Positions 1 through 63,513 of a stretch of DNA of 63,513 nucleotides are shown in pieces. Below the pieces are notes generated by a model. The model ran no database searches and was not told the DNA's origin. It saw nothing but the letters and a program-made list of their open reading frames with translations. Positions within the stretch are counted from its first letter, which is position 1, and each line of letters opens with the position of its first letter. Source of the DNA: an uncultured Desulfovibrio sp. (GTDB lineage Bacteria > Desulfobacterota > Desulfovibrionia > Desulfovibrionales > Desulfovibrionaceae); the NCBI RefSeq assembly GCF_944324935.1, contig NZ_CALUYG010000009.1, positions 1 to 63,513 on the forward strand, read 5' to 3'. A program made the translations under genes and the position numbers.

Positions 1-24
1 TAAATTTCTGCCTCTTCTGCGGTC

Positions 25-1017
25 ATGGTGACAGCGGGCATCATCCAATCGCGGTCGCCGGAGGCCGCCCAAACGCGGCAGCCGGTCCCGGAGACGGCGG
101 ACGACGGCGCGCCGTCTTCGCGTGCCGCCGTGCTGGCGCTGCTGGCCGGCGGCGGCTCACTGGCGGGGCTCCGCCTTGCCGGAGCCGATCTTTCCGACCT
201 GCGGCTCGACGGGCAGCAGCTTGCCGGAGCCGATCTTTCCGGGGCCGATCTGCGCGGAGCCTCGCTGGTCGGGACCGACCTGCGCGGGGCAAAGCTGACC
301 GGGGCCGACGCATCGGATGCGAGTTTTCTGCGGGCGCATCTCCAGAAGGCCGACCTGCGCGGGCTGCGCGCCGTCGATGCGGATTTCAGCGAAGCCGATC
401 TTGCGGAGGCCGACGCGGACGAGGCCGATCTTTCCTCCTCCCTCTTTCGGGAAAGCCGGGCCCCCGGCCTGCGAGCCCCCCGGGCCCGCATGGAGAATGC
501 CCGCCTGCGCCATGCCGACTTTTCCGGGGCCGATCTTTCCGGGGCGAGCCTGCGCGCCGCCGACCTGCACGCGCTTGATCTGGATCGCGCCCGTCTGGGC
601 GGGGCGGATATGACGGACGCCGCCCTCGGGCACGGCACACGGGCGGCCGGGGCCGATCTGACGGAGGCCGGGCTTGCCGGCAGCGTCTGGACGGGAGTCG
701 CCGCGCCAGGGGCCGTGTTCCGTCGGGCGTCCGCCGATGGCGGCAGCTTCACGGACTGCGACTTTTCCGCCGCCGACTGGGATGCCGCCCGCGCCCGGCA
801 GGCCGACTTCACCCGCTGCTCGCTGCACGGCGCGGCCCTGCAACGGGCCGACCTTTACGAAGCCTGCCTGCGGGAAGCGCGGCTGCACGGCGCGGATGCC
901 CGGGGGGCCAGCCTTTACGGGGCCGACCTCTACCGCCTCGGCCTTGACGCACACAGCCGCCTTGACGGGGCCGACCTGAGCGGGACCATCCTTGCGGCAC
1001 GAAAACGCCAGGCATAG
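25..1017 (+). CDS. Pentapeptide-repeat protein, T6SS-linked (first copy)
   Basis: The 330-residue product is almost wholly built of A(D/N)LxG/S-type pentapeptide repeats (many GADLS, GADLR and GASL units), which fold as a right-handed beta helix. Such proteins often sit in VgrG/DUF2169/DUF3540/PAAR modules of T6SS loci, where they are thought to be carried with the spike or to help load it; that role is inferred from the neighbours here. An in-frame TAA occupies bases 1-3, so the gene is probably complete, but no clear ribosome site precedes the ATG and a later start is possible. It ends in TAG. A second pentapeptide gene follows after 9 bases. Confidence 0.85.
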   Translation: MVTAGIIQSRSPEAAQTRQPVPETADDGAPSSRAAVLALLAGGGSLAGLRLAGADLSDLRLDGQQLAGADLSGADLRGASLVGTDLRGAKLTGADASDASFLRAHLQKADLRGLRAVDADFSEADLAEADADEADLSSSLFRESRAPGLRAPRARMENARLRHADFSGADLSGASLRAADLHALDLDRARLGGADMTDAALGHGTRAAGADLTEAGLAGSVWTGVAAPGAVFRRASADGGSFTDCDFSAADWDAARARQADFTRCSLHGAALQRADLYEACLREARLHGADARGASLYGADLYRLGLDAHSRLDGADLSGTILAARKRQA

Positions 1018-1026
1018 GGGAAACGT

Positions 1027-1929
1027 ATGGGCACTTCCTTCACCGATGCCGTACTGGAAGCGCGGGATCTGAGCGGAGCGGACCTGCATGATGCGGACTT
1101 CACGCGGGCTGTCCTGCGGGGCTGCCGCTTTGACGGCGCGGCCCTCGCCGATGCCGTCTTTGCCGGGGCCATGCTGGGGGATTGCTCCTTCCGGGGAGCC
1201 GACCTGCACGCGGCGAACTTCACCCGCGCCGTCCTGAGGCGCGTCCGGCTGGATGATGCCGTGCTCGAACGGGCCTTCCTGCTGGACTGCGCGCTTGACG
1301 ACGTGCACTGGCCGCGCGCCCGGCTGGTCCGGGCCACGCTGCGGGGGCTCTCCCGCCTGCCGGCGCTGGAAGATAACGCCGCGGACATGCTGCACTGTCT
1401 TGACTGCGACCTCTCAGGCTTGCGTTTCCGCCGTATTGCGGCTACGCTGGTTGTCCTGCAAGGATGCCGCTGCCGCGCGCTCGACGCCGAGGATTGCGAC
1501 CTCACGCAGCTTGTGGCCATGCAGACCGATCTTTCCGGGGCACGCTTGCTGCGCTGCCGGCTGGATCGGGCGGGGCTTGTGCACAGCGACCTCTCCGGGA
1601 GCGAGCTGTCGGCGTGCAGCCTCGTGCAGGCGCATCTTGCCCACTGCAATCTGCGCGCCGCCGTATGGCGGCAGGTGGATGCCCGACAGGCCATTCTGGC
1701 CCATGCCGATCTGTCGGGCGCACAACTGCCCGGCATGGATCTGGAAATGGCAGACCTCTCGCATGTCCACGCCGAACATGCCGTCCTGCATGACGCCAAT
1801 CTCCGCATGGCCAACCTCCATGCCGCCCGGCTGGATGACGGCGCCCTGCGGGGGGCATGCCTTGAGGGCGTCCGACGGACGGATCCGGCGCGTCTTGCGG
1901 CGGAGCGCTTTTCTCCTCTCTCAGCCTGA
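1027..1929 (+). CDS. Pentapeptide-repeat protein, T6SS-linked (second copy)
   Basis: This 300-residue protein has the same kind of repeats (DLSGADL, ADFTRAVL, LRGCRF) as the preceding gene, but less regular ones with several interruptions in the middle. A good Shine-Dalgarno (aggggaaacgt) precedes the ATG. The tandem pair suggests duplication and divergence inside the T6SS delivery module. The catalytic or toxic role, if any, cannot be read from the sequence, because pentapeptide helices are scaffolds. It is tightly packed with the DUF3540 gene downstream (9-base gap). Confidence 0.83.
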   Translation: MGTSFTDAVLEARDLSGADLHDADFTRAVLRGCRFDGAALADAVFAGAMLGDCSFRGADLHAANFTRAVLRRVRLDDAVLERAFLLDCALDDVHWPRARLVRATLRGLSRLPALEDNAADMLHCLDCDLSGLRFRRIAATLVVLQGCRCRALDAEDCDLTQLVAMQTDLSGARLLRCRLDRAGLVHSDLSGSELSACSLVQAHLAHCNLRAAVWRQVDARQAILAHADLSGAQLPGMDLEMADLSHVHAEHAVLHDANLRMANLHAARLDDGALRGACLEGVRRTDPARLAAERFSPLSA

Positions 1930-1938
1930 GGGAACATC

Positions 1939-2529
1939 ATGGAAGCACGCGCACTCATCTGCGAAAACAGCCTCGTCACCGGGACGATCCAGTCCCGGGC
2001 GGGCGACATCCTGCTGGTGGCCGGACCGTTCGGGCTGATCCGCGCCCTGCGCGCCGACGGCTGCCTGCTCCGGCCAGAGCCCCGGGACACCGTGCTGCTG
2101 GCCCTGACGGAAAACGGCGAAGCCTGGATCATCAGCGTCCTGCGCCGGGCGGCCGCGCAAGCGTCCGCCGAACTGGCCCTGCCGGAGGACACGCGCCTGC
2201 ACGGCCGTTCCCTGACGCTGGAAGCCGACGCTCTGCGGCTTTCCGGCCGGACGGTCGATGTACGGGCCGGGCTGCTGGCCCTTGGGGGCCGTATGCTCCT
2301 CCAGGGCTTCGCCGTCATCCAGACCCTTTGCCGCCATATGGGTGAGCGAGCCCTCCGGCGGCGGGGCCGCTATGCCGCTCTGGACGAAGAGGTACGGGAT
2401 CTTGCCCATCGTGCCGCCGGCCGCGTCCGCAGCGAGGCCCGTTCCTCCTACCGCCTGCGCGCGGAGCATGCCGACATCCGCGCCACGGAACAGGTGGACA
2501 TCGACGGCCGGCATATCAAGGTAGGCTAA
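1939..2529 (+). CDS. DUF3540 domain protein of the T6SS spike module
   Basis: This 196-residue protein is recognised as DUF3540 from its overall pattern: a beta-rich N-terminal half (residues 10-95) with the motif ENGEAWIISVL, then a helical stretch, then repeated RAEHADI/ATEQVDI segments at the C-terminus resembling the tail needle-like repeats of VgrG. DUF3540 genes are found almost only beside vgrG, DUF2169, pentapeptide and PAAR-like DUF4150 genes, matching the neighbours here. A role as a spike accessory or adaptor is inference. The DUF4150 gene starts 5 bases after its stop. Confidence 0.75.
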   Translation: MEARALICENSLVTGTIQSRAGDILLVAGPFGLIRALRADGCLLRPEPRDTVLLALTENGEAWIISVLRRAAAQASAELALPEDTRLHGRSLTLEADALRLSGRTVDVRAGLLALGGRMLLQGFAVIQTLCRHMGERALRRRGRYAALDEEVRDLAHRAAGRVRSEARSSYRLRAEHADIRATEQVDIDGRHIKVG

Positions 2530-2533
2530 CGCC

Positions 2534-2932
2534 ATGTTCGCGCTCACTCTCAAAGGCGGTACCTGCATGAGCACCCCGCCCGACGTCTGCAATACGCCCA
2601 CGCCCACCGGCACCGTGCCCGTGCCGTATGTCAATATCTTTCAATGTTCGATGGTGGCGCCCAGCACCGCCTGCACCAAGGTGTTCATCGACGGCGCGCC
2701 GGCGCTGCACATCAAGTCGGCCACCCTGCTTTCCAACGGCGATGAAGCCGGGACCGCCGGAGGCGTCGCCTCGGGGAAATTCATCGGCAAGGGGGAATTC
2801 ACCAAGGGCTCGCAAAAAGTCAGCCTGGAAGGCAAGGCCGCCGTCTCGCAGGGCGCCAGCACGAAACACAATCAGGGCAACACCACGGGCCTGTGCTGCA
2901 TGGCCGCACAGGCGCGGGTGCAGATCGCCTGA
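2534..2932 (+). CDS. DUF4150 PAAR-like T6SS spike-tip protein
   Basis: This 132-residue protein begins MFALTLKGG and carries the family hallmark PDVCNTPTPTGTVPVPYVN (residues 15-33), followed by Gly/Ser-rich beta segments (GGVASGKFIGKGEFTKGS). DUF4150 is a PAAR-like family that caps the VgrG trimer and sharpens or arms the tip. The upstream ATG is kept because family members start with MFA. A second ATG at 2567 has a slightly better Shine-Dalgarno. No toxin domain is fused to the C-terminus, so it is probably a bare tip or adaptor. Cysteines near both ends (CNTP, CCMA) may bind metal or form disulfides. Confidence 0.8.
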   Translation: MFALTLKGGTCMSTPPDVCNTPTPTGTVPVPYVNIFQCSMVAPSTACTKVFIDGAPALHIKSATLLSNGDEAGTAGGVASGKFIGKGEFTKGSQKVSLEGKAAVSQGASTKHNQGNTTGLCCMAAQARVQIA

Positions 2933-2948
2933 ACGGGCCGTCAACCGC

Positions 2949-3545
2949 ATGTGCATACGCCGCTGTCGTCTGTTCCGGCTCGCCCTCCTGCTGCTCTGCT
3001 GCCTGCCGCTCCAGGGCTGCGGCGGTACGGCCCCCGCCACGCAGCCGCCGCCACCGGCCCCGGCGGAGCGCCCCGGCGATGTGGTCTGGGGGCTGGAACC
3101 CGGCGGCCTGCGCTGCCGGATGGAAGCCTCCCCCGACCTCAACCGGGACAAGGACACCTCGCTGGGATTGACGCTCTGCCTCTACCAGCTCAAGGAGTAT
3201 GACGCCTTTTCCAACAAGGCCGCCACCGCCGACGGCCTGGATGAGCTGTTGCAATGCCGCCCTGATGCGGCGCAGGCGCAGAGCGCCCGCCTCTTTCAAC
3301 TGCAACCCGGGGCGACGCGGGATGTGGTCATGGATCGCGCGGAGCATGCCCGCTATCTCGGCGTGGTGGCCGGGTACGCGCACCTTCACCCCGATCAGTG
3401 CGCCGCCGTGCTCCCTTTCCCGATGCATACGGATACCGAGGGGGTCATCTTTCGTTCCACCGTCTATTCCGCAGCCCCCGTCCAGGTGCTGATCCGCCTC
3501 GGGGAATCCGCGCTCAGCGTTACAGGAGCCGAACGTGTACGATAG
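2949..3545 (+). CDS. tssJ: T6SS outer-membrane lipoprotein TssJ
   Basis: This 198-residue protein starts with a lipoprotein signal: basic MCIRRCR, a leucine-rich core and lipobox LQGC, so Cys at about residue 28 is the lipidated residue. The remainder fits the TssJ/SciN beta-sandwich family (SPDLNRDKDTSLGLTLCLYQLKEYDAF near residues 60-85, then PGATRDVVMDRAEHARYLGVVAGY). TssJ anchors the TssJLM membrane complex in the outer membrane. The start at 2949 was chosen because it gives the signal peptide; a longer in-frame opening to 2628 runs over the previous gene. It overlaps the tssK start by 11 bases, suggesting translational coupling. Confidence 0.88.
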   Translation: MCIRRCRLFRLALLLLCCLPLQGCGGTAPATQPPPPAPAERPGDVVWGLEPGGLRCRMEASPDLNRDKDTSLGLTLCLYQLKEYDAFSNKAATADGLDELLQCRPDAAQAQSARLFQLQPGATRDVVMDRAEHARYLGVVAGYAHLHPDQCAAVLPFPMHTDTEGVIFRSTVYSAAPVQVLIRLGESALSVTGAERVR

Positions 3546-4920
3546 TCCGCTTTTCTGGGAGCACGGCCTTTTTCTCCAGCCGCAGCATTTCCAGCTTGCC
3601 CACCGGCAGCAGCTGGCGGCGCTGGCCAACATGGCCGCCCTGCTGAACCCCTACCTCTGGGGCGTACGCCGCCTGAGCATCAATGAGGATGCGCTCGCCA
3701 ACGGCATCTTTGAAGTGACGCATCTTGAACTTTTGCTCCATTCCGGCGAATGGGCCCTGCTGCCGGCCAACGCCACCCTGCCGCCGCGTTCCTTCCTGGC
3801 GGCCTGGACGACCCCGGAAGAACCGCTTGTGATCTCGCTGGCGCTGGCGGGCTTTCGCGAGCAGGGCAACAACGTGCAGCCCGCCGACGACCCCCTCGAT
3901 GCGGCGGAAAACTACCGCTACACGGCGCCTCTGGCCCCGCAGACGGTCCCCGATCTGCTGGGCGACGGCCCCGAGGCCGACGTCGCCACCCTGCGCTTCA
4001 ATCTGCGCCTGTGCTTCGGCCCGGACGACTGCCCCGATCTGCCGCGCTTCCCGCTGGCCCGGCTGCTGCGGGACGGCGAACGAGTCCATCTGGACACCAG
4101 CTTCTCTCCGCCCTGCGTGGACATCAATGCCGCGCCAGAGCTGCGCCGCCTGCTGCATGACGTACGCGACACGCTGCTCTCCCGCAGCCATCAGCTGGAA
4201 GAATACAAGATCATCGCCGGCGATGCCGGCGTTTCCGGCGTTTCCTCGCTGCACGGCATCACCCTGTTCAGCGTGCTGGGCATCCTCAGCCGCAACGCCC
4301 CGGAGCTGGAGCAATTTCTGGACGCACCATCCATACATCCGTGGCCCGTCTACCGGGCCCTCTGCCGCCTTGTCGGCGAGCTCTCCATCTTTTCCGCCTC
4401 GCTCTCGGCACTGGGGGAAACGCCGCAGGGCACACGCGCCCTGCCGCCCTACGATCACGAAAACCTCCACGCCTGCTTCCGGGCGGCCTGCGGCATCATC
4501 GCCCGCCTCGTGGACACCTTCGTCATCGGCCCGGCCTTTACCTTTCCCCTGGAGACGCAGGGCCGTCCCGACCGGATGGGGGTCGTCCTGCCGCAGACGG
4601 CGCGCACAGGCTCCTACAGCTACTGGCTGCTGGTGCGTTCCGCTCATCTGGAAGGTCTGGCCGAGCGCATGGAGCGCCTCGCCAAGCTGGCGCCCGCGGA
4701 AAGCCTCGACGGCATCGTGGCCCAGGCCCTGCCCGGCATCCGCCTGCGGGTCTCCGCCCAGCCGCCCGCCGGTCTCCCCCTGCGCACCGACACCCTCTAC
4801 CTGACCATCGACCAGAACGACCCGCTCTGGCGAAAGATCATGCAACAGGGGAATCTTGCCCTGACGCTCCCCGCGCCGCCCGATGACGTCGCCGTGGTGC
4901 TGGCCGTCATCCAACGTTAG
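3535..4920 (+). CDS. tssK: T6SS baseplate protein TssK
   Basis: This 461-residue protein has the typical TssK length and family N-terminus (MYDSPLFWEHGLFLQPQHFQ). TssK trimers link the T6SS baseplate to the TssJLM membrane complex. Translation starts at GTG 3535, preceded by aggagccgaac, inside the 3' end of tssJ. The gene ends in TAG. It is followed after 25 bases by tssL, the usual TssK-TssL order. Nothing unusual is visible within the protein. Confidence 0.92.
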   Translation: MYDSPLFWEHGLFLQPQHFQLAHRQQLAALANMAALLNPYLWGVRRLSINEDALANGIFEVTHLELLLHSGEWALLPANATLPPRSFLAAWTTPEEPLVISLALAGFREQGNNVQPADDPLDAAENYRYTAPLAPQTVPDLLGDGPEADVATLRFNLRLCFGPDDCPDLPRFPLARLLRDGERVHLDTSFSPPCVDINAAPELRRLLHDVRDTLLSRSHQLEEYKIIAGDAGVSGVSSLHGITLFSVLGILSRNAPELEQFLDAPSIHPWPVYRALCRLVGELSIFSASLSALGETPQGTRALPPYDHENLHACFRAACGIIARLVDTFVIGPAFTFPLETQGRPDRMGVVLPQTARTGSYSYWLLVRSAHLEGLAERMERLAKLAPAESLDGIVAQALPGIRLRVSAQPPAGLPLRTDTLYLTIDQNDPLWRKIMQQGNLALTLPAPPDDVAVVLAVIQR

Positions 4921-4945
4921 ACGCCATTGCCGGTACGGAAACCGT

Positions 4946-5737
4946 ATGAATCTCCTTCCCCGATTTTCCCGTCTCATGGCCGAGGCCCTGCATTGCGGCA
5001 CGACGCCGGCAGGGCTGGCCCTCTCGCTGGACGAAGTGCACGAACGGCTGAAGGCGCTGGCCGATGAAGAACGCGCCCAGCCGCTTTTGCCGGACGAGAC
5101 GCCGGCCGCCGCCGCGGACGAACTGCGGCTGCCTGACTCGGAGGGCTCCCCTGACGATGCGCTCCGCCAATGGCGGCTGGCCTGCGACGATGCCCGTTTT
5201 GCCGTCTACGCCTGGGCGGACGAGCAGATATTGCAAAGCTCACGCCTGGACGCGGCGGACTGGCTGGGCTACAGCCTGCAATACCACTATTTCGATACGA
5301 CCGCCGGGGGACGGGAATTCTTTTCCCGACTGTCGGCGATCGTCCGCGCTGCCGTCCCGGCCGCGGATGCGCCGCTCCCCGGCGAGGAGGGGCCGGATGA
5401 GACCCCGCGCACACTGGAGACCTTCGTGCTGCACGGTGCCGACGAGCGCAGCACGGCGGTGGTGGAGACATATGCGCTCTGTCTGCTCTATGGTTTCCGG
5501 GGCATGCTGCATGACTGCCCGGAAACGCTGGCGCGCTGTCGCAAGGCGGCCTATGCCCTGCTGCGGCGCAAGGACGCCGCCGCGACGACCGTCCTGCCAC
5601 GCAGGCAGTCCGCCACACCACTGATGGCCACGGCGCTGGAAAATGCGGCCTATGTGCTGATCCCCCTCCTCGTCGTCCTGCTGTTCGGGACCCTGTGCGC
5701 GGCGGATCTGGCCGACATCCCGCTGCCCAGATTCTGA
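4946..5737 (+). CDS. tssL: T6SS inner-membrane protein TssL (short form)
   Basis: This 263-residue DotU/TssL family protein has a cytoplasmic helical domain with RFAVYAWADEQIL (about residues 85-97) and a single C-terminal membrane anchor (AAYVLIPLLVVLLFGTL, about residues 234-250). No OmpA-like peptidoglycan-binding domain follows the anchor, so peptidoglycan attachment must come from another subunit. The start at 4946 was chosen for its position just after tssK with acggaaacc upstream; the longer opening from 4883 overlaps tssK in another frame. TssL joins TssM and TssJ in the trans-envelope channel. Confidence 0.87.
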   Translation: MNLLPRFSRLMAEALHCGTTPAGLALSLDEVHERLKALADEERAQPLLPDETPAAAADELRLPDSEGSPDDALRQWRLACDDARFAVYAWADEQILQSSRLDAADWLGYSLQYHYFDTTAGGREFFSRLSAIVRAAVPAADAPLPGEEGPDETPRTLETFVLHGADERSTAVVETYALCLLYGFRGMLHDCPETLARCRKAAYALLRRKDAAATTVLPRRQSATPLMATALENAAYVLIPLLVVLLFGTLCAADLADIPLPRF

Positions 5738-5943
5738 AGGACCGCCGTCGCCCGTCGCTGGCCGCGCCCATGCGCTGACGCGGTGCGGCGGGCTGGACGG
5801 GACGGAGCAAGGCTTTCGGCGAAACCATTTTTCTCCCTCCCGGGCCCCGCAGACGGCATGCGTGCCCGCGGTCTCCAGCCGGCGGCCGGAGAGGGCCGGC
5901 ACGAGCGGGGGCCCTGGAGAAGCACTGTGCAAGGAAAACAAAA

Positions 5944-8900
5944 ATGCAGGCATTGGGCAAAATAGTGAAAGTGGTGCTCTGGCTGGCCGTTGCGGTGCTG
6001 GTGCTGGGCGTGTTGACGGCGCTGGCGTGGTGGATGCGCTGGCCGCTCTTCACCGGCGCCATCGTGCTGCTCGGCCTGCTGGCGCTGATCGTGCTGTTCG
6101 TGGCCCTGCGCGCCGCGCTGCGCTGGAACAACAGGAAGCTTTTCGTCCGCAGGGTGCTGAACGAGCAGGACGTCACGAGCCGGAGCTCCCCCGTCCTCAA
6201 CGGCATGGCGGATGCCTGGCGGCAGGGCATGCAGATCATGACCACCTCGCCCGCCCGCTTTCACCAGTCCCTGCGCTTCAGCCAGCCGTGGTTCCTGACG
6301 CTCACCTGCGACACGGCCCCCTCCCTGCTCACTGAGACGGGAAAGACGGTCCCCGCCGACGGGAATGCCCCCCTGCACTGGCATTATCTGCGCTCTTCCG
6401 TCGTGCTGGAATGCGCCGCCCCCGCCCCGGACAGCGATGCCGGGGACTGGACCACGCTGCTTGAGCTGGTCGCCGGGCAACGCGGGGCCTGTCCCTTCAA
6501 GGGGATCGTCCTCGTCGTGTCGGCGCGCGCCCTGCGGGAATGCGGCGAAGACGCCCTGCCCGCGCTCGGCATGCGGCTGTCCAATACTGTCCAGCAATTC
6601 CTGCTCACCCGGCGGCTCAACTGCCCTGTCTTTGTCCTGGTGCGCGATCTGGAGGCCCTGCCGGGCATGGATGCCGTGGTGCGTCTGCTGTCCGCCGACC
6701 TGCTGGACAAAACGCCCGGCCTGCTGCTGGATCGCCCCGAGGAGGAACTGGCCGCCGCCGCGGACCGGACGGCCGACCTGCTGGAACGTGACCTGCAAAC
6801 GCTGGCCAGGGACGGCGCGACGCCTCAGGGCGATGCCCTGCACGCCCTGTGCGCCCTGCGCGACCTCGGCCCGCGGCTGACCCGGCTGCTGGCGCCGCTG
6901 TGCGTACCGGTGGCCCATCAGGCGTTCAGCCCCCTTCGCGGACTGCACTTCTGCTTCGGCGCGCCGCTGCCCGACAAGGGCGGCCTGCCGCCGTTCGTTT
7001 CCGCCTATTTTTCCCGTCTGCTGCCGGAACAGGGCTTCTCCCACCCGCTGAACGGCGGGCTGCCCTTCTTTGCCGCCACACGCCTGTGGATATTCGGCGC
7101 ATGGCTGCTGCTCACGCTCTTCGTCTGCGGCCTGCTCATGGCCAATACCATCTATCAGCGGAACGTGCTGCTGCTGCCGCCGCCCGCGGCGGACGGCATC
7201 TCGCAGAATCCGGCCGTCCAGAAGCTCTATGCGGAGATGCTCTATGCCCTGCAACTGGAAAAGGCCCGCAAGAGCTGGCTGCTGCCGACGCTTGGCCTGG
7301 ACATGCTGGAACGCGCGGAACAACAGAGCAAGATGCGTTTCGTGGAACAGACGTACGCGATCGTCATGGCCCCTCTGCGTAACCGCCTGCACGACACCAT
7401 CATGCAGCCGGTCACCGACGGCAACAGGGAACAGTTCCGGGATGCCGTCCTGCAGATCGGCTGGCTGTGCGACGTCATCTCCGAAAAGCTGCGCGCCGGC
7501 AGCATAGAGGAAACGGCGCGGCTTGAGGTCTTCCCCCTCGTCGGCGAGCGCGAACAGTGGAACATGATCACCGCTCAGCTCTATCTGCTGGCGCTTGACT
7601 GGATGCCCGCCGGCGAGATGCAGAACGCCCTGGCCGCCGGATTGCGCTCCCTGCTGGATCTGGCCGTCACCCGCAACAATGCCTCGCTGCTGACCAATGT
7701 GGAGCAGAGCATCAATGCCAAGCTGCCGGCCGCGCGCGTCTGCCTGTCGCAATTCTGGCCGGAAGGCTCGCCTGCCGGGGAAAAGGACGTCTGCATCCCT
7801 CCGGCCTACACCTCGCGCGGCTATGCCGTGATGGACGACGCACTGGACGACATCCTCACCATCAGCGGCAACAATGAGAACATGCGGCAGAACCTCGCCA
7901 CCTTCCGCCATGAGTATCTGCGCCGTTATGAGCGAGCCTGGCGCGACTTCTCCACGACCTTTGCCCAGGGCTGGGGCAATCTGCAGCAAAGCGACATCTT
8001 TGCCGCGCTGGGGGCCGGGGGCGATGTCGGCTCGCTGCCACATGTCCGCCTGCTGCGCCGCATGGGCAGCGAGCTGATGCCGCCCGCGCGTTACGCCAGA
8101 GAAAACGGCGCGACCATCTCCCCGTGGATCCAGGACGCGCTCCTCCTGCAGGTGCTGTGCGACATCGCGCTGGCCGATCCGAAAAGCGGCAAGGTCCCCG
8201 TCTGGCGGAGCATCCTTTCCCTTTCCTTCGAATCGCCCGAACTGCTGGCCGCCCTGCGCGACGTGACGCGCGATCTGGATCATCTGCGCCTGTCGCTTCA
8301 GGCCGCGCTGTCGCTGCGGCAGTATTTCGCCCATTGCGGCGATCTGCTTCAGGTCATGGGCAGTCAGGGGCGTTCGCTGATGCTGGCGCAGGAACATTTT
8401 GCCAATCCGAAGGATGCGCCGGCGGAAAGTCCGTACACGCTCGCGCAAAAGAATGTGAAGACCGTCGTTCAGCCCCTGTCGGCGCCGCATGGCGCCGGAC
8501 GCCTGCTGCTGGAGGACATGCTGGACTGTCTGCGGCAGGGCATCACCGTGCAGGCGGCCGCCGCCGTCCAGCACAAGTGGGAGAACGAGGTGCTCAGCAG
8601 CCCCGTCGCCCTGTATCAGGGGCATAATCTGGAAGCGCTCTACGGCAAGGACGGCGTCGTCACCAGCTTTCTCGCCAAGACGCTGGCCGCGCTGATCCGC
8701 CGTCAGGACGCCGCGCCGGCGGCCGCCTTCTGGGACGGGACGCCCTTCCCCTTCACCACGGACTTTCTTGCAACGATCTCACGGGCCGAAGCGGTCGCCG
8801 CAACGCCTCCGCGCGACGCCTATGAAGTGCTGCTGCGCTCACAACCGACCATCCTCAACCGGGAGGCCGGACAACGCCCGGACAGCACGGAATTCTACCT

Positions 8901-9243
8901 GCTGTGCACCGAAGGCCCCCAGCGTCTCGTCAACAACAATTATCCGCGCTCCACCCGCCTGCACTATGCGGAGGGACAGTGCGCGGCCGCCGGGATCATC
9001 CTGCGCTTCCCCGATTTCGAGGCCCGCTACGAATATCCCGATTTCATCGCCTTCCTGCGGGATTTCCAGTACGGCGAGCGCACCTTTGCCCCGGAGGATT
9101 TCCCCACGGTCTCCCAGAAGCTGCGCGACATCTCGGCAACGAGCCTGACGGTGCGCCTCTTGCCGGACAATTCCGCCGCCATCCTTGAAGCCAAGGACAA
9201 CGCACCTTCCACCCTGCCGGAAAGGATCGTCTACACATGGTAA
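5944..9243 (+). CDS. tssM: T6SS membrane protein TssM/IcmF with degenerate P-loop
   Basis: This 1099-residue TssM has two N-terminal membrane helices (about residues 8-30 and 33-55), a cytoplasmic domain, a third helix near residues 380-402 (FGAWLLLTLFVCGLLMANTIY) and a large periplasmic region ending in the conserved beta domain (RIVYTW). In many TssM proteins the cytoplasmic domain carries a Walker A box; here the equivalent stretch reads FLTLTCDTAPSLLTETGK, without GxxxxGK[ST], so nucleotide binding is probably lost. The start is preceded by aaggaaaacaaaa. A 206-base gap separates it from tssL, with no gene seen. The next gene starts 7 bases before its stop. Confidence 0.9.
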   Translation: MQALGKIVKVVLWLAVAVLVLGVLTALAWWMRWPLFTGAIVLLGLLALIVLFVALRAALRWNNRKLFVRRVLNEQDVTSRSSPVLNGMADAWRQGMQIMTTSPARFHQSLRFSQPWFLTLTCDTAPSLLTETGKTVPADGNAPLHWHYLRSSVVLECAAPAPDSDAGDWTTLLELVAGQRGACPFKGIVLVVSARALRECGEDALPALGMRLSNTVQQFLLTRRLNCPVFVLVRDLEALPGMDAVVRLLSADLLDKTPGLLLDRPEEELAAAADRTADLLERDLQTLARDGATPQGDALHALCALRDLGPRLTRLLAPLCVPVAHQAFSPLRGLHFCFGAPLPDKGGLPPFVSAYFSRLLPEQGFSHPLNGGLPFFAATRLWIFGAWLLLTLFVCGLLMANTIYQRNVLLLPPPAADGISQNPAVQKLYAEMLYALQLEKARKSWLLPTLGLDMLERAEQQSKMRFVEQTYAIVMAPLRNRLHDTIMQPVTDGNREQFRDAVLQIGWLCDVISEKLRAGSIEETARLEVFPLVGEREQWNMITAQLYLLALDWMPAGEMQNALAAGLRSLLDLAVTRNNASLLTNVEQSINAKLPAARVCLSQFWPEGSPAGEKDVCIPPAYTSRGYAVMDDALDDILTISGNNENMRQNLATFRHEYLRRYERAWRDFSTTFAQGWGNLQQSDIFAALGAGGDVGSLPHVRLLRRMGSELMPPARYARENGATISPWIQDALLLQVLCDIALADPKSGKVPVWRSILSLSFESPELLAALRDVTRDLDHLRLSLQAALSLRQYFAHCGDLLQVMGSQGRSLMLAQEHFANPKDAPAESPYTLAQKNVKTVVQPLSAPHGAGRLLLEDMLDCLRQGITVQAAAAVQHKWENEVLSSPVALYQGHNLEALYGKDGVVTSFLAKTLAALIRRQDAAPAAAFWDGTPFPFTTDFLATISRAEAVAATPPRDAYEVLLRSQPTILNREAGQRPDSTEFYLLCTEGPQRLVNNNYPRSTRLHYAEGQCAAAGIILRFPDFEARYEYPDFIAFLRDFQYGERTFAPEDFPTVSQKLRDISATSLTVRLLPDNSAAILEAKDNAPSTLPERIVYTW

Positions 9244-9854
9244 CGCCCGATACCTCCACGCGCCTGCTTTGCCGCATCATGCTCGCCGTCTGGCTGCTGC
9301 TCGTCTGCTGCATGACCGTCGCCGCTCTGGGGGGCGGCGCGTCCACCGGCAATCTGCTGGCCCTCATGTTCACCGGGAATGTCCCCCGGCCACCGGTGAC
9401 GCCGCCGCCGGCAAGCCCGCCCGCGCCCGAGCCGGCCCCTGTGCCGGCTCCGGCCCCGGAACCGCAGCCGGCCCCGGCGGAAGCGTCCGTCTGGCGCGAA
9501 CTGCCGCGCGGCAAACGGCCGGGCAAGGGACGCCTGTTCCCGCCGCGCGTGGAGACGCGCCGCGACGGATCGCTGGCGCTCTTCTTTCCCTATGAAGGCA
9601 GCCTGGGGGAATACACCCTCATCACGCCCGCCAACGTCACCTCGCGCAGCGTCGATCTGCACGGACAATGGAGCGCACAGGTGACGCTGGACACGCGCCC
9701 GGCGGAGGGGTGCGTGCGGCGTTTGCAGATCGCCGCGCATCCGGGCTGGATACGCGTCAGCGCCGTCGCCCGGGACGGCGGCGCGCCCCAGGTGGACGTG
9801 CGCTGCACCGACAAGGAACTGCGCATCATCTTTTCCGCACAGTCCTCACGGTAG
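9237..9854 (+). CDS. Membrane-anchored protein with Pro-rich linker, T6SS cluster, unknown
   Basis: This 205-residue protein is not recognised as a core Tss subunit. It has one N-terminal membrane helix (LCRIMLAVWLLLVCCMTVAAL, about residues 10-30), a long Pro/Ala linker (about residues 55-85, with PAPEPAPVPAPAPEPQPAP) and a C-terminal beta-rich domain (GSLALFFPYEGSLGEYTLITP onward). The layout is that of a periplasmic domain tethered to the inner membrane. Because it overlaps tssM and precedes tssE by 7 bases it is very likely co-translated with them. A role in the TssJLM complex or in wall attachment, which the short TssL lacks, is inference. It ends in TAG. Confidence 0.7.
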   Translation: MVTPDTSTRLLCRIMLAVWLLLVCCMTVAALGGGASTGNLLALMFTGNVPRPPVTPPPASPPAPEPAPVPAPAPEPQPAPAEASVWRELPRGKRPGKGRLFPPRVETRRDGSLALFFPYEGSLGEYTLITPANVTSRSVDLHGQWSAQVTLDTRPAEGCVRRLQIAAHPGWIRVSAVARDGGAPQVDVRCTDKELRIIFSAQSSR

Positions 9855-9861
9855 GCGCAGC

Positions 9862-10278
9862 ATGAGCCGGCTTCGCTTTCTGGAACGCCTGCGCCATGCC
9901 CGCGCGCACGGGGAAGAGCGCAATTCCGTGGAAACCGAGGATATCGTCCAGTCCGTGACCAACCACCTGTCGCGAATCCTGAACAGCCGCCAGGGCAACA
10001 CCGTGCTCGATCAGGAATTCGGCATGCCGGATTTCAGCGCCCTGGGGGCGAGCTTCGCGGCCTCGGATCTGCCGCGCATCGAGCGTGAGCTCTCGGCCTT
10101 CATCAGCCGCTGCGAACCTCGCCTGCGCCATGTGCAGGTGCACTATGCGCCGAACCCCCGGCAGCCGCTGCGGCTGGCCTTTTTTCTGGAAGCCGAGCTG
10201 GATACTGACGAGCAGCCCATACGCATCCACTGGACGACCCTGGTGGAGCCGTCCGGCCATGTGGTCATCTCGACCTGA
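9862..10278 (+). CDS. tssE: T6SS baseplate wedge protein TssE (gp25-like)
   Basis: This 138-residue protein belongs to the gpW/gp25 family. The conserved segment QSVTNHLSRILNSRQGNTVLDQEFGMPDF (about residues 30-58) is the phage gp25 signature. TssE joins the baseplate and starts sheath polymerisation. It lies 7 bases after the unknown anchored protein. A sigma70-like promoter follows it, before tssA. Confidence 0.92.
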   Translation: MSRLRFLERLRHARAHGEERNSVETEDIVQSVTNHLSRILNSRQGNTVLDQEFGMPDFSALGASFAASDLPRIERELSAFISRCEPRLRHVQVHYAPNPRQPLRLAFFLEAELDTDEQPIRIHWTTLVEPSGHVVIST

Positions 10279-10313
10279 GCGCGCGACGCCCGGCGCGAGT
10301 GGACGGTGCGGAA

Positions 10314-10342
10314 TTGTCAATGGCCGCATTTGCGTGTATGCT
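10314..10342 (+). promoter_or_regulatory. Predicted sigma70 promoter upstream of tssA
   Basis: TTGTCA at 10314-10319 is followed 17 bases later by TATGCT at 10337-10342, with a TG just before the -10 hexamer (extended -10). It sits in the 164-base gap between tssE and tssA, the only sizeable gap in that part of the locus besides tssL-tssM. It would let tssA-tssB-tssC-hcp be transcribed separately from the membrane-complex genes. Confidence 0.5.
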
Positions 10343-10442
10343 TCAAAAGAATGGATCGGGATATTAGCTGCCCATTCCGGCGACCGCGCCCGGCGCGGCG
10401 CATGCCGGAGGGTACGGACGACTTGATTTGTGCAGAACATCC

Positions 10443-11966
10443 ATGCAGTTGAGAGAACTGGGACAGCACCCTGTCAGCGAAACCTCGCCCGCCGGGGATG
10501 ACCCGCGCCAGAGCCCGGCGTATGAACGCCTGCTCGAAGAGATCGGCAAGCTCGGCTCCCTGCAGGGGGCCGTTGCCGTGGACTGGTCCGTGGTGACCTC
10601 CAGCGCCGCGGCCGTGCTGGAAACGCAGGCCAAGGACATCCCGGCGGCCGTCTACCTCTGCGTGGGACTGGCGCAGACGGACGGCCTGCGGGGCATGGCC
10701 GACGGGACGCGCGTCCTGGCCGACCTGCTCCGCCAGTGGTGGGATGTCTGCTTTCCGCCGCTCAAGCGGATGCGCGCCCGCAGCAATATGATCGTCTGGT
10801 GGCGGGAGCGCCTGGCCCCGCTGCTGGATGCACAGACCTCACCCGTGCCCGCCGCCCTGCGCGACGATCTGCTGGCCTCCCTCACGGAGCTTGACGGCAC
10901 GCTGGCCGACCGCCTGCCCGATCTGCCGCCCTTGCGTGACCTGCTGGAGCGAGTCCAGCGCCTTGAGGTCATCGCGCCCGCCCCGGCGGAAGCCCCCTCG
11001 CCGCCTCCCGCCCCGGCCCCAGTGCCTCCGGCGGACTCCGGCGAGCAGACGACGCCCCCGCCGGATACGCCGCCCCCGGCCGATGCCCAGGCGGCGCAGG
11101 AGCAGTTCCTTGCCGCGGCCCGTGCCTGTACGGCGCTGGCCTTTGCCGGGGACATCCCCCGGGCCCCCGCCGTCTGGTCGGCCTTCTATGTGACGCTCTG
11201 GGGACGCATCAGCAAGCTCCCCCCCGCCGACGGCGGCGTCGCCGCCCTGCCCGCCCCGCCCGTGGAGGAACTGGCTGCCTGCCGGAACCTGCTTGCCGCC
11301 GGACGCGCCCCCGAGGCCGCCACGGCCCTTGCCCGCCTGCTGCCGGCCTGCCCCTTCTGTCTTGACGGACAATTTTTGCTCTTTTCCGCCCTGACGGCCT
11401 GTGACCGTCCGCATGACGCCGCCCGCACGCTGCGGGAAAGCCGCGCCTTCGTCGAACGTCTTCCCGGACTGACGGGCCTGCGCTTTGCCGACGGCAGCCC
11501 CTTCGCCTCGCCTGAGACCCGGCAATGGCTGGAAGAGGACGCCGCGCCCGCCCGGCCCGCTCCGGCTGCCAGCGCAGATACGGTCGGCACGGATACGGAC
11601 GACGTGGTGCGGCGGGCCCGGGAAACGGCTGCCGGCGGCGGCCTTGCCGCCGCGCTGGACATGCTCGAGGATGCCCGGCGACAGGCCGGCGTCCGCAGTG
11701 CGCGCGCCTTTCCCCTGCGCATCGAACAGACGCGCCTGCTGCTGGCGGCGGGGCATGCCGAAGCGGCCGTGCCGCTGGCGGAAGAGCTGGAAGAAACCAT
11801 TGCCCGGCACGACCTCGCGGACTGGCAGGACACGCTGAGCCTGGACGCCCTGCGCGTCTGCCACAGTGTCTGGTCCGCCGGGGAAACGCCGGATGCCCGG
11901 CAGCGCGCGGCGGCAACGGCAGCGGCCCTGTGCCGCCTCCGTCCCTCACGCTCTCCCTTTTTGTGA
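10443..11966 (+). CDS. tssA: T6SS cap/priming protein TssA (VasJ-like)
   Basis: This 507-residue protein has an N-terminal ImpA_N domain (GDDPRQSPAYERLLEEIGKL near residues 18-37, then DLLRQWWDVCFPP near residues 96-108), a Pro-rich linker (about residues 180-215) and a C-terminal helical region typical of VasJ-type TssA. TssA organises tube and sheath assembly at the baseplate or distal end. The ATG at 10443 is preferred; a TTG at 10428 is also in frame. It is followed by 82 bases, then a strong Shine-Dalgarno for tssB. Confidence 0.85.
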   Translation: MQLRELGQHPVSETSPAGDDPRQSPAYERLLEEIGKLGSLQGAVAVDWSVVTSSAAAVLETQAKDIPAAVYLCVGLAQTDGLRGMADGTRVLADLLRQWWDVCFPPLKRMRARSNMIVWWRERLAPLLDAQTSPVPAALRDDLLASLTELDGTLADRLPDLPPLRDLLERVQRLEVIAPAPAEAPSPPPAPAPVPPADSGEQTTPPPDTPPPADAQAAQEQFLAAARACTALAFAGDIPRAPAVWSAFYVTLWGRISKLPPADGGVAALPAPPVEELAACRNLLAAGRAPEAATALARLLPACPFCLDGQFLLFSALTACDRPHDAARTLRESRAFVERLPGLTGLRFADGSPFASPETRQWLEEDAAPARPAPAASADTVGTDTDDVVRRARETAAGGGLAAALDMLEDARRQAGVRSARAFPLRIEQTRLLLAAGHAEAAVPLAEELEETIARHDLADWQDTLSLDALRVCHSVWSAGETPDARQRAAATAAALCRLRPSRSPFL

Positions 11967-12048
11967 TGCGCGGCCGCGTGACCGCCGACCCTAACCGCTT
12001 GCACGCCCGTCACCGGGGCGGACGCCCCCCCAGGGCAAGGAGGTTTTT

Positions 12049-12540
12049 ATGAGCAAGGAAGGTTCCGTCGCTCCCAAGGAGCGCGTCAATATCGTCTATC
12101 GTCCCGCCACCGGCGATGCCAGAGAAGAGGTGGAACTCCCCCTCAAGATCATGGTGCTGGGCGATTTCACCCGGCGTGAAGACGACAGGCCGGTGGAGGA
12201 TCGCGCGCCTGTCGCCGTGGACAAGAACAACTTCAACGACGTTATGAAGGGGCAGAACCTCGGCATGACCATCTCCGTCCCCGACAAGCTGACCGACGGC
12301 GATCCCGATGCCCGCATGGCCGTCACCCTGCATTTTGACGACATCAACGATTTCACGCCGGACGCCATCGTGCGCCAGGTCCCCGAACTGGAGCGCCTGC
12401 TGGAGCTGCGCGAATCGCTCAAGGCCCTCAAGGGTCCGCTGGCCAACGTGCCCGAGTTCCGGCGCAGGGTGCAGGAAATGGTCTCCGACGAAAAGGCCCG
12501 CGCCGCTTTGCTCAGCGAACTCAACCTTGACGAAAAGTAG
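12049..12540 (+). CDS. tssB: T6SS sheath small subunit TssB
   Basis: This 163-residue protein is a standard TssB/VipA: SVAPKERVNIVYRPATGD at the N-terminus, LPLKIMVLGDFTRRED (about residues 30-45) and VRQVPELERLLELRESLKALKGPLANVPEFRR near the C-terminus. It pairs with TssC to form the contractile sheath. The Shine-Dalgarno aaggaggttttt before the ATG is the strongest in the T6SS locus, in keeping with high-copy expression. It ends in TAG, and tssC begins 8 bases later. Confidence 0.95.
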   Translation: MSKEGSVAPKERVNIVYRPATGDAREEVELPLKIMVLGDFTRREDDRPVEDRAPVAVDKNNFNDVMKGQNLGMTISVPDKLTDGDPDARMAVTLHFDDINDFTPDAIVRQVPELERLLELRESLKALKGPLANVPEFRRRVQEMVSDEKARAALLSELNLDEK

Positions 12541-12548
12541 GAAATCCC

Positions 12549-14027
12549 ATGAGTCAGACTGAAAATGCCCCCACCCCAGCAGCCGAAGCGCCCGCCGCGG
12601 CGAGCCTGCTTGACGAGATCGTCGAGGCGACACGCCTCAAGCCCGGCGATGACGGCTTTGCCGCCACCCGGGACGGCCTCCAGGCCTTCCTCAAGGAATT
12701 GGTGGGCCATCCCGCTGATGACGTCAAGGTGTCGCCGGCACTGGTGGACAAGCTCCTTGCCGACCTTGACGCCCGCATGAGCGCGCAGGTGAACGCCATC
12801 ATGCACGACGAGCACTTCCAGAAGCTCGAAAGCGCCTGGCGCGGGCTCAAGTATCTGGTGGACAACACGGATTTTCGCCAGAACATCAAGCTTGAATTCC
12901 TCAGCGTCAGCAAGGAGGATCTGCTGACGGACTTCCAGGACGCCCCGGAGATTATGAGCTCCGGGCTGTACAAGCATGTGTATACGGCGGAATACGGACA
13001 GTTCGGCGGCCAGCCCGTAGGAGCCGTCATCGGCAATTACGAATTCGGCCCCGGCCCGCAGGACATGGAGCTGCTCCAGCATCTGGCCGCGGTATCGGCC
13101 ATGTCGCATGCGCCCTTCATCGGCGCGGCCGGTCGCGAATTCTTCGGCATCGACTCGTGGGAGGAGCTGCCCAACCTCAAGGACCTCAAGTCCATCTTTG
13201 AAATGCCCCAGTACACCAAGTGGCGCGCCTTCCGGGAATCGGAAAACGCCCGCTATGTGGGGCTGACCCTGCCCCGCTTCCTGCTGCGCGTCCCCTACGG
13301 CTCCGATACCGTCCCGGCCCGGAGCTTCGTTTTCGAGGAGGACGCCTCGCGCAATGACGACTTCTGCTGGGGCAATACCGCCTTTGCCTTTGCCGGCCGC
13401 CTGACGGACAGCTTCGCCAAATACCGCTGGTGCGCCAATATTATCGGCCCGCAGGGCGGCGGCGCGGTGGAGAACCTGCCCGTCTACACCTTTGAATCCA
13501 TGGGGCAGGTACAAACCAAGATCCCCACGGAAGTGCTCATTTCCGAACGCCGGGAATACGAACTGGCGGAGGAAGGATTCATTGCCCTGAGCATGCGCAA
13601 GGGGGCGGACAATGCGGCCTTCTTCTCCGCCAATTCCTGCCAGAAAAGCAAGGTGTTCGCCAATACGGCCGAGGGCAAGGCGGCCGAGCTCAATTACCGG
13701 CTCTCCACCCAGCTGCCGTACATGATGATTATGAACCGCCTCGCGCATTACATCAAGGTCATACAGCGCGAGAATATCGGCACCTGGAAGGAACGCAACG
13801 ACCTTGAGCGCGAACTCAACACATGGATCAGCCAGTACGTTACCGAAATGGACGATCCCGACCCTGTCACGCGCAGCAAGCGTCCGCTGCGCATGGCGCG
13901 GATCACGGTCAATGACGTGGCGGGAGAACCGGGCTGGTATACTGTCAGCATCATGGCCCGTCCGCATTTCAAGTACATGGGCGCCAGCTTCACCCTCTCG
14001 CTTGTGGGCAAGCTGGATAAGAAGTAA
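12549..14027 (+). CDS. tssC: T6SS sheath large subunit TssC
   Basis: This 492-residue protein is a standard TssC/VipB. Recognisable blocks are SAWRGLKYLVDNTDFRQNIKL, IGNYEFGPGPQDMELLQHLAAVSAMSHAPF, FAYRWCANI-type core RWCANIIGPQGGGAVENLP, and the C-terminal RPLRMARITVNDVAGEPGWY. It forms the sheath with TssB and is disassembled by ClpV, which is not in this window. The gene lies between tssB and hcp with short gaps. Confidence 0.96.
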   Translation: MSQTENAPTPAAEAPAAASLLDEIVEATRLKPGDDGFAATRDGLQAFLKELVGHPADDVKVSPALVDKLLADLDARMSAQVNAIMHDEHFQKLESAWRGLKYLVDNTDFRQNIKLEFLSVSKEDLLTDFQDAPEIMSSGLYKHVYTAEYGQFGGQPVGAVIGNYEFGPGPQDMELLQHLAAVSAMSHAPFIGAAGREFFGIDSWEELPNLKDLKSIFEMPQYTKWRAFRESENARYVGLTLPRFLLRVPYGSDTVPARSFVFEEDASRNDDFCWGNTAFAFAGRLTDSFAKYRWCANIIGPQGGGAVENLPVYTFESMGQVQTKIPTEVLISERREYELAEEGFIALSMRKGADNAAFFSANSCQKSKVFANTAEGKAAELNYRLSTQLPYMMIMNRLAHYIKVIQRENIGTWKERNDLERELNTWISQYVTEMDDPDPVTRSKRPLRMARITVNDVAGEPGWYTVSIMARPHFKYMGASFTLSLVGKLDKK

Positions 14028-14068
14028 CGCGGACGCGTGCCGCGTCCCAACCACACGAGGTAAGCATT

Positions 14069-14548
14069 ATGGCACTGACGGCATACATGAAGGTGGAAGG
14101 CAAGTCTCAGGGCGAGATCAAGGGCGATTGCCAGCAGGGCGGCGACAAGAAGGACAAGGTGCTGGTCTACGCCGTGGAACACCTTGTGGAGATCCCCAAG
14201 GATACCCACACGGGCCTGCCCACCGGCCAGCGCATCCACCATCCGCTGACCATCACCAAGCATCTGGATCAGGCCAGCCCCAAACTGTACAAGGCCTGCT
14301 GCACGGGCGAACAGTGCACGGTCACCATCGACCATTACCGCATCGCCTCAGACGGCACGGAAGAAAAATACTTCACCATCAAGATGGAGGAAGCCATCGT
14401 GGTGAGCATGAAAAAGGAAACGCCCCTGACCTTCCTGCCGGACAACAAGCCCTACCATGATATGGAAAGCGTGTCCTTCACCTATTCCAAGATCACCTGG
14501 ACTTACAACGACGGCAACATCGAATATGTGGATGACTGGAAGAAATAG
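14069..14548 (+). CDS. hcp: T6SS inner tube protein Hcp (TssD)
   Basis: This 159-residue protein matches Hcp/TssD: MALTAYMKVEGKSQGEIKG at the N-terminus, then QHPLTI-type motif (RIHHPLTITKHLDQASPKLYKA) and the C-terminal SFTYSKITWTYNDGNIEYVDDW. Hexameric Hcp rings form the tube that is fired out, and Hcp can chaperone small effectors. It is the last T6SS gene here. It ends in TAG and is followed by a strong hairpin terminator. Confidence 0.95.
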   Translation: MALTAYMKVEGKSQGEIKGDCQQGGDKKDKVLVYAVEHLVEIPKDTHTGLPTGQRIHHPLTITKHLDQASPKLYKACCTGEQCTVTIDHYRIASDGTEEKYFTIKMEEAIVVSMKKETPLTFLPDNKPYHDMESVSFTYSKITWTYNDGNIEYVDDWKK

Positions 14549-14612
14549 CCGGCCTGTCGCTTCGCGGCCGTCCCGCACGGCCTGAAGCGACGTTCCCCGC
14601 GCTGTTTGCGTC

Positions 14613-14650
14613 GCCGGGCAACCTTCGCAAGGTTGCCCGGCTTGTGTTAT
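14613..14650 (+). terminator. Terminator after hcp
   Basis: A perfect 13-bp stem (14613-14625 with 14629-14641) closes a 3-base loop (cgc). The 3' flank is only moderately T-rich (ttgtgttat). It lies between hcp and the convergent aldo/keto reductase gene and may act on both strands. Confidence 0.75.
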
Positions 14651-14674
14651 GTGAAGGCTCGCACCAGCATCTCG

Positions 14675-15760
<1,086 letters not shown>

Positions 15761-15782
15761 TCATTTCCCCAACGAGACGGTA

Positions 15783-16187
15783 TCACTTATCGCCAGGCGT
15801 ATTATGCTTGTCGCGCAACTCGACGGGCACAGCTTCCATGAGCTCACGCTTGGCGATCATATCCTTTGTCGTATGGAAATATTTTTGAAAATGGGGCGTT
15901 GCACGGTGGATCCGGTAGGCGTTTTCATCGACGTACATTTCAAAGAACGTCAATTTTGTCGGATCGTTTTTGTCTGCTACGGCGTAAATGGCGATCACGC
16001 CGGGTTCAACACGCAGCGCGGCTTCCATTCCCTCTTTCACCGCCTCAAGAAAATCCGCGAGCCGATCCTTTTTGATTTGCAGACGGGCAATGCGGACGGA
16101 GGCGACATCAGCGGCATGAATATCTCCGGCGGCCAGGCCAAGCAATACGGCCGCACACACGGCACATGTGAAGGAACGAAGAGTCAT
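15783..16187 (-). CDS. Exported antibiotic-biosynthesis-monooxygenase-like protein
   Basis: This 134-residue protein has a signal peptide (residues 2-25, MTLRSFTCAVCAAVLLGLAAG then HAA) and an ABM/quinol-monooxygenase-like dimeric barrel domain (VRIARLQIKKDRLADFLEAVKEGMEAALRVEPG, FFEMYVDENAYRIHRATPHFQKYF). Such proteins oxidise quinols or other aromatics without cofactor, or act as heme or product binders. The start at 16187 was chosen because aaaagga lies 7 bases upstream and it begins the signal peptide. Longer openings exist up to 16265. It sits between the tautomerase and the aldo/keto reductase. Confidence 0.72.
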   Translation of the reverse strand: MTLRSFTCAVCAAVLLGLAAGDIHAADVASVRIARLQIKKDRLADFLEAVKEGMEAALRVEPGVIAIYAVADKNDPTKLTFFEMYVDENAYRIHRATPHFQKYFHTTKDMIAKRELMEAVPVELRDKHNTPGDK

Positions 16188-16265
16188 TGGCATATCCTTT
16201 TTGTGAAACGGGCGCGCATGACCGGCGGTAAGCCGCATACGCTCTCGAAATGGCATGTTCCCCAA

Positions 16266-16466
16266 TCAATTCTGGCCGGGAGCATTCTTCTCGGAAAGAA
16301 GGACTCCGCCGACGCCTACAGTATCCAGACTATTTTCCTTGAGAAAGACATAAAAGGAGTCTTTGGGCATGTTCATAATCCGTGCCGCAGATTCCGTGAG
16401 CGCCTCGACCAGCCGCTTCTTCTGTTCCCTATCCAAGGCAGCGGCCTCAAGGGTGATGACAGGCAT
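16266..16466 (-). CDS. 4-oxalocrotonate tautomerase-family protein
   Basis: This 66-residue protein begins MPVITLEAAALDREQKKRLVEALTES. Processing of Met1 would expose the catalytic Pro that defines the 4-OT superfamily. The C-terminal half (MPKDSFYVFLKENSLDTVGVGG) fits as well. The family tautomerises or isomerises small dicarbonyls. The gene lies 78 bases before the monooxygenase-like gene in the same operon. The substrate cannot be read from the sequence. Confidence 0.85.
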   Translation of the reverse strand: MPVITLEAAALDREQKKRLVEALTESAARIMNMPKDSFYVFLKENSLDTVGVGGVLLSEKNAPGQN

Positions 16467-16500
16467 TCGTTTTCTCCATAAAGTGTAAAAAAATAGTAGG

Positions 16501-17235
16501 TTACAGGCTCATGCCGAGAGCTCGTGCCGCAGCCGGATATTCCGTGCCTTCGATATCCTTGCGGGCAAAGACATGCTTTGCCAGCACCACGCCCTGGTCT
16601 TCCCAGGGAAGATAGCGCAAAAGAGCCTTGTACTGAGCCATGATGGCATCCATATTCCAGCTGGTATCGCTTCCGCAGGTGACAAGCATCGCGGATTTCA
16701 TGGGATGCTGCCTCAAGGCGTCACGCTGCGGCATCATGCGATCGATGACGGCTTTCAGCTGGGCGGTCATGCTGAAGAAATACAGCGGAGTGACCAGCAC
16801 GATCATATCCGCGGAAAGTATTTCGGGAAGAATCTTCTGCATGGCATCCCGCTGGACGCACTCTCCAGCATGTTCGCTGCAATAATAACAGGCCAGACAG
16901 GGCCCGACCTTTTCAAAGGCGGCATCAAAACGAACGATGGCGTGCCCTCTGGCGGAAGCTCCGGCCATAAATTCATCAGCCAGAAGAGCGGATGTGCCCC
17001 GTCGATGGGGGCTTCCGGTAAGTACGACTATTTTCATGGTCTTTCCTTTGTTGCTGGAGAGCGGCAGACCGGCGGCGGAAGCGGTTGCGGAAGCCGACAG
17101 GCCCGACACGAGCGAACCACCCAGCAATTTCAGCAGAAAACGGCGGCTTCTGAAATGATCAGCGTGTGTTGCGGAAGTCCCCGCGCTGTTTTCAGGGAAC
17201 AACGACCTTGTGCCGGAGGAAGGGAAACGGTTCAT
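16501..17235 (-). CDS. Tat-exported flavodoxin-fold NAD(P)H/FMN oxidoreductase
   Basis: This 244-residue protein has a twin-arginine signal (SRRFLLKLLGG, about residues 31-41) followed by a hydrophobic stretch ending near TASAAG. The mature domain begins KIVVLTGSPHRRGTSALLADEF, the FMN phosphate-binding loop of NADPH-dependent FMN reductases. It has the CLACYYCSEHAGECVQRD Cys-rich loop and LVTPLYFFSMTAQLKAVIDR. It probably reduces quinones or other electrophiles in the periplasm with FMN; the electron donor there is unclear. The start at 17235 follows aaggagcatcccc. It leads the four-gene operon. The domain could also be read from the internal Met at KIVV as a cytosolic enzyme. Confidence 0.82.
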   Translation of the reverse strand: MNRFPSSGTRSLFPENSAGTSATHADHFRSRRFLLKLLGGSLVSGLSASATASAAGLPLSSNKGKTMKIVVLTGSPHRRGTSALLADEFMAGASARGHAIVRFDAAFEKVGPCLACYYCSEHAGECVQRDAMQKILPEILSADMIVLVTPLYFFSMTAQLKAVIDRMMPQRDALRQHPMKSAMLVTCGSDTSWNMDAIMAQYKALLRYLPWEDQGVVLAKHVFARKDIEGTEYPAAARALGMSL

Positions 17236-17284
17236 GGGGATGCTCCTTGCACGGCGGAAGAAAAGATGCGCGTGCCGCCGGTGT

Positions 17285-17428
17285 TCAGGGAATCTTCGCG
17301 TCATCCGCATCGCTGACGGATCCGAGCCTGTCGTTTTCGAGATTTTCTCCCAAAACTTCCACAGCGAGATGGACGAACCAGCCGTCCTTTGCCGCGCCGG
17401 GCAATGCGACATGATGCGTGTTTTGCCT
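17285..17428 (-). pseudogene. Probable C-terminal remnant of a cupin gene
   Basis: This 47-codon opening lies just upstream of the flavodoxin gene on the same strand. It reads HVALPGAAKDGWFVHLAVEV and then SVSDADDAKIP before TGA. This resembles the C-terminal end of small secreted cupins (GAAPxxWFxHLAIE ... PVSDEEY). The upstream opening in another frame (about 17431-17530) has a hydrophobic, signal-like stretch (LLVMGLAVMAGAAEG), so the central barrel may have been lost by deletion and frameshift. An intact secreted cupin is present in the second redox module (46776-47270). The match is by eye only. Confidence 0.4.
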
Positions 17429-17692
17429 TCAGCGGCTCCGGCCATGACGGCAAGCCCCATTACAAGAAGCCAGTCAAGGCCGATGATGCCTGTCGCCTTT
17501 TTCCTGTTTTCTCCTCCGGCGGGGGATCGTATGCCTCCATATGTAGAGGTCATGCCCTGCTTGCAAAAGAGCTGTTCATATCAAAAAATTGCCTATTCTG
17601 GTCTTCAGGTTTTCAGAAAGGCGAAGCTGTGATAGAAAAGGGGAACAACCATTCCCACGAAAGACCACCTTGAGACGACAGGAGCATGGCAA
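17429..17692. other. Divergent intergenic region, no intact gene
   Basis: Together with 17236-17428 this forms the 457-base region between the - strand redox operon and the + strand araC-family gene. Apart from the cupin-like remnant no credible coding sequence is seen. The stretch 17570-17660 is relatively AT-rich and lies where the araC promoter and the regulator's binding sites would be expected. No clear inverted repeat was found. Confidence 0.4.
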
Positions 17693-18607
17693 ATGAAGGA
17701 AGATCGTCGGCAACGCGTGGAAGAGAGCAACAGACGATTGAAGGAAGTTCTGCTGCGCCACATGACGCAACCGGACGCCCGCCCCTCCGCCATCCCTGGC
17801 TTGACTCTGGTGAGACGCGAAAAAACAAACAGCTCGGAGCGGTGCTTCGCAAAACCGCTGGCGTCCGTCATCGTTCAGGGGAGCAAACAATCCATCATAG
17901 GGATGCGGGAATATGCGCTCCAGGAAAATCAGTGTCTCGTTTCCGCCGTGGATATGCCGAGCCTTTCGCACGTTGTTTCGCCAAGCCCGGAAAAACCATT
18001 CCTTTCGTTATTTTTTTATTTGGATAAAAAGATACTGACCGAACTGATCGCGGAAATGGAGCCGGAAGAGCGGCCCGCCTTTCAGGCTGGACAGAGCGTT
18101 TCCGTCGCCGATGCCGAACCGGAATTCCTGGAGGCGCTGCTTCGTCTGGCCGAGCTTCTGGACAAGCCGAAACAGATAGCCATACGCGCGCCCATCATCC
18201 TGCGGGAACTCCACTACCTGCTGCTTGTCGGACCGCAGGGGCCCACCTTGCGGGCGCTGTACACTCGCGGTTCCTCCAATACTCAGGTCCTCAACGCCAT
18301 TTCCATTATGAGGCGGAATGTCTCCAATCCGTTGCGTATGGATGCTCTTGCGCGACAGGTCAGCATGTCCATATCGAGCCTGCAACGGCATTTCAAGAAG
18401 ATCACCGGATTCAGCCCGTTGCAGTACCACAAGCAGTTACGCTTATATGAGGCGCAACGCCTGATGCTCATGGAGAATGAACGGGCGGCAAACGCCGCCA
18501 TAGCCGTAGGCTATGAGAGTGTGACGCAGTTCAACAGAGAATATAAACGGATGTTTGGTGAGCCTCCGCATCGCGATATAACGCTTCGACGCGGCATTGC
18601 GGGCTGA
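17693..18607 (+). CDS. AraC-family regulator (YqhC-like) of the first redox operon
   Basis: This 304-residue protein has an AraC_N-type N-terminal domain (PSAIPGLTLVRREKTNSSERCFAKPLASVIVQGSK near residues 32-66) and two C-terminal helix-turn-helix motifs (LRMDALARQVSMSISSLQRHFKKITGFSPLQYHKQLRLYEAQRLM, about residues 217-261; NAAIAVGYESVTQFNREYKRMFG, about residues 268-290). This subgroup commonly controls adjacent aldo/keto reductase and flavin enzyme genes in response to aldehydes or quinones. It is divergent from the four-gene operon. The ATG is 8 bases after aggag. A paralogue of the same layout ends the second redox module. Confidence 0.88.
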   Translation: MKEDRRQRVEESNRRLKEVLLRHMTQPDARPSAIPGLTLVRREKTNSSERCFAKPLASVIVQGSKQSIIGMREYALQENQCLVSAVDMPSLSHVVSPSPEKPFLSLFFYLDKKILTELIAEMEPEERPAFQAGQSVSVADAEPEFLEALLRLAELLDKPKQIAIRAPIILRELHYLLLVGPQGPTLRALYTRGSSNTQVLNAISIMRRNVSNPLRMDALARQVSMSISSLQRHFKKITGFSPLQYHKQLRLYEAQRLMLMENERAANAAIAVGYESVTQFNREYKRMFGEPPHRDITLRRGIAG

Positions 18608-18885
18608 CGGGGAACGACGTCGAACGCGGCGCATCCGATGGCTTGCGACCTGTCTGAAGGCACTGTGCATGACGCGTCGTGCGCTCCCGACGCCATGTTC
18701 TGACGGATACGTCGTGCCGGACACGCGTCGGGGATGCCCTGCGCCGCCCGTCAGCACGGCAAGGACATCGCCTTTTTCGCGGAAGGCCCCGCAAGGATGC
18801 CGGGGCCGCCTCCGGCGCGACGGCAAAACGTATCCCGGCCTTCCTCTGCCGGCATCCCGACCGCATGGTCCCGGGCCAGGCGGCC

Positions 18886-20193
18886 TCAGCGCAGCGACGT
18901 ATTTATTTTGCCGATATAGTAGAAGAACCGGGCGCGCGCGCTCTGAAATTCCCGCAGGGCCTCGCTGGCGTCGGTCTCCGCCTGACTGAGCGTGAGCTGG
19001 GCGTCCATCAGTTCGGTGATGGTGCCGACGCTGGTCATGTAGCGCTTGCTCGCCATATCGTAGTTTTCCTGCGCGGCCACGATGCCGGCCCGCGTGGTCT
19101 GGATGAGCTCGCGGGCGGCGTTGATGTCGAGCAGGGCCCGTATGACGTCCGTACGCGCGCCGGCCACGGCATCCTCGAAGTCCTTTTGCAGGGATTCGGC
19201 CCGCTTTTTCTCGGCAAGGCTGGCAAAGGTCGTCTGCCCGCCGCTGAAGACTTCCCAGCTGAAGCTGATGCCGGCCGCCCAGTAGCGGCGGGTATAGTCG
19301 GAAAAGCGCTTCTCGTCATAATCCCGGCTGTACTTCATGCTGTCCAGCGTGGCGTCCACGCGCGGCAGATATTCTCCCAGCCGGATGTTCATGTCCTTGT
19401 AGGCCATCTGCACGGTCTTTTGCGCGATGACAAGATCGGGGCGGTATTTGAGGGCCGCCTTGATGGCCTCCAGCTCGCTGTAGGCGACCGCCGTGCCGTA
19501 GTCGGCCAGATCGCCCCTGTAGTCCGCCTCCTGTCCGTCCTTCAGGCCCAGATATTTGGCGAGCTGCACCTCGGCGTTGCGGATGTCGTTTTTGACGCGG
19601 ATGACCTGCTGTTCGGCCCGCAGCAGCTCCGTCTTGTTCTGCAGCACGTTGGCGTACGGGGCCATGCCCACCTTGACGAACTGTTCCGCCGCATGGAGTT
19701 GTGTCTTGATGCGTTCGACGGCCTTGTCGGCGCTTTTCCTGTCTTCGCGCAGCTTGAGGAGCTGCAGGAACTGAAGCTGCACATTGCAGGCAAGTTCGTG
19801 CTGCGCCTGCTGATGCCGCGCCTTTTCCACCTCCACGGCGATGCGGGATTTCTGAAGGCCGTTCAGATGGCTGAAGCCCGCAAAGAGCGACAGGCTCAGG
19901 CGCGCGCCGCTGTTCCAGGTACGCGCACTGAGATCATCGACGCTGTAGGCCTGCTGCTCATCAAAGTTGCTGACCCGGTTATACGAGCTGATCAGGCTGA
20001 CGCGCGGCCAGAAGTAGCTTTGCGCCACGCCGACGTTCATGCGGGCCTGCTCCAGCAGGAGGAGCTTGGCCTCCACGCCGGGATTGTTCCTGAGCGCCAG
20101 TTCCACCGCCTGTTCCAGGCTGAGGCTTTGTCGGGCATGGGCCGGCAGCGGCAGCAGGCAGCAGATGAGGAAGGCAAGAAGGATGTGTTTCAT
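18886..20193 (-). CDS. TolC-family outer-membrane channel of the type I secretion system
   Basis: This 435-residue protein has a signal peptide (KHILLAFLICCLLPLPAHA) and OEP repeats: SLSLEQAVELALRNNPGVEAKLLLLEQAR (about residues 23-51), long coiled-coil helices with FVKVGMAPYANVLQNKTELLRAEQQ, and the C-terminal RYMTSVGTITELMDAQLTLSQAETDASEALREFQSARARFFYYIGK. It forms the outer-membrane duct for the exporter and HlyD encoded just upstream. The start at 20193 gives the signal peptide; the long upstream opening is read-through of the previous gene. The Shine-Dalgarno is weak, so coupling to the preceding gene (10-base gap) is likely. Confidence 0.9.
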   Translation of the reverse strand: MKHILLAFLICCLLPLPAHARQSLSLEQAVELALRNNPGVEAKLLLLEQARMNVGVAQSYFWPRVSLISSYNRVSNFDEQQAYSVDDLSARTWNSGARLSLSLFAGFSHLNGLQKSRIAVEVEKARHQQAQHELACNVQLQFLQLLKLREDRKSADKAVERIKTQLHAAEQFVKVGMAPYANVLQNKTELLRAEQQVIRVKNDIRNAEVQLAKYLGLKDGQEADYRGDLADYGTAVAYSELEAIKAALKYRPDLVIAQKTVQMAYKDMNIRLGEYLPRVDATLDSMKYSRDYDEKRFSDYTRRYWAAGISFSWEVFSGGQTTFASLAEKKRAESLQKDFEDAVAGARTDVIRALLDINAARELIQTTRAGIVAAQENYDMASKRYMTSVGTITELMDAQLTLSQAETDASEALREFQSARARFFYYIGKINTSLR

Positions 20194-20203
20194 GGGGCGA
20201 CAC

Positions 20204-21217
20204 CTAGGGGGCGAGGTTGGCCCGGCGGGGAGCGCGGGCGGTCCGGGGAACAAGGTAGACGGACTTGCCGCCGGCGGTGCGAAAGGCGAGACTGTCGCCG
20301 ACGGTTTTCCAGGAGACGGCCTCCAGCAGACGCAGCACGTCCGTTTCGTCCAGCAGGCGGAGCATGCGGCCTTCCTCTTCCGTCGGTTCGAAGCGGATGC
20401 CGCTCTCCGGGCCGAGGCGGTAGCGTGCTTCGGCACGCAGCCCGGCCCCGGCAAGGACGATGCTGCCCTCCCGCGGGCCGTGGGCGCGGAAGGTGCAGAG
20501 GACGGGCCGGGCCGGGTCCTGCCGCTCCAGCAGCCAGGGAGCCGTGCCGCAGACGTCGGCGAAGGACGGCTGCCGGGCCATGAGGCCGGACGGGATGCGG
20601 GCGGACTGCGCGCGCAGGCTTTCCACCACCAGCCCGTCATGGCGCAGCCGGGCCATGAGCTCCACAAACAGGGGCGTTTGCGGCTCCGGCCCGTCCGGCA
20701 TGCCCAGCACGGCAAGGTCGAGGCCGCTGCCGCTTTCCCGCAGGAGCAGGCGGCCGTCCGCGCCGTCATGCAGGACGCCCATGAGGCGGACCGGCGTCAC
20801 GCGCAGCGCTTCCCGCTCCAGCACGAAGAGGACGGAGGGCGCACCGGGCCAGGGGGCCATATCCAGATAGACGGTTCCCCGGCCGCCGATCTGTGCGCGG
20901 CGGTGCAGGCCGTAGGGATTGTCCAGCAGCAGATGGGCCCCGTCGCCGGACTGCCGCCAGCTGCCGCTGACGCTCGCCAGCAGGACGGATCCGCCCCTGT
21001 GCCGGACCTGCGTTTGCAGGATGAACAGGTCATCGTTCAGCAGGCGGAGTTCCAGCTCCACCTCCCTGCCGTCCACGTTCGCGCGGGCAACGCAGGACAC
21101 CCCTGCCGGCAGCCGCGGGAAGGCCGCGGCCAGGGCCCGGCCCACGGGCCAGACGAGGAAGACGGCGAGAAAAACGACGAGGAAGGCGGCAGGGACAAAC
21201 GCGGGCGGACGTCGCAT
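20204..21217 (-). CDS. Unknown exported or anchored protein in the type I secretion operon
   Basis: This 337-residue protein is not recognised. Its N-terminus is a signal or anchor (RRPPAFVPAAFLVVFLAVFLVWPVGRALA, about residues 2-30). The body is mixed beta/alpha with several Leu-rich strands (VELELRLLNDDLFILQTQV, GRGTVYLDMAPWPGAPSVLFVLEREALRV), and one segment (CGTAPWLLERQDPARPVLCTF, about residues 205-225) has a Cys pair. It begins 1 base after the hlyD stop and ends 10 bases before tolC, so it is almost certainly part of the export operon. It may be a periplasmic helper for the RTX substrate or an outer-surface retention factor; both are guesses. Confidence 0.7.
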   Translation of the reverse strand: MRRPPAFVPAAFLVVFLAVFLVWPVGRALAAAFPRLPAGVSCVARANVDGREVELELRLLNDDLFILQTQVRHRGGSVLLASVSGSWRQSGDGAHLLLDNPYGLHRRAQIGGRGTVYLDMAPWPGAPSVLFVLEREALRVTPVRLMGVLHDGADGRLLLRESGSGLDLAVLGMPDGPEPQTPLFVELMARLRHDGLVVESLRAQSARIPSGLMARQPSFADVCGTAPWLLERQDPARPVLCTFRAHGPREGSIVLAGAGLRAEARYRLGPESGIRFEPTEEEGRMLRLLDETDVLRLLEAVSWKTVGDSLAFRTAGGKSVYLVPRTARAPRRANLAP

Positions 21218-21218
21218 G

Positions 21219-22601
21219 TCAATCCCGCAGGGCGCGGTCCCAGCTCTTGAGCAGCGGCTCCATGATGTAGAAGAGGACGCTGCGCTGCTTTGTGGTGATG
21301 AACACCGTGACGGGCATGCCCGGCGAGAGGTAGGCGTTTTCCTTCCTGAGCGCCGCGGGATCGATCTCCACATGGCAGAGATAATAGGGCATGACCCCGC
21401 CGGGGGTCTGCTGCTCCAGCCGGTCGGCGGAAACATAGGTGACCCGCGCCGGGATGTGCGGCACAAGGCGCGTATCAAAGGCGTCAAGCTGCACCAGCGC
21501 ATCCTGTCCGGCGTAGACCTCGGTAATCTTGTTGACCGGGACCTGCGTCTCCACGATGAGGGGCGTATTTTCCGGCACGATGTCCATGAGCGGTTCGCCG
21601 GGCTTGACCACGCCGCCGCGCGAATGCACCTTGAGATCCACCACCTTGCCCGCCACCGGGGCCGTCACCTGCAGGCGGCTCTTGGCGTCCTTGAGGGGCC
21701 GCAGGCGTTCGCGGGTCTGGGCCATCTCGTTCTGGAGCCGGCCCAGATCGGCCGTGGCCGTGGCCACGAACTGATTACGCAGATCCTCCATACGCAGTTT
21801 GAGTTCCGTGGCCCGCTGCCGGGCCTCGGCCACGGACTGCCGCAGCTGACCGCGGCTGCCCTCATGGGTGGCGAGGTTGCGCTCCAGCTCCAGTATCTGG
21901 GATTTTTCCAGATAGCGCTGGCGGAACAGCTCGCGCTTGGCGTTCAGCTCTTCCCGCAGGGTGGCTATGATCTTGGTCTCGGCGGCGATCTGGTCCTGGA
22001 AGCCCGCCACCTGGGCATCGAGCTGGGCTATCTGCGTCTCGATGAGCGAGAGCTGGCCGCGCAGGGCATCACGCCGGCTCTCGAAAATCTTGCTTTCGTT
22101 GGCGAGCACATCGGCGCAGTGCAGCTCGTCCGCCATGTCCCGGAGCTCGTCGGGCCAGATGAGCTCCGGCCCGAGCACCTTTTCCACGGCGGCGCGCTCG
22201 CCGGCGGCCAGCTGCGCCACGAGCTGCTGTTGCAGCATGGCGGTGGAGGCGTCCACCTGCACGGACTGCAGGGTGATGAGCGGCTGTCCGAGGCGGACGC
22301 TCTCCCCTTCGCGCACGAGGATGTCCTCCACGATGCCGCCTTCCAGATGCTGGACGGTCTTGCGTTCCGACTCGATCTTGATCTTGCCGGGAGCGACCAC
22401 CGCGCCGCTGATCTGGCCGAACACGGCCCACAGCCCCATGCCGCCGAAAAAGAGCAGGATGATGCACAGCCCCTGCCGGATGATGCGGTTGGGGTCCTCC
22501 ACCTCATTGCCCTTGCTCTCGCGGGCCACGACGTCGGAAAGGGGGCGGATGGCGGTCGTCTCGAGGAAGCGGAGGGCTTTTTCAAGGAATCGCTTAGCCA
22601 T
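21219..22601 (-). CDS. HlyD-family membrane-fusion protein of the type I secretion system
   Basis: This 460-residue protein has a cytoplasmic N-terminus, one membrane helix (GLCIILLFFGGMGLWAVF, about residues 45-62), the lipoyl/barrel-sandwich half VAPGKIKIESERKTVQHLEGGIVEDILVREGESV (about residues 70-103), a long coiled coil (about residues 120-300) and the second half RLQVTAPVAGKVVDLKVHSRGGVVKPGEPLMDIVP. It ends with the usual GMPVTVFITTKQRSVLFYIMEPL. It links the ABC exporter to TolC. The start is Met 22601, overlapping the exporter's stop by 8 bases. Confidence 0.93.
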   Translation of the reverse strand: MAKRFLEKALRFLETTAIRPLSDVVARESKGNEVEDPNRIIRQGLCIILLFFGGMGLWAVFGQISGAVVAPGKIKIESERKTVQHLEGGIVEDILVREGESVRLGQPLITLQSVQVDASTAMLQQQLVAQLAAGERAAVEKVLGPELIWPDELRDMADELHCADVLANESKIFESRRDALRGQLSLIETQIAQLDAQVAGFQDQIAAETKIIATLREELNAKRELFRQRYLEKSQILELERNLATHEGSRGQLRQSVAEARQRATELKLRMEDLRNQFVATATADLGRLQNEMAQTRERLRPLKDAKSRLQVTAPVAGKVVDLKVHSRGGVVKPGEPLMDIVPENTPLIVETQVPVNKITEVYAGQDALVQLDAFDTRLVPHIPARVTYVSADRLEQQTPGGVMPYYLCHVEIDPAALRKENAYLSPGMPVTVFITTKQRSVLFYIMEPLLKSWDRALRD

Positions 22602-24348
22602 GCTGCACCTCCCCGGCGGCATTTGCCGCGGGCGGCGGGGGCACGGCCGCCTGTCCGCCGCCGGCAACGGCGTTTTGCCGGGCTGCCCCGGCCGTCCGGG
22701 CGTTGGCCTCGGCGAGCTGTTGCAGCACCTGCTGACGGCTGCCGCACAGGGTGATCCGCCCGTCCTGCATGACGAGGATGTTGTCCACCAGCGCGAGGAT
22801 GTCCGGCCGGTGCGTCACGAGCACCACGGTGCTCCCCCGCTGCTTGCAATTCTGGATGGCAAGGCGCAGCGAGGCTTCGCCCTCTTCGTCAAGGTTGGAA
22901 TTGGGTTCATCCAGCACCACAAGGCGCGGGTCGCCGTAGAGGGCGCGGGCAAGGCCGATGCGCTGCCGCTGCCCGCCGGAAAGCGCGCCCCCGAGCTCGC
23001 CGATCTGGGTATCGTAGCCGTGGGGCAGGCGCAGGATCATCTGATGGACGCCGGCCTGCTGTGCGGCCGCGATGACGGCCCGGGAGTCCACTTCGCCCAT
23101 GCGGGCGATATTCTCGGCCACGGTCCCGGCAAAGAGCTCCACATCCTGCGGCAGATAGCCGATGAAGGGGCCCAGCCGCTCGGGGTCCCAGTTCGCGATG
23201 TCCGCGCCGTCGATGCGCACCTTGCCGGCCGTGGGCTGCCAGATGTTGAGCAGCAGCTTGCAGAAGGTGGACTTGCCGGCCGCGCTGGGGCCGATGATGG
23301 CCAGCGCCTGCCCGGCCAGCATGCGGAAGCTCATGCCCCGGATGACCTGCCGCTGCCCCACGGCAAAATAGAGGTTCTCCACCGCTATCTCCCCGCGCGG
23401 ATCCGGCAGATGCATGTTGTTGGGCCGTATGGTCGCGTCAAGGGTGGCTTTCAGCCGCTTGTAGGCGGCCAGCGCATCGAGGGACTGGCGATAGGTGGCC
23501 ATTGCCTGATCTATGGGGGCCAGCGCCCGCCCCATGATGATGGAGGCGGCGATCATCACCCCGGCCGTCGTCTGATGCTGTACGGTCAGGTAGGCCCCCA
23601 CGGCGTAAATGGCGACCTGCAGGCCGACCCTCAGGGCCTTGCTCACGGCATGGATGAGGCCGGCCGCGCGGCTTGCGCGGGTCTGGAGGCGGATGATGGC
23701 GTCATTGACCTTGCGCCAGCGGCGGGAGACGTTGCCCGCCATGCCCAGGGCCCGCACGATGCTCGCATTGCGCATGGCGGTTTCGGTGAAGCGGGAGGCA
23801 TGCAGATTGAGTTTGGTGGCCGCTTCGAGCCGCTTGCGGGTGAGGCGCTCCGTACCGATGCCCAGGATGAACACCAGCACGCCGCCAGCCACGGCCACGC
23901 CGCCGAGCAGCGGATGCAGGATGAAGATGAGCAGGAAGTAAATGGGCATCCACGGCACGTCGAAAAAGGCGAAGACCGCGCTGCCGCCCAGAAAGTTCCG
24001 CAGGGTCTGCACGTCGCGGGGGCTGCCCTGCTCGCCTCTGACGCCTTCGGGCGCGGCGGCGGCCAGCAGGGAGCGGTAGAGGACGTCCTCGCCCAGCATG
24101 TCGTCGAAGGCTATGCCCGCGCGCACGAGCAGGCGGGAGCGTATCCATTCCAGCAGGGCCATGACCACAAGGCAGATGACCGCGGCAAGCGTGATGACCG
24201 CCAGGGTGGACAGATTGTAGCTGGTGAGCACCTTGTCGTAGACCTGCAACATATAGATGGAGAAGGTGAGCTGCAGGACATTGATGAACAGGCTGAAAAA
24301 GAAGGCGTAGCCAAAAAAGCGTCGGCAGGCGATCAGGAATGCGTGCAT
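22594..24348 (-). CDS. PrtD-type type I secretion ABC exporter (permease/ATPase)
   Basis: This 584-residue exporter has a membrane domain (about residues 1-300, starting FLIACRRFFGYAFFFSLFIN) and an ATPase domain with Walker A GPSAAGKST (residues 353-361), signature LSGGQRQRIGLARAL and Walker B LVVLDEPNSNLD. There is no N-terminal peptidase domain, as in PrtD-type exporters of RTX proteins with C-terminal signals. The start at ATG 24348 matches the N-terminus of a truncated paralogue at 52.7 kb. GTG 24375 is also in frame. The C-terminus is an unusual Ala/Pro-rich tail (VPPPPAANAAGEVQHG). The natural substrate is likely the RTX protein encoded across the invertible segment. Confidence 0.93.
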   Translation of the reverse strand: MHAFLIACRRFFGYAFFFSLFINVLQLTFSIYMLQVYDKVLTSYNLSTLAVITLAAVICLVVMALLEWIRSRLLVRAGIAFDDMLGEDVLYRSLLAAAAPEGVRGEQGSPRDVQTLRNFLGGSAVFAFFDVPWMPIYFLLIFILHPLLGGVAVAGGVLVFILGIGTERLTRKRLEAATKLNLHASRFTETAMRNASIVRALGMAGNVSRRWRKVNDAIIRLQTRASRAAGLIHAVSKALRVGLQVAIYAVGAYLTVQHQTTAGVMIAASIIMGRALAPIDQAMATYRQSLDALAAYKRLKATLDATIRPNNMHLPDPRGEIAVENLYFAVGQRQVIRGMSFRMLAGQALAIIGPSAAGKSTFCKLLLNIWQPTAGKVRIDGADIANWDPERLGPFIGYLPQDVELFAGTVAENIARMGEVDSRAVIAAAQQAGVHQMILRLPHGYDTQIGELGGALSGGQRQRIGLARALYGDPRLVVLDEPNSNLDEEGEASLRLAIQNCKQRGSTVVLVTHRPDILALVDNILVMQDGRITLCGSRQQVLQQLAEANARTAGAARQNAVAGGGQAAVPPPPAANAAGEVQHG

Positions 24349-24418
24349 GGGGTCTCTTGTCTGGCTGGTCGCCACGGCGAAGAACGGGAAACGCCGGTTC
24401 AGGTGGAACGATGGCGTA

Positions 24419-24446
24419 TATATAAGCAGCGGCCGGGGCTTGTCCA
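24419..24446 (-). promoter_or_regulatory. Predicted sigma70 promoter of the export operon
   Basis: Read on the - strand, TGGACA (24446-24441) is followed 16 bases later by TATATA (24424-24419). It lies about 70 bases upstream of the exporter ATG and outside the invertible segment, so the export operon should be transcribed whatever the orientation of that segment. Confidence 0.5.
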
Positions 24447-24459
24447 GACTATGGACGCG

Positions 24460-24485
24460 AAAAAAGACCCGAAGGCATTGCCTTC
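24460..24485 (-). terminator. Leftward terminator between the invertible segment and the export promoter
   Basis: On the - strand the hairpin GAAGGC-aat-GCCTTC (24485-24471) is followed by gggtc and six T (24465-24460). It would stop transcripts leaving the left end of the invertible segment before they reach the exporter's own promoter. The stem is short (6 bp), so strength is uncertain. Confidence 0.5.
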
Positions 24486-24579
24486 AGTAAAAAAGAGGCT
24501 ATGTTGACCTTTGCCGCAAAACCCATGCGCATCCCACGGAAAGGCGCGCCACCTTTCCCGTATGGCTGCGCGCCGAACT

Positions 24580-24607
24580 GACACACAGGGGTACACCCAA
24601 ATGTGAC
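24580..24607. repeat. Left inverted recombination site of the invertible segment
   Basis: This 28-bp imperfect dyad has 13-base arms around a central ac (24593-24594 on the + strand); its arms match each other at 9 of 13 positions. Read on the - strand it contains catttgggtgtaccc, identical to the right site. 19 of 20 bases (tgtcRcat...) agree between the two sites. The layout (two arms, 2-bp central core, opposite orientation of the two copies) is that of Hin/Gin/Pin-type crossover sites. Confidence 0.8.
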
Positions 24608-24626
24608 AATCCCAAGAGACACCTCT

Positions 24627-24655
24627 CCTGTAGCTGATCCCTGTTCCCTTGTCAA
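24627..24655 (-). promoter_or_regulatory. Outward promoter inside the invertible segment (facing left here)
   Basis: On the - strand a perfect TTGACA (24655-24650) is followed 17 bases later by TACAGG (24632-24627). It lies between the invertase gene's 3' end and the left site and points out of the segment. In this orientation it faces the leftward terminator at 24460-24485. After inversion it would face the RTX gene, with a leader of roughly 110 bases. The -35 box is ideal; the -10 box matches only 3 of 6. Confidence 0.5.
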
Positions 24656-24703
24656 ATATTTTTTCCCCTTTTCGGCGGCGGCCGGGGGATCACGGACATT
24701 TCC

Positions 24704-25258
24704 CTACCGGGCGCACTGTTTCAGGATGCGGTAAATGGACTGACGCGACATGCCGAACGTTCGGGCGATGCAGGCGACCGGCTCCTTCATGCGCTTGCGG
24801 CGGCAGATGTCCCGCACCTGCTCACTGGTCAGACGCGGCTTGCGGCCCTTGTATTTGCCCTTGGTGCGGGCGATGGCGATGCCTTCCCGCTGGCGTTCCC
24901 GTATGAACGCGCGCTCGAATTCAGCCACTGCGCCGATGATCTGCAAATGCAGCCGCTGGAAGGGCGAGGCGTCATCCGTAAAGATGAGGCGCTCCTTGTG
25001 GAAGCGCACGGTCACGCCGCGATCCGCCATCTCTTCCAGCAGATGCAGCAAGTCCCGCAGATTGCGCGTCAGCCTGTCGATGCTGTGTACATGCAGGGTA
25101 TCCCCCTGCCGCAATGCCGCCAGACATTCCCGCAGTTCAGGCCGGTTGGTATCGCCTCCGCTTACGGTGTCCAGAAAAACCTTGTCGAGTCGCACGCCCT
25201 CAAGCTGCCGTTCCGTATGCTGACCGCAGCTGCTGACGCGAACATAGCCTATATCCAT
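24704..25258 (-). CDS. Serine recombinase / DNA invertase (Hin/Pin-like)
   Basis: This 184-residue protein has a resolvase/invertase catalytic domain starting MDIGYVRVSSCGQHTERQ, with the nucleophile among the serines of VRVSS (residues 9-10). It has the conserved LRQGDTLHVHSIDRLTRNLRDLLHLLEE block, the QIIGAVAEFERAFIRERQREGIAIARTKGKYKGR hinge/E-helix (about residues 110-143), and a C-terminal helix-turn-helix (ACIARTFGMSRQSIYRILK). The start 25258 follows gaggagtttacag; a longer opening to 25438 crosses the right recombination site and is not used. It ends in TAG. It lies between two inverted sites and very likely inverts the segment that contains it. Confidence 0.93.
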   Translation of the reverse strand: MDIGYVRVSSCGQHTERQLEGVRLDKVFLDTVSGGDTNRPELRECLAALRQGDTLHVHSIDRLTRNLRDLLHLLEEMADRGVTVRFHKERLIFTDDASPFQRLHLQIIGAVAEFERAFIRERQREGIAIARTKGKYKGRKPRLTSEQVRDICRRKRMKEPVACIARTFGMSRQSIYRILKQCAR

Positions 25259-25382
25259 CTGTAAACTCCTCAAGCCGAACCCTGCCACGCAGGCCGCATC
25301 TCCCCTCCTGAAGGCCGTACGCCCGGAAGTCCGCGGCAAGCCTTTCCGAACAGTGCCAGGCGTTTTTGTTGGCGGAAAGGGT

Positions 25383-25410
25383 GTCGCATTTGGGTGTACC
25401 CAAGTGGGAC
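25383..25410. repeat. Right inverted recombination site of the invertible segment
   Basis: This 28-bp dyad has 13-base arms that match at 11 of 13 positions around a central gt (25396-25397). The inner 14 bases ttgggtgtacccaa are a perfect inverted repeat around that core. It is the inverted copy of the left site at 24580-24607. Recombination between cores would flip about 0.8 kb holding the invertase gene and the outward promoter. Confidence 0.8.
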
Positions 25411-25427
25411 GAAACAAGGGACCACCT

Positions 25428-25448
25428 TCAGGATACACGCTATCCTGA
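25428..25448 (+). promoter_or_regulatory. Hairpin in the RTX leader
   Basis: tcaggata (25428-25435) and tatcctga (25441-25448) form a perfect 8-bp inverted repeat around cacgc. It is followed, after 9 bases, by a run of seven T within caatttttttatgg, and then by the RTX Shine-Dalgarno. It may be an operator, a 5' stabilising hairpin, or a weak terminator/attenuator in the leader. Confidence 0.45.
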
Positions 25449-25476
25449 CAATATCAATTTTTTTATGGAGGATATC

Positions 25477-28400
25477 ATGTCCGCACCCGCATGGTTCAAC
25501 TACGAGACCTATCTCGTCAACAAGCTGGCCCAGTTGAAGACTGCCGATCCCGAGCAGTACGGCGACTACACCGAGGCCGAACTGAAAGCCAGCATGCTGG
25601 AGGCCGGCTACAGCAATGATGCCGACGGCATGTATCAGCACTTCGAGCAGTTCGGCAACGCCGAGAACGTGAGCCCCTCGCCCTACTTCGTGGTGAGCGA
25701 ATATCTGGCCAACAAGCTGACCCAGTTGCAGACCCTCGACCCCGAGCAGTACGGCAGCTTCACCGTGACCGACGTGGCCAACAGCTTTGCCGAAGCCGGC
25801 CTCTCCGCCTGGGATCACTACACGCTGTTCGGTCAGGCCGAAGGCGTGAGCCCCTCCGCCATCTTCGATAACAACGCCTATCTGGCCGCCAAGCTGGAAC
25901 AGCTGAAAACGCTGGACCCCGCCCAGTACGGCGAATACACCGTGAAAGATGTGGTCAATGCCTTTGCGGCCGAGGGCCTGAACCCCATCGAGCATTACAT
26001 GCTCTTCGGCATCAATGAAGATCTTTCCTACAGCCCCGTCACGCCGGAACCGCCCGTCACCGACGAGCTGACCACCGCCCGCGACGTGCTGACCCTTGAC
26101 GCCGGCGACAGCATCATTGCCGGTGTGGCCTCCGCCCTGAGCGCCGAAAAAACCCTCAATGAAAATGACCTCATCGACGGCGGCGAGGGCAACGACACCC
26201 TGCGCGTGACCCTGGACGCCAACTTCAACGGCTTCACCGTCACCGACGATCCCAACACCACCGGCGGCATGAAGAACGTGGAAAATGTGGAACTGACCAA
26301 CAACGGTTCCATCACCCGCACCTTCTCCGCCAAGGGCAGCGAAGGCGTGACCACCTACACCCTGCATGCGGGTGAGGCCGGCACCGGCGCCATCAACCTC
26401 AAGGATCTTGCCGCCGCGGGCATCACCGTCAACGTGGACGGCCTGCAGAAAGGCACCACGGACGTGCAGTTCGCCACCGGCGCGCTGACCGGCGCGGAAG
26501 ACAGCATGACCTTCGGTCTCAACAACGTGGGCGCCGCCGCCGCTTCCGCCACGGCCGATCCCACCTATGTGGGCCTGAAGGCCACCACTGGTCTGGAAAG
26601 CGTGACCATCAACGCTTCCGGCGTCAACTATGCCGACCTGAGCGGGCTGGATGCGGCTTCCGTCGCCGTCACCGGCGCGGGTTCGCTGGAGGCCAGCGCC
26701 GTCAACGCCGCGCTGACCAGCCTTGACGCCTCCGCCGCCACCGGCAGCGTCAGCGCCGATCTGAGCGCCGCCACCATGCAGACCGTCAAGGGCGGCGCGG
26801 GCGACGACACCTTCATCGTAAAAGGCCTTGCTCCCACCGCGGTGCTGGAAGGCGGCGAGGGCAACGACACCCTGATCATCAGCGAATCCGGCGCTGCCAC
26901 CCTGCAGCCCACGGTCTCCGGTTTTGAGACCATCGGCATTGCGGACAATACGGGCGCCATCACCCTGTCCGCCAAGAACGCGCAGGACTTCACCACCCTG
27001 CTGCTGGAAAACACGGGCGCCAAGGTGACCGTGGCCAACCTGAGCGGCAGCACCTTCACCGTCGAATCCCTTGGCGCTGAAAAGGGTGCGGCGACGACCA
27101 ACACCGCCGTCATTGCCGACGCCGTGGATCTGACGGTCAACGTCAACGCCGGCGATGACGCTGAAAAGGCGCAGACGGTCACCACCGATATCACGGCTGC
27201 CTCCGCCCCCAATGCGGTCATCAATGTGGGCGCCAACGTGGCGGCTGCCGGTATCTTCACCTTCGGCGCGGCCCAGAGCGTGCAGCTCAACGTGGCCAGC
27301 AACAAGGTGGATGATGCCGAGCAGACCTCCTTCGCCGGCACAATCACCGCCGCCAAGGCCCAGAGCCTCGAAGTCAAGGCCGAAGGCGCCCTGGGCTCCA
27401 GCGCGAAATTTGACGTCGCCAACGCCGCCAGCGTGGTGCTGGATGCCGCCCAGGGTGGCACGGCTGCCATTGTCGCCGGTAAGGCCACGGATGTGCGCCT
27501 GACGGCGGGTGGCGATCTCTCGCTGAGCGGTTCCAACCTTGCCGCGGCCCAGTCCGTGACCGTGGTGCAGAACGACGGTGCACTGACTGGCGATATCGCC
27601 CTGACCGGCCTGAACAGCCTGAACGTCTCCGGGGATGGCGCGAAATCCGCCGTGACCTTTGGTGCCTTGGGCAGCGCCAGCAATGACTACTCGCTCAACG
27701 TGGTGGCGAGCGGCCTGGCTGCCGGCTTCACCAGCGGCGCTGTGGCGTCCAAGGGCGACATCAGCCTTGATTTCTCCGCCGTTTCCGGCGACGTCACCCT
27801 CGGCGCCATTACCGGCGGCGCTGACGTGAGCCTGGCCGCCAGCCAGCTCGGCGACAATACCTTCGGTGCAATCAAGGCGGCCGGCAGCGTCGACGTGCAG
27901 GCCATCGGTCTGCTTGGCGACCAGCTTACCCTGGGCGACATCACCGCAACTGGCGATAACAGCAATGTGTCGCTGGTGGTTGACGGAACCGCCACGGTGA
28001 AGGGCCTCGAAAACATCAGCGCTACGGGCAGCGTCAATGTCGACCTTTCCGGCTACATGGGCGATACTTTTGCCTTGACCACCATCAAGGGTGCGGACGT
28101 TACCTACGTCGGCGCTGATTTGGTGGCGAACGATCTCGGCACAGTCACTGCCAGCAGCCTGAACTTCACCGGCGGCCTTGAGGTGGATACCGTTACCCTG
28201 GAAGGCGTCGACAATGAAACGTCCCTTACGGCTACCCTGGACACCGGTACTGGTACGGATGTCGTAACGGTCAATGGCGTTGCCTCCACGGAAACCATCA
28301 CCGTTTCCGGCGATCTGGGCGGTGACAATGAAGCTGTCACGGTCGACGGTTCCGCCAACGTCACCTCCGGCATGACGATCAACATCGGCGGCCTGACGGG

Positions 28401-29256
28401 CTACGCCACGTCCGCCATCACCGGCACCAGCTTCTCCGATACCATCATCGGCGGCAGCGGCGATGACACCATTACGGCCGGGGCGGTGAGCTTTGCGACG
28501 GCTGGATCGGCGGAAGTTCCCGCCGTGCAGGGTTCCGCGACGTATACTTTCTCCGGGTCCTTGACTGGTGATGCTGCAAAAACCATCCAGATTGGCTCTG
28601 TTACTTCTGCAGCAGTGCCGACTGGAACAGATATCAACAATCTAGCTGACCTCATTGCTTTCATCAACAGCGACTCGTTTCTGAACGTCGCCTTCGTGGC
28701 TTCCGAGAACAGTGGTAATTTGGTGATTACGGAACTTGCTGGCAAGGAGGGTGACTACATTACCAGCACAACACCTCCTACGATTACCGCCACTGGTCTT
28801 ACTTTGACGGGTAAAGGCGATGCGACGGCAGGTTCCGCGCTCGTTCCCGCTGTGCCCGCCACTGACGGCATCGTCGACACGCTGACCGGTGGAGCTGGTG
28901 CGGATGTCTTCGAGCTGTCTGTGGCTGGCTTGCAGAGCACGGCAAACACGGACTCGGCCACGACCATCATCACCGACTTCAGTACCGCCGATGGTGACAC
29001 GCTGAAAATCGGTTCTCTTGGTGCGGGTTCCGGCACCGCTTATATGGAAGATGTCGCAACGTATAACAGCCTTTCCGCTCTGCTGACGGCTGCTGACGTC
29101 GCGCTGGATGGTACGGTCAAGTATGTGGCCGCCATGTTCAATGGCGATACCTACATCGTGGCTGACAATGCCGGTTCCGGCCATTCCGCTATCGTTCAGC
29201 TTCAGGGCGTCAGCCTTGACCAGCTGGATGATACCGGCAGCTTCATCACCGCCTAA
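25477..29256 (+). CDS. RTX / S-layer-like protein secreted by the type I system
   Basis: This 1259-residue acidic protein has no N-terminal signal peptide. It begins with three ~60-residue repeats (about residues 7-69, 70-128, 129-187; YLxNKLxQLxTxDPEQYGxYT ... HYxLFG). The body is beta-strand rich with Thr/Ala/Gly/Asp. Calcium-binding nonapeptides occur as GGEGNDTLR (~234), GGAGDDTFI (~439), GGEGNDTLI (~458), GGSGDDTIT (~992) and GGAGADVFE (~1137). The C-terminal ~120 residues are the uncleaved type I secretion signal region. It is probably a surface-layer protein or adhesin. Start 25477 has ggaggatatc upstream; the opening from TTG 25366 crosses the recombination site. It faces away from its exporter genes, with the invertase switch between. 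Confidence 0.85.
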   Translation: MSAPAWFNYETYLVNKLAQLKTADPEQYGDYTEAELKASMLEAGYSNDADGMYQHFEQFGNAENVSPSPYFVVSEYLANKLTQLQTLDPEQYGSFTVTDVANSFAEAGLSAWDHYTLFGQAEGVSPSAIFDNNAYLAAKLEQLKTLDPAQYGEYTVKDVVNAFAAEGLNPIEHYMLFGINEDLSYSPVTPEPPVTDELTTARDVLTLDAGDSIIAGVASALSAEKTLNENDLIDGGEGNDTLRVTLDANFNGFTVTDDPNTTGGMKNVENVELTNNGSITRTFSAKGSEGVTTYTLHAGEAGTGAINLKDLAAAGITVNVDGLQKGTTDVQFATGALTGAEDSMTFGLNNVGAAAASATADPTYVGLKATTGLESVTINASGVNYADLSGLDAASVAVTGAGSLEASAVNAALTSLDASAATGSVSADLSAATMQTVKGGAGDDTFIVKGLAPTAVLEGGEGNDTLIISESGAATLQPTVSGFETIGIADNTGAITLSAKNAQDFTTLLLENTGAKVTVANLSGSTFTVESLGAEKGAATTNTAVIADAVDLTVNVNAGDDAEKAQTVTTDITAASAPNAVINVGANVAAAGIFTFGAAQSVQLNVASNKVDDAEQTSFAGTITAAKAQSLEVKAEGALGSSAKFDVANAASVVLDAAQGGTAAIVAGKATDVRLTAGGDLSLSGSNLAAAQSVTVVQNDGALTGDIALTGLNSLNVSGDGAKSAVTFGALGSASNDYSLNVVASGLAAGFTSGAVASKGDISLDFSAVSGDVTLGAITGGADVSLAASQLGDNTFGAIKAAGSVDVQAIGLLGDQLTLGDITATGDNSNVSLVVDGTATVKGLENISATGSVNVDLSGYMGDTFALTTIKGADVTYVGADLVANDLGTVTASSLNFTGGLEVDTVTLEGVDNETSLTATLDTGTGTDVVTVNGVASTETITVSGDLGGDNEAVTVDGSANVTSGMTINIGGLTGYATSAITGTSFSDTIIGGSGDDTITAGAVSFATAGSAEVPAVQGSATYTFSGSLTGDAAKTIQIGSVTSAAVPTGTDINNLADLIAFINSDSFLNVAFVASENSGNLVITELAGKEGDYITSTTPPTITATGLTLTGKGDATAGSALVPAVPATDGIVDTLTGGAGADVFELSVAGLQSTANTDSATTIITDFSTADGDTLKIGSLGAGSGTAYMEDVATYNSLSALLTAADVALDGTVKYVAAMFNGDTYIVADNAGSGHSAIVQLQGVSLDQLDDTGSFITA

Positions 29257-29270
29257 CCTCCAACCTCCCC

Positions 29271-29297
29271 CCGGCCCCGCCCGTGCGGCGGGGCCGG
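29271..29297 (+). terminator. Hairpin after the RTX gene
   Basis: A perfect 11-bp GC-rich stem (29271-29281 with 29287-29297) closes a 5-base loop, starting 14 bases after the RTX stop. There is no real T-run (ttccccc follows), so it is either a Rho-assisted terminator or a 3' stabilising hairpin. Confidence 0.6.
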
Positions 29298-29774
29298 TTC
29301 CCCCTGAGGGAAATTTTCGCATGGACATGTCGTCATCCTTTCGCAGCCGCGCAACAGGCGGCGTTCAGCGGGCAGATCTTTGCCGCCGGAACGCGGCGTG
29401 GCGTCGCGGGACGGAAGGGTGCACGTTCCGGCCCATGCCCGAAACGGCCGGAATCGGGCGCTGCCGCCCCGGCGCGGCGCGGCGGTTCCGGCGCAGGGCA
29501 ATGAACACCCGCTGACAAGACGGGAATGGCGACAGGCGGCGGATGGCGTCGAAGCGGGCGACATCCATCGGCAGTCCGTCCATGAGGAGACCTGACCACG
29601 CATTTTCCCTGACCAGCCCGTAAGCCGCTGACGGCTGGTGGGCGGGCCGCATCGGTCGCACCGGCGCGGTCCGCCACAGGGAGATGCCAGGGCGTCGCCC
29701 CCCGGCCCCGAAGGCCGTCCCCGGCGGCATACCACCCCACCCCTTCCGGCCTGCGCGGCCGATGCCGAGGCGAC
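29298..29774. other. Intergenic region, no gene recognised
   Basis: About 480 bases between the RTX hairpin and the glycosyltransferase gene. Openings on both strands are explained by high GC and lack normal codon bias or Shine-Dalgarno sites. A small inverted repeat (agccgctgacggctg, about 29622-29636) is present. It presumably holds the O-antigen operon promoter, but no convincing -35/-10 pair was seen. Confidence 0.4.
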
Positions 29775-30749
29775 ATGTCACACCCGTTCGTCAGCGTGCT
29801 TGTCAGCAGCTACAATTACGCCCGCTATCTGCCCGCGGCGCTGGACAGCGTGCTTGCCCAGACCTGGCCGCACCTCGAGCTCATCGTGGTGGACGACGGC
29901 TCCGCCGATCACTCGCTGGACATTGCCCGGGCCGCCGCCCTGCGGGACGGGCGCGTGCGCGTCCTCACCCATGCCGACGGCGGCAATCACGGGCTGGCGG
30001 CCACCACGCGGCTGGGCCTTGCCCAGTGCCGGGGCGACTATGTGGCCTTTCTGGAATCGGACGACGTCTGGCACGCGGACTGCCTGCGCGAACGCCTGGA
30101 AACCGTGGCGCGCACCGGCGCGGACGTGGTGCTGAACGACATCTTTCCCCTGTTCATGCCCGGGGCCGCCGAGGGCTGGTATGTCGGCTATGTGCCGCGC
30201 GTCATGCGCTGGCACGCCGCGCGCAGCCGCGACGGACGCGAGGCCTACACGGCGCATGCCGCCTTTCTGCTGGAAAACCGCATCCCCACCCTTTCCTGTG
30301 CCATGCTTGCCGCGCCCCTGCTGCGTACGCTCTCCCTCCAGCCGCCCGTGCCCGTCTGGTTCGACTGGTGGCTGTGGACGCAGGCCGCCGCCCAGGCCCG
30401 TTTCGCCTATGTGCCCCGCGCCCTGACCGGCTGGCGGCAGCATGCGGCCAGCCTGCACCGCGTCATCACGCCCGCCGCCTATCTGGCGGACTACGCCCGC
30501 ATGGGCCGCGCCATGCGGCGCGTCCATCTGCGCCCGCTGCTGCGCCGTGGACACCCCGGCTGGGCGATTTTTCTCTGTCTTCCTTCCGTCCTGCGGATAG
30601 GGGCACGGCTTGCCCTGCCCCTTTTCCGCTTCGGGCCGCGCCGCACCCTGTCCATGCTGCGGGAGCGTCTGCGCCCCGCCCGCAGGCGGCCCGAGGCATC
30701 CCCTCTTCCTCTGTCGCCGGGCCACAAGGCCGGCAGCAGGCAGATCTGA
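29775..30749 (+). CDS. GT2-family glycosyltransferase
   Basis: This 324-residue GT-A fold transferase begins SHPFVSVLVSSYNYARYLPAALDSVLAQTWPHLELIVVDDGSADHS, the classic nucleotide-sugar site of family GT2. The metal-binding region is YVAFLESDDVWH (about residues 89-100; ESDD replaces the usual DxD). The C-terminal ~80 residues are basic and hydrophobic and may associate with the membrane. It is the first gene of the O-antigen cluster and likely adds a sugar to the lipid-linked polymer; the sugar is unknown. Confidence 0.88.
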   Translation: MSHPFVSVLVSSYNYARYLPAALDSVLAQTWPHLELIVVDDGSADHSLDIARAAALRDGRVRVLTHADGGNHGLAATTRLGLAQCRGDYVAFLESDDVWHADCLRERLETVARTGADVVLNDIFPLFMPGAAEGWYVGYVPRVMRWHAARSRDGREAYTAHAAFLLENRIPTLSCAMLAAPLLRTLSLQPPVPVWFDWWLWTQAAAQARFAYVPRALTGWRQHAASLHRVITPAAYLADYARMGRAMRRVHLRPLLRRGHPGWAIFLCLPSVLRIGARLALPLFRFGPRRTLSMLRERLRPARRRPEASPLPLSPGHKAGSRQI

Positions 30750-30770
30750 TCCACGCAAGGTCCCTCCGAA

Positions 30771-33770
30771 ATGCTGCACCGCCATCTTGCCGCCCTGCTC
30801 CTCCTGCCGGCCTCCTTCCGCGTGCATCGCTCCTTCGGGCGCTGGCGCGCGGCCTGGCAGGCCGGTCCCTACGTTTTTTTTCGTCAGATCCTCAACGAGG
30901 CCCCGGCCTGCGTCCATCGCGGGGACGGCCCGCTTGTGCGGCTGACCTGCTATTATCCGATGCGTCTGGCCCAGGAGGTGCTGGCCGCGCGCGGCTGTCT
31001 GCCCGGTCTGCGCGCCGGCTTGCACAAGCTGCGTCATCGCGGCCCCGTCCCGTCCCCCACTCCGGCGGACAACGACCGGCGCTGGCAAAATGACCGTCTG
31101 CCCCTGCCCGCGCTGGAGGAGCTGACGGCCGTCATGGCCGACCCGGCCCTGCGCGTCATCAGCTTCGACATCTTCGACACCCTGCTCGTGCGGCATGTGC
31201 TGCGGCCGCATGACGTCTTCAGCCTGGTCGCGGCCAGGGTGGACGCGCGCCACGGCGTCCATTTCCAGCGCATGCGCGCCCCGGCGGAGGCGGAACTGGG
31301 CCTGCCCAATCCCACGCTGGAGCAGATCCATGCCCACATGGCCCGGCGGCACAACCTGTCGCCGGAGACCGCCGCCGCCCTGCGGGAAGCGGAACTGCGC
31401 TGCGAGCGCGACGTGCTGCGCGCCCGCCCGGCCGCCCGCGCCCTGTATGACGCGGCCCGCCGCCTCGGCAAACGGATCATCGCCGTCTCGGACATGTACC
31501 TGCCCGCCGCCTTCCTGCGCGACATGCTGCGCGAGAACGGCCTGGCGGTCGATGCCCTCTACGTCTCCTGCGAGCAGGGCGCCCGCAAGAGCGACGGCGC
31601 GCTTTACGACCGTGTGGCGGAACAGGAAGGCTGCGCCCCCGGCGAGATGCTCCATTTCGGCGACAACCGCCACAGCGACGTGGAACAGGCGCTGAAGCGG
31701 GGCGTCTGCGCCCACTGGCTGCCGTCGGTGCAGGCACTTGCCTGCCCCACGCCGGAACTCTGGCGGGAGACCTTTGCCGCCGCGCGGGCCGCCGAGCCGC
31801 GCACGAGCCCCTATCTTGCCCTTGCCCTTGCCCGCGTTTACGGCGATCAGGTCGATTTTTCGCGCGATATGGCCCGCTTCGCCTCGCTGGCGGAAGCCGG
31901 AGAGCTGCTGCTCGCCCCCCTGCTCACCGCCTTTGCCGTGCGCCTCGCCACGGACAAGGAGCTCACGCGCGGGTACGGCCGCCTGTATTTCGCCGCCCGC
32001 GACGGCTGGCTGCCCTTCCGGGTCTATGAGCGGGTACGACGCCGGCTCGGCGGCCTGCCCGCCGTCTACTTCGCGGCGGGACGCCGCGCGTATTCCCCCT
32101 TCCTCTATGATGATTTTCCAAGCTATCTCAAGGGTATCCGCTCGCTCGCCCAGCCGGAGCGGCACACCCTGCGCCATGTGCTGCTGGCCTGTCTGGGCGA
32201 CGGCCCCCTGACGCGGGAGCTCTTCGCCCGCCTGGGCGAGGAGGAGCTCGCCCGGCCCTTCCTGTTCGAAAAACGGCGCTGTCTGGCGGCGCTGCGCCCC
32301 CATGCCGCGCACATCGACGCCCTCCTGCGGCGGAAGCGGGAGCGCATCCGCCGCTACTACCAGCCCCTTTTCGCCGAAGAGGGCGAACGCGTGCTGGTGT
32401 TCGACCTTGGCTATGCCGGCAGCATCGGCGAGGCCCTGCACGCGGCCACGGGCAAGATCGTGGACAAGCTCTATTTCTGGTCCGACCCCGAAAATGACGA
32501 GCGCGACCGCCGCCTTGGCTCCACCACGCGCTGTCTGCTGCACACGGGCAACCATCTGCGCCTTTTGCTGGAGGAACTCTTTTCCCCGGCGCGGGGGGGC
32601 GTCATCGACTTTACCGAGGACGGCCGCCCCGTTTACGAGGACGTGGACCTGTCCCCGGCACTGCGGGCGGACATGGAAGCCCTGGAAAAAGCCTGCTGCG
32701 ACTATGCCGACGCCTTTTGCGACAGCTTCGCCGATCTGGCCCCCTCCCTGGCCCTGCCGGACGGCGACGCCTTCCTGCCGCTGCTGGAAAGCCTGCTTTT
32801 TCGCTCGCCCTTTTGCAACGAACGGCTGTTGCGGGACATCATCTTCCCCGATCCCGTCCACTGTGCGGCCCCGACCTCCCTGCAAAAGAAACAGGATGCC
32901 CTCATCCTCCGTACCGACACCTTCGCCGGAACCGGCTTCCTGGACCCCGCCCTGCCCCTTGCCCCCCTCACGTCCGTCCCCCGGCGCACGCGGCCCGTGG
33001 GCCTGCACGTCCATTTGCACAATTTTGCCCTGGCCGGGGAATTCCTGCGCCAGCTCCGGCGTTTCCCCGCGCCCTTCGACCTCTTCCTGACCCTGACGGA
33101 CGCGCGAGCCTGCGCGGCGGCGCGGCGGCTCTTCGCCCCGGCCCTGCTGCCCGCCGTACGGGAAGTCCATGTGCTGCTGGTGGAAAATCGCGGCCGGGAC
33201 GTGGCCCCCTGGATCATCGGTATGCGCCCCTTCCAGCAGCGCTACGACCTCTTCTGCCATGTACACGGCAAGCAGTCCCCGCATCTGCCCTTCGGCGACG
33301 CCTGGCGGCGCTATCTGCTGCACAACCTGCTCCATCCCGCCGCGGTCAGCGCCATAATGGCGCACTTTGCGGAAGATCCGCGACTGGGCTGCGTCTTTCC
33401 CCCCATCTGCCCCGAGCTGCTGGCCTGCATGCGCGCCGGCCACATCTCCCCGGGCGGCCATGACGGCGAAGTGCCCGAGGCGGAAGACCTGCTGCGCCGC
33501 CTCGGCCTGCGCCCCGAGCTGTGCCGCGCCGATCTCTGCTTTTCGGCCGGAACCATGTACTGGTACCGGCCCGAGGCCCTGCGCCAGCTCTTCACCTTCG
33601 ATCTGGCGCTGGAAGAGTTTCCGGCCGAGCCCATCGGCATCGGCGGCACCATCGCCCATGCGCTGGAGCGCCTCCCCGTGCCGCTGGCCCGGCACAACGG
33701 CTACGAGGCCGGCCTCTTTGCGCTGGATTTGCCGCCCTATACGGGCGACAGCTCGCCGGAGGAGGCATGA
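30771..33770 (+). CDS. HAD-like domain fused to rhamnan-synthesis F (RgpF) domain
   Basis: This 999-residue protein contains a HAD-like hydrolase region with motif I SFDIFDTLLVRH (about residue 130), the segment IIAVSDMYLPAAFLRDML and motif IV HFGDNRHSDV (about residues 297-306). A central region (about residues 370-730) of unclear fold follows. The C-terminal RgpF glycan-synthesis domain runs from about residue 740 (GLHVHLHNFALAGEFLRQL ... VENRGRDVAPWIIGM ... CHVHGKQSPH). RgpF proteins take part in rhamnose-containing polysaccharide synthesis. The HAD part may trim or edit a sugar phosphate or a lipid-linked intermediate. It overlaps the start of wzm by 4 bases (ATGA). Confidence 0.8.
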   Translation: MLHRHLAALLLLPASFRVHRSFGRWRAAWQAGPYVFFRQILNEAPACVHRGDGPLVRLTCYYPMRLAQEVLAARGCLPGLRAGLHKLRHRGPVPSPTPADNDRRWQNDRLPLPALEELTAVMADPALRVISFDIFDTLLVRHVLRPHDVFSLVAARVDARHGVHFQRMRAPAEAELGLPNPTLEQIHAHMARRHNLSPETAAALREAELRCERDVLRARPAARALYDAARRLGKRIIAVSDMYLPAAFLRDMLRENGLAVDALYVSCEQGARKSDGALYDRVAEQEGCAPGEMLHFGDNRHSDVEQALKRGVCAHWLPSVQALACPTPELWRETFAAARAAEPRTSPYLALALARVYGDQVDFSRDMARFASLAEAGELLLAPLLTAFAVRLATDKELTRGYGRLYFAARDGWLPFRVYERVRRRLGGLPAVYFAAGRRAYSPFLYDDFPSYLKGIRSLAQPERHTLRHVLLACLGDGPLTRELFARLGEEELARPFLFEKRRCLAALRPHAAHIDALLRRKRERIRRYYQPLFAEEGERVLVFDLGYAGSIGEALHAATGKIVDKLYFWSDPENDERDRRLGSTTRCLLHTGNHLRLLLEELFSPARGGVIDFTEDGRPVYEDVDLSPALRADMEALEKACCDYADAFCDSFADLAPSLALPDGDAFLPLLESLLFRSPFCNERLLRDIIFPDPVHCAAPTSLQKKQDALILRTDTFAGTGFLDPALPLAPLTSVPRRTRPVGLHVHLHNFALAGEFLRQLRRFPAPFDLFLTLTDARACAAARRLFAPALLPAVREVHVLLVENRGRDVAPWIIGMRPFQQRYDLFCHVHGKQSPHLPFGDAWRRYLLHNLLHPAAVSAIMAHFAEDPRLGCVFPPICPELLACMRAGHISPGGHDGEVPEAEDLLRRLGLRPELCRADLCFSAGTMYWYRPEALRQLFTFDLALEEFPAEPIGIGGTIAHALERLPVPLARHNGYEAGLFALDLPPYTGDSSPEEA

Positions 33771-34597
33771 GCGCCCTGCTCCGCCTGCTTGACCTCACGG
33801 CGGCCCCCCGCCTCGTCTGGCGGCATCGCGGCCTCTTTTGCCAGCTCCTGCGGCGCAACATCGCGGCCCGCTATCGCGGCTCCGTGCTGGGCATCATCTG
33901 GTGTTTCGCCCATCCGCTGCTGATGCTCGCGGTCTACAGCTTCGTTTTCGGCATCATCTTCCAGTCCCGCTGGGGCATCGAGAGCCTGGACGACGAGCGC
34001 GCGGCCTTCCCGCTGATCATGTTTTGCGGCCTGACCATGTTCAACATCTTCGCCGAAAGCTGCAACACGGCGGGCAACCTCATCGTGCAACAGGCAAACC
34101 TCGTCAAAAAGGTCATCTTCCCGCTGGAGCTGCTGCCGCTCATCACGGTCTGCACGTCCTTCGTCTTCGGGCTGGCCTGGTTCCTGCTGCTGTCCGCCGG
34201 GGCCCTCTGCTTCCTGGAGACGGCGAGCTGGACCATGCTGCTCTTGCCGCTGACCCTGCTGCCTTTGCTGCTCCTTTCCGCCGGGCTGGCCTGCCTCATC
34301 TCCGCCCTCGGGGTCTATCTGCGCGACATCCCCCAGCTCGTGGCCGTGGTCGTGCACATCCTCTTTTTCATGACGCCCATCTTCTACCCCCTTTCCCTCG
34401 TGCCGGAACGCCTGCGCGTCCTCCTGCTGTGCAACCCCCTGACCCCCATCGTGGAGGAGAGCCGCAAGCTCTTCCTCTACGGCATGCAGCCGGATTACGG
34501 CCTCTGCCTTCTTTTGCTGCTGCTCTCCCTGCTGGCGTTCCAGCTCGGTTTCCGCTGTTTCGTCAAAATGAAAAAGGGCTTTGCCGATGTGCTCTGA
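33767..34597 (+). CDS. wzm: O-antigen/polysaccharide ABC exporter permease (Wzm)
   Basis: This 276-residue ABC-2 type permease has six predicted membrane helices and a typical Wzm N-terminus (LVWRHRGLFCQLLRRNIAARYRGSVLGIIWCFAHPLLMLAVYSFVFG). It pairs with the Wzt ATPase encoded 2.2 kb downstream to flip the finished polysaccharide across the inner membrane. The start at ATG 33767 shares bases with the preceding stop (ATGA) and follows ggagg. The acyltransferase gene begins inside its 3' end. Confidence 0.9.
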   Translation: MSALLRLLDLTAAPRLVWRHRGLFCQLLRRNIAARYRGSVLGIIWCFAHPLLMLAVYSFVFGIIFQSRWGIESLDDERAAFPLIMFCGLTMFNIFAESCNTAGNLIVQQANLVKKVIFPLELLPLITVCTSFVFGLAWFLLLSAGALCFLETASWTMLLLPLTLLPLLLLSAGLACLISALGVYLRDIPQLVAVVVHILFFMTPIFYPLSLVPERLRVLLLCNPLTPIVEESRKLFLYGMQPDYGLCLLLLLLSLLAFQLGFRCFVKMKKGFADVL

Positions 34598-35768
34598 CGA
34601 GCTCTCCCGCCCGCTGGCCGGGGAGCGCATCGTCGGCCTCGACATTTTGCGCGGCCTGGCGACGTGCGCCGTCATCCTGTTGCATATCCTGCTTGTAACG
34701 CCGGGCGATCTGCTGTTCCAGTGCGACGGGATCACCTGGCGCACCGTCTATGTGGGCAACTGCATGCTGGAATGCTTCTTTGCCCTGAGCGGCTTCCTCA
34801 TCGGCGGGGCCCTGCTGCGCTACGAACGCTTCGACAGGGCCCGCATGACCAATTATGCCGTGGACAGGGCGACCCGCATCCTTCCCGCCTATTATGCCGT
34901 CTTTTTCCTTCTGACGGCATGGGATCTCCTCTCCGGCGATCCCCCGGCGATACATTACAGCTACCTGCTGTTCGCGCAATGCTGGCTCGACAACATGTAT
35001 TTCATCGGCGTCGCCTGGACGCTTTCCATCGAAGCGTTCTCCTATCTGCTGCTGCCCGTCATCATCCGGGCCTGCCGCGCCAGGACGCCCGCCGGGCAAA
35101 ACGACCATGCCCTCCTCATCGGCGTCTGCGTCGCCATCATCCTCATCGAATCCCTGCTGCGTTTCGGCGTCGCCCTGTCCACGCCGGACATCCACATGGA
35201 TGATGCCGTGCGTAAACAGGTGCACCTGCGGCTTGATGCCCTGCTCTACGGGCTTATCGTGGCCTGCCTGAAGCGGACCCGCCCCGCCCTTTACCGCCGC
35301 CTTGCCCGCCCGGCCGTCTTCCTTGCGGCCGTCTGCGGCATGCTGGCGCTGGTGGAGTGGCAATATGCCGACCTCTTCATCCGCCATCTTCCCGGCGAGC
35401 GGCACAAGCCCCTCCACGCGCTGCTGGATTTTCCGCTCTCCGGCGTCCTTGCGGCGAGCCTCATCCCCTTCTGCGAGAGCATGCGGCCCGGCCGCCTCCC
35501 CCGGGCGGCGGACAGGCTGTCCGCCTTTTTCCAGTATGTGGCGAAGATATCCTATTCCCTGTATCTCATCCACCTCCCCCTTGTTTTCGTGGCCATGCGC
35601 GTTTATGCGGCGCTGGCTTCGCACAATGCCGTGCTGAACCATCTTACCTTTTGCGGCGTGGTGATCGTCTATCTCCTTGCCTGCTTCCTCCTTGCCGACG
35701 CCATGTTTGCCCGCATCGAGCGGCCCGCCATGCGGCTGCGAAAAAAACTGAGGATGAAAACGACATGA
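34587..35768 (+). CDS. Acyltransferase 3 family membrane protein
   Basis: This 393-residue integral membrane protein begins with the family hallmark RIVGLDILRGLATCAVILLHI (about residues 14-34) and has about ten hydrophobic helices plus FFALSGFLIGGALLRYE and VAWTLSIEAFSYLLLPV. Acyltransferase 3 proteins O-acetylate or otherwise acylate cell-surface sugars. It sits inside the O-antigen export operon, so it probably decorates the exported polymer. ATG 34587 was chosen (aaaaaggg 8 bases upstream); TTG 34581 is also possible. It overlaps the 3' end of wzm and ends in an ATGA overlap with the next gene. Confidence 0.87.
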   Translation: MCSDELSRPLAGERIVGLDILRGLATCAVILLHILLVTPGDLLFQCDGITWRTVYVGNCMLECFFALSGFLIGGALLRYERFDRARMTNYAVDRATRILPAYYAVFFLLTAWDLLSGDPPAIHYSYLLFAQCWLDNMYFIGVAWTLSIEAFSYLLLPVIIRACRARTPAGQNDHALLIGVCVAIILIESLLRFGVALSTPDIHMDDAVRKQVHLRLDALLYGLIVACLKRTRPALYRRLARPAVFLAAVCGMLALVEWQYADLFIRHLPGERHKPLHALLDFPLSGVLAASLIPFCESMRPGRLPRAADRLSAFFQYVAKISYSLYLIHLPLVFVAMRVYAALASHNAVLNHLTFCGVVIVYLLACFLLADAMFARIERPAMRLRKKLRMKTT

Positions 35769-36778
35769 CTGAAGTATCCATGCGGGCGCGCGACGCCATG
35801 ACGGAAGACATCTCCCTGCTTGCCTTCCTTTCCCACTATCTGGACCGCGAGCTCCCGGCACGACCGCCCCGGGCGGACCACATGCCGTGGGGGTGGGAGG
35901 GGCACATCCTGTTCGCCGACATGCTGGTGCGCGGCGTTCGCCCGCGGCTTCTCGTCGAACTGGGGACGCATACCGGCGTTTCCTTTTTCGCCTTTTGCGA
36001 GGCCGTGCGAGCGGCATGGCTCCCGACCCGCTGCATCGCCGTGGACACCTGGAAGGGCGACGAGCAGGCCGGATTCTACGGCGAGGAGGTCTATGCCGAC
36101 GTCGCCGCGCATGCCGAAGCGCACTACCCGCTGATCGCCACTCTCATGCGTATGCCCTTTGACGAGGCCCTTGCCAGCATGGATGAAGCATCCATCGACA
36201 TCCTGCACATCGACGGCCTGCATACCTATGATGCCGTACGGCATGACTTTGACGCCTGGCTGCCCAAAGTCCGCCCGGGAGGCATCGTGCTGCTGCATGA
36301 CGTGGCCGAACAGCGCGAGGGCTTCGGCGTCTGGAAGCTCTGGCTTGAGATCGCACCGCTTTCCCCGGAGACCTGCCGCTTCCCCCATTCGCACGGGCTG
36401 GGCGTCTGGCGCAAGCCCGGCGGCCCCGCACTGGACGACGTCTTTCTGCGGGCGCTCCTTGCGTCCGGCCCGGAGGCCTCGGCGGCGGTACAGGCCATGA
36501 TTCTGCATCTCCACCGGCAGATGCGCTGCCGGCGCCAGCTTGCGGAGCGCGACGAACAGGCGCGCGACCTTGACCGCCGCCGCCACGCCGCCGAAACGGC
36601 ATGCGCCGATCTGCACACGCGCCTTGCCGATCTGCACGCCTATCTTGCCGACCTTGAACAACGGCAGGCCAGCCTGATGGCGTCGCGTTCCTGGCGGATG
36701 ACCCGTCCGCTGCGGGCCATTGCGGCCTGGGCGCGCTCCGTCCTGGCCGGGCATGCGGGACGCGCCGGCCGTGACTGA
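35765..36778 (+). CDS. SAM methyltransferase with C-terminal coiled coil, possible chain-end capper
   Basis: This 337-residue protein has a class I methyltransferase domain: motif I VELGTHTGVSFFAF (about residues 64-77), IDILHIDGLHTYDAVRHDFDAW (about residues 144-165) and a post-I acidic segment AVDTWKGDE. Residues 245-305 form a strongly predicted coiled coil (RQLAERDEQARDL ... RLADLHAYLADLEQRQ), and the tail SRSWRMTRPLRAIAAW is typical of membrane-proximal lipopolysaccharide enzymes. The order methyltransferase, coiled coil, then Wzt with a sugar-binding tail recalls WbdD-controlled chain termination in ABC-dependent O-antigen systems. No kinase domain is present, so the capping role is inferred. 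Confidence 0.8.
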   Translation: MTEVSMRARDAMTEDISLLAFLSHYLDRELPARPPRADHMPWGWEGHILFADMLVRGVRPRLLVELGTHTGVSFFAFCEAVRAAWLPTRCIAVDTWKGDEQAGFYGEEVYADVAAHAEAHYPLIATLMRMPFDEALASMDEASIDILHIDGLHTYDAVRHDFDAWLPKVRPGGIVLLHDVAEQREGFGVWKLWLEIAPLSPETCRFPHSHGLGVWRKPGGPALDDVFLRALLASGPEASAAVQAMILHLHRQMRCRRQLAERDEQARDLDRRRHAAETACADLHTRLADLHAYLADLEQRQASLMASRSWRMTRPLRAIAAWARSVLAGHAGRAGRD

Positions 36779-36827
36779 GCTGCCGGCGGACGCTTACGCC
36801 GTCGCCATGCTGGAAGAAGGAGGTATG

Positions 36828-38183
36828 ATGTCTTCCGCGCCCGATGTCGTGCTGGAGGCGGATGCCGTCTCCAAATATTTTGAGATCTATGCCAAACCGT
36901 CGCACCGGCTCTGGCAGATGCTCTTTCGGGGGCATCGCCGCTTTTTCCGTCCCTACTGGGCCCTGCGGGACATCAGCTTCCGCCTGCGCCGGGGGGAAAG
37001 CCTCGGCATCCTCGGCCGCAACGGCGCGGGCAAGAGCACGCTGCTGCAGATCCTCTGCGGCACGCTTGCCCCCTCCTCCGGCACGGTGCGCTCTCGGGGC
37101 CGCATCGCCGCCCTGCTGGAGCTGGGCAGCGGCTTCAATCCCGAGTTCACCGGTCGGGAGAACGTCCGGCTCAATGCCGCCATCCTCGGCCTTTCCCCGG
37201 AGGAGATCGAGGCCCGCTATGACGACATCGTGGCCTTTGCCGACATCGGGGAATTCATCGACCAGCCGGTCAAGAGCTATTCCAGCGGCATGGTCGTCCG
37301 TCTGGCCTTTGCCGTCATTGCCCATGTGGATGCGGACATCCTCGTCATCGATGAGGCGCTGGCCGTGGGCGACGCCTTCTTCACCCAGAAGTGCATGCGC
37401 TTCCTGCGCCGCTTCATGGCCGCACACACGCTCATTTTCGTCAGTCACGATGTGGCGGCCGTCAAGAGCCTCTGCGACCGGGCCCTGCTCCTCGACGGCG
37501 GCCGCATCGTCATGGACGGCAGCCCCCGGGACGTCGGCGCCGAATACCTGAAGAACCTCTACGAGGCCACGCAGGGGGAGAGCCGCGCGCCCGCCCCCTC
37601 CACGGCGCAGGCTCCCTCCTCCCTGCCCGTCTGGCAGGAGGAGGACTACCGCGACATGCGCGCCGACCTCCTTGCCCGCCCGCCCCTGCGTAACGACATC
37701 CGCGTGTTCCGCTTCGATCCCGAGGGGGACTTTTTCGGCAAGGGGGAGGCCGCCATCGAACAGGTGGCGCTGCTGGATGCCCGGGGCAGGCCCCTCGGCT
37801 GGGTCGTCGGCGGCGAAATGGTCTGCCTGCGGATAGGCTGCCGCGCGCTTGCCGACATCAACAGTCCCATTGTCGGCTTTCTGTTCAAGGACAGGACGGG
37901 ACAGGCCCTCTTTGGCGACAATACCTGGCTGCGCTACGCCGATGCGCCGCTTTTTGTGGAGGAAGGACGGTTTTTCATGGCGGAATTCACCTTCCGTATG
38001 CCCGTCATCGAACGCGGGGAATACGCCATCAGCGTAGCCGTCGCCGAAGGCTCGCAGGAAAATCATGTGCAGCACCAGTGGCGGCATGACGCGCTTTTGC
38101 TGCACTCGGTCAGCAGCAGCGTGCCGACCGGGCTGATGGGCATCCCCATGAAGGACATCCGCCTGCGCGTCCTCGCTCCCTGA
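36828..38183 (+). CDS. wzt: O-antigen ABC exporter ATPase with C-terminal sugar-binding domain (Wzt)
   Basis: This 451-residue protein has a Walker A GRNGAGKST (residues 63-71), the family LLELGSGFNPEFTGRENV segment, a Walker B ILVIDEALAVGD and H-loop FVSHD. After about residue 250 there is a linker (APAPSTAQAPSSLPV) and a ~170-residue beta-sandwich domain of the Wzt C-terminal type, which in characterised systems recognises the capped non-reducing end of the polymer. AAGGAGG precedes adjacent ATGs at 36825 and 36828; the second has the better spacing. It completes the exporter with Wzm. Confidence 0.92.
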   Translation: MSSAPDVVLEADAVSKYFEIYAKPSHRLWQMLFRGHRRFFRPYWALRDISFRLRRGESLGILGRNGAGKSTLLQILCGTLAPSSGTVRSRGRIAALLELGSGFNPEFTGRENVRLNAAILGLSPEEIEARYDDIVAFADIGEFIDQPVKSYSSGMVVRLAFAVIAHVDADILVIDEALAVGDAFFTQKCMRFLRRFMAAHTLIFVSHDVAAVKSLCDRALLLDGGRIVMDGSPRDVGAEYLKNLYEATQGESRAPAPSTAQAPSSLPVWQEEDYRDMRADLLARPPLRNDIRVFRFDPEGDFFGKGEAAIEQVALLDARGRPLGWVVGGEMVCLRIGCRALADINSPIVGFLFKDRTGQALFGDNTWLRYADAPLFVEEGRFFMAEFTFRMPVIERGEYAISVAVAEGSQENHVQHQWRHDALLLHSVSSSVPTGLMGIPMKDIRLRVLAP

Positions 38184-38202
38184 GCGCGGGGCCGCCCCGC
38201 GC
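38184..38202 (+). terminator. Hairpin after wzt
   Basis: An 8-bp GC stem (38184-38191 with 38195-38202) closes a 3-base loop directly after the wzt stop. T-rich sequence follows about 10 bases later (cttttgccttttt). It separates the O-antigen operon from the restriction genes. Confidence 0.55.
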
Positions 38203-38353
38203 CCTCCGCACTTTTGCCTTTTTCCCCAAAATGACATAGCCTGCGTGCGCGGGAAGTTGCCGGGCAGCCCGCGAGAATGCGGGCGGACGGGCGTTTTCGG
38301 CCTGTTTCCGCCGTTGGCCCCGCGCACGGGGCCCATGTTCCCGGGGAGAAGAC

Positions 38354-41300
38354 ATGACATCCAACTTTGCCTTTTTGCGGACACGCTTTCCCGAGCTGGC
38401 CGAGCTCGGCATGCTGGCCGAACGCTATCTGCATTCGGACCCGCAATCCTGCCTGATGAAGACGGGCCTGCTGTGTGAAGGCATGATCCGGGTCATGTGC
38501 GCGCAGGATCATATTCCCCTGCCCGAACGCTGCGACGCGGTGACGCGCATCAATATCCTGCAGCAACGGGACGTGCTGCCCTCCGACGTGGCCGCGGCCT
38601 TTCATCTGCTGCGCAAGGAGCGCAACAGGGCGGCGCATGAGGGCGGCCCCTTTTCCCCGGAAAAGACGCGCGTCCTCCTGCAGATCGCGCACAGCCTGTG
38701 CGGCTGGTTCTCCCAGACCTACGGCGACGAGACCTCCCGGCCGGAAGCCTTCGTGACGCCCGCCGCGACGGACGAGGCCCGGCAGGAAGACGGCGGCAAG
38801 GCCGGGCAGGATGCGGAACTGGCGGAACAGGCCGTCGCCCATGCCGCGCGCAACGCCGCCGAGCCGGAAGACGTGCGCCGCAGGCGTGCCGCCGCCGCCG
38901 CGGGCGCTCGCCGCATATCCGAGGCCGAAACGCGCTATCTCATCGACGAGCAGCTCCGAAAGGTGGGCTGGGAGGCCGATTCCGAGAGCCTGCGCTACGC
39001 GCTCGGCACGCGGCCGCGGGCCGGGCGCAATCTGGCCATAGCCGAGTGGCCCACGGATGCCGAGGCGGGCGGCCGGGGCCATGCCGATTACGCGCTCTTT
39101 GTGGGGACGCGGCTTGTGGGGATCATCGAGGCCAAGGCCCGCCACAAGGACATCCCCGCCGTGCTCGACCACCAGTGCAAGGACTACGCCCGCCATATCC
39201 GCGCGGAGCACGCGGCCCATATCATCGGGGAATGGCGGGGCTTTCGCGTCCCCTTCCTCTTTGCCGCCAACGGCAGGCCCTATATCCGGCAGTATGCGGA
39301 AACGTCCGGCATCTGGTTTCAGGACGTGCGGCAGGCCGCCAGCGTGCCCCGCGCCCTGCACGGCTGGATGAGCCCCGCCGGCCTGGAGGCGCTGCTCACG
39401 CGGGACGACGAGCGGGGCAACCGGCGTCTTGCCGCCCTGCCCGCCGATTTCCTGACCGACAAAGACGGCCTCAATCTGCGTGAATACCAGCTCCGCGCCA
39501 TTGCGGCGGCCGAGCGGGCCGTGATGGAGGGCGCTCAGGCGCTGCTGCTGGCCATGGCGACGGGCACGGGCAAGACCCGGACGGTGCTGGGCCTGATGTA
39601 CCGCTTTTTGAAGAGCGGGCGTTTCCGGCGCATCCTTTTTCTTGTGGACCGTACCGCGCTGGGCACGCAGGCGCTGGACGTCTTCAGGGACGTGAAGCTG
39701 GAGGAGCTCCAGCCGCTGAGCGGCATCTATTCCCTGTGCGGCCTGACGGACAAGGACATTGAGCCGGAGACCCGCGTGCATGTGGCCACCGTGCAGAGCA
39801 TGGTCAGACGCATCCTCTACGGCGAAGGCAGCGACAGCATGCCCTCGGTCAGCGATTACGACCTTGTCATCGTCGACGAGGCGCACCGGGGCTACATCCT
39901 CGACCGGGAAATGAGCGACGGCGAACAGCTCTACCGCGACCAGCGCGACTACCAGAGCAAATACCGCGAGGTCATCGACTATTTTCAGGCGGTCAAGATC
40001 GGCCTGACGGCCACGCCCGCGCTCCAGACCACGCAGATCTTCGGGCCGCCCGTGTTCACCTACTTGTACCGTGAGGCGGTCATCGACAGCTTTCTGGCGG
40101 ATTACGACGCCCCGCACCAGCTGGGCACGCGCCTCAGCGAGCAGGGCATACACTACAAGGCCGGGGATACCGTGGCCCTCTTCGATCCCGCCACCGGCGA
40201 GATCACCAACGGCGCTCTTCTGGACGACGAGCTCGACTTCGAGGTGGACGAGTTCAACCGCACCGTCATCAACGAGAATTTCAACCGGGAGATCCTGCAA
40301 GAGATCGCCAGGGACATCGACCCCGAGGACGCCTCCGCCGGCAAGACGCTCATTTACGCCGTCAACGACCGCCACGCGGACATGATCGTCCGCATCCTCA
40401 AGGAGATCTATGCCGGGGAGCTGGTGGATACGGATGCCGTCATGAAGATCACCGGCAGCATCGGCAACCGCAAGAACATCGATGCGGCCATCCGCCGTTT
40501 CAGGAACGAGAGCTTTCCCAGCATCGCCGTCACGGTGGACCTGCTCACCACCGGCATCGACGTGCCGGAGATCACCCGCCTCGTCTTCCTGCGGCGGGTC
40601 AAGTCGCGCATCCTCTTCGAGCAGATGCTCGGCCGCGCCACCCGCCTGTGCCCGGCCATCGGCAAAACGCATTTCGAGGTCTACGACGCCGTGGGCCAGT
40701 TCAGCGCCCTTGGGCCGCTCACCAGCATGCGGCCGGTGGTCAGCAATCCCTCGGCGAGCCTTGATCTGCTGCTGGACGGGCTGGAGGTCATGGACGAGCC
40801 GGAGCACATCCAGAGTCAGGTCATGCAGATACTCGGCCTGCTGCAACGCCGCCGGCGCAGCCTGCCGGAGGAAGCCCGGCAGCAGTTTGCCGACCTGTGC
40901 GGCGACACGCCGGAGGCCCTCATCCGGCGGGTGCGGACGGCGCGGCCGCGAGAGGCCAGGGAACTTCTGCTGGCCCGGCGGGACGCACTGGCCCTTCTGC
41001 GGGCGTCGAACGGGACGGGCAGCCGGCCCATCGTCCTTTCCGATACGCCGGACGCGCTCACCAGCCATACGCAGGGCTACGGCAAGGATCACCTGCGCCC
41101 CGCCGACTATCTGGAATCCTTTGCCCGCTTCGTGCGGGAGCACCGCGACGAGATCGCGGCCATGAACCTCATCTGCACGCGCCCGGCCGACCTCACGCGC
41201 GAGAGCCTCAAGAGCCTGCGCCTGGTCCTGGGGCGGGAGGGCTTCACCGTCCGGCAGCTCAATTCCGCCCTGTCCCGCATGAGCAATACGGACATCGCGG

Positions 41301-41614
41301 CGGACATCATCGGCTTTGTGCGCCGCTACGGCGTCAATGCGGAGCTGCTCGGCCACGAGGAACGCATCCGCCGTGCCGTGGCCCGGCTGAAGCGGGCTCA
41401 CGATTTTTCCGCCGCGGAGAGCAAATGGATCGACCGCATGGAAAAATATCTGCTCAACGAGTCCGTGCTTTCCGTACGCACCTTTGACGAGAGCGTCGTT
41501 TTTCGCGACAAGGGCGGCTTTGCGGCGCTGAACAAGCTGTTCCGCAATGACCTGGAAAGCCTTGTGAACGAACTGAATGCCTATCTGTACGATGATGGAG
41601 GCCTTGCCGCATGA
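38354..41614 (+). CDS. hsdR: Type I restriction enzyme, restriction/translocase subunit HsdR
   Basis: This 1086-residue protein has an N-terminal DUF4145-like helical domain (about residues 15-110, HLLRKERNRAAHEG), an HsdR nuclease domain (ETRYLIDEQL, then HADYALFVGTRLVGIIEAKARHKD with the D...ExK triad), and a superfamily 2 translocase with Walker A ATGTGKT (about residue 401), DEAH box (about residue 508), LTATP and the arginine-finger ATRLCPAIGK. The C-terminus is EcoEI-R-like. It cleaves DNA lacking the methylation set by HsdM/HsdS. ATGA overlap couples it to hsdM. Confidence 0.93.
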   Translation: MTSNFAFLRTRFPELAELGMLAERYLHSDPQSCLMKTGLLCEGMIRVMCAQDHIPLPERCDAVTRINILQQRDVLPSDVAAAFHLLRKERNRAAHEGGPFSPEKTRVLLQIAHSLCGWFSQTYGDETSRPEAFVTPAATDEARQEDGGKAGQDAELAEQAVAHAARNAAEPEDVRRRRAAAAAGARRISEAETRYLIDEQLRKVGWEADSESLRYALGTRPRAGRNLAIAEWPTDAEAGGRGHADYALFVGTRLVGIIEAKARHKDIPAVLDHQCKDYARHIRAEHAAHIIGEWRGFRVPFLFAANGRPYIRQYAETSGIWFQDVRQAASVPRALHGWMSPAGLEALLTRDDERGNRRLAALPADFLTDKDGLNLREYQLRAIAAAERAVMEGAQALLLAMATGTGKTRTVLGLMYRFLKSGRFRRILFLVDRTALGTQALDVFRDVKLEELQPLSGIYSLCGLTDKDIEPETRVHVATVQSMVRRILYGEGSDSMPSVSDYDLVIVDEAHRGYILDREMSDGEQLYRDQRDYQSKYREVIDYFQAVKIGLTATPALQTTQIFGPPVFTYLYREAVIDSFLADYDAPHQLGTRLSEQGIHYKAGDTVALFDPATGEITNGALLDDELDFEVDEFNRTVINENFNREILQEIARDIDPEDASAGKTLIYAVNDRHADMIVRILKEIYAGELVDTDAVMKITGSIGNRKNIDAAIRRFRNESFPSIAVTVDLLTTGIDVPEITRLVFLRRVKSRILFEQMLGRATRLCPAIGKTHFEVYDAVGQFSALGPLTSMRPVVSNPSASLDLLLDGLEVMDEPEHIQSQVMQILGLLQRRRRSLPEEARQQFADLCGDTPEALIRRVRTARPREARELLLARRDALALLRASNGTGSRPIVLSDTPDALTSHTQGYGKDHLRPADYLESFARFVREHRDEIAAMNLICTRPADLTRESLKSLRLVLGREGFTVRQLNSALSRMSNTDIAADIIGFVRRYGVNAELLGHEERIRRAVARLKRAHDFSAAESKWIDRMEKYLLNESVLSVRTFDESVVFRDKGGFAALNKLFRNDLESLVNELNAYLYDDGGLAA

Positions 41615-43029
41615 CCACACAGGAGATCGTCGCCAAACTCTGGAACCTCTGCAATGTCCTCCGGGATGACGGCATTACCTACCATCAGTACGTTACCGAG
41701 CTGACCTACCTCCTCTTTCTGAAAATGGCCAAGGAGACCGACAAGGAAGCCGGCATCCCCGCCGCCTGCCGCTGGGACGCGCTGACCGCCCGCAGCGGCA
41801 TCGAGCTCAAACATGCGTACAAGCGGGCGCTTGCCGAACTGGGCGAGACCGGCACGGGCCGCGTGCGGGAGATCTATCAGGGCGCGGCGTCCAACATCGA
41901 CGAACCGAAGAATCTGGAAAAGATCATCACCAGCATCGATGCGCTGGACTGGTATTCCGCGCAGGAGGAAGGCCTCGGCAACCTTTATGAAGGCCTGCTG
42001 GAAAAGAACGCCAATGAGAAGAAGTCCGGCGCGGGCCAGTATTTCACCCCGCGCGTGCTCATCGACGTGATGGTGCGCCTTATGGAGCCGCGAGTCGGGG
42101 AGCGCTGCAATGACCCGGCCTGCGGCACCTTTGGTTTCATGATCGCCGCGGACAGATACCTCAGGGCGCGTACCGACGACTATTTCGATCTGGACGAGGA
42201 GCAGGCCGTCTTTCAGAAAACGCAGGCCTTCACCGGCTGCGAGCTGGTGCACGACACCCACCGCCTTGCCCTCATGAATGCCATGCTGCACGGCCTGCGG
42301 GGGGAGATACGCCTTGCCGACACCCTGTCCACGGCGGGCAAGGACCTCAAGGACTACGACCTCGTGCTGACCAATCCGCCTTTCGGTACCAGAAAGGGCG
42401 GCGAGCGGGCCAGCCGGGACGACTTTTCCTTCCCTACCGGCAACAAGCAGCTGAATTTCCTGCAACATATTTACCGAAGCCTCAAACGCGGCGGCCGGGC
42501 CGCCGTGGTGCTGCCGGACAATGTGCTCTTTGCCGACGGCGACGGCGCGCGCATCCGGACGGACCTCATGGACAAATGCGATCTGCACACCGTGTTGCGC
42601 CTGCCCACGGGCATCTTTTATGCCCAGGGCGTCAAGACCAACGTGCTGTTTTTTGCGCGCGGCCAGAGCGACAGGGGCAATACCGCCGAGGTCTGGTTTT
42701 ATGACCTGCGTACCAATATGCCTTCATTCGGCAAGACCAACCCGCTCCGGCCGGAGCACTTCGCCGCCTTTGAGGCGGCCTATGCCGCGCCGGACCGCCA
42801 CGCCGTGCGGGATGAACGCTGGAGCGCCTTCAGCCGGGAGGCCATCGCGGCGCGGGGGGACAGTCTGGACCTCGGCCTGATCCGGGACGCCGCGCTGGTG
42901 GACGCCACCGAGCTGCCCGATCCCGTCGAGAGCGGCGAGGAATGCCTTGCCCTGCTCGACGAGGCGATGGACCTGATGCGGGGCGTGGTACGGGAGCTGC
43001 AACGCCTGACCGGCAAGGAGGCGGAATAA
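41611..43029 (+). CDS. hsdM: Type I restriction-modification methyltransferase subunit HsdM
   Basis: This 472-residue N6-adenine methyltransferase has an N-terminal HsdM_N helical domain (WNLCNVLRDDGITYHQYVTELTYLLFLKMA), the SAM motif DPACGTFGFMIAADRYL (about residues 168-184) and catalytic NPPFGT (about residues 255-260). It methylates the adenines in the site recognised by HsdS. Its stop TAA overlaps the hsdS start (TAATG). Sequence and length are normal for the family. Confidence 0.95.
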   Translation: MTTQEIVAKLWNLCNVLRDDGITYHQYVTELTYLLFLKMAKETDKEAGIPAACRWDALTARSGIELKHAYKRALAELGETGTGRVREIYQGAASNIDEPKNLEKIITSIDALDWYSAQEEGLGNLYEGLLEKNANEKKSGAGQYFTPRVLIDVMVRLMEPRVGERCNDPACGTFGFMIAADRYLRARTDDYFDLDEEQAVFQKTQAFTGCELVHDTHRLALMNAMLHGLRGEIRLADTLSTAGKDLKDYDLVLTNPPFGTRKGGERASRDDFSFPTGNKQLNFLQHIYRSLKRGGRAAVVLPDNVLFADGDGARIRTDLMDKCDLHTVLRLPTGIFYAQGVKTNVLFFARGQSDRGNTAEVWFYDLRTNMPSFGKTNPLRPEHFAAFEAAYAAPDRHAVRDERWSAFSREAIAARGDSLDLGLIRDAALVDATELPDPVESGEECLALLDEAMDLMRGVVRELQRLTGKEAE

Positions 43030-44402
43030 TGGCCCGCCCCCGCAAGAATGCCGACGCGTCCCGCGCCTCCCTGCTGCCGGAAAGCGCCCCCCTGCCGGAG
43101 ATCCCCGTGCGGGAACAGCCCTACCCTCTGCCCGAGGGCTGGAAATGGGTGCGGCTGGGAGATGTTACACAAATTGCAAGCGGTGGGACACCTTCTTCCA
43201 AGACAAAAGAATTTTACGATAACGGTAATATCCCATGGTTATCACCAGCAGATTTATCAAACTATAATGCCGTATATATTTCACATGGCAAAAAAATGCT
43301 TACCCCTTTGGGACTCAAAAATTCTTCAGCACGCCTGCTTCCCTCAAATACAGTTTGTCTTTCTTCTCGTGCACCTATAGGTTATGTAGTTATAGCACAA
43401 AACCCGCTGTGCACAAATCAGGGATTTAAGAACTTTCTGCCTTCTCATTTATATATTCCTCGATTTCTCTACTGGTATTTAAAAGGGAGTAAACCGCTTC
43501 TTGAATCATATGCAAGCGGAACAACATTTCTTGAGTTGTCTGCCACAAAGGTTGCGCGTATCCCCTTCCCCCTCCCCCCGCGTGAGGAGCAAGAACGCAT
43601 CGTCGGACATATTGAATCCCTCTTTGCCCGGCTGGACGAGGCCCGGCAAAAGGCGGAAGCCGTGCGGGACAGTGTGGCCCTCCGCCGGGCTGCCATCCTG
43701 CACAAGGCGTTCACGGGAGAACTGACGGCCAAATGGCGGGAGGAGCAGGGGATAAGCAAGGAGAGTTGGAAAAAAAAAGACTTTGCCCACATCATTACGA
43801 ACATTGAGGCTGGGAAAAATGTGCGGTGTGAGGAAAGGCCTCCACGCGAAAATGAAGCAGGCATTATCAAGGTCAGTGCTGTAACGTGGGGTTTCTTTAA
43901 TGAAATGGAGAGCAAAACCTGTCCAGACCCATCATTATATAATGAAAACATTCAGATAAAAAAAGGAGACTTTTTATTTAGCCGGGCAAATACTCTTCAG
44001 CTAGTTGGAAATTGTGTCATCGTCGAAAATATTACAAAAAAATTGATGCTATCAGATAAAATACTTAGATTCTCTCTTGATGAATGCACACTAAAAAACT
44101 ATCTGCTGTTTTTTTCTCTGTCAGATCAATACAGAAGCCAAATTGAAAATGCCGCATCAGGCAATCAGGATGGAATGCGGAATATTTCGCAAAAGAAATT
44201 ACTGGGTCTGACCATCCCTCTCCCCACGCTTCCCGAACAGCGGGAAATCGTCCGCCTCCTCGACGATCTCCTCGGCAGGGAGCGGCGCATCGGGGAGGCC
44301 GCCGATGCCGTCGTGGCGCACATCGAGCGCATGAAAAAGGCCATCCTTGCCCGCGCCTTCCGGGGCGAGCTGGGCCGGGCGGACCGTCCGTCCCGTGCCT
44401 GA
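43029..44402 (+). CDS. hsdS: Type I restriction-modification specificity subunit HsdS
   Basis: This 457-residue protein has two target-recognition domains (about residues 30-180 and 255-400) separated by conserved helices (IPFPLPPREEQERIVGHIESLFARLDEARQKAEAV, about residues 178-212; matching LPTLPEQREIVRLLDDLLGRERRI at the end). Both recognition domains (about 43160-43560 and 43790-44200) are much more AT-rich than the flanking DNA, the usual sign of domain exchange by transfer. A run of nine A encodes three Lys at the start of the second domain. The start at 43029 was chosen for its TAATG overlap with hsdM; an earlier ATG in frame lies inside hsdM. Confidence 0.94.
   Translation: MARPRKNADASRASLLPESAPLPEIPVREQPYPLPEGWKWVRLGDVTQIASGGTPSSKTKEFYDNGNIPWLSPADLSNYNAVYISHGKKMLTPLGLKNSSARLLPSNTVCLSSRAPIGYVVIAQNPLCTNQGFKNFLPSHLYIPRFLYWYLKGSKPLLESYASGTTFLELSATKVARIPFPLPPREEQERIVGHIESLFARLDEARQKAEAVRDSVALRRAAILHKAFTGELTAKWREEQGISKESWKKKDFAHIITNIEAGKNVRCEERPPRENEAGIIKVSAVTWGFFNEMESKTCPDPSLYNENIQIKKGDFLFSRANTLQLVGNCVIVENITKKLMLSDKILRFSLDECTLKNYLLFFSLSDQYRSQIENAASGNQDGMRNISQKKLLGLTIPLPTLPEQREIVRLLDDLLGRERRIGEAADAVVAHIERMKKAILARAFRGELGRADRPSRA
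43770..43778 (+). repeat. Homopolymer of nine A in hsdS
   Basis: Nine consecutive A encode Lys248-Lys250 between the central conserved helices and the second recognition domain. A one-base slip would end translation soon after and leave a half-size HsdS with a single recognition domain. Confidence 0.7.
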
Positions 44403-44435
44403 CGCCTCCCCGCATCCCCTCGGAACGAGAACGCC

Positions 44436-45086
44436 ATGCCCGCCCATCCTCCCACCCCTCAGTCCTCCCCCAGTCGCGGCAAGGGCCGGCCCCGCGCCTT
44501 TGACCGGGCGCAGGCCCTGCACAAGGCGCTGGAGGTCTTCTGGCGGCGGGGCTATGCGCCCGCCTCCGTGGCGGAGCTGTGCGCGGCCATGTGCATCAAG
44601 CCTCCCAGTCTGTACGCCACGTTCGGCAACAAGGCCGCTCTCTTCCTCGAGGCGCTCCGCTACTATGAGCGGACCTACTGGGACGCCCCGGCCCGCCGCT
44701 TTCAGGAAGAGCCCGACGTGTACGCGGCCGTGGAGCGCTTTTTTCAGGATGCGGCGCGCATCCTGCTTTCGCCGCACACGCCCTGCGGCTGCATGGTGGT
44801 GCTGGCCGCCGTCAACATCGCCGAGTCCGAAACGGCGATCATCGCGGCCGTGCGCGAGCTCAGGCAGGCCACTCAGACCATGTTTGCCGACCGCCTGCGC
44901 CGGGCCGTCCAGGAGGGGCAGCTCCCCCCGCATACGCCCCTCGAGCCGCTGGCCGGCGCCCTGAACACCCTGCTCGAGGGCCTCTCCCTCCAGACCAGGA
45001 ACGACCTCTCCCTCTCCGCGCTCTCGGACATCGCGGGCCTCGCCGTCCGCCTGCTGCCGCCGCGCGCCTCCGCCACCGACCGTTAA
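44436..45086 (+). CDS. TetR-family transcriptional regulator
   Basis: This 216-residue regulator has an N-terminal helix-turn-helix (RAQALHKALEVFWRRGYAPASVAELCAAMCIKPPSLYATFGNKAALFLEAL, about residues 22-72) and a C-terminal helical ligand domain with CGCMVVLAAVN (about residues 125-135). The YERTYWDAPARRF segment fits the AcrR-like subgroup that senses electrophiles or dyes. It lies just upstream of two flavin-enzyme genes. A promoter embedded in a perfect palindrome follows, the likely target site. Confidence 0.88.
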   Translation: MPAHPPTPQSSPSRGKGRPRAFDRAQALHKALEVFWRRGYAPASVAELCAAMCIKPPSLYATFGNKAALFLEALRYYERTYWDAPARRFQEEPDVYAAVERFFQDAARILLSPHTPCGCMVVLAAVNIAESETAIIAAVRELRQATQTMFADRLRRAVQEGQLPPHTPLEPLAGALNTLLEGLSLQTRNDLSLSALSDIAGLAVRLLPPRASATDR

Positions 45087-45173
45087 TGCCCGCCGCCGAC
45101 CGCCGCTGCGCCTGCTGCTGCGCCTGACGCGCGCTGACGGCCGGCTTGCCCTCTCTCCGGCCTTCCTGGGTCA

Positions 45174-45208
45174 TTGACATTTTTTTAGTAGTCGTTAAAA
45201 AAATGTCA
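45174..45208 (+). promoter_or_regulatory. Promoter inside a perfect palindrome, likely TetR operator
   Basis: The 13-base arm tgacattttttta (45175-45187) is repeated as its exact reverse complement at 45196-45208 around gtagtcgt. TTGACA (45174-45179) and TAAAAA (45196-45201) with 16 bases between form a sigma70-like promoter for the flavodoxin-fold gene starting at 45298. A repressor bound to the dyad would cover both hexamers. Confidence 0.75.
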
Positions 45209-45297
45209 TGCGCGGCACGGCCGGGCAGTGCCCGCGCCCCCCTCCGCACGGCCGCCGTCCGCGCAGCCGCCATTTCCCGCATAGAAGGAGAACGACC

Positions 45298-45852
45298 ATG
45301 AGCAAGAACATCGTCATCTTGAACGGAAGCCCCCGCCGGCACGGCAATACGTCCATGCTCTGCGACGCCTTTGCCGAGGGCGTGGCCGAGGCCGGACACA
45401 TCGTCACCCGCTTCGATCTGCAGCAGATGGACATACGCGGCTGTCTCGGCTGCGTGAAGGGCGGCAGGGATGCCGCTCACCCCTGCGTGCAAAAGGACGA
45501 CATGGCGGCCATTTACCCGGCCTATACGGCGGCGGATGTGCTCGTGCTGGCCTCGCCGATGTATTATTGGGGCTTTTCCGGCCAGCTCAAGACCGCTTTT
45601 GACCGCCTGTTTGCCGTGGCCGAATGCCAACCCGGCTACGCCAATCCGCGCAAGGACTGCGTGCTCCTCATGGCGGCGGAAGGCAACAGCCCGGAGAACT
45701 GGAAACCGGTGCTGGACTACTACCACGCCCTGCTCGGCTTCCTCCACTGGCGGGACTGCGGACAGGTGCTGGCCGGAGGCGTCTTTGAGGCGGGCGCGGT
45801 GGCCGGACATCCCGCCGTGCGGGAAGCCCGCACGCTCGGGGCCTCCCTGTAA
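45298..45852 (+). CDS. Cytosolic flavodoxin-fold NAD(P)H/FMN oxidoreductase
   Basis: This 184-residue protein begins MSKNIVILNGSPRRHGNTSMLCDAF, the FMN phosphate-binding loop, with LGCVKGG and VLASPMYYWGFSGQLKTAFDRLF as in NADPH-dependent FMN or quinone reductases. No signal peptide is present. gaaggagaacgacc precedes the ATG. It is probably the first gene of a TetR-controlled unit with the flavin reductase 77 bases downstream, reducing quinones, nitro compounds or other electrophiles. Confidence 0.87.
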   Translation: MSKNIVILNGSPRRHGNTSMLCDAFAEGVAEAGHIVTRFDLQQMDIRGCLGCVKGGRDAAHPCVQKDDMAAIYPAYTAADVLVLASPMYYWGFSGQLKTAFDRLFAVAECQPGYANPRKDCVLLMAAEGNSPENWKPVLDYYHALLGFLHWRDCGQVLAGGVFEAGAVAGHPAVREARTLGASL

Positions 45853-45929
45853 CACACAACCGCCGGCGCGCCGCGGTCCAGCACGGCCACGACCCGCCGG
45901 CCACACCAGCACTCCCCAAGGAGAACGCC

Positions 45930-46433
45930 ATGCGATCCCTCTCGCTTCCTGATGCGACGAAGCATACTTCCCCCAATCCGGTATCGCTCATCTGCTCCCT
46001 CACGCCCGACGGCAGGACCAATCTTGCCACCGTTTCCTGGTGGACCTGCCTGAGCCTGGAACCGGAAACCATCGGCTTTGCCATGATGAAGCCCTCCCAT
46101 ACCGGCGAACTGGTGCGCGGCACGCGACAGGCCGTGCTCACCATCCCCGGCGTGCCGCTGGCGCGCGCCGTCATGCAGTGCGGCAGCACGACCGGCAGAA
46201 CGCAGGACAAGGCAACGACAGTCGACATCGCGCTGATGGAACTGCCGGACTGCGCCATCCGTATTCCCGCGCACAGCGTTGTGGCCATACAGTGCCGCCT
46301 GCGGGAGCACATCGACGTCGGCGATCACTATTTCCACATCTGCGACGTGGAGCGCGTCCTTGCCGATGCGGACGAGGCCCCTCTCTTCGCCTGGATGGGC
46401 TATGCCAGGATCGCCCCGGCCCGGCAGGCGTGA
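45930..46433 (+). CDS. Flavin reductase / flavoredoxin-like FMN protein
   Basis: This 167-residue protein shows the flavin-reductase-like split barrel: NPVSLICSLTPDGRTNLATVSWWTCLSLEPETIGFAMMKPSHT (about residues 16-58) and the C-terminal HYFHICDVERVLAD. Flavoredoxins of this group in sulfate reducers bind FMN and pass electrons to small partners. A strong aaggagaacgcc precedes the ATG. It is the last gene before the terminator at 46476-46530. Confidence 0.85.
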   Translation: MRSLSLPDATKHTSPNPVSLICSLTPDGRTNLATVSWWTCLSLEPETIGFAMMKPSHTGELVRGTRQAVLTIPGVPLARAVMQCGSTTGRTQDKATTVDIALMELPDCAIRIPAHSVVAIQCRLREHIDVGDHYFHICDVERVLADADEAPLFAWMGYARIAPARQA

Positions 46434-46475
46434 GTCAGCCCCCCTGACCGGGCGGCGTGACGCATGACGCCCCAG

Positions 46476-46530
46476 ACACCTTTCCGGCACGCCGCGGGAC
46501 GCGGATCCCCCCTGCCGGAAAGGTGTTTTT
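46476..46530 (+). terminator. Rho-independent terminator after the flavin reductase gene
   Basis: acacctttccggca (46476-46489) pairs perfectly with tgccggaaaggtgt (46513-46526), and five T end the structure (46526-46530). This is the most convincing intrinsic terminator in the window. Between it and the cupin gene (46531-46775) no gene is seen. Confidence 0.88.
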
Positions 46531-46775
46531 GCATCCGCACCTTGCGGCCCACGCTGCGGCATGGACAGGGGCCGCTTTGCAGCGCACCGCAGCCGTGCCG
46601 CAAGGACGACGGGGCCTCCTCCCGGACGCCGCCCGGACGGTGAAGCGCCTGCCGGCGTCACGGGACGAACGCCTGCGAGGATCAGGCAAGAAGTTGCAAG
46701 TATCGTGGCTGGCCCGCCGGGCGTCGCGGCGTATGCTCTCTTCATCACGAACACTCGTCACAGGGAGGAAGCATT

Positions 46776-47270
46776 ATGAAAAAAACCGTACTCGCCGGCC
46801 TGCTTTCCGTTTCCGCGGCCGCCGCCATGACGGCCGCCCAGCCCGCTCTGGCCGAGCCCGACAAAGGTCAGACCATCATCCGCGGCGGCGAACAGGCCGC
46901 CGTCAAGGGATCGCCCCAGTTCTTCACCGGCAGCGTCCGCATCGATCCGCTCTATCCCGCCAACAACGCCATGCGCTCCAGCGGCGGCAGCGTGACCTTT
47001 GAGCCCGGCGCGCGTTCGCACTGGCATGTCCATCCGGTGGGACAGGTGCTCATCGTCACGTCCGGCGTGGGCAGAACGCAGGAGTGGGGCAAGCCCGTCC
47101 AGGAGATCCGGGCCGGAGATGTCGTCATATGCCCCGTGGGCGTCAAGCACTGGCACGGCGCGGCCCCCAACAGCGCCATGACCCATATCTCCATCTGCGA
47201 GGAAAAGGAGCCCGGCAAGGTCGTCGAATGGATGGAGGAAGTGACGGACGCCCAGTACAACGGCAATTAG
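46776..47270 (+). CDS. Secreted single-domain cupin
   Basis: This 164-residue protein has a signal peptide (KKTVLAGLLSVSAAAAMTAAQPALAE) and a cupin barrel with metal-binding His residues in SHWHVHPVGQVLIVTSGVG (about residues 77-95) and VGVKHWHGAAPNS. The C-terminus VVEWMEEVTDAQY is that of small periplasmic cupins often found beside carboxymuconolactone decarboxylase family genes. The exact reaction is unknown. agggaggaagcatt precedes the ATG. It opens the second part of the redox module. Confidence 0.87.
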   Translation: MKKTVLAGLLSVSAAAAMTAAQPALAEPDKGQTIIRGGEQAAVKGSPQFFTGSVRIDPLYPANNAMRSSGGSVTFEPGARSHWHVHPVGQVLIVTSGVGRTQEWGKPVQEIRAGDVVICPVGVKHWHGAAPNSAMTHISICEEKEPGKVVEWMEEVTDAQYNGN

Positions 47271-47286
47271 GCGTCATGCGGGCTTT

Positions 47287-47319
47287 CCCCGACCGGGCCG
47301 ACTGTCGCCCCGGTCGGGG
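47287..47319 (+). terminator. Hairpin between the cupin and aldo/keto reductase genes
   Basis: An 11-bp perfect stem (47287-47297 with 47309-47319) lies 17 bases after the cupin stop, without a T-run. It may limit read-through or mark an mRNA processing site. Confidence 0.4.
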
Positions 47320-47363
47320 CCGGCATGGCGCTGTTAGTTCTCAAGCAACAAGGGAGTACCTTC

Positions 47364-48551
<1,188 letters not shown>

Positions 48552-48584
48552 GCCCGGGATGCGGAGCGAACAAGGAGCGGAAAA

Positions 48585-49634
48585 ATGACACGGGAAATGA
48601 TGACAGCCGGGGTGCTGACCGGCCCCCGGCGCGTGGAGATCCGGCAGGTCCCCGTCCCGCCGGTAACGCCGGGGATGCTCAAGATACGAGTGTCGGCCTG
48701 CGGCGTCTGCGGCAGCGACATCCATCTGTGGCAAGCCGGCAGAGGCTGGAACACGGAGCCCATCGCCGATTTCCATATGGGGCACGAGTTCTGCGGCGTG
48801 GTGGTCGATCCCGGCGACAGCGATCTCCGGATCGGCGAACGCGTCGCCTTCTGGGCAAATCTGTACTGCGGACAGTGCGACATGTGCCGCAGCGGCAGGG
48901 AACAGCTCTGCCGGGAAGTCGACGGAAGGCGGTATATCGGTTTTGTCTGCAACGGCGGCTATGCGGAATACTTCGTGGGCCCGGCCCGCAATGCCCATCG
49001 TCTGCCGGATGCCGTATCGGACGTGGCGGCCGGGCTCATCGACCCGCTCATGGTCGCGTATCATGCCGTCCGGCGATCCCGCCTGAAGCTGCACGACAAG
49101 GTGCTGGTGGTCGGCAGCGGCATCATCGCCCAGCTCGTGGGCGGGCTGGCCAGACGGGCGGGAGCCTCCTGCCTGACCATGTCCCGCATCGACGACCGTC
49201 AGCTGAAAAAAGCGCGGGAAATAGGCGACTTCACCCACTATCTGGACGGCAATGCCCCGGATCGGGCGGCCCTGATGCGGGAACTGTCCGCGGGCGGCTT
49301 TGACGTGGCGTTCGAGGCGGTCGGCTCGGCGGAGGCGCTGGCGACCTGTCTGGACGGCGTGCGCCCCGGCGGCGAGATCGTCCTTATCGGCAACAGCATG
49401 ACGCCCGACATCCCCTTTGCGCTCAACAGGGCCGTCCTGCATGAGATACGCCTCACCGGCAGCGTCTCCTGTACGCGGGCGGAGTTTGCGCGGACCATCG
49501 ACCTCATTGCCGGAGGAAGCATCGACGTGACGCGCTATGTGACCGATGTGCTGCCCCTCTCGCACTTGCAGCAGGCCTTTGAACGGCAGATCTCCCCCAC
49601 GGGGAACGTCCTGAAAACCATCATCCGGCCCTGA
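48585..49634 (+). CDS. Zinc-dependent medium-chain alcohol dehydrogenase
   Basis: This 349-residue MDR enzyme has catalytic-zinc ligands in ACGVCGSDIH (about residues 38-47) and GHEFCGVV, four structural-zinc cysteines in YCGQCDMCRSGREQLC (about residues 94-109) and the Rossmann motif VLVVGSGIIAQLVGG (about residues 171-185). It oxidises an alcohol or polyol with NAD(P); sorbitol- or threonine-dehydrogenase-like members look alike, so the substrate is open. aaggagcggaaaa precedes the ATG. The next gene follows closely. Confidence 0.88.
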   Translation: MTREMMTAGVLTGPRRVEIRQVPVPPVTPGMLKIRVSACGVCGSDIHLWQAGRGWNTEPIADFHMGHEFCGVVVDPGDSDLRIGERVAFWANLYCGQCDMCRSGREQLCREVDGRRYIGFVCNGGYAEYFVGPARNAHRLPDAVSDVAAGLIDPLMVAYHAVRRSRLKLHDKVLVVGSGIIAQLVGGLARRAGASCLTMSRIDDRQLKKAREIGDFTHYLDGNAPDRAALMRELSAGGFDVAFEAVGSAEALATCLDGVRPGGEIVLIGNSMTPDIPFALNRAVLHEIRLTGSVSCTRAEFARTIDLIAGGSIDVTRYVTDVLPLSHLQQAFERQISPTGNVLKTIIRP

Positions 49635-49663
49635 TGCCGCACAACCTCCCGGAGGTATGCACC

Positions 49664-50548
49664 ATGACCACCCGCCGGCGCTCACGCCCGCACCTGCCCC
49701 TTTTTTTTTTTTTTTTCCTTGACCTTGCCGCGGGCCTGCTTTCCGCAACGCACCCGGCGCTGGCCGACAGCCCGGACAGGAGACCCGCCATGCAACGTAC
49801 CATGAAAAAATTCCTGGGGACCGATCAAACGCCGCTCGCCACGACCGACCCTGAACTTGCCGCCATACGGGACAGGCTCGTGTACGGCGAGATCATGCAG
49901 CGCGGCAGCCTCACCGACACGCAGCGCCTGCTTGTCACGCTGGTCGCTCTGGCCGCCAACCGCACGCCGGACGGCATGGACGCCCAGGTCCGGGCCGCCC
50001 TGCGCGCTGGCGCGACGCCCGTGGAGATCAAGGAAGCGCTGTACCAGTGCGCGCCGTACATCGGCTTTCCGGCCACGGAAGCCGCCCTGCGCGTGGTCAA
50101 CGACGTTTTTGCCGCCGAAGGCATCGCCCTGCCGACGGCGCCTCAGGCGACAGTGTCCGAAGCGTCCCGCTTTGCCGACGGCCTGCGCGTGCAAAAACGC
50201 ATCTTCGGCGACGCCATCGACGCCATGCACCGCAACACGCCGCCCGCCCAGCTCCCCATTATGAAGGACTATCTTTCGGCCTTCTGCTTCGGGGACATCT
50301 ACACCCGCACGGGGCTTGATCTGAAGACCCGCGAACTGCTGACCTTTTCCATCATCGCGGCCCTCGGCGGCTGCGACGCTCAGGTCCGGGCGCATGTGCA
50401 GGGCAACGTCAACGTGGGCAACAGCAAGGACGACCTCATCGACGCCCTGGCCCAGCTCCTGCCCTGCATCGGCTTTCCCCGCACGCTGAACGCCCTGGCC
50501 TGCGTCAATGCCGTCATCCCCGAAAAGAACGCCGACGCCGGCAAGTAG
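49664..50548 (+). CDS. Secreted carboxymuconolactone-decarboxylase-family protein with poly-T tract
   Basis: This 294-residue protein carries two CMD/AhpD-like domains (TDTQRLLVTLVALAANRTPDGMDAQVRAALRAGATPVEIKEALYQCAPYIGFP, then LDLKTRELLTFSIIAALGGCDAQVRAHVQGNVNVGNSKDDLIDALAQLLPCIGFPR). The N-terminus from ATG 49664 (ggagg 8 bases upstream) is a signal peptide whose core is six Phe encoded by a run of 16 T. A second in-frame ATG at 49790, with caggag 7 bases before it, would give a 252-residue cytosolic form without the tract. The family often acts in redox or thiol chemistry. It ends in TAG. Confidence 0.85.
   Translation: MTTRRRSRPHLPLFFFFFLDLAAGLLSATHPALADSPDRRPAMQRTMKKFLGTDQTPLATTDPELAAIRDRLVYGEIMQRGSLTDTQRLLVTLVALAANRTPDGMDAQVRAALRAGATPVEIKEALYQCAPYIGFPATEAALRVVNDVFAAEGIALPTAPQATVSEASRFADGLRVQKRIFGDAIDAMHRNTPPAQLPIMKDYLSAFCFGDIYTRTGLDLKTRELLTFSIIAALGGCDAQVRAHVQGNVNVGNSKDDLIDALAQLLPCIGFPRTLNALACVNAVIPEKNADAGK
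49701..49716 (+). repeat. Homopolymer of sixteen T in a coding region
   Basis: Sixteen consecutive T lie at codons 13-18 of the secreted CMD-family gene, in the hydrophobic core of the signal peptide. Such tracts are prone to slipped-strand mispairing; a change not divisible by three would remove the secreted form. Confidence 0.85.
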
Positions 50549-50593
50549 CGCTCGCGGGGCCCCACCAGGGAGACCCCATCAAGGAGATCCCCC

Positions 50594-51241
50594 ATGAACG
50601 AAACACACCACACCCCGCCCCAGTACGCCCGCCCTGCTCACGCTGAGGGAAGCGGCCTCCGCGCCCGGCGGGAATTCCTGCGCACTGTCGCCCTCGGCGT
50701 CGCGGCCGTCGCCGCGGCCCCGCTGCTGCGCGGACATGCGGCGCACGCCGCCGCTCAAGGAGGAAAGTCCATGCTGATCGTCCATTTTTCCCACTCCGGC
50801 AATACGCGCCGCCTTGCCGCGTGCATCCAGCGGCTGACAGGCGGCGACAGCGCGGAGATCCGCCCCCTGACCCCCTATCCGCGGGACTATGACGCCGTGG
50901 TGGATATGGCCAAACAGGAGCAGCGGCGCAACGTCCGGCCGGCCATCGCGCCCATGCAGCCGAACCCGGCGGACTACGACACCCTGTTTCTCGGCTATCC
51001 CAACTGGTGGGGGACCTTTCCCATGCCGGTGGCGACCTTTCTGGAAAGCTATCCGGTGGGCGGCAGGACGCTCGTCCCCTTCTGCACCCATGAAGGCAGC
51101 CGCCTGGGCAAAAGCGAGCAGGATCTCCGGCGGCTCTGCCCGCAGGCCCGCCTTTTGAAGGGCTTTGAGGTGCGCGGATCGCGCGTGGACGGCGCGGAAC
51201 CGGCCGTGAAAGCCTGGCTGACGGAGCTGGGGCTGATCTGA
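50594..51241 (+). CDS. Tat-exported flavodoxin
   Basis: This 215-residue protein has a Tat signal (RARREFLRTVALGVAAVAAAPLLRG, about residues 23-47) and a flavodoxin domain beginning SMLIVHFSHSGNTRRLAACIQRL (FMN loop SHSGNT), with YDTLFLGYPNWWGTFPMPVATFLE and VPFCTHEGSRLG. This subfamily is common beside aldo/keto reductases and AraC regulators. It is the third signal-bearing enzyme in a row in this module, so the pathway probably acts in the periplasm. aaggagatccccc precedes the ATG. Confidence 0.88.
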   Translation: MNETHHTPPQYARPAHAEGSGLRARREFLRTVALGVAAVAAAPLLRGHAAHAAAQGGKSMLIVHFSHSGNTRRLAACIQRLTGGDSAEIRPLTPYPRDYDAVVDMAKQEQRRNVRPAIAPMQPNPADYDTLFLGYPNWWGTFPMPVATFLESYPVGGRTLVPFCTHEGSRLGKSEQDLRRLCPQARLLKGFEVRGSRVDGAEPAVKAWLTELGLI

Positions 51242-51263
51242 AGCGCCGCCGTCCCTTCCCCCC

Positions 51264-51303
51264 CGGCCTGCCGCCGTCCTTTTCCGGTGACGGCGGCAGG
51301 CCG
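51264..51303. terminator. Bidirectional hairpin between convergent flavodoxin and araC genes
   Basis: A perfect 15-bp stem (51264-51278 with 51289-51303) lies between the two convergent genes. Short T-runs occur in the loop and the 3' flank. It would terminate both transcripts. Confidence 0.7.
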
Positions 51304-51352
51304 TTCGCATTTACGCCCGTGCCGGAACCCGGGAGGGGGCAGCGTCCGTTCC

Positions 51353-52321
51353 TTACCCGCCGTCGGCGGGACAGGCGGCGCGCTTTGCCGGGGGCTCGGG
51401 CCGGCCGGACAGCGCTGCCGTGCCCCGGCGGCGATGCGTATCCCGCAGCGGGGGTTCGCCGAACTCCCGCTTGTACTCCCGGGTGAACTGGGTGATGCTC
51501 TCGTATCCCACCTTGAAGGCCGCCGCCGAGGCCCGCTCGTTTTCAAACAGCATGAGGCGCTGTGCTTCATACAGCCGCAGCTGCTTCTGATATTGCAACG
51601 GACTGAGCCCCGTGAGCAGCTTGAAGCAGCGATGCAGATTGGCCGTCGACATGTTGACCTGACGCGCCAGCGTGGCGATACGCAGCGTGGTTCTGTAGTT
51701 CCGGCGGATCCATTCGACCGCCTGCATGGCCTGATGGTTCTGCGTTCCCAGGGTGTTCAGCCGCCGCAGGATATGGCCGTGCGGACTGATCAACAGCAGA
51801 TAATGCAATTCGCGCAGCATCATGGGCGCGCGAAGAGCTATCTGCTCCGGCTTTTCCAGCAGCTCGATGAGGCGGAGGAACATCTCCAGAATATCGGGAT
51901 GGGTATCCGCAACGGATACGCCGGTCATCTCGTCCGTTCCCGCCTCAGTCCCCCGGGGCATCTCCGCCGTCAGCGCGGCCAGCAGCGGCTTGTCCAGATA
52001 GCAGTAGCAGAAGAGGAAGGGCTCCTCCGGCGTCGGGCCCTCCACATACGAGGAAATGGGCATATCCACGGCGGCCACGATGCTCTGGCTGGCGGAATAG
52101 ACATATTCCCGACCGCCCATGTACGAATGCTTCGTGCCCTGCACCACCAGCCCCACCAGCGGCTTTTCAAAGCATTTTTCGGGTGTGCCCGTCTCCTCGC
52201 GCCGCGCAAGGCTAAAGCCCTCGATGGCCGTGGGCAGGATGCCGGGCCGCGGCAGATAGTGCAGGAGCTTTTCCCTGATGCGGGCATTCAGGCGGCTTGC
52301 GCGATCAAAATCATCCGGCAT
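51353..52321 (-). CDS. AraC-family regulator (YqhC-like) of the second redox module
   Basis: This 322-residue protein has the AraC_N-type domain (PTAIEGFSLARREETGTPEKCFEKPLVGLVVQGTKHS) and two C-terminal helix-turn-helix motifs (LRIATLARQVNMSTANLHRCFKLLTGLSPLQYQKQLRLYEAQRLM; AAFKVGYESITQFTREYKREFG). It is clearly related to the regulator at 17.7 kb, sharing the core LSPLQYQKQLRLYEAQRLML pattern. It is convergent with the flavodoxin gene and likely controls the module. ATG 52321 has gaggag 9 bases upstream; ATG 52330 directly abuts it. Confidence 0.88.
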   Translation of the reverse strand: MPDDFDRASRLNARIREKLLHYLPRPGILPTAIEGFSLARREETGTPEKCFEKPLVGLVVQGTKHSYMGGREYVYSASQSIVAAVDMPISSYVEGPTPEEPFLFCYCYLDKPLLAALTAEMPRGTEAGTDEMTGVSVADTHPDILEMFLRLIELLEKPEQIALRAPMMLRELHYLLLISPHGHILRRLNTLGTQNHQAMQAVEWIRRNYRTTLRIATLARQVNMSTANLHRCFKLLTGLSPLQYQKQLRLYEAQRLMLFENERASAAAFKVGYESITQFTREYKREFGEPPLRDTHRRRGTAALSGRPEPPAKRAACPADGG

Positions 52322-52668
52322 GCTTGTCATCTCCTCGACGCATTGGGCGTGTATGACGCGCTTTCCGTACGGAGCCGCGCGCCTTTCCGGTGAGCGTCCG
52401 CCATCCTACCCGACTTGACCGCAACAGTCGAGACGCCGCGCCGGCCGCCTGTCCCACCCGGCCCGCAGCGCCTGTCAGCCCGACCCGCATCCCTCGCGCA
52501 TTTTGCCGCCGTCCGGCCAGCACAGGCGGGAAATGTGTACTATGCAATACATATCATATTGAAATATAATGGAAAATTTAAATAGTGCATATATATAAAA
52601 AACTATATCAAAAGAAGGTTTCTTTCCACGACCACGAGCTGCCGTCGCATCGGCAGAGGATGGCTATC
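52322..52668. other. Intergenic region with AT-rich leader, no intact gene
   Basis: This 347-base gap lies between the araC-family gene and the truncated exporter gene. Bases 52322-52530 are GC-rich with no gene seen. Bases 52535-52620 are strikingly AT-rich (gaaatataatggaaaattt, atatataaaaaactatatc), unlike nearly all surrounding DNA, and could hold promoters or mark imported DNA. Confidence 0.4.
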
Positions 52669-53040
52669 ATGGATGTCTTTCTTGCCGCATGCAAAAAAAT
52701 TTTCGGCTGCGCCATGCTGTTCAGCCTGTTCATCAACATCCTGCGGCTGACGTTTTCCATCCACATGCTTCAGGTCTACGACAGGGTGCTGACAAGCTGC
52801 AATGTGTCCACGCTTGTCGTCATCGCCCTTGCAGCCGTGGTGGCGCTGATGACGCTGGCTGTCCTGGAATGGATACGCTCCCGCCTGCTTATCCGCACCG
52901 GAGTGGAATTTGAGCGCATGCTGAGCTTTCCCGTGCTGGACGCCGAATTGCGCATGGCTTCGGCGCTGCATAAGCGACCGGATCAGGGAGAGATACGCGG
53001 TGTGCAGACCTTGCGTGGCAGATTGTCAAACGAAAGTTGA
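52669..53040 (+). pseudogene. Truncated PrtD-type type I secretion exporter
   Basis: The 123-residue product (MDVFLAACKKIFG ...) is colinear with the N-terminal ~120 residues of the complete exporter at 22.6-24.3 kb. It shares FSLFIN, LTFSI-MLQVYD-VLTS, LEWIRSRLL and GxIRGVQTLR. It then diverges at RLSNES and stops, losing most of the membrane domain and the whole ATPase. The Shine-Dalgarno (agagg) and start are intact. No other type I secretion gene is nearby, so it is a decayed or partly transferred paralogue. It cannot work as a transporter by itself. Confidence 0.82.
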
Positions 53041-53086
53041 CACAAAGAAGACCCCGTCTTCCCCTCCCTCTCACCTGCGCACGCAA

Positions 53087-53114
53087 AGCGGGGCGGCCTT
53101 GCGGCCACCCCGCT
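53087..53114 (-). terminator. Hairpin after mttB
   Basis: Arms 53087-53098 and 53103-53114 pair over 12 bp with one mismatch around a 4-base loop. It lies about 90 bases beyond the mttB stop. On the - strand a short ttt follows. It may end mttB transcription or that of the truncated exporter gene. Confidence 0.5.
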
Positions 53115-53201
53115 GGATTATCCTGAACAGAAGCGGTGCATTCCCGCCTCAGGCTGTACGCTCATGCGGCCGCCACCCTTGCCGGCGGCCGCCGCACCAC
53201 A

Positions 53202-54680
53202 TTACCGGGAGCTTTCCGGCACGCCGTAGTCCCGTTCCGCCGCATTGATGACGGCGCGTACCCGCCTGCGGGCCTCTTCCGACAGCGGTTCCGGCCGCCA
53301 CTCGGCAAGCAGCTTTCTGGCCGCCTCCAGCGCCCGCGCTTCCATATCGAGCGATCCCGCCTCCTTCCAGCGGTCGCGCGTCAGCCGGTCGATAAGTTTG
53401 GGCTTCGACTGGATGTGCATATTCTCGAAGGTATTCATGTGGGAGAGGAAATCCCCGCGCGGACCGACCTCCTTGATCACGTCCACGGACAGGGTCTCGT
53501 CGTTCACCACGATACCGTCCATGCTATACAGCATCATCTCCGCCATTTCCGCGTCCATCAAGAGCTGGCTGTAGCTGATGGTCATCCCCATCTCCAGCAT
53601 GCCGAGACCGTAAATGATGTTGGCACCTGCCAGCATCGGCAGCAGTCCGGTCAGCGTCTTTTCATGGCCGCTCTGGGCATCGCCGCACTTGCTGTCCCCC
53701 TAGCCGCCCGCTGCCCAGGAGGGCAGCTTGTAGTAGCGGGCCATGCAGGCGACGCCGGCGTTGAGCATGGCAAGTTCCGGCGTGCCCACCACCGCCGCGC
53801 CGTAGCGCAGGTCCATGGCTGTGGAGGAGCTTCCGTAAATGAATTTGGCCCCCTTGCGCGTGACCTGCGAAAGCACCAGACCCGCCAGCGCCTCGCAATT
53901 ATGCACCACCAGCGCCCCGGCCAGGTTGACCGGCGTGGAACCGCCGGCCATGCCCATGGACAGCACGTTGACGATGGCCCCGTTGCGGGCGGCCACCATG
54001 ATGACTTCGCAGACGTCGCCGGTGAGCTTCAGCGGGCTGATGGGGCAGGTGTTGAAGGTCACCGGGCAGCGGTTGGCGAAGTCCTCCTCGCCCACCACGG
54101 CCCTGGCCATGTCGATCATGTACTGGGTCAGTTTGCCGTTGCCGCCGCCGGTGAACACATGCTTGGTGGTGTTCATTAGCAGGGCTTCATAATTGTGCAG
54201 CTCGGCCACGGCTTCGGGATAATCCTGCGCCCCGGCCATGCGCTCGCATACCGGTATGACGTCCAGCGCATCCACGAGCCGCGTCAGATCCTCCACGTCC
54301 TTCTTGGTGGAATTGCGCAGTTCGCCGCTTTCCGGGTCCACGATATAGACGGCTTCGCCGAAGTTGGTGAAGACAACCCGCCTCCCGTCCATCATCACAT
54401 CCCTGTCCGGCGTGCGCCCCGGCAGCGTCAGCACCTCGGGCGCACTGGCCACGGCCTCAGCCACCAGCCATTGCGGGATGCGTACCAGATCCTCGTCATA
54501 GACGCTGGCGCCCGCCTGTACGAGCAGCTCGCGCGCCTCCGGCGAGCCGATGAGCACGCCTGTGGTCTCGAGGATCTCAAGGGTAGCCCGATGGATGGCG
54601 TCCATCTCGTCCTGCGTGAACATGTTGAGACGCAATCCGCCGCTGGCAAGGCTACCGGCCTGTTTCCAGCGTTGTGCCAT
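53202..54680 (-). CDS. mttB: Trimethylamine:corrinoid methyltransferase MttB with in-frame pyrrolysine codon
   Basis: Reading through the in-frame TAG at 53702-53700 gives a 492-residue MttB: an N-terminal part (326 residues, ending YYKLPSWAAGG), Pyl at residue 327, then GDSKCGDAQSGHEKTLTGLL and the C-terminal LAGANIIYGLGMLEMGMTISYSQLL. Length and amber position match archaeal MttB, where Pyl attacks trimethylamine and the methyl group passes to a corrinoid protein. AGGAGG lies 5 bases before ATG 54680. The second half has no other start with a ribosome site. It ends in TAA. No corrinoid-protein gene is adjacent in the window. Confidence 0.93.
53700..53702 (-). other. Amber codon decoded as pyrrolysine
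   Basis: The TAG sits between WAAGG and GDSK of MttB. The Asn of the non-Pyl paralogue (LPTRFMAGNTDAK, residue 321) aligns with it. pylB, pylC and pylD are 7-10 kb away on the same strand. The same gene ends with TAA, so termination and Pyl insertion use different codons here. Confidence 0.9.
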
Positions 54681-54746
54681 GTGAGCCTCCTTTTTTCGAG
54701 CCTGTCTGCCGGGACCAGGGACTGGATGCCGGCCTTTGTTCTTTGA

Positions 54747-54789
54747 TATATGTGATAGAAAAAAATTTCAATCAAAAATATTTTTGATT
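54747..54789 (-). promoter_or_regulatory. Predicted mttB promoter with overlapping 20-bp palindrome
   Basis: On the - strand TTGATT (54775-54770) is followed 17 bases later by CATATA (54752-54747), 67 bases before the mttB start. A perfect 20-bp palindrome, aatcaaaaat and its complement (54770-54789), overlaps the -35 box, as expected of a regulator site. Confidence 0.55.
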
Positions 54790-54819
54790 TATTTTTTTCT
54801 CTGACCTTTATGTTATGTG

Positions 54820-54835
54820 AAAAAAATATTTTTTT
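54820..54835. promoter_or_regulatory. AT-rich palindrome in the divergent mttB/BCCT region
   Basis: Seven A, TA and seven T form a perfect 16-bp palindrome. It lies about midway between the mttB promoter and a -10-like tattatataaaa element (about 54855-54866) that may serve the rightward genes. A 12-bp palindrome ttgatatatcaa follows at 54912-54923. The whole 54681-55092 gap is AT-rich and holds no recognised gene. Confidence 0.4.
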
Positions 54836-55092
54836 AAAGTAAATAATTTCAGCATATTATATAAAAGCACCAAAAACACCCCTTACATACGCTTGCTTCC
54901 GTTTTGGGCAATTGATATATCAAAAAAAATAAAAAAATATCTCATGGAAAAGGAGGTATCCGCGTGGCAAGCCCCCCCCACAGCAAATCGTCCCGCCGCC
55001 AGCATGGCAAGGACGTTACGACATCCGTCAACGGCAGACGTCCCGGCGCAGCGGCGGGCATGCCGCAACCCGCAGCACGCTCAGGAGAAAAT

Positions 55093-56613
55093 ATGCATAC
55101 CGTGACCAGCGCCCGGAAACCAGGCCTGTTCGGCCTCGTCGATCATAAGTTGTTCTGGCCCTCCCTGTTGGTGTTCATCGCCATCCTGATCTTTGCCCTT
55201 GTCGCCCCGGCGACGTGCGGCGCCTTCTTTGCCTCCATCCAGCAATTCGTCCTGACCAATTTCAGCTGGCTTATCCTTGCCGTCGGCGCGGCGGCCATCC
55301 TGTTCTCCCTCTGGATGCTGCTGAACAGGCCCTTCGGCCAGATCCGGCTGGGCGGAAAGGACTGCAAACCCGAATTTTCCTTTTACGCCTGGGTCAGCAT
55401 GCTGTTCTGTGCCGGCCTGGGGACAGGTTTCGTCATTTTCGGGGCGGCTGAACCGCTGTACCACCTCTACAGCGCCCCGACCATTATCGACGCCGTGCCC
55501 GAGGCCATCCGCCTTGCCGTGGTCAACTGGGGACTTTTCGGCTGGCCGCTGTTCTGCACGGCGGGCTGGGCCATAGGCTATGCCGCCTACCGCTACAAGA
55601 AGCCCCTGCGTACCTCCACCGGCCTGTACGGCATCCTTGGTGAACGCTGCAACGACACCCTGATCAGCAAGATTGTTGACGTGCTGGCCGGCGTGGCCAT
55701 GATGATCGGCCTGGGCGTGGCCTCCATCACCTTTGCCCTCAAGCTGCTTTTCGGCATCGAGCTCGGCCCTGTTGGGCAGTTTGCCGTCATGCTGGGCCTC
55801 ATCGTCATCTATATCCTCAGTTCCGCGTCGGGCATCGCCAAGGGCATGCGCCTGTTCAGCGAATCCACCGGCTATCTTGCCCTCTTTCTGCTGGTGGCTG
55901 TGCTCTTCCTCGGCAATACGCCCATCACCTACTCGCTGAACATGCTGTTGCAGGTCACGGGCGAATTTCTGTTCCGCCTGCCGCAAAACCTCTTCTGGGC
56001 CGACGCCACCCAGATCGCTCCCCGTCCCTGGTCGGGGACCTGGTTCATCTTCTACATCCTCTGGAACATGTCCTATGTGCCCTTTACCGGCGGCTTCATC
56101 GCGCGCATCTCGCGTGGCCGCACCATGCGGGAATTCGTCTTCGGAACGGCCATCGTCCCCATCATCATGTGCCTGCTGTGGTTCACCATCTGGGGCAGCA
56201 ACGCCTGTTTCGAACAGCTCTCCGGCTATCAGCCCATGTGGCAGGTGGTGAAGGAAAATCCCGAGCAGGCGCTGTACATGCTGCTCGGTTCCTTCCCCTT
56301 CGGCTCCGTGCTCTGCTTCGTTGCCTTCATCTGCTTCTGCGGCTTCGCCATCACCACCGCTGACGCCGCCTCGCACTTCATCGCGCGGCAGGTGGCTCCG
56401 GGCGAAGAGCACTCCAGCCTCGCCATGCGCGTTCTCTGGGGCTGCGTCATCGGCATGACCGGCATCATCTTCCAGGTGAGCGGCGGATTTTCGGCCATCA
56501 AGTCGCTGGCCATCTCCGGCGGGACGCTCTTCGTCCTCGTTATGATCGCCTACATTATCTCCATCTGGCGTATGATGCATGCCGACTTTCCCACCAGCGA
56601 AGGCCGTTCCTGA
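55093..56613 (+). CDS. BCCT-family betaine/choline/carnitine carrier
   Basis: This 506-residue carrier has twelve predicted membrane helices, the substrate-site motif CAGLGTGFVIFGAAEPLYHL and the signature WNMSYVPFTGGFIARISRGRTMREF. BCCT carriers import quaternary ammonium compounds such as glycine betaine, carnitine or choline. ATG 55093 (caggag 5 bases upstream) gives a normal short N-terminus. GTG 54964, with a perfect AGGAGG 7 bases upstream, is in frame and would add 43 residues that look non-native. The methyltransferase gene 51 bases downstream suggests uptake for demethylation rather than osmoprotection. Confidence 0.92.
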   Translation: MHTVTSARKPGLFGLVDHKLFWPSLLVFIAILIFALVAPATCGAFFASIQQFVLTNFSWLILAVGAAAILFSLWMLLNRPFGQIRLGGKDCKPEFSFYAWVSMLFCAGLGTGFVIFGAAEPLYHLYSAPTIIDAVPEAIRLAVVNWGLFGWPLFCTAGWAIGYAAYRYKKPLRTSTGLYGILGERCNDTLISKIVDVLAGVAMMIGLGVASITFALKLLFGIELGPVGQFAVMLGLIVIYILSSASGIAKGMRLFSESTGYLALFLLVAVLFLGNTPITYSLNMLLQVTGEFLFRLPQNLFWADATQIAPRPWSGTWFIFYILWNMSYVPFTGGFIARISRGRTMREFVFGTAIVPIIMCLLWFTIWGSNACFEQLSGYQPMWQVVKENPEQALYMLLGSFPFGSVLCFVAFICFCGFAITTADAASHFIARQVAPGEEHSSLAMRVLWGCVIGMTGIIFQVSGGFSAIKSLAISGGTLFVLVMIAYIISIWRMMHADFPTSEGRS

Positions 56614-56664
56614 TCACGAAAAACTGCAACAACCGACGCAGCCAGCGTACGGGAGGGAAACGTA

Positions 56665-58104
56665 ATGAGGTACTTCAACAGGGAATTCAAGGTACTGACG
56701 GATCAGCAGCTCGAGCGAGTCCATGCGCTGACGCTGGAGGTCCTGGAGCGCAAGGGCGTCCTCTTCCATTCGGAGGCGGCCCGTGCCCTGCTGGCACGCC
56801 ACGGGGCACGGGTGGACGGAGAATGCATCCGCCTTTCCCCTTCGCAGGTGGAAGCGGCTCTGGCGCAATGCCCGCCGCGTTTCCTCTGGCAGGCGCGCGA
56901 CAGCCGGAAGAGCCTGCTGGTCGGCGACGGACAGGACGGCGTACTGGTCATGCAGGATCACGGGCCGGTTTTCGTGCAGGAGCGCAGCGGCACGCGGCGG
57001 CTGGGCACGCTCGACGATGTCGTCAACTTCTACAAGCTGGGCCAGACAAGCTCCGTGACCCGCATCGTGGGGCAGTGCACCGTCGATCCGCATGAACTGG
57101 ACGACTCGCCCGCCAAACACACGCGCATCACCCATGAACTGCTGCGGTACACGGACAAGCCCATCCTCTCCTGGCCGCAGATGAGCGACCGGGCCACGCA
57201 GGATATTTTCCGCATGGTGGAGATGGTCATGGGCGAGGGGTATCTTGCCCGCAACCACTTCCTGACGGCATCGGTCTGTGCGCTCTCGCCCCTGCAATAT
57301 GCGCAGGAATCCGCGGACACCATCATCGCCTATGCCCGGGCCGGTCAGCCCGTCCTCCTGCTCACCGCGCCCATGAACGGCGTCAGCGCGCCCATCGGCG
57401 ACGTGGCCTCCCTGGTCATGCAGAATGCCGAGATCCTCGCGGGGCTCGTCCTGGCGCAGGTCGTCACGCCGGGCATCCCCGTCATCTACGGCATCGGGAC
57501 CTATGCTTCCGACCTGCGCACCGGCGCTTTCGTCACCGGCTCGCCGGACTCCAAACTGGTCGACAGGGCGGCCTTGCAACTGGCGCAGACGCTCTACCGC
57601 CTGCCCACCCGCTTCATGGCGGGCAATACCGATGCCAAGATCCCCGACATCCAGGCCGGCTACGAGACCATGCAGAACTATGTCCTGCTGCTCATGGGCG
57701 GGACGCACATGATCAACGAATGCCTCGGCATCCTTGACGGCATGATGGCCGTTTCCTACGAAAAGTACATCATCGACGAAGAGATGCTGCGCAGGACGGA
57801 CCGCATGATGCGCGGCCTCGACACTGGCGAGACCGCCTTCGACATCAGCGACCTGCTGGATTCCCCGCACGGCGAGTCCTTCCTCATGCGGGAAAGCACG
57901 CTGGCCGCCTGCGGCAGGCAGTGGCTGCCGGATGTGGCCTGCTGGAGCGGCTACGACGCCTGGGAAGCCGACGGCAGGCCGGACATCCTGGACCGGGCGG
58001 CCGAACTGTGCGCCCGCCGTCTTCAGGATGCCCCGGACGACCTGCTGGGCAGTGATCTGAACCGGGCGCTGACCGCCTTTACGGAAAAGTCCTCCGTCGC
58101 CTGA
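56665..58104 (+). CDS. Non-pyrrolysine MttB-family quaternary-amine methyltransferase (MtgB-like)
   Basis: This 479-residue MttB-superfamily member has no internal amber codon. At the Pyl position it has Asn321 (LPTRFMAGNTDAK). Such members in anaerobes demethylate glycine betaine (MtgB), proline betaine (MtpB) or carnitine (MtcB), passing the methyl group to a corrinoid protein. Start: gggagggaaacgta then ATG. Pairing with a BCCT carrier favours a quaternary amine substrate; which one cannot be told. A strong terminator follows. Confidence 0.88.
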   Translation: MRYFNREFKVLTDQQLERVHALTLEVLERKGVLFHSEAARALLARHGARVDGECIRLSPSQVEAALAQCPPRFLWQARDSRKSLLVGDGQDGVLVMQDHGPVFVQERSGTRRLGTLDDVVNFYKLGQTSSVTRIVGQCTVDPHELDDSPAKHTRITHELLRYTDKPILSWPQMSDRATQDIFRMVEMVMGEGYLARNHFLTASVCALSPLQYAQESADTIIAYARAGQPVLLLTAPMNGVSAPIGDVASLVMQNAEILAGLVLAQVVTPGIPVIYGIGTYASDLRTGAFVTGSPDSKLVDRAALQLAQTLYRLPTRFMAGNTDAKIPDIQAGYETMQNYVLLLMGGTHMINECLGILDGMMAVSYEKYIIDEEMLRRTDRMMRGLDTGETAFDISDLLDSPHGESFLMRESTLAACGRQWLPDVACWSGYDAWEADGRPDILDRAAELCARRLQDAPDDLLGSDLNRALTAFTEKSSVA

Positions 58105-58128
58105 ACGATATGACGCCCTCCTTATGCC

Positions 58129-58168
58129 GGACTCCTCCCGCGGCTTTGCCACGGGAGGAGTCCTTTTT
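58129..58168 (+). terminator. Rho-independent terminator after the BCCT-methyltransferase unit
   Basis: ggactcctcccg (58129-58140) pairs perfectly with cgggaggagtcc (58152-58163) around an 11-base loop, followed by ttttt (58164-58168). The convergent ABC transporter operon ends 58 bases further on. Confidence 0.88.
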
Positions 58169-58225
58169 GCGTCCGACCCGGGACGGACAAAGGAGCGATG
58201 GCGGGGAGAAGCGGGAGGATGGGCC

Positions 58226-58966
58226 TCAGCCCCGCACGCTGTCCGCCAGCATGCGGCGCAACGTGGTTCGTGCCGCCGCCAGGCGGGGGTCCTCCGGCGC
58301 GCGCGGCTGCGGGAGCGGCGGGACATATGAGGCCGTGATCCCCCTGCCTGCCGCGAGGACATGCACCGTATCCGCCAGCCGGCAGGCCTCGTCCACGTCA
58401 TGGCTGACCAGCAGCATGGTCTGTCCGCTTTGCGCTCGCAGATCCAGTAGCAGACGCTGCATGCGGCCCCGCGTCAACGCATCCAGCGCGGCAAAGGGCT
58501 CGTCCAGCAGCAGGAGGCGCGGCCGCAGGGCAAGGGCGCGAGCCAGCGCCGCCCGCTGCCGCATGCCGCCGGACAGGGCCGACGGCAGCGCCTTCGCCTT
58601 TTCGGCAAGGCCGACGGCGTCCAGCAGGCGGGCGACCCTCTCCCGCCGTTCGGCGGCGGGCAGCCCGGCGGCCCGCAGGCCGAATCCCACGTTTTCCGCC
58701 ACGCTGAGCCAGGGAAAGAGCGTATCCTCCTGAAAGAGCAGCAAGCGTTCCGGCCCGGGCCCGGCGCAGGGCCGGCCGTCCAGCAGGATGTCGCCGCCGT
58801 CCGGCGGCAGCAGGCCCGCCAGCAGACGCAGCAGCGTGGTCTTGCCGCAGCCGCTTTCGCCGATGAGGACCGTCAGACTGCCCGGCGCAAGACAAAGATC
58901 CGTCGGCGGCAATATCGTTTGCCCGGCAAAGGACTTGTGGAGGGAACGGCAGACCAGCAGAGACAT
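58226..58966 (-). CDS. NitT/TauT-type ABC transporter ATPase in the pyl operon
   Basis: This 246-residue ATPase has Walker A GESGCGKTT (about residues 36-44), Q-loop FQEDTLFPWL, signature LSGGMRQRAALARAL, Walker B LLLLDEPFAALD and H-loop VSHDVDEA. It is closest in pattern to the SsuB/TauB/NrtD group that energises uptake of sulfonates, nitrate, taurine or pyrimidines. The start at 58966 shares its A with the permease stop (TGATG), so the two are coupled. It is the last gene of the pyl operon. Confidence 0.9.
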   Translation of the reverse strand: MSLLVCRSLHKSFAGQTILPPTDLCLAPGSLTVLIGESGCGKTTLLRLLAGLLPPDGGDILLDGRPCAGPGPERLLLFQEDTLFPWLSVAENVGFGLRAAGLPAAERRERVARLLDAVGLAEKAKALPSALSGGMRQRAALARALALRPRLLLLDEPFAALDALTRGRMQRLLLDLRAQSGQTMLLVSHDVDEACRLADTVHVLAAGRGITASYVPPLPQPRAPEDPRLAAARTTLRRMLADSVRG

Positions 58967-59745
58967 CAGCGCACCATCCCGGGCAGACGGCGCAACAGCA
59001 GGAGGAGCACCCGGTCGCAGGCGGCGCCGAGGCAGGCGATGCAGACGATGCCGCAGATCAGCAGGTCCGCCTGACCGTTCATGCGCGCATCCATGATGCG
59101 TGCCCCAAGTCCGTCGGGAACGCCGGTCAGCTCGCCCAGCACAAGGTAGGCGAAGCTGAAGCCCAGCGCCACCCGCAGGCCGGCGGCCAGCTGCGGCATG
59201 GCCCAGGGCAGGACGACGCGCCGGAACACGGCGGCACGAGACAGGCCGAGCATCCGTCCGGTCGCCGTCAGGCTGGACGGCACGGAGGCCGCTCCGGCGG
59301 CCGCGCTGAAATAGACCGGGAAAAAGGCCGCCAGCGCGATAAGCGTCACTGTGGCCACAAAGCCGATGCCGCACCAGAGGATGACCAGCGGCAGCCAGCT
59401 TATGCCCGGGACGGCCCGGATGCCGTTCAGGCTTGGGGCGAGCAGGCGCTCCGCCCATGCGCAGCGGCCCGCCAGCAGGCCCAGCGGGATGGCCGGGATC
59501 GCCGCCAGCGCGTAGCCGCAGGCCACCCGGCCGAGGCTGGCGGCGGCATCCGGCCAGAAGCAGCCGCTCCAGCCGGCGTTTTTCGTGGTATTCATGCCCA
59601 GATAGGCGGTCAGCGTCTCCAGTACGCGCCAGGGCGACGGCAGCAGCCAGTCCGGTACGAGGGCCAGACCGCAGACGCCGGCCCAGCCCCCGAGCAGCAG
59701 CAGGGGCAGCAGCCAGGGCAGCAGATGGATCGCCGTCCAGCGCAT
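58966..59745 (-). CDS. NitT/TauT-type ABC transporter permease in the pyl operon
   Basis: This 259-residue BPD-type permease has six predicted helices and an EAA-like loop (LGLSRAAVFRRVVLPWAMPQLAAGLRVALGFSFAYLVLGEL, about residues 170-210). It pairs with the ATPase and binding-protein genes on either side. It starts 3 bases after the binding-protein stop. Substrate is unknown. Confidence 0.9.
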   Translation of the reverse strand: MRWTAIHLLPWLLPLLLLGGWAGVCGLALVPDWLLPSPWRVLETLTAYLGMNTTKNAGWSGCFWPDAAASLGRVACGYALAAIPAIPLGLLAGRCAWAERLLAPSLNGIRAVPGISWLPLVILWCGIGFVATVTLIALAAFFPVYFSAAAGAASVPSSLTATGRMLGLSRAAVFRRVVLPWAMPQLAAGLRVALGFSFAYLVLGELTGVPDGLGARIMDARMNGQADLLICGIVCIACLGAACDRVLLLLLRRLPGMVR

Positions 59746-59748
59746 GGA

Positions 59749-60738
59749 TCAGCGCGCCTTTGGGGCCGGAGCGTCGGTGGACGGCGCTCGCAGGGCATCC
59801 ACGAACCGGGTATCGACCAGTCCGGCATAGTCCGGTTCCCGCGTGATGAGCCCCAGCGCCTTCATGCGCGCCCCCAGCGCGGCCAGCCGCCACAGGAAGC
59901 GTGCGTCCATGTCCCAGGTCAGTTCCATATTGGGCGCGGCCTGGGTCAGCAGGTCCTCTTCCAGGCCGGTCAGCCGGGCGGCGGCGGCCAGCCAGCGCCG
60001 CGAATCCGCGCGCAGGCGCTCCGTGGCCCGCTTGTGCGCGGCCACCATGCGCTGTACCCGCGCCGGATCACGGGCAATGAGCTCCCTGTGTACCAGCAGG
60101 CCGCTGTTGATGGTACCGATGCTGTCGTCAAAGTAGGGATAGGCCAGGATGCGTCCCACGCCCCGCCGCACGGCCTGCGTGGGCAGCGGCTCGCCGGACA
60201 GGTAGGCGTCCGCGTCGCCGCGGGCCAGGGCCGTATTCATATCAAAAAAATCCACGCGCAGGAGCCGCACATCCCGCTCCGCATCCAGTCCGTGCCGGCG
60301 CAGCAGCTCCCGCAAGAGCACCTCATGCATGGTCCCCGGCACATAGGCGATGCGCTTGCCGCGCAATTGTTCCGGCGTATGTATGCCGCTGTCTCTGCCC
60401 ACCACCAGCGCCGAACACTTGCCGCACAACGAGGCCACGAGCACCACCGGCTCGCCGCGCGCGGCGGCCTGGATGGCCAGCGCGAGCGTGGTCCCGGTCA
60501 TGTCCAGACTGCCCGCCAGCAGGGCGGCCTTCTGGTCGGCGGGGTTGGTGAAGGGAAAAACGCGCACCGTGACGTCGTTCCCCGCAACGTCGGCAAAGGC
60601 GTACGGCTGGATGGTCTGCGCGGTCTTCCAGGTGCCCAGCCGCCAGGTCTCCGCCCGTGCCCCCACCGCCGTCGCCAGCAGAAAGAGCGCGCAGACGAAC
60701 GCGGCAAGGCCGGACTGCAACAGGCGACCGGATATCAC
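59749..60738 (-). CDS. NitT/TauT-type periplasmic substrate-binding protein, coupled to pylD
   Basis: This 329-residue protein has a signal peptide (GRLLQSGLAAFVCALFLLATAVGARA) and an NMT1/SsuA-like two-lobe binding fold (ETWRLGTWKTAQTIQPYAFA, then LLAGSLDMTGTTLALAIQAAARGEPVVLVASLCGKCSALVV, LRGKRIAYVPGTMHEVLLRELL). It starts at GTG 60738, with gggagg 5 bases upstream, and overlaps the pylD stop by four bases (GTGA). This tight overlap ties the transporter to Pyl biosynthesis. The ligand could be a Pyl precursor, a methylated amine or a sulfonate; none is shown by the sequence. Confidence 0.85.
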   Translation of the reverse strand: MISGRLLQSGLAAFVCALFLLATAVGARAETWRLGTWKTAQTIQPYAFADVAGNDVTVRVFPFTNPADQKAALLAGSLDMTGTTLALAIQAAARGEPVVLVASLCGKCSALVVGRDSGIHTPEQLRGKRIAYVPGTMHEVLLRELLRRHGLDAERDVRLLRVDFFDMNTALARGDADAYLSGEPLPTQAVRRGVGRILAYPYFDDSIGTINSGLLVHRELIARDPARVQRMVAAHKRATERLRADSRRWLAAAARLTGLEEDLLTQAAPNMELTWDMDARFLWRLAALGARMKALGLITREPDYAGLVDTRFVDALRAPSTDAPAPKAR

Positions 60739-61583
60739 GTCCGCCTCCCTTCCGCGCTGCCGCCGGAGAGGCCGCAGGCCGCGGCCGCCAGCATGACCGC
60801 CGTGCCCAGCTGGAGGGGATCGTGCCAGACGCGCTCCGGCACAGGGGCGCATCCCAGCCAGGGACAGGGCACGCAGGGCGCGCTGATGCAGGCTCCGGCG
60901 GCAAGGTGCTGCCGGGGGAAACAGGCATCCGTGGGAGAGGCGTCCAGCAGACAGAAAAAGGGCGCCAGCCCGTCCAGCTCCCGGGGCGTGATCCCGCGGC
61001 ACTGGGGGATGTCCGCCGCGCGGGCCTGCGCCCGGCCCGCGACCGTATCGCAGAGCGTGACGGCAAAGCCCTGCCCGGCAAGCCAGGCGGCGGCGGACGT
61101 GCCCACCGGCCCCGCGCCCAGTACCAGCACCCGGCGCTCGAGGTCGTGGCGTTCCGCCATGCCGCACAGGGCGGCGGCAAAGCCGCGTCCGGTGGCCCAG
61201 CCGTTCTCGGCGCTGTGGCCGCTGCGGACATGCTCGGCAAGATAGGTGGCGTCATCCGCCCAGAGCAAAACGTCGCACGCCCCGGCCCGCGCCTGGGCAA
61301 AGCCTTCATCATCGGGCGGCAGCACCACGGCGGCGCTGCCCAGCGCCCGCGCCGTGGCCGCCAACAGCCCGGCAAAACCCGGGATGCGGCCCTCGCCGCT
61401 GCTCACAGGCACCACGCCCACCCGCACGGCGGCAAGCGCCCGGCGCACCGCGTCAGGCGGCAGATCCAGCGCCCGCGCACAGACCTCCTCAAGACCGCAG
61501 CCCACCGTCCGCCGCAGGCGCGCGGCATAGGCCCCCCAGTCGTCAGCCTGACCGGCCAGATCGCTTTCACAAAGTCGGGTCAT
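60735..61583 (-). CDS. pylD: Pyrrolysine synthase PylD
   Basis: This 282-residue protein is called PylD from its place after pylC and its fold: an N-terminal helical region and a NAD-binding Rossmann motif VLVLGAGPVGTSAAAWLAGQGFAVTLCD (about residues 152-179), with VVLPPDDEGFAQ earlier. PylD oxidises the lysyl-methylornithine precursor and cyclises it to L-pyrrolysine. The start at 61583 follows ggggg-agagc; an upstream ATG at 61610 is also in frame. A 113-base gap separates it from pylC. It is coupled to the ABC transporter by a GTGA overlap. Confidence 0.9.
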   Translation of the reverse strand: MTRLCESDLAGQADDWGAYAARLRRTVGCGLEEVCARALDLPPDAVRRALAAVRVGVVPVSSGEGRIPGFAGLLAATARALGSAAVVLPPDDEGFAQARAGACDVLLWADDATYLAEHVRSGHSAENGWATGRGFAAALCGMAERHDLERRVLVLGAGPVGTSAAAWLAGQGFAVTLCDTVAGRAQARAADIPQCRGITPRELDGLAPFFCLLDASPTDACFPRQHLAAGACISAPCVPCPWLGCAPVPERVWHDPLQLGTAVMLAAAACGLSGGSAEGRRT

Positions 61584-61696
61584 GCTCTCCCCCTTGTACG
61601 GTTGCGGCACGGCCAGGATATTCCCCTGGCCTGCCGCGGCGCACGAAAAACCGCCGCCTCATGCCGTCCTCATGTCCGCCGTGCTGAAAACGGATC

Positions 61697-62839
61697 TCAG
61701 CCGGCGGTCGTGACGTATTCCAGCGCCGCCTCCCGCCGCTCCTCGAGTTCCGCCGCGCTGTCTGCCGCCAGCAGCAGCACGCCCGCCCAGTCGCCCGAGC
61801 GCAGGTCGCCGCCCAGCAGCATGCCTTCCGTGCCGGGGATGCCGTCCACAAGGCGCAGCGGCCCCACCTGCGTCAGCGAGTGTTCGCCGGGGAAGCGCAG
61901 TTCGCCGCTCCGGCGCGCCACATGGAGATAGGCCGCCGGACGGGGGGCGGCACGACCGGCGGCGGGCATACGCGGCAGGAAGCAGGACGCCAGCTCCTCG
62001 GCCAGATTGCGGCCCGTGGAAAGCCAGACCGTCAGCGGCGTCTGGCTGGGGAAACGCGCGTCGATCTCCAGCACGCGCCAGCCGTCGGGCGCGGCGACCA
62101 CTTCCACATCCATGAGCCCGTGCAGCGCCAGCCCTTCGGCCAGGCGCCGCAGCTCATCAGCGACGGCAGCCGCCATATCCGGCTCATCCACCGGGGCAAG
62201 GACGCCGCGACAGTCAAAAACATCGTCAAGCAACAGCTCGGTAAACTGGGATGTCCTGTAGTTGCCCGGCGTACCGCAGATCTCCAGCGAGAACTGGCGC
62301 CCGGGGCAATAGGATTCCACGATCCAGCCGGGCGTATGCAGGCCCTGCGGCAGACAGGCGGACAACTCGGCTGCGTCATGCAGCAGATGCACGCCCCGGC
62401 TGCCGCTGCCTGCGGACGGCTTGGCGATCAGGGGGTAGCGCATAGGGGCGTCGGGGCGCGCCGGCCGGGGGATGGGCGTACCGCAGCGCTCGAAGAGATC
62501 CCGGCTGAGCAGCTTGCTGCTGCTGACGGCATACGCCGCCGGGTCGAAGGCCAGCGGTACGCCGATGCGCGCACAGGCCGTACCGAGGGCCGCCAGCGCC
62601 GGATCGTCCTCCAGAGCCGGAAAGACCAGGTCCACGCCTTCCAGCACCCGGACGAGGGAAGCGGCCATGCCGTCCGGCCCGGAGGCATCCGTCACATCGG
62701 CACACAGGAACTCGTCCGCAAGCTGGCGGGCCGGAGGCTGCGGACGACGGTCCAGCAGGAGTGTCCGCCAGCCGGCCTGACGGGCCAGCAAACAGAGTTC
62801 CACCCCCTGGAGCCCGCCCCCGATGACGGCTACCCGCAT
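61697..62839 (-). CDS. pylC: 3-methylornithine-lysine ligase PylC
   Basis: This 380-residue ATP-grasp ligase begins MRVAVIGGGLQGVELCLLARQAGWRTLLLDRRPQPPA and has the ATP-grasp loop YPLIAKPSAGSGSRGVHLL (about residues 152-170) and ESYCPGRQFSLEICG. PylC joins (3R)-3-methyl-D-ornithine to lysine with ATP. ggaggg lies 6 bases before the ATG, which overlaps the 3' end of pylB by 10 bases. Confidence 0.93.
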   Translation of the reverse strand: MRVAVIGGGLQGVELCLLARQAGWRTLLLDRRPQPPARQLADEFLCADVTDASGPDGMAASLVRVLEGVDLVFPALEDDPALAALGTACARIGVPLAFDPAAYAVSSSKLLSRDLFERCGTPIPRPARPDAPMRYPLIAKPSAGSGSRGVHLLHDAAELSACLPQGLHTPGWIVESYCPGRQFSLEICGTPGNYRTSQFTELLLDDVFDCRGVLAPVDEPDMAAAVADELRRLAEGLALHGLMDVEVVAAPDGWRVLEIDARFPSQTPLTVWLSTGRNLAEELASCFLPRMPAAGRAAPRPAAYLHVARRSGELRFPGEHSLTQVGPLRLVDGIPGTEGMLLGGDLRSGDWAGVLLLAADSAAELEERREAALEYVTTAG

Positions 62840-63513
62840 GCGTGTCCCTCCTGCCGTCCTTCGCCGGCGGCCAGCGCCTGGCGACGGCTTTCCAGCCAGC
62901 GGGCGTAGTCCGCCGCCGTGGCCATCTCCATGCCCATGCCGTCCAGCACGCGCCGGACGGCCGCCACACTGCGCCGCGCATCGTCGATATCCAGCTCCCG
63001 GGTCGCCACGCCGGCAAAGCCGCAGCCGGACGGTACGATGGACGTGACCACATTGGCCCCGGCCATCAGGCGCATACGCAGGCCCGCCAGACCGTCCACA
63101 TCCAGCGAGGCGGGCACGAGCCGGTCCGGCATGAGCAGGCGCATGGCGGCGATGGCGCGCAGCTCGTGCGTCCGCCGGCCATCCGTCGCACCTTGTCCGG
63201 CCGCGCCTTGTTCAGGCACGGGCAGCGTGCAGGCATGCGGCACATAGCTCATGGCCCGCACCTGCGACAGCGGTTCGTCCCGCATGGCCAGCAGGGAGGC
63301 CGCCAGTTCGTCCGCCGTCTCGCCCAGTCCCGTCAGCAGGCCGTCTTCCACCAGCAGGCCGGTCGCGGCGGCATCCAGCCGCGCCTGACGGCGACGGTCG
63401 AAGTCCTGCCCGAGGCGCAGCCGGGCAAAACGCCGCTGATCATGCGTTTCCTGATAGCAGGCGTACCAGTCCGCCCCCGCCTGCCGCAGCCGGGAGAGCT
63501 GCGCCGCCGTGAT
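62830..63513 (-). CDS. pylB: Methylornithine synthase PylB, C-terminal part (cut by window end)
   Basis: The 227 visible residues begin ITAAQLSRLRQAGADWYACYQETHDQ and continue with TGLLVEDGLLTGLGETADELAASLLAM, QVRAMSYVPHACT and TSIVPSGCGFAGVATRELDIDD. This matches the C-terminal half of the radical-SAM PylB, which isomerises L-lysine to 3-methylornithine. The CxxxCxxC cluster motif lies beyond the window. The gene ends in TAG (62832-62830), read as a stop but the same codon as Pyl, and overlaps the start of pylC. Confidence 0.92.
   Translation of the reverse strand: MTAAQLSRLRQAGADWYACYQETHDQRRFARLRLGQDFDRRRQARLDAAATGLLVEDGLLTGLGETADELAASLLAMRDEPLSQVRAMSYVPHACTLPVPEQGAAGQGATDGRRTHELRAIAAMRLLMPDRLVPASLDVDGLAGLRMRLMAGANVVTSIVPSGCGFAGVATRELDIDDARRSVAAVRRVLDGMGMEMATAADYARWLESRRQALAAGEGRQEGHACG

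Follow-up and report, generated by a model that had tools for sequence, protein, structure and literature searches.

Between the genes of a type I exporter and the gene of an RTX exoprotein, the DNA analyzed here carries a short segment with its own recombinase gene, and the question raised by this locus is whether the segment is an invertible switch that sets the expression of the RTX gene. The window is the whole stretch studied, 63,513 nucleotides, and makes up the entire contig C9 of the source genome, G000. The initial annotation had read the segment as an ON/OFF switch assembled in its OFF state. On the sequence comparisons presented here, phase variation of the exported RTX protein with the assembled orientation being OFF is the most likely reading, and we would give the switch explanation as a whole (inversion, promoter activity, ON/OFF control, origin, and the pairing of the exporter with the RTX protein) a little over three chances in four.

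The exporter and the RTX protein

The exporter genes lie on the minus strand and encode a type I secretion permease/ATPase of the PrtD type (22594..24375; TIGR01842, 670.9 bits, above the cut-off), an HlyD-type membrane fusion protein (21219..22667; TIGR01843, 369.1 bits, above the cut-off), and a TolC-type outer-membrane protein (18886..20193, with an inferred start in an open frame that extends to 20769) that was assigned through Pfam OEP (E 1.6e-59), the match to NCBIfam TIGR01844 being below its cut-off. On the plus strand, 25477..29256 encodes an RTX exoprotein of 1,259 aa with Pfam HemolysinCabind repeats, the gene proposed to be switched. The PrtD-type ATPase, HlyD, TolC, and RTX repeats are together the components of type I secretion with an RTX substrate, and from their adjoining positions we infer that the exporter serves this RTX protein. 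Between the source genome and Candidatus Desulfovibrio intestinavium (G046, L035), the exporter proteins are 90 to 93% identical and the RTX proteins 55% over 1,052 aligned residues. The RTX N terminus was modeled as a helical domain with three repeats (mean pLDDT of 82.9), for which the best sequence match in the PDB was unrelated (E 0.16) and no fold match was obtained; the N-domain of the S-layer protein RsaA, at E 4.0 and a TM of 0.16 in Foldseek, is no match. The RTX protein, called S-layer-like in the initial annotation, may therefore be of that type or of another.

Elsewhere in the window, a remnant of another type I exporter ATPase (52585-53040; 57% identical over residues 10-133) adjoins an AraC-like gene (51353-52330), and another AraC-like gene (17693-18607) adjoins the intact exporter, both AraC-like genes being assigned by eye. 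An MttB-like methyltransferase gene, also recognized by eye (53202-54680, minus strand), has one in-frame TAG at codon 327, which is a known feature of pyrrolysine-containing MttB, and is followed by a transporter-like ORF at 54964.

The recombinase and its two inverted sites

The gene within the segment (24704..25258, minus strand) encodes a serine recombinase or DNA invertase of 184 aa in which an N-terminal Resolvase domain is combined with HTH_7 (PF00239, E 6.4e-37, and PF02796, E 2.9e-06, both above the cut-off), as in serine site-specific recombinases. The nearest solved structure is 4m6f (E 3.3e-27), an entry named DNA-invertase that we take to be Gin. No NCBIfam equivalog cut-off was reached by this protein, the Mpi-type model giving 55.2 bits against a cut-off of 272, and its 23 relatives in IMG/VR are at most 56% identical. 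Compared with its G046 counterpart (dN 0.036, dS 0.63, dN/dS of about 0.06), the recombinase is by this measure under purifying selection, which fits an active and a frozen switch alike. Another recombinase of the source genome (C6, 50% identical) lacks a comparable dyad pair, the best repeat nearby being 29 nt at 72%. An E. coli Fis query found seven places in G000 (E up to 1), all in frames of 465 to 981 aa and none a small protein, so that the switch, if working, would work without the Hin enhancer of the Salmonella type.

The initial annotation had described a serine recombinase gene between two 28-bp dyads in opposite orientation, each built around a 2-bp core and the two agreeing at 19 of 20 inner bases, and all of this holds. 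Site A, on the exporter side, occupies 24580..24607 with the core AC at 24593-24594, and site B, on the RTX side, occupies 25383..25410 with the core GT at 25396-25397; the arms match at 10/14 and 11/14 positions, respectively. The repeat finder gives the pair as an inverted repeat of 25 nt, 88% complementary, at 24584-24608 and 25382-25406 with 773 nt between. Two inverted dyads with 2-bp cores flanking a recombinase gene is the arrangement of Hin/Gin-type systems. The best inverted repeat within 300 bp on either side of the recombinase gene scores 17, and 3,000 dinucleotide shuffles reached 14 at most. Among the 15 sites compared, the mean number of arm matches was 8.9 versus 3.9 with shuffled arms, the poorest dyad (5/14) being site A of Mailhella excrementigallinarum (G176, L036). 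The 15-mer shared by the two sites, CATTTGGGTGTACCC, occurs with up to two mismatches only at A and B in the genome of 2,709,544 bases. A site model was built from 20 half-sites of the switch loci; it gives 31.7 for A and 33.9 for B, both of which were among the sites that built it, and finds nothing else scoring at least 8 in the 63.5 kb, five plain shuffles of the window reaching 7.6 at most. The cores of A and B, read on the plus strand, have opposite polarity (AC versus GT), and since opposite polarity leads as a general rule to inversion and not to excision, these cores would call for inversion, which on the whole is likely.

Conservation of the unit in six genomes

Relatives of the recombinase at E 1e-20 are found in 99 of the 288 family genomes, with the named genome collection contributing its best 80 loci out of 103. 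A flanking-repeat screen of 114 loci (not every recombinase match had a locus) returned eight rows, from four distinct loci, with a GTACAC dyad, and L051, L078, and L089 had flanking repeats that lack this dyad. Two further genomes, missed by the screen (3-kb segment; contig end), were added by wider reading: G067 and Mailhella merdavium (G178, L037). The switch was thus found in six genomes among the 288: G000, G046, G053, G067, G176, and G178. Each of the six has exporter, site, TTGACA, recombinase, site, and RTX gene in this order. In G053 the switch lies on one contig, and the G178 locus consists of two contigs joined by a 17-nt overlap within the recombinase. In a tree of 38 recombinases chosen by hand, the six switch members form one side of a branch with a support of 99/100, and none of 500 label shuffles was as low as this six-member clade. 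Judged by its sequence in these genomes, the switch is real anatomy and a conserved, dedicated unit.

Several neighboring observations stand beside this. The switch segment of G067 (L146 6994-8675) measures 2,963 bp core to core and has, by eye, PIN-domain-like and Fic-like ORFs between the recombinase and the promoter, which is still 63 nt from the core. An RTX gene in G054 has a lone site upstream (L187 3872-3901; score of 18.3, outside the model set), and this genome has no relative of the recombinase at E 1e-20; the site is either a relic or the target of a lost partner. As a fixed-ON relative G054 is a weak candidate, TTGACA facing both the RTX gene and the exporter. A fossil of the ON junction suspected by eye in the RTX leader of G067 was no better than shuffles (722/1,000), and the value for G000, 10/1,000, is unconvincing. 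In L147 of G053 (G053:C1:1843001-1862000), a second, different serine recombinase lies beside two 26-bp inverted dyads (6337-7076 in all; dyads at 6944-6969 and 7051-7076) that enclose 81 bp with a promoter-like TTTACA-16-TATAGT, seen by eye; downstream come ORFs that are regulator-like and barrel-like and a further RTX gene, and the sequence looks like an independent invertible promoter.

The putative outward promoter and its surroundings

The promoter-like sequence of the segment, TTGACA-17-TACAGG (24627..24655, minus strand), points out across site A, with its -35 hexamer beginning 62 nt from core A. It had been called the only good outward promoter of the segment; its position and strand stand, but TACAGG matches TATAAT at only 3/6 positions and the strict sigma-70 scan leaves it unlisted. 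What is constant is the spacing, with TTGACA, read outward, 62 nt from the core in G000, G046, G053, and G176 and 63 nt in G067 and G178, while the letters in between vary widely among the six loci. A TTGACA inside the segment and pointing out of it is what would be expected of an inverton; the -10 hexamers, that of G000 being poor, are weak everywhere but in G053, whose TTGACA-16-GATAAT (11/12) comes closest to the consensus. The pattern TTGACA-N52..55-GTGTACCC matches the six switch genomes and four of the other 282, with seven matches of the reversed control in the 288 genomes. The four extra matches (L229 and L232-L234) have no site, the best model score being 1.7.

The one promoter that the strict scan lists in the region is at 25457-25430 on the minus strand. 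This sequence, TTGATA-16-TATCCT, lies in the RTX leader (window 25430-25457), is aimed at the recombinase, which it would drive only in the assembled orientation, and has the counterpart TTGAGA-16-TATCCT in G046.

The polarity of the cores agrees with the placement of the promoter. The promoter strand carries GT at its site in all six switches, and the GT strand reads into the gene at each of the 10 site-bearing RTX genes (one each in G000, G046, G053, G067, and G054, three in G176, and two in G178), so that recombination would yield the order promoter, GT, RTX gene. Eighteen other loci, taken as RTX genes and rescanned, have no site, with a best score of 4.3. From core B to the RTX start is 79 nt, which would make the leader about 107 nt long after inversion, close to the 110 or so bases first proposed.

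The RTX-facing strand offers little at close range in the assembled orientation. No RTX-facing TTGACA is present between the exporter and the RTX gene in G000, G053, G067, or G176, and the promoter scan, which covered G000, G046, G053, and G176, lists nothing on this strand in G000 and G053. It does list TTGCCA-16-TATGTT outside site A in G046, where a TTGACA overlaps the promoter-like site, and TCGACA-18-AAGAAT inside the recombinase gene in G176, and an RTX transcript in the assembled orientation is therefore possible in these two genomes. A hairpin in the RTX leader of the window (25428..25448, plus strand; TCAGGATA-CACGC-TATCCTGA) was seen by eye and is kept in G046. The leaders of G053 and both Mailhella genomes end in TATCCTCCGGAGGATA (L036 5473-5495, L145 10980-10999, and L185 7380-7405), a hairpin covering the ribosome-binding site whose fold in G176 is no better than shuffles (40/200 as good). 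Rfam, run on five loci, gave one match far below the family cut-off, taken as chance.

On the other side, the promoter faces the exporter in all six assemblies, and it could be shared, boosting the exporter operon in one orientation and driving the RTX gene in the other as a toggle between exporter and substrate. The scan of G176, which lists neither a terminator nor an exporter promoter between the switch and the exporter, would suit such sharing. We nevertheless consider it quite unlikely. An intrinsic-terminator-like hairpin found by terminator scan and folding lies in the path in G000 (24469..24487, minus strand; -12.7 kcal/mol, with 3/200 shuffles as good), and a hairpin is also present in G053, although the terminator scan of the G000 region found two against 2.0 expected in shuffles, with likewise no excess in G053, and the hairpin of G046 is poor (57/200 shuffles as good). 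Moreover, the exporter has promoter-like sites of its own beyond the switch: TGGACA-16-TATATA by eye in the window (24419..24446, minus strand), TGGACA-18-TATAGT in G046, TGGACA-17-TATAGT in G053, and, again by eye, one each in G067 and G054. An exporter without its substrate would also be of little use.

Kin sites and a probable resolvase-like origin

The site model was applied, with a dyad threshold score of at least 12, to 124 non-switch recombinase loci as a held-out test. A dyad lay in the 500 nt upstream of the recombinase in 16 of these loci, and in the other 108 there was no site at this threshold and distance. None was found within 500 nt downstream, four lay elsewhere in 0.99 Mb, and shuffled upstream stretches gave 1/2,300. 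The contrast between 16/124 and 1/2,300 argues that these dyads are genuine sites of the recombinase family. The loci concerned (L013, L018, L019, L022, L033, L046, and 10 more, each with a single upstream dyad) come from other family genomes, Sulfuricurvum, several Actinomycetota, a Dehalococcoidia, and Clostridia-type bacteria; many are near relatives of each other, so that the 16 are not 16 independent cases. The distances are mostly 128 to 203 or 326 to 389 nt, with one of 483 nt, and site B, lying 138 nt before the start of the recombinase, has the position of the single site in the related recombinases. A second, inverted site downstream of the gene was seen in the switch clade only (0/124 of the others within 500 nt).

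In Tn3-type res, crossover site I sits upstream of the resolvase gene, and the dyads 128 to 483 nt upstream of the 16 related recombinases resemble this layout, as does site B. The window differs in having a second, inverted site beyond the other end of the gene, and its two sites, with their opposite cores, are not the directly oriented pair of a Tn3-type res. We propose that the switch probably began as a resolvase with one upstream site, which became site B, and acquired a promoter and an inverted second site, A.

The same resolvase-like placement of a single upstream site could be taken to mean that a resolvase gene accompanied by its site, or a small mobile element, lies between the two genes by accident, and it would suit this that the inner half-sites are more alike than the outer ones in G000, G046, G067, and G176. 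The constant position between exporter and RTX gene in six genomes, the single copy in G000, the restriction of the second site to the switch clade, opposite cores unsuited to resolution or excision, and the Mailhella sites at RTX genes with no adjacent recombinase together make this a very improbable account of the locus.

RTX genes with sites in Mailhella

The two Mailhella genomes have more than one RTX gene with a site. Two of the RTX genes in G176 lie face to face, with an outer site at one end and the switch-adjacent site at the other, and share a 923-nt inverted repeat (92%) over the leader and N terminus; the proteins agree at 53, 46, and 56 of 60 positions in the first three blocks, at 15 to 31 of 60 in later blocks, and at 12 of 19 in the last block. 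A third RTX gene of this genome, further out, has the same leader and a site scoring 22.5, outside the model set. G178 has two RTX genes, of 547 and 1,409 aa. All five of these RTX genes, three in G176 and two in G178, are preceded by a 32-base leader motif without mismatch; a search of the 288 genomes that allowed up to three mismatches gave no other occurrence.

From this layout, inversion between the inner RTX site and an outer one would place a different RTX gene next to the switch, and the extra RTX genes with sites suggest exchange in these two genomes besides ON/OFF control, although the outer sites could also be relics. A wider scheme would be modular RTX cassette exchange in the Desulfovibrionaceae, with one promoter-invertase segment, derived from a resolvase and its site, beside the exporter and with one or several RTX genes that each have a dyad and leader of the same kind, the same recombinase both setting ON or OFF and picking the exported protein. 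G176 and G178 would then be set up for exchange, and the window would be the one-gene form. We give this scheme even odds.

Proposed mechanism and the single orientation

In the mechanism that we favor, the 803-bp segment (core to core) holds a serine recombinase gene of its own together with a single outward promoter, and the recombinase would pair sites A and B and invert the DNA between them. In the assembled orientation the promoter would read toward the exporter, with the terminator-like hairpin in its path and the exporter having its own promoter-like site, and this orientation would be OFF, the RTX gene having no good promoter pointing at it from nearby. After inversion, the promoter would read through site B into the RTX leader, the ON state, in which the RTX protein would be made and exported.

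The claim of an ON/OFF switch thus gains from a cassette kept in six genomes, the core polarity, the promoter placement, and the kin sites, and a finding against it is that no inverted copy was found among the six switch assemblies, all of which have the same orientation. Under a free 50:50 switch, the chance of this is 1 in 32. Assemblies show the commoner form, and the facing-away state may therefore predominate; slow or biased switching would be another possible reason. The single orientation would equally suit a once-active switch that is now frozen or rarely flipping, with the recombinase retained in some other role, for example as a repressor of the promoter through the adjacent site. 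The fixed 62 to 63 nt, which would put the expected transcription start near the site edge as if the recombinase met RNA polymerase, fits that role too. A pure operator, however, would need no distal site, the inner half-sites are alike at 12 to 14 of 14 positions in five switch loci, so that inversion would leave the sites nearly unchanged, and the inverted repeats of G053 are perfect over 30 bp, all of which makes a frozen switch unlikely. An active switch remains our preferred reading.

If this is correct, bacteria of the Desulfovibrio group control a large exported protein through a switch devoted to it, to which Mailhella adds a route for exchange, and it would fit that the RTX protein has diverged fast (55% identity) beside a well-kept exporter (90 to 93%). 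It would also be a serine invertase seemingly working without Fis and would illustrate a possible path from resolvase to invertase. The two junction sequences are a marker that can be counted in existing reads.

Comparison with known systems

The arrangement had been put forward as undescribed, and this agrees with the literature searched, mostly papers outside subscription, where the matches listed include no serine-invertase switch that acts on an RTX protein or occurs in Desulfovibrio. DNA invertase, RTX, and phase variation did not occur together, and the matches on Desulfovibrio, invertible DNA, and phase variation concern other matters by title.

The closest likeness is to Hin/fljBA of Salmonella and the Gin G-segment of phage Mu, in which a small serine recombinase with a C-terminal HTH is encoded inside the segment, two inverted dyads of 26 to 28 bp have a 2-bp core, and, as in Hin, a promoter is carried out of one end. 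The window differs in that the target is a type I exported RTX protein adjoining its exporter and in that no Fis was found in G000. The Bacteroidales Mpi-type systems of gut bacteria also invert promoters, those of surface structures, by a serine recombinase, but there one recombinase serves many distant sites, whereas here recombinase, promoter, and sites are one unit. Clostridium difficile CwpV is a large phase-variable surface protein and in this resembles the proposed state of the RTX protein. The cwpV switch is unlike ours in that a short upstream segment is inverted by a tyrosine recombinase, RecV, encoded elsewhere and that control is by termination.

In the sap system of Campylobacter fetus, surface protein homologues are exchanged beside one promoter, which is similar to the Mailhella layout, but the exporter genes are inside the sap segment and here the exporter is outside the switch segment. 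We know of no dedicated serine invertase with dyad sites for sap. Phase variation with exchange of sap homologues is described in one report (PMC3887049), and sap inversion without RecA is stated in a reference title cited by another (PMC5634654). The locus described here is thus of a known kind, the serine-invertase promoter switches, and is set apart by its place between an RTX gene and exporter, its multigene forms in Mailhella, and its probable resolvase-like origin.
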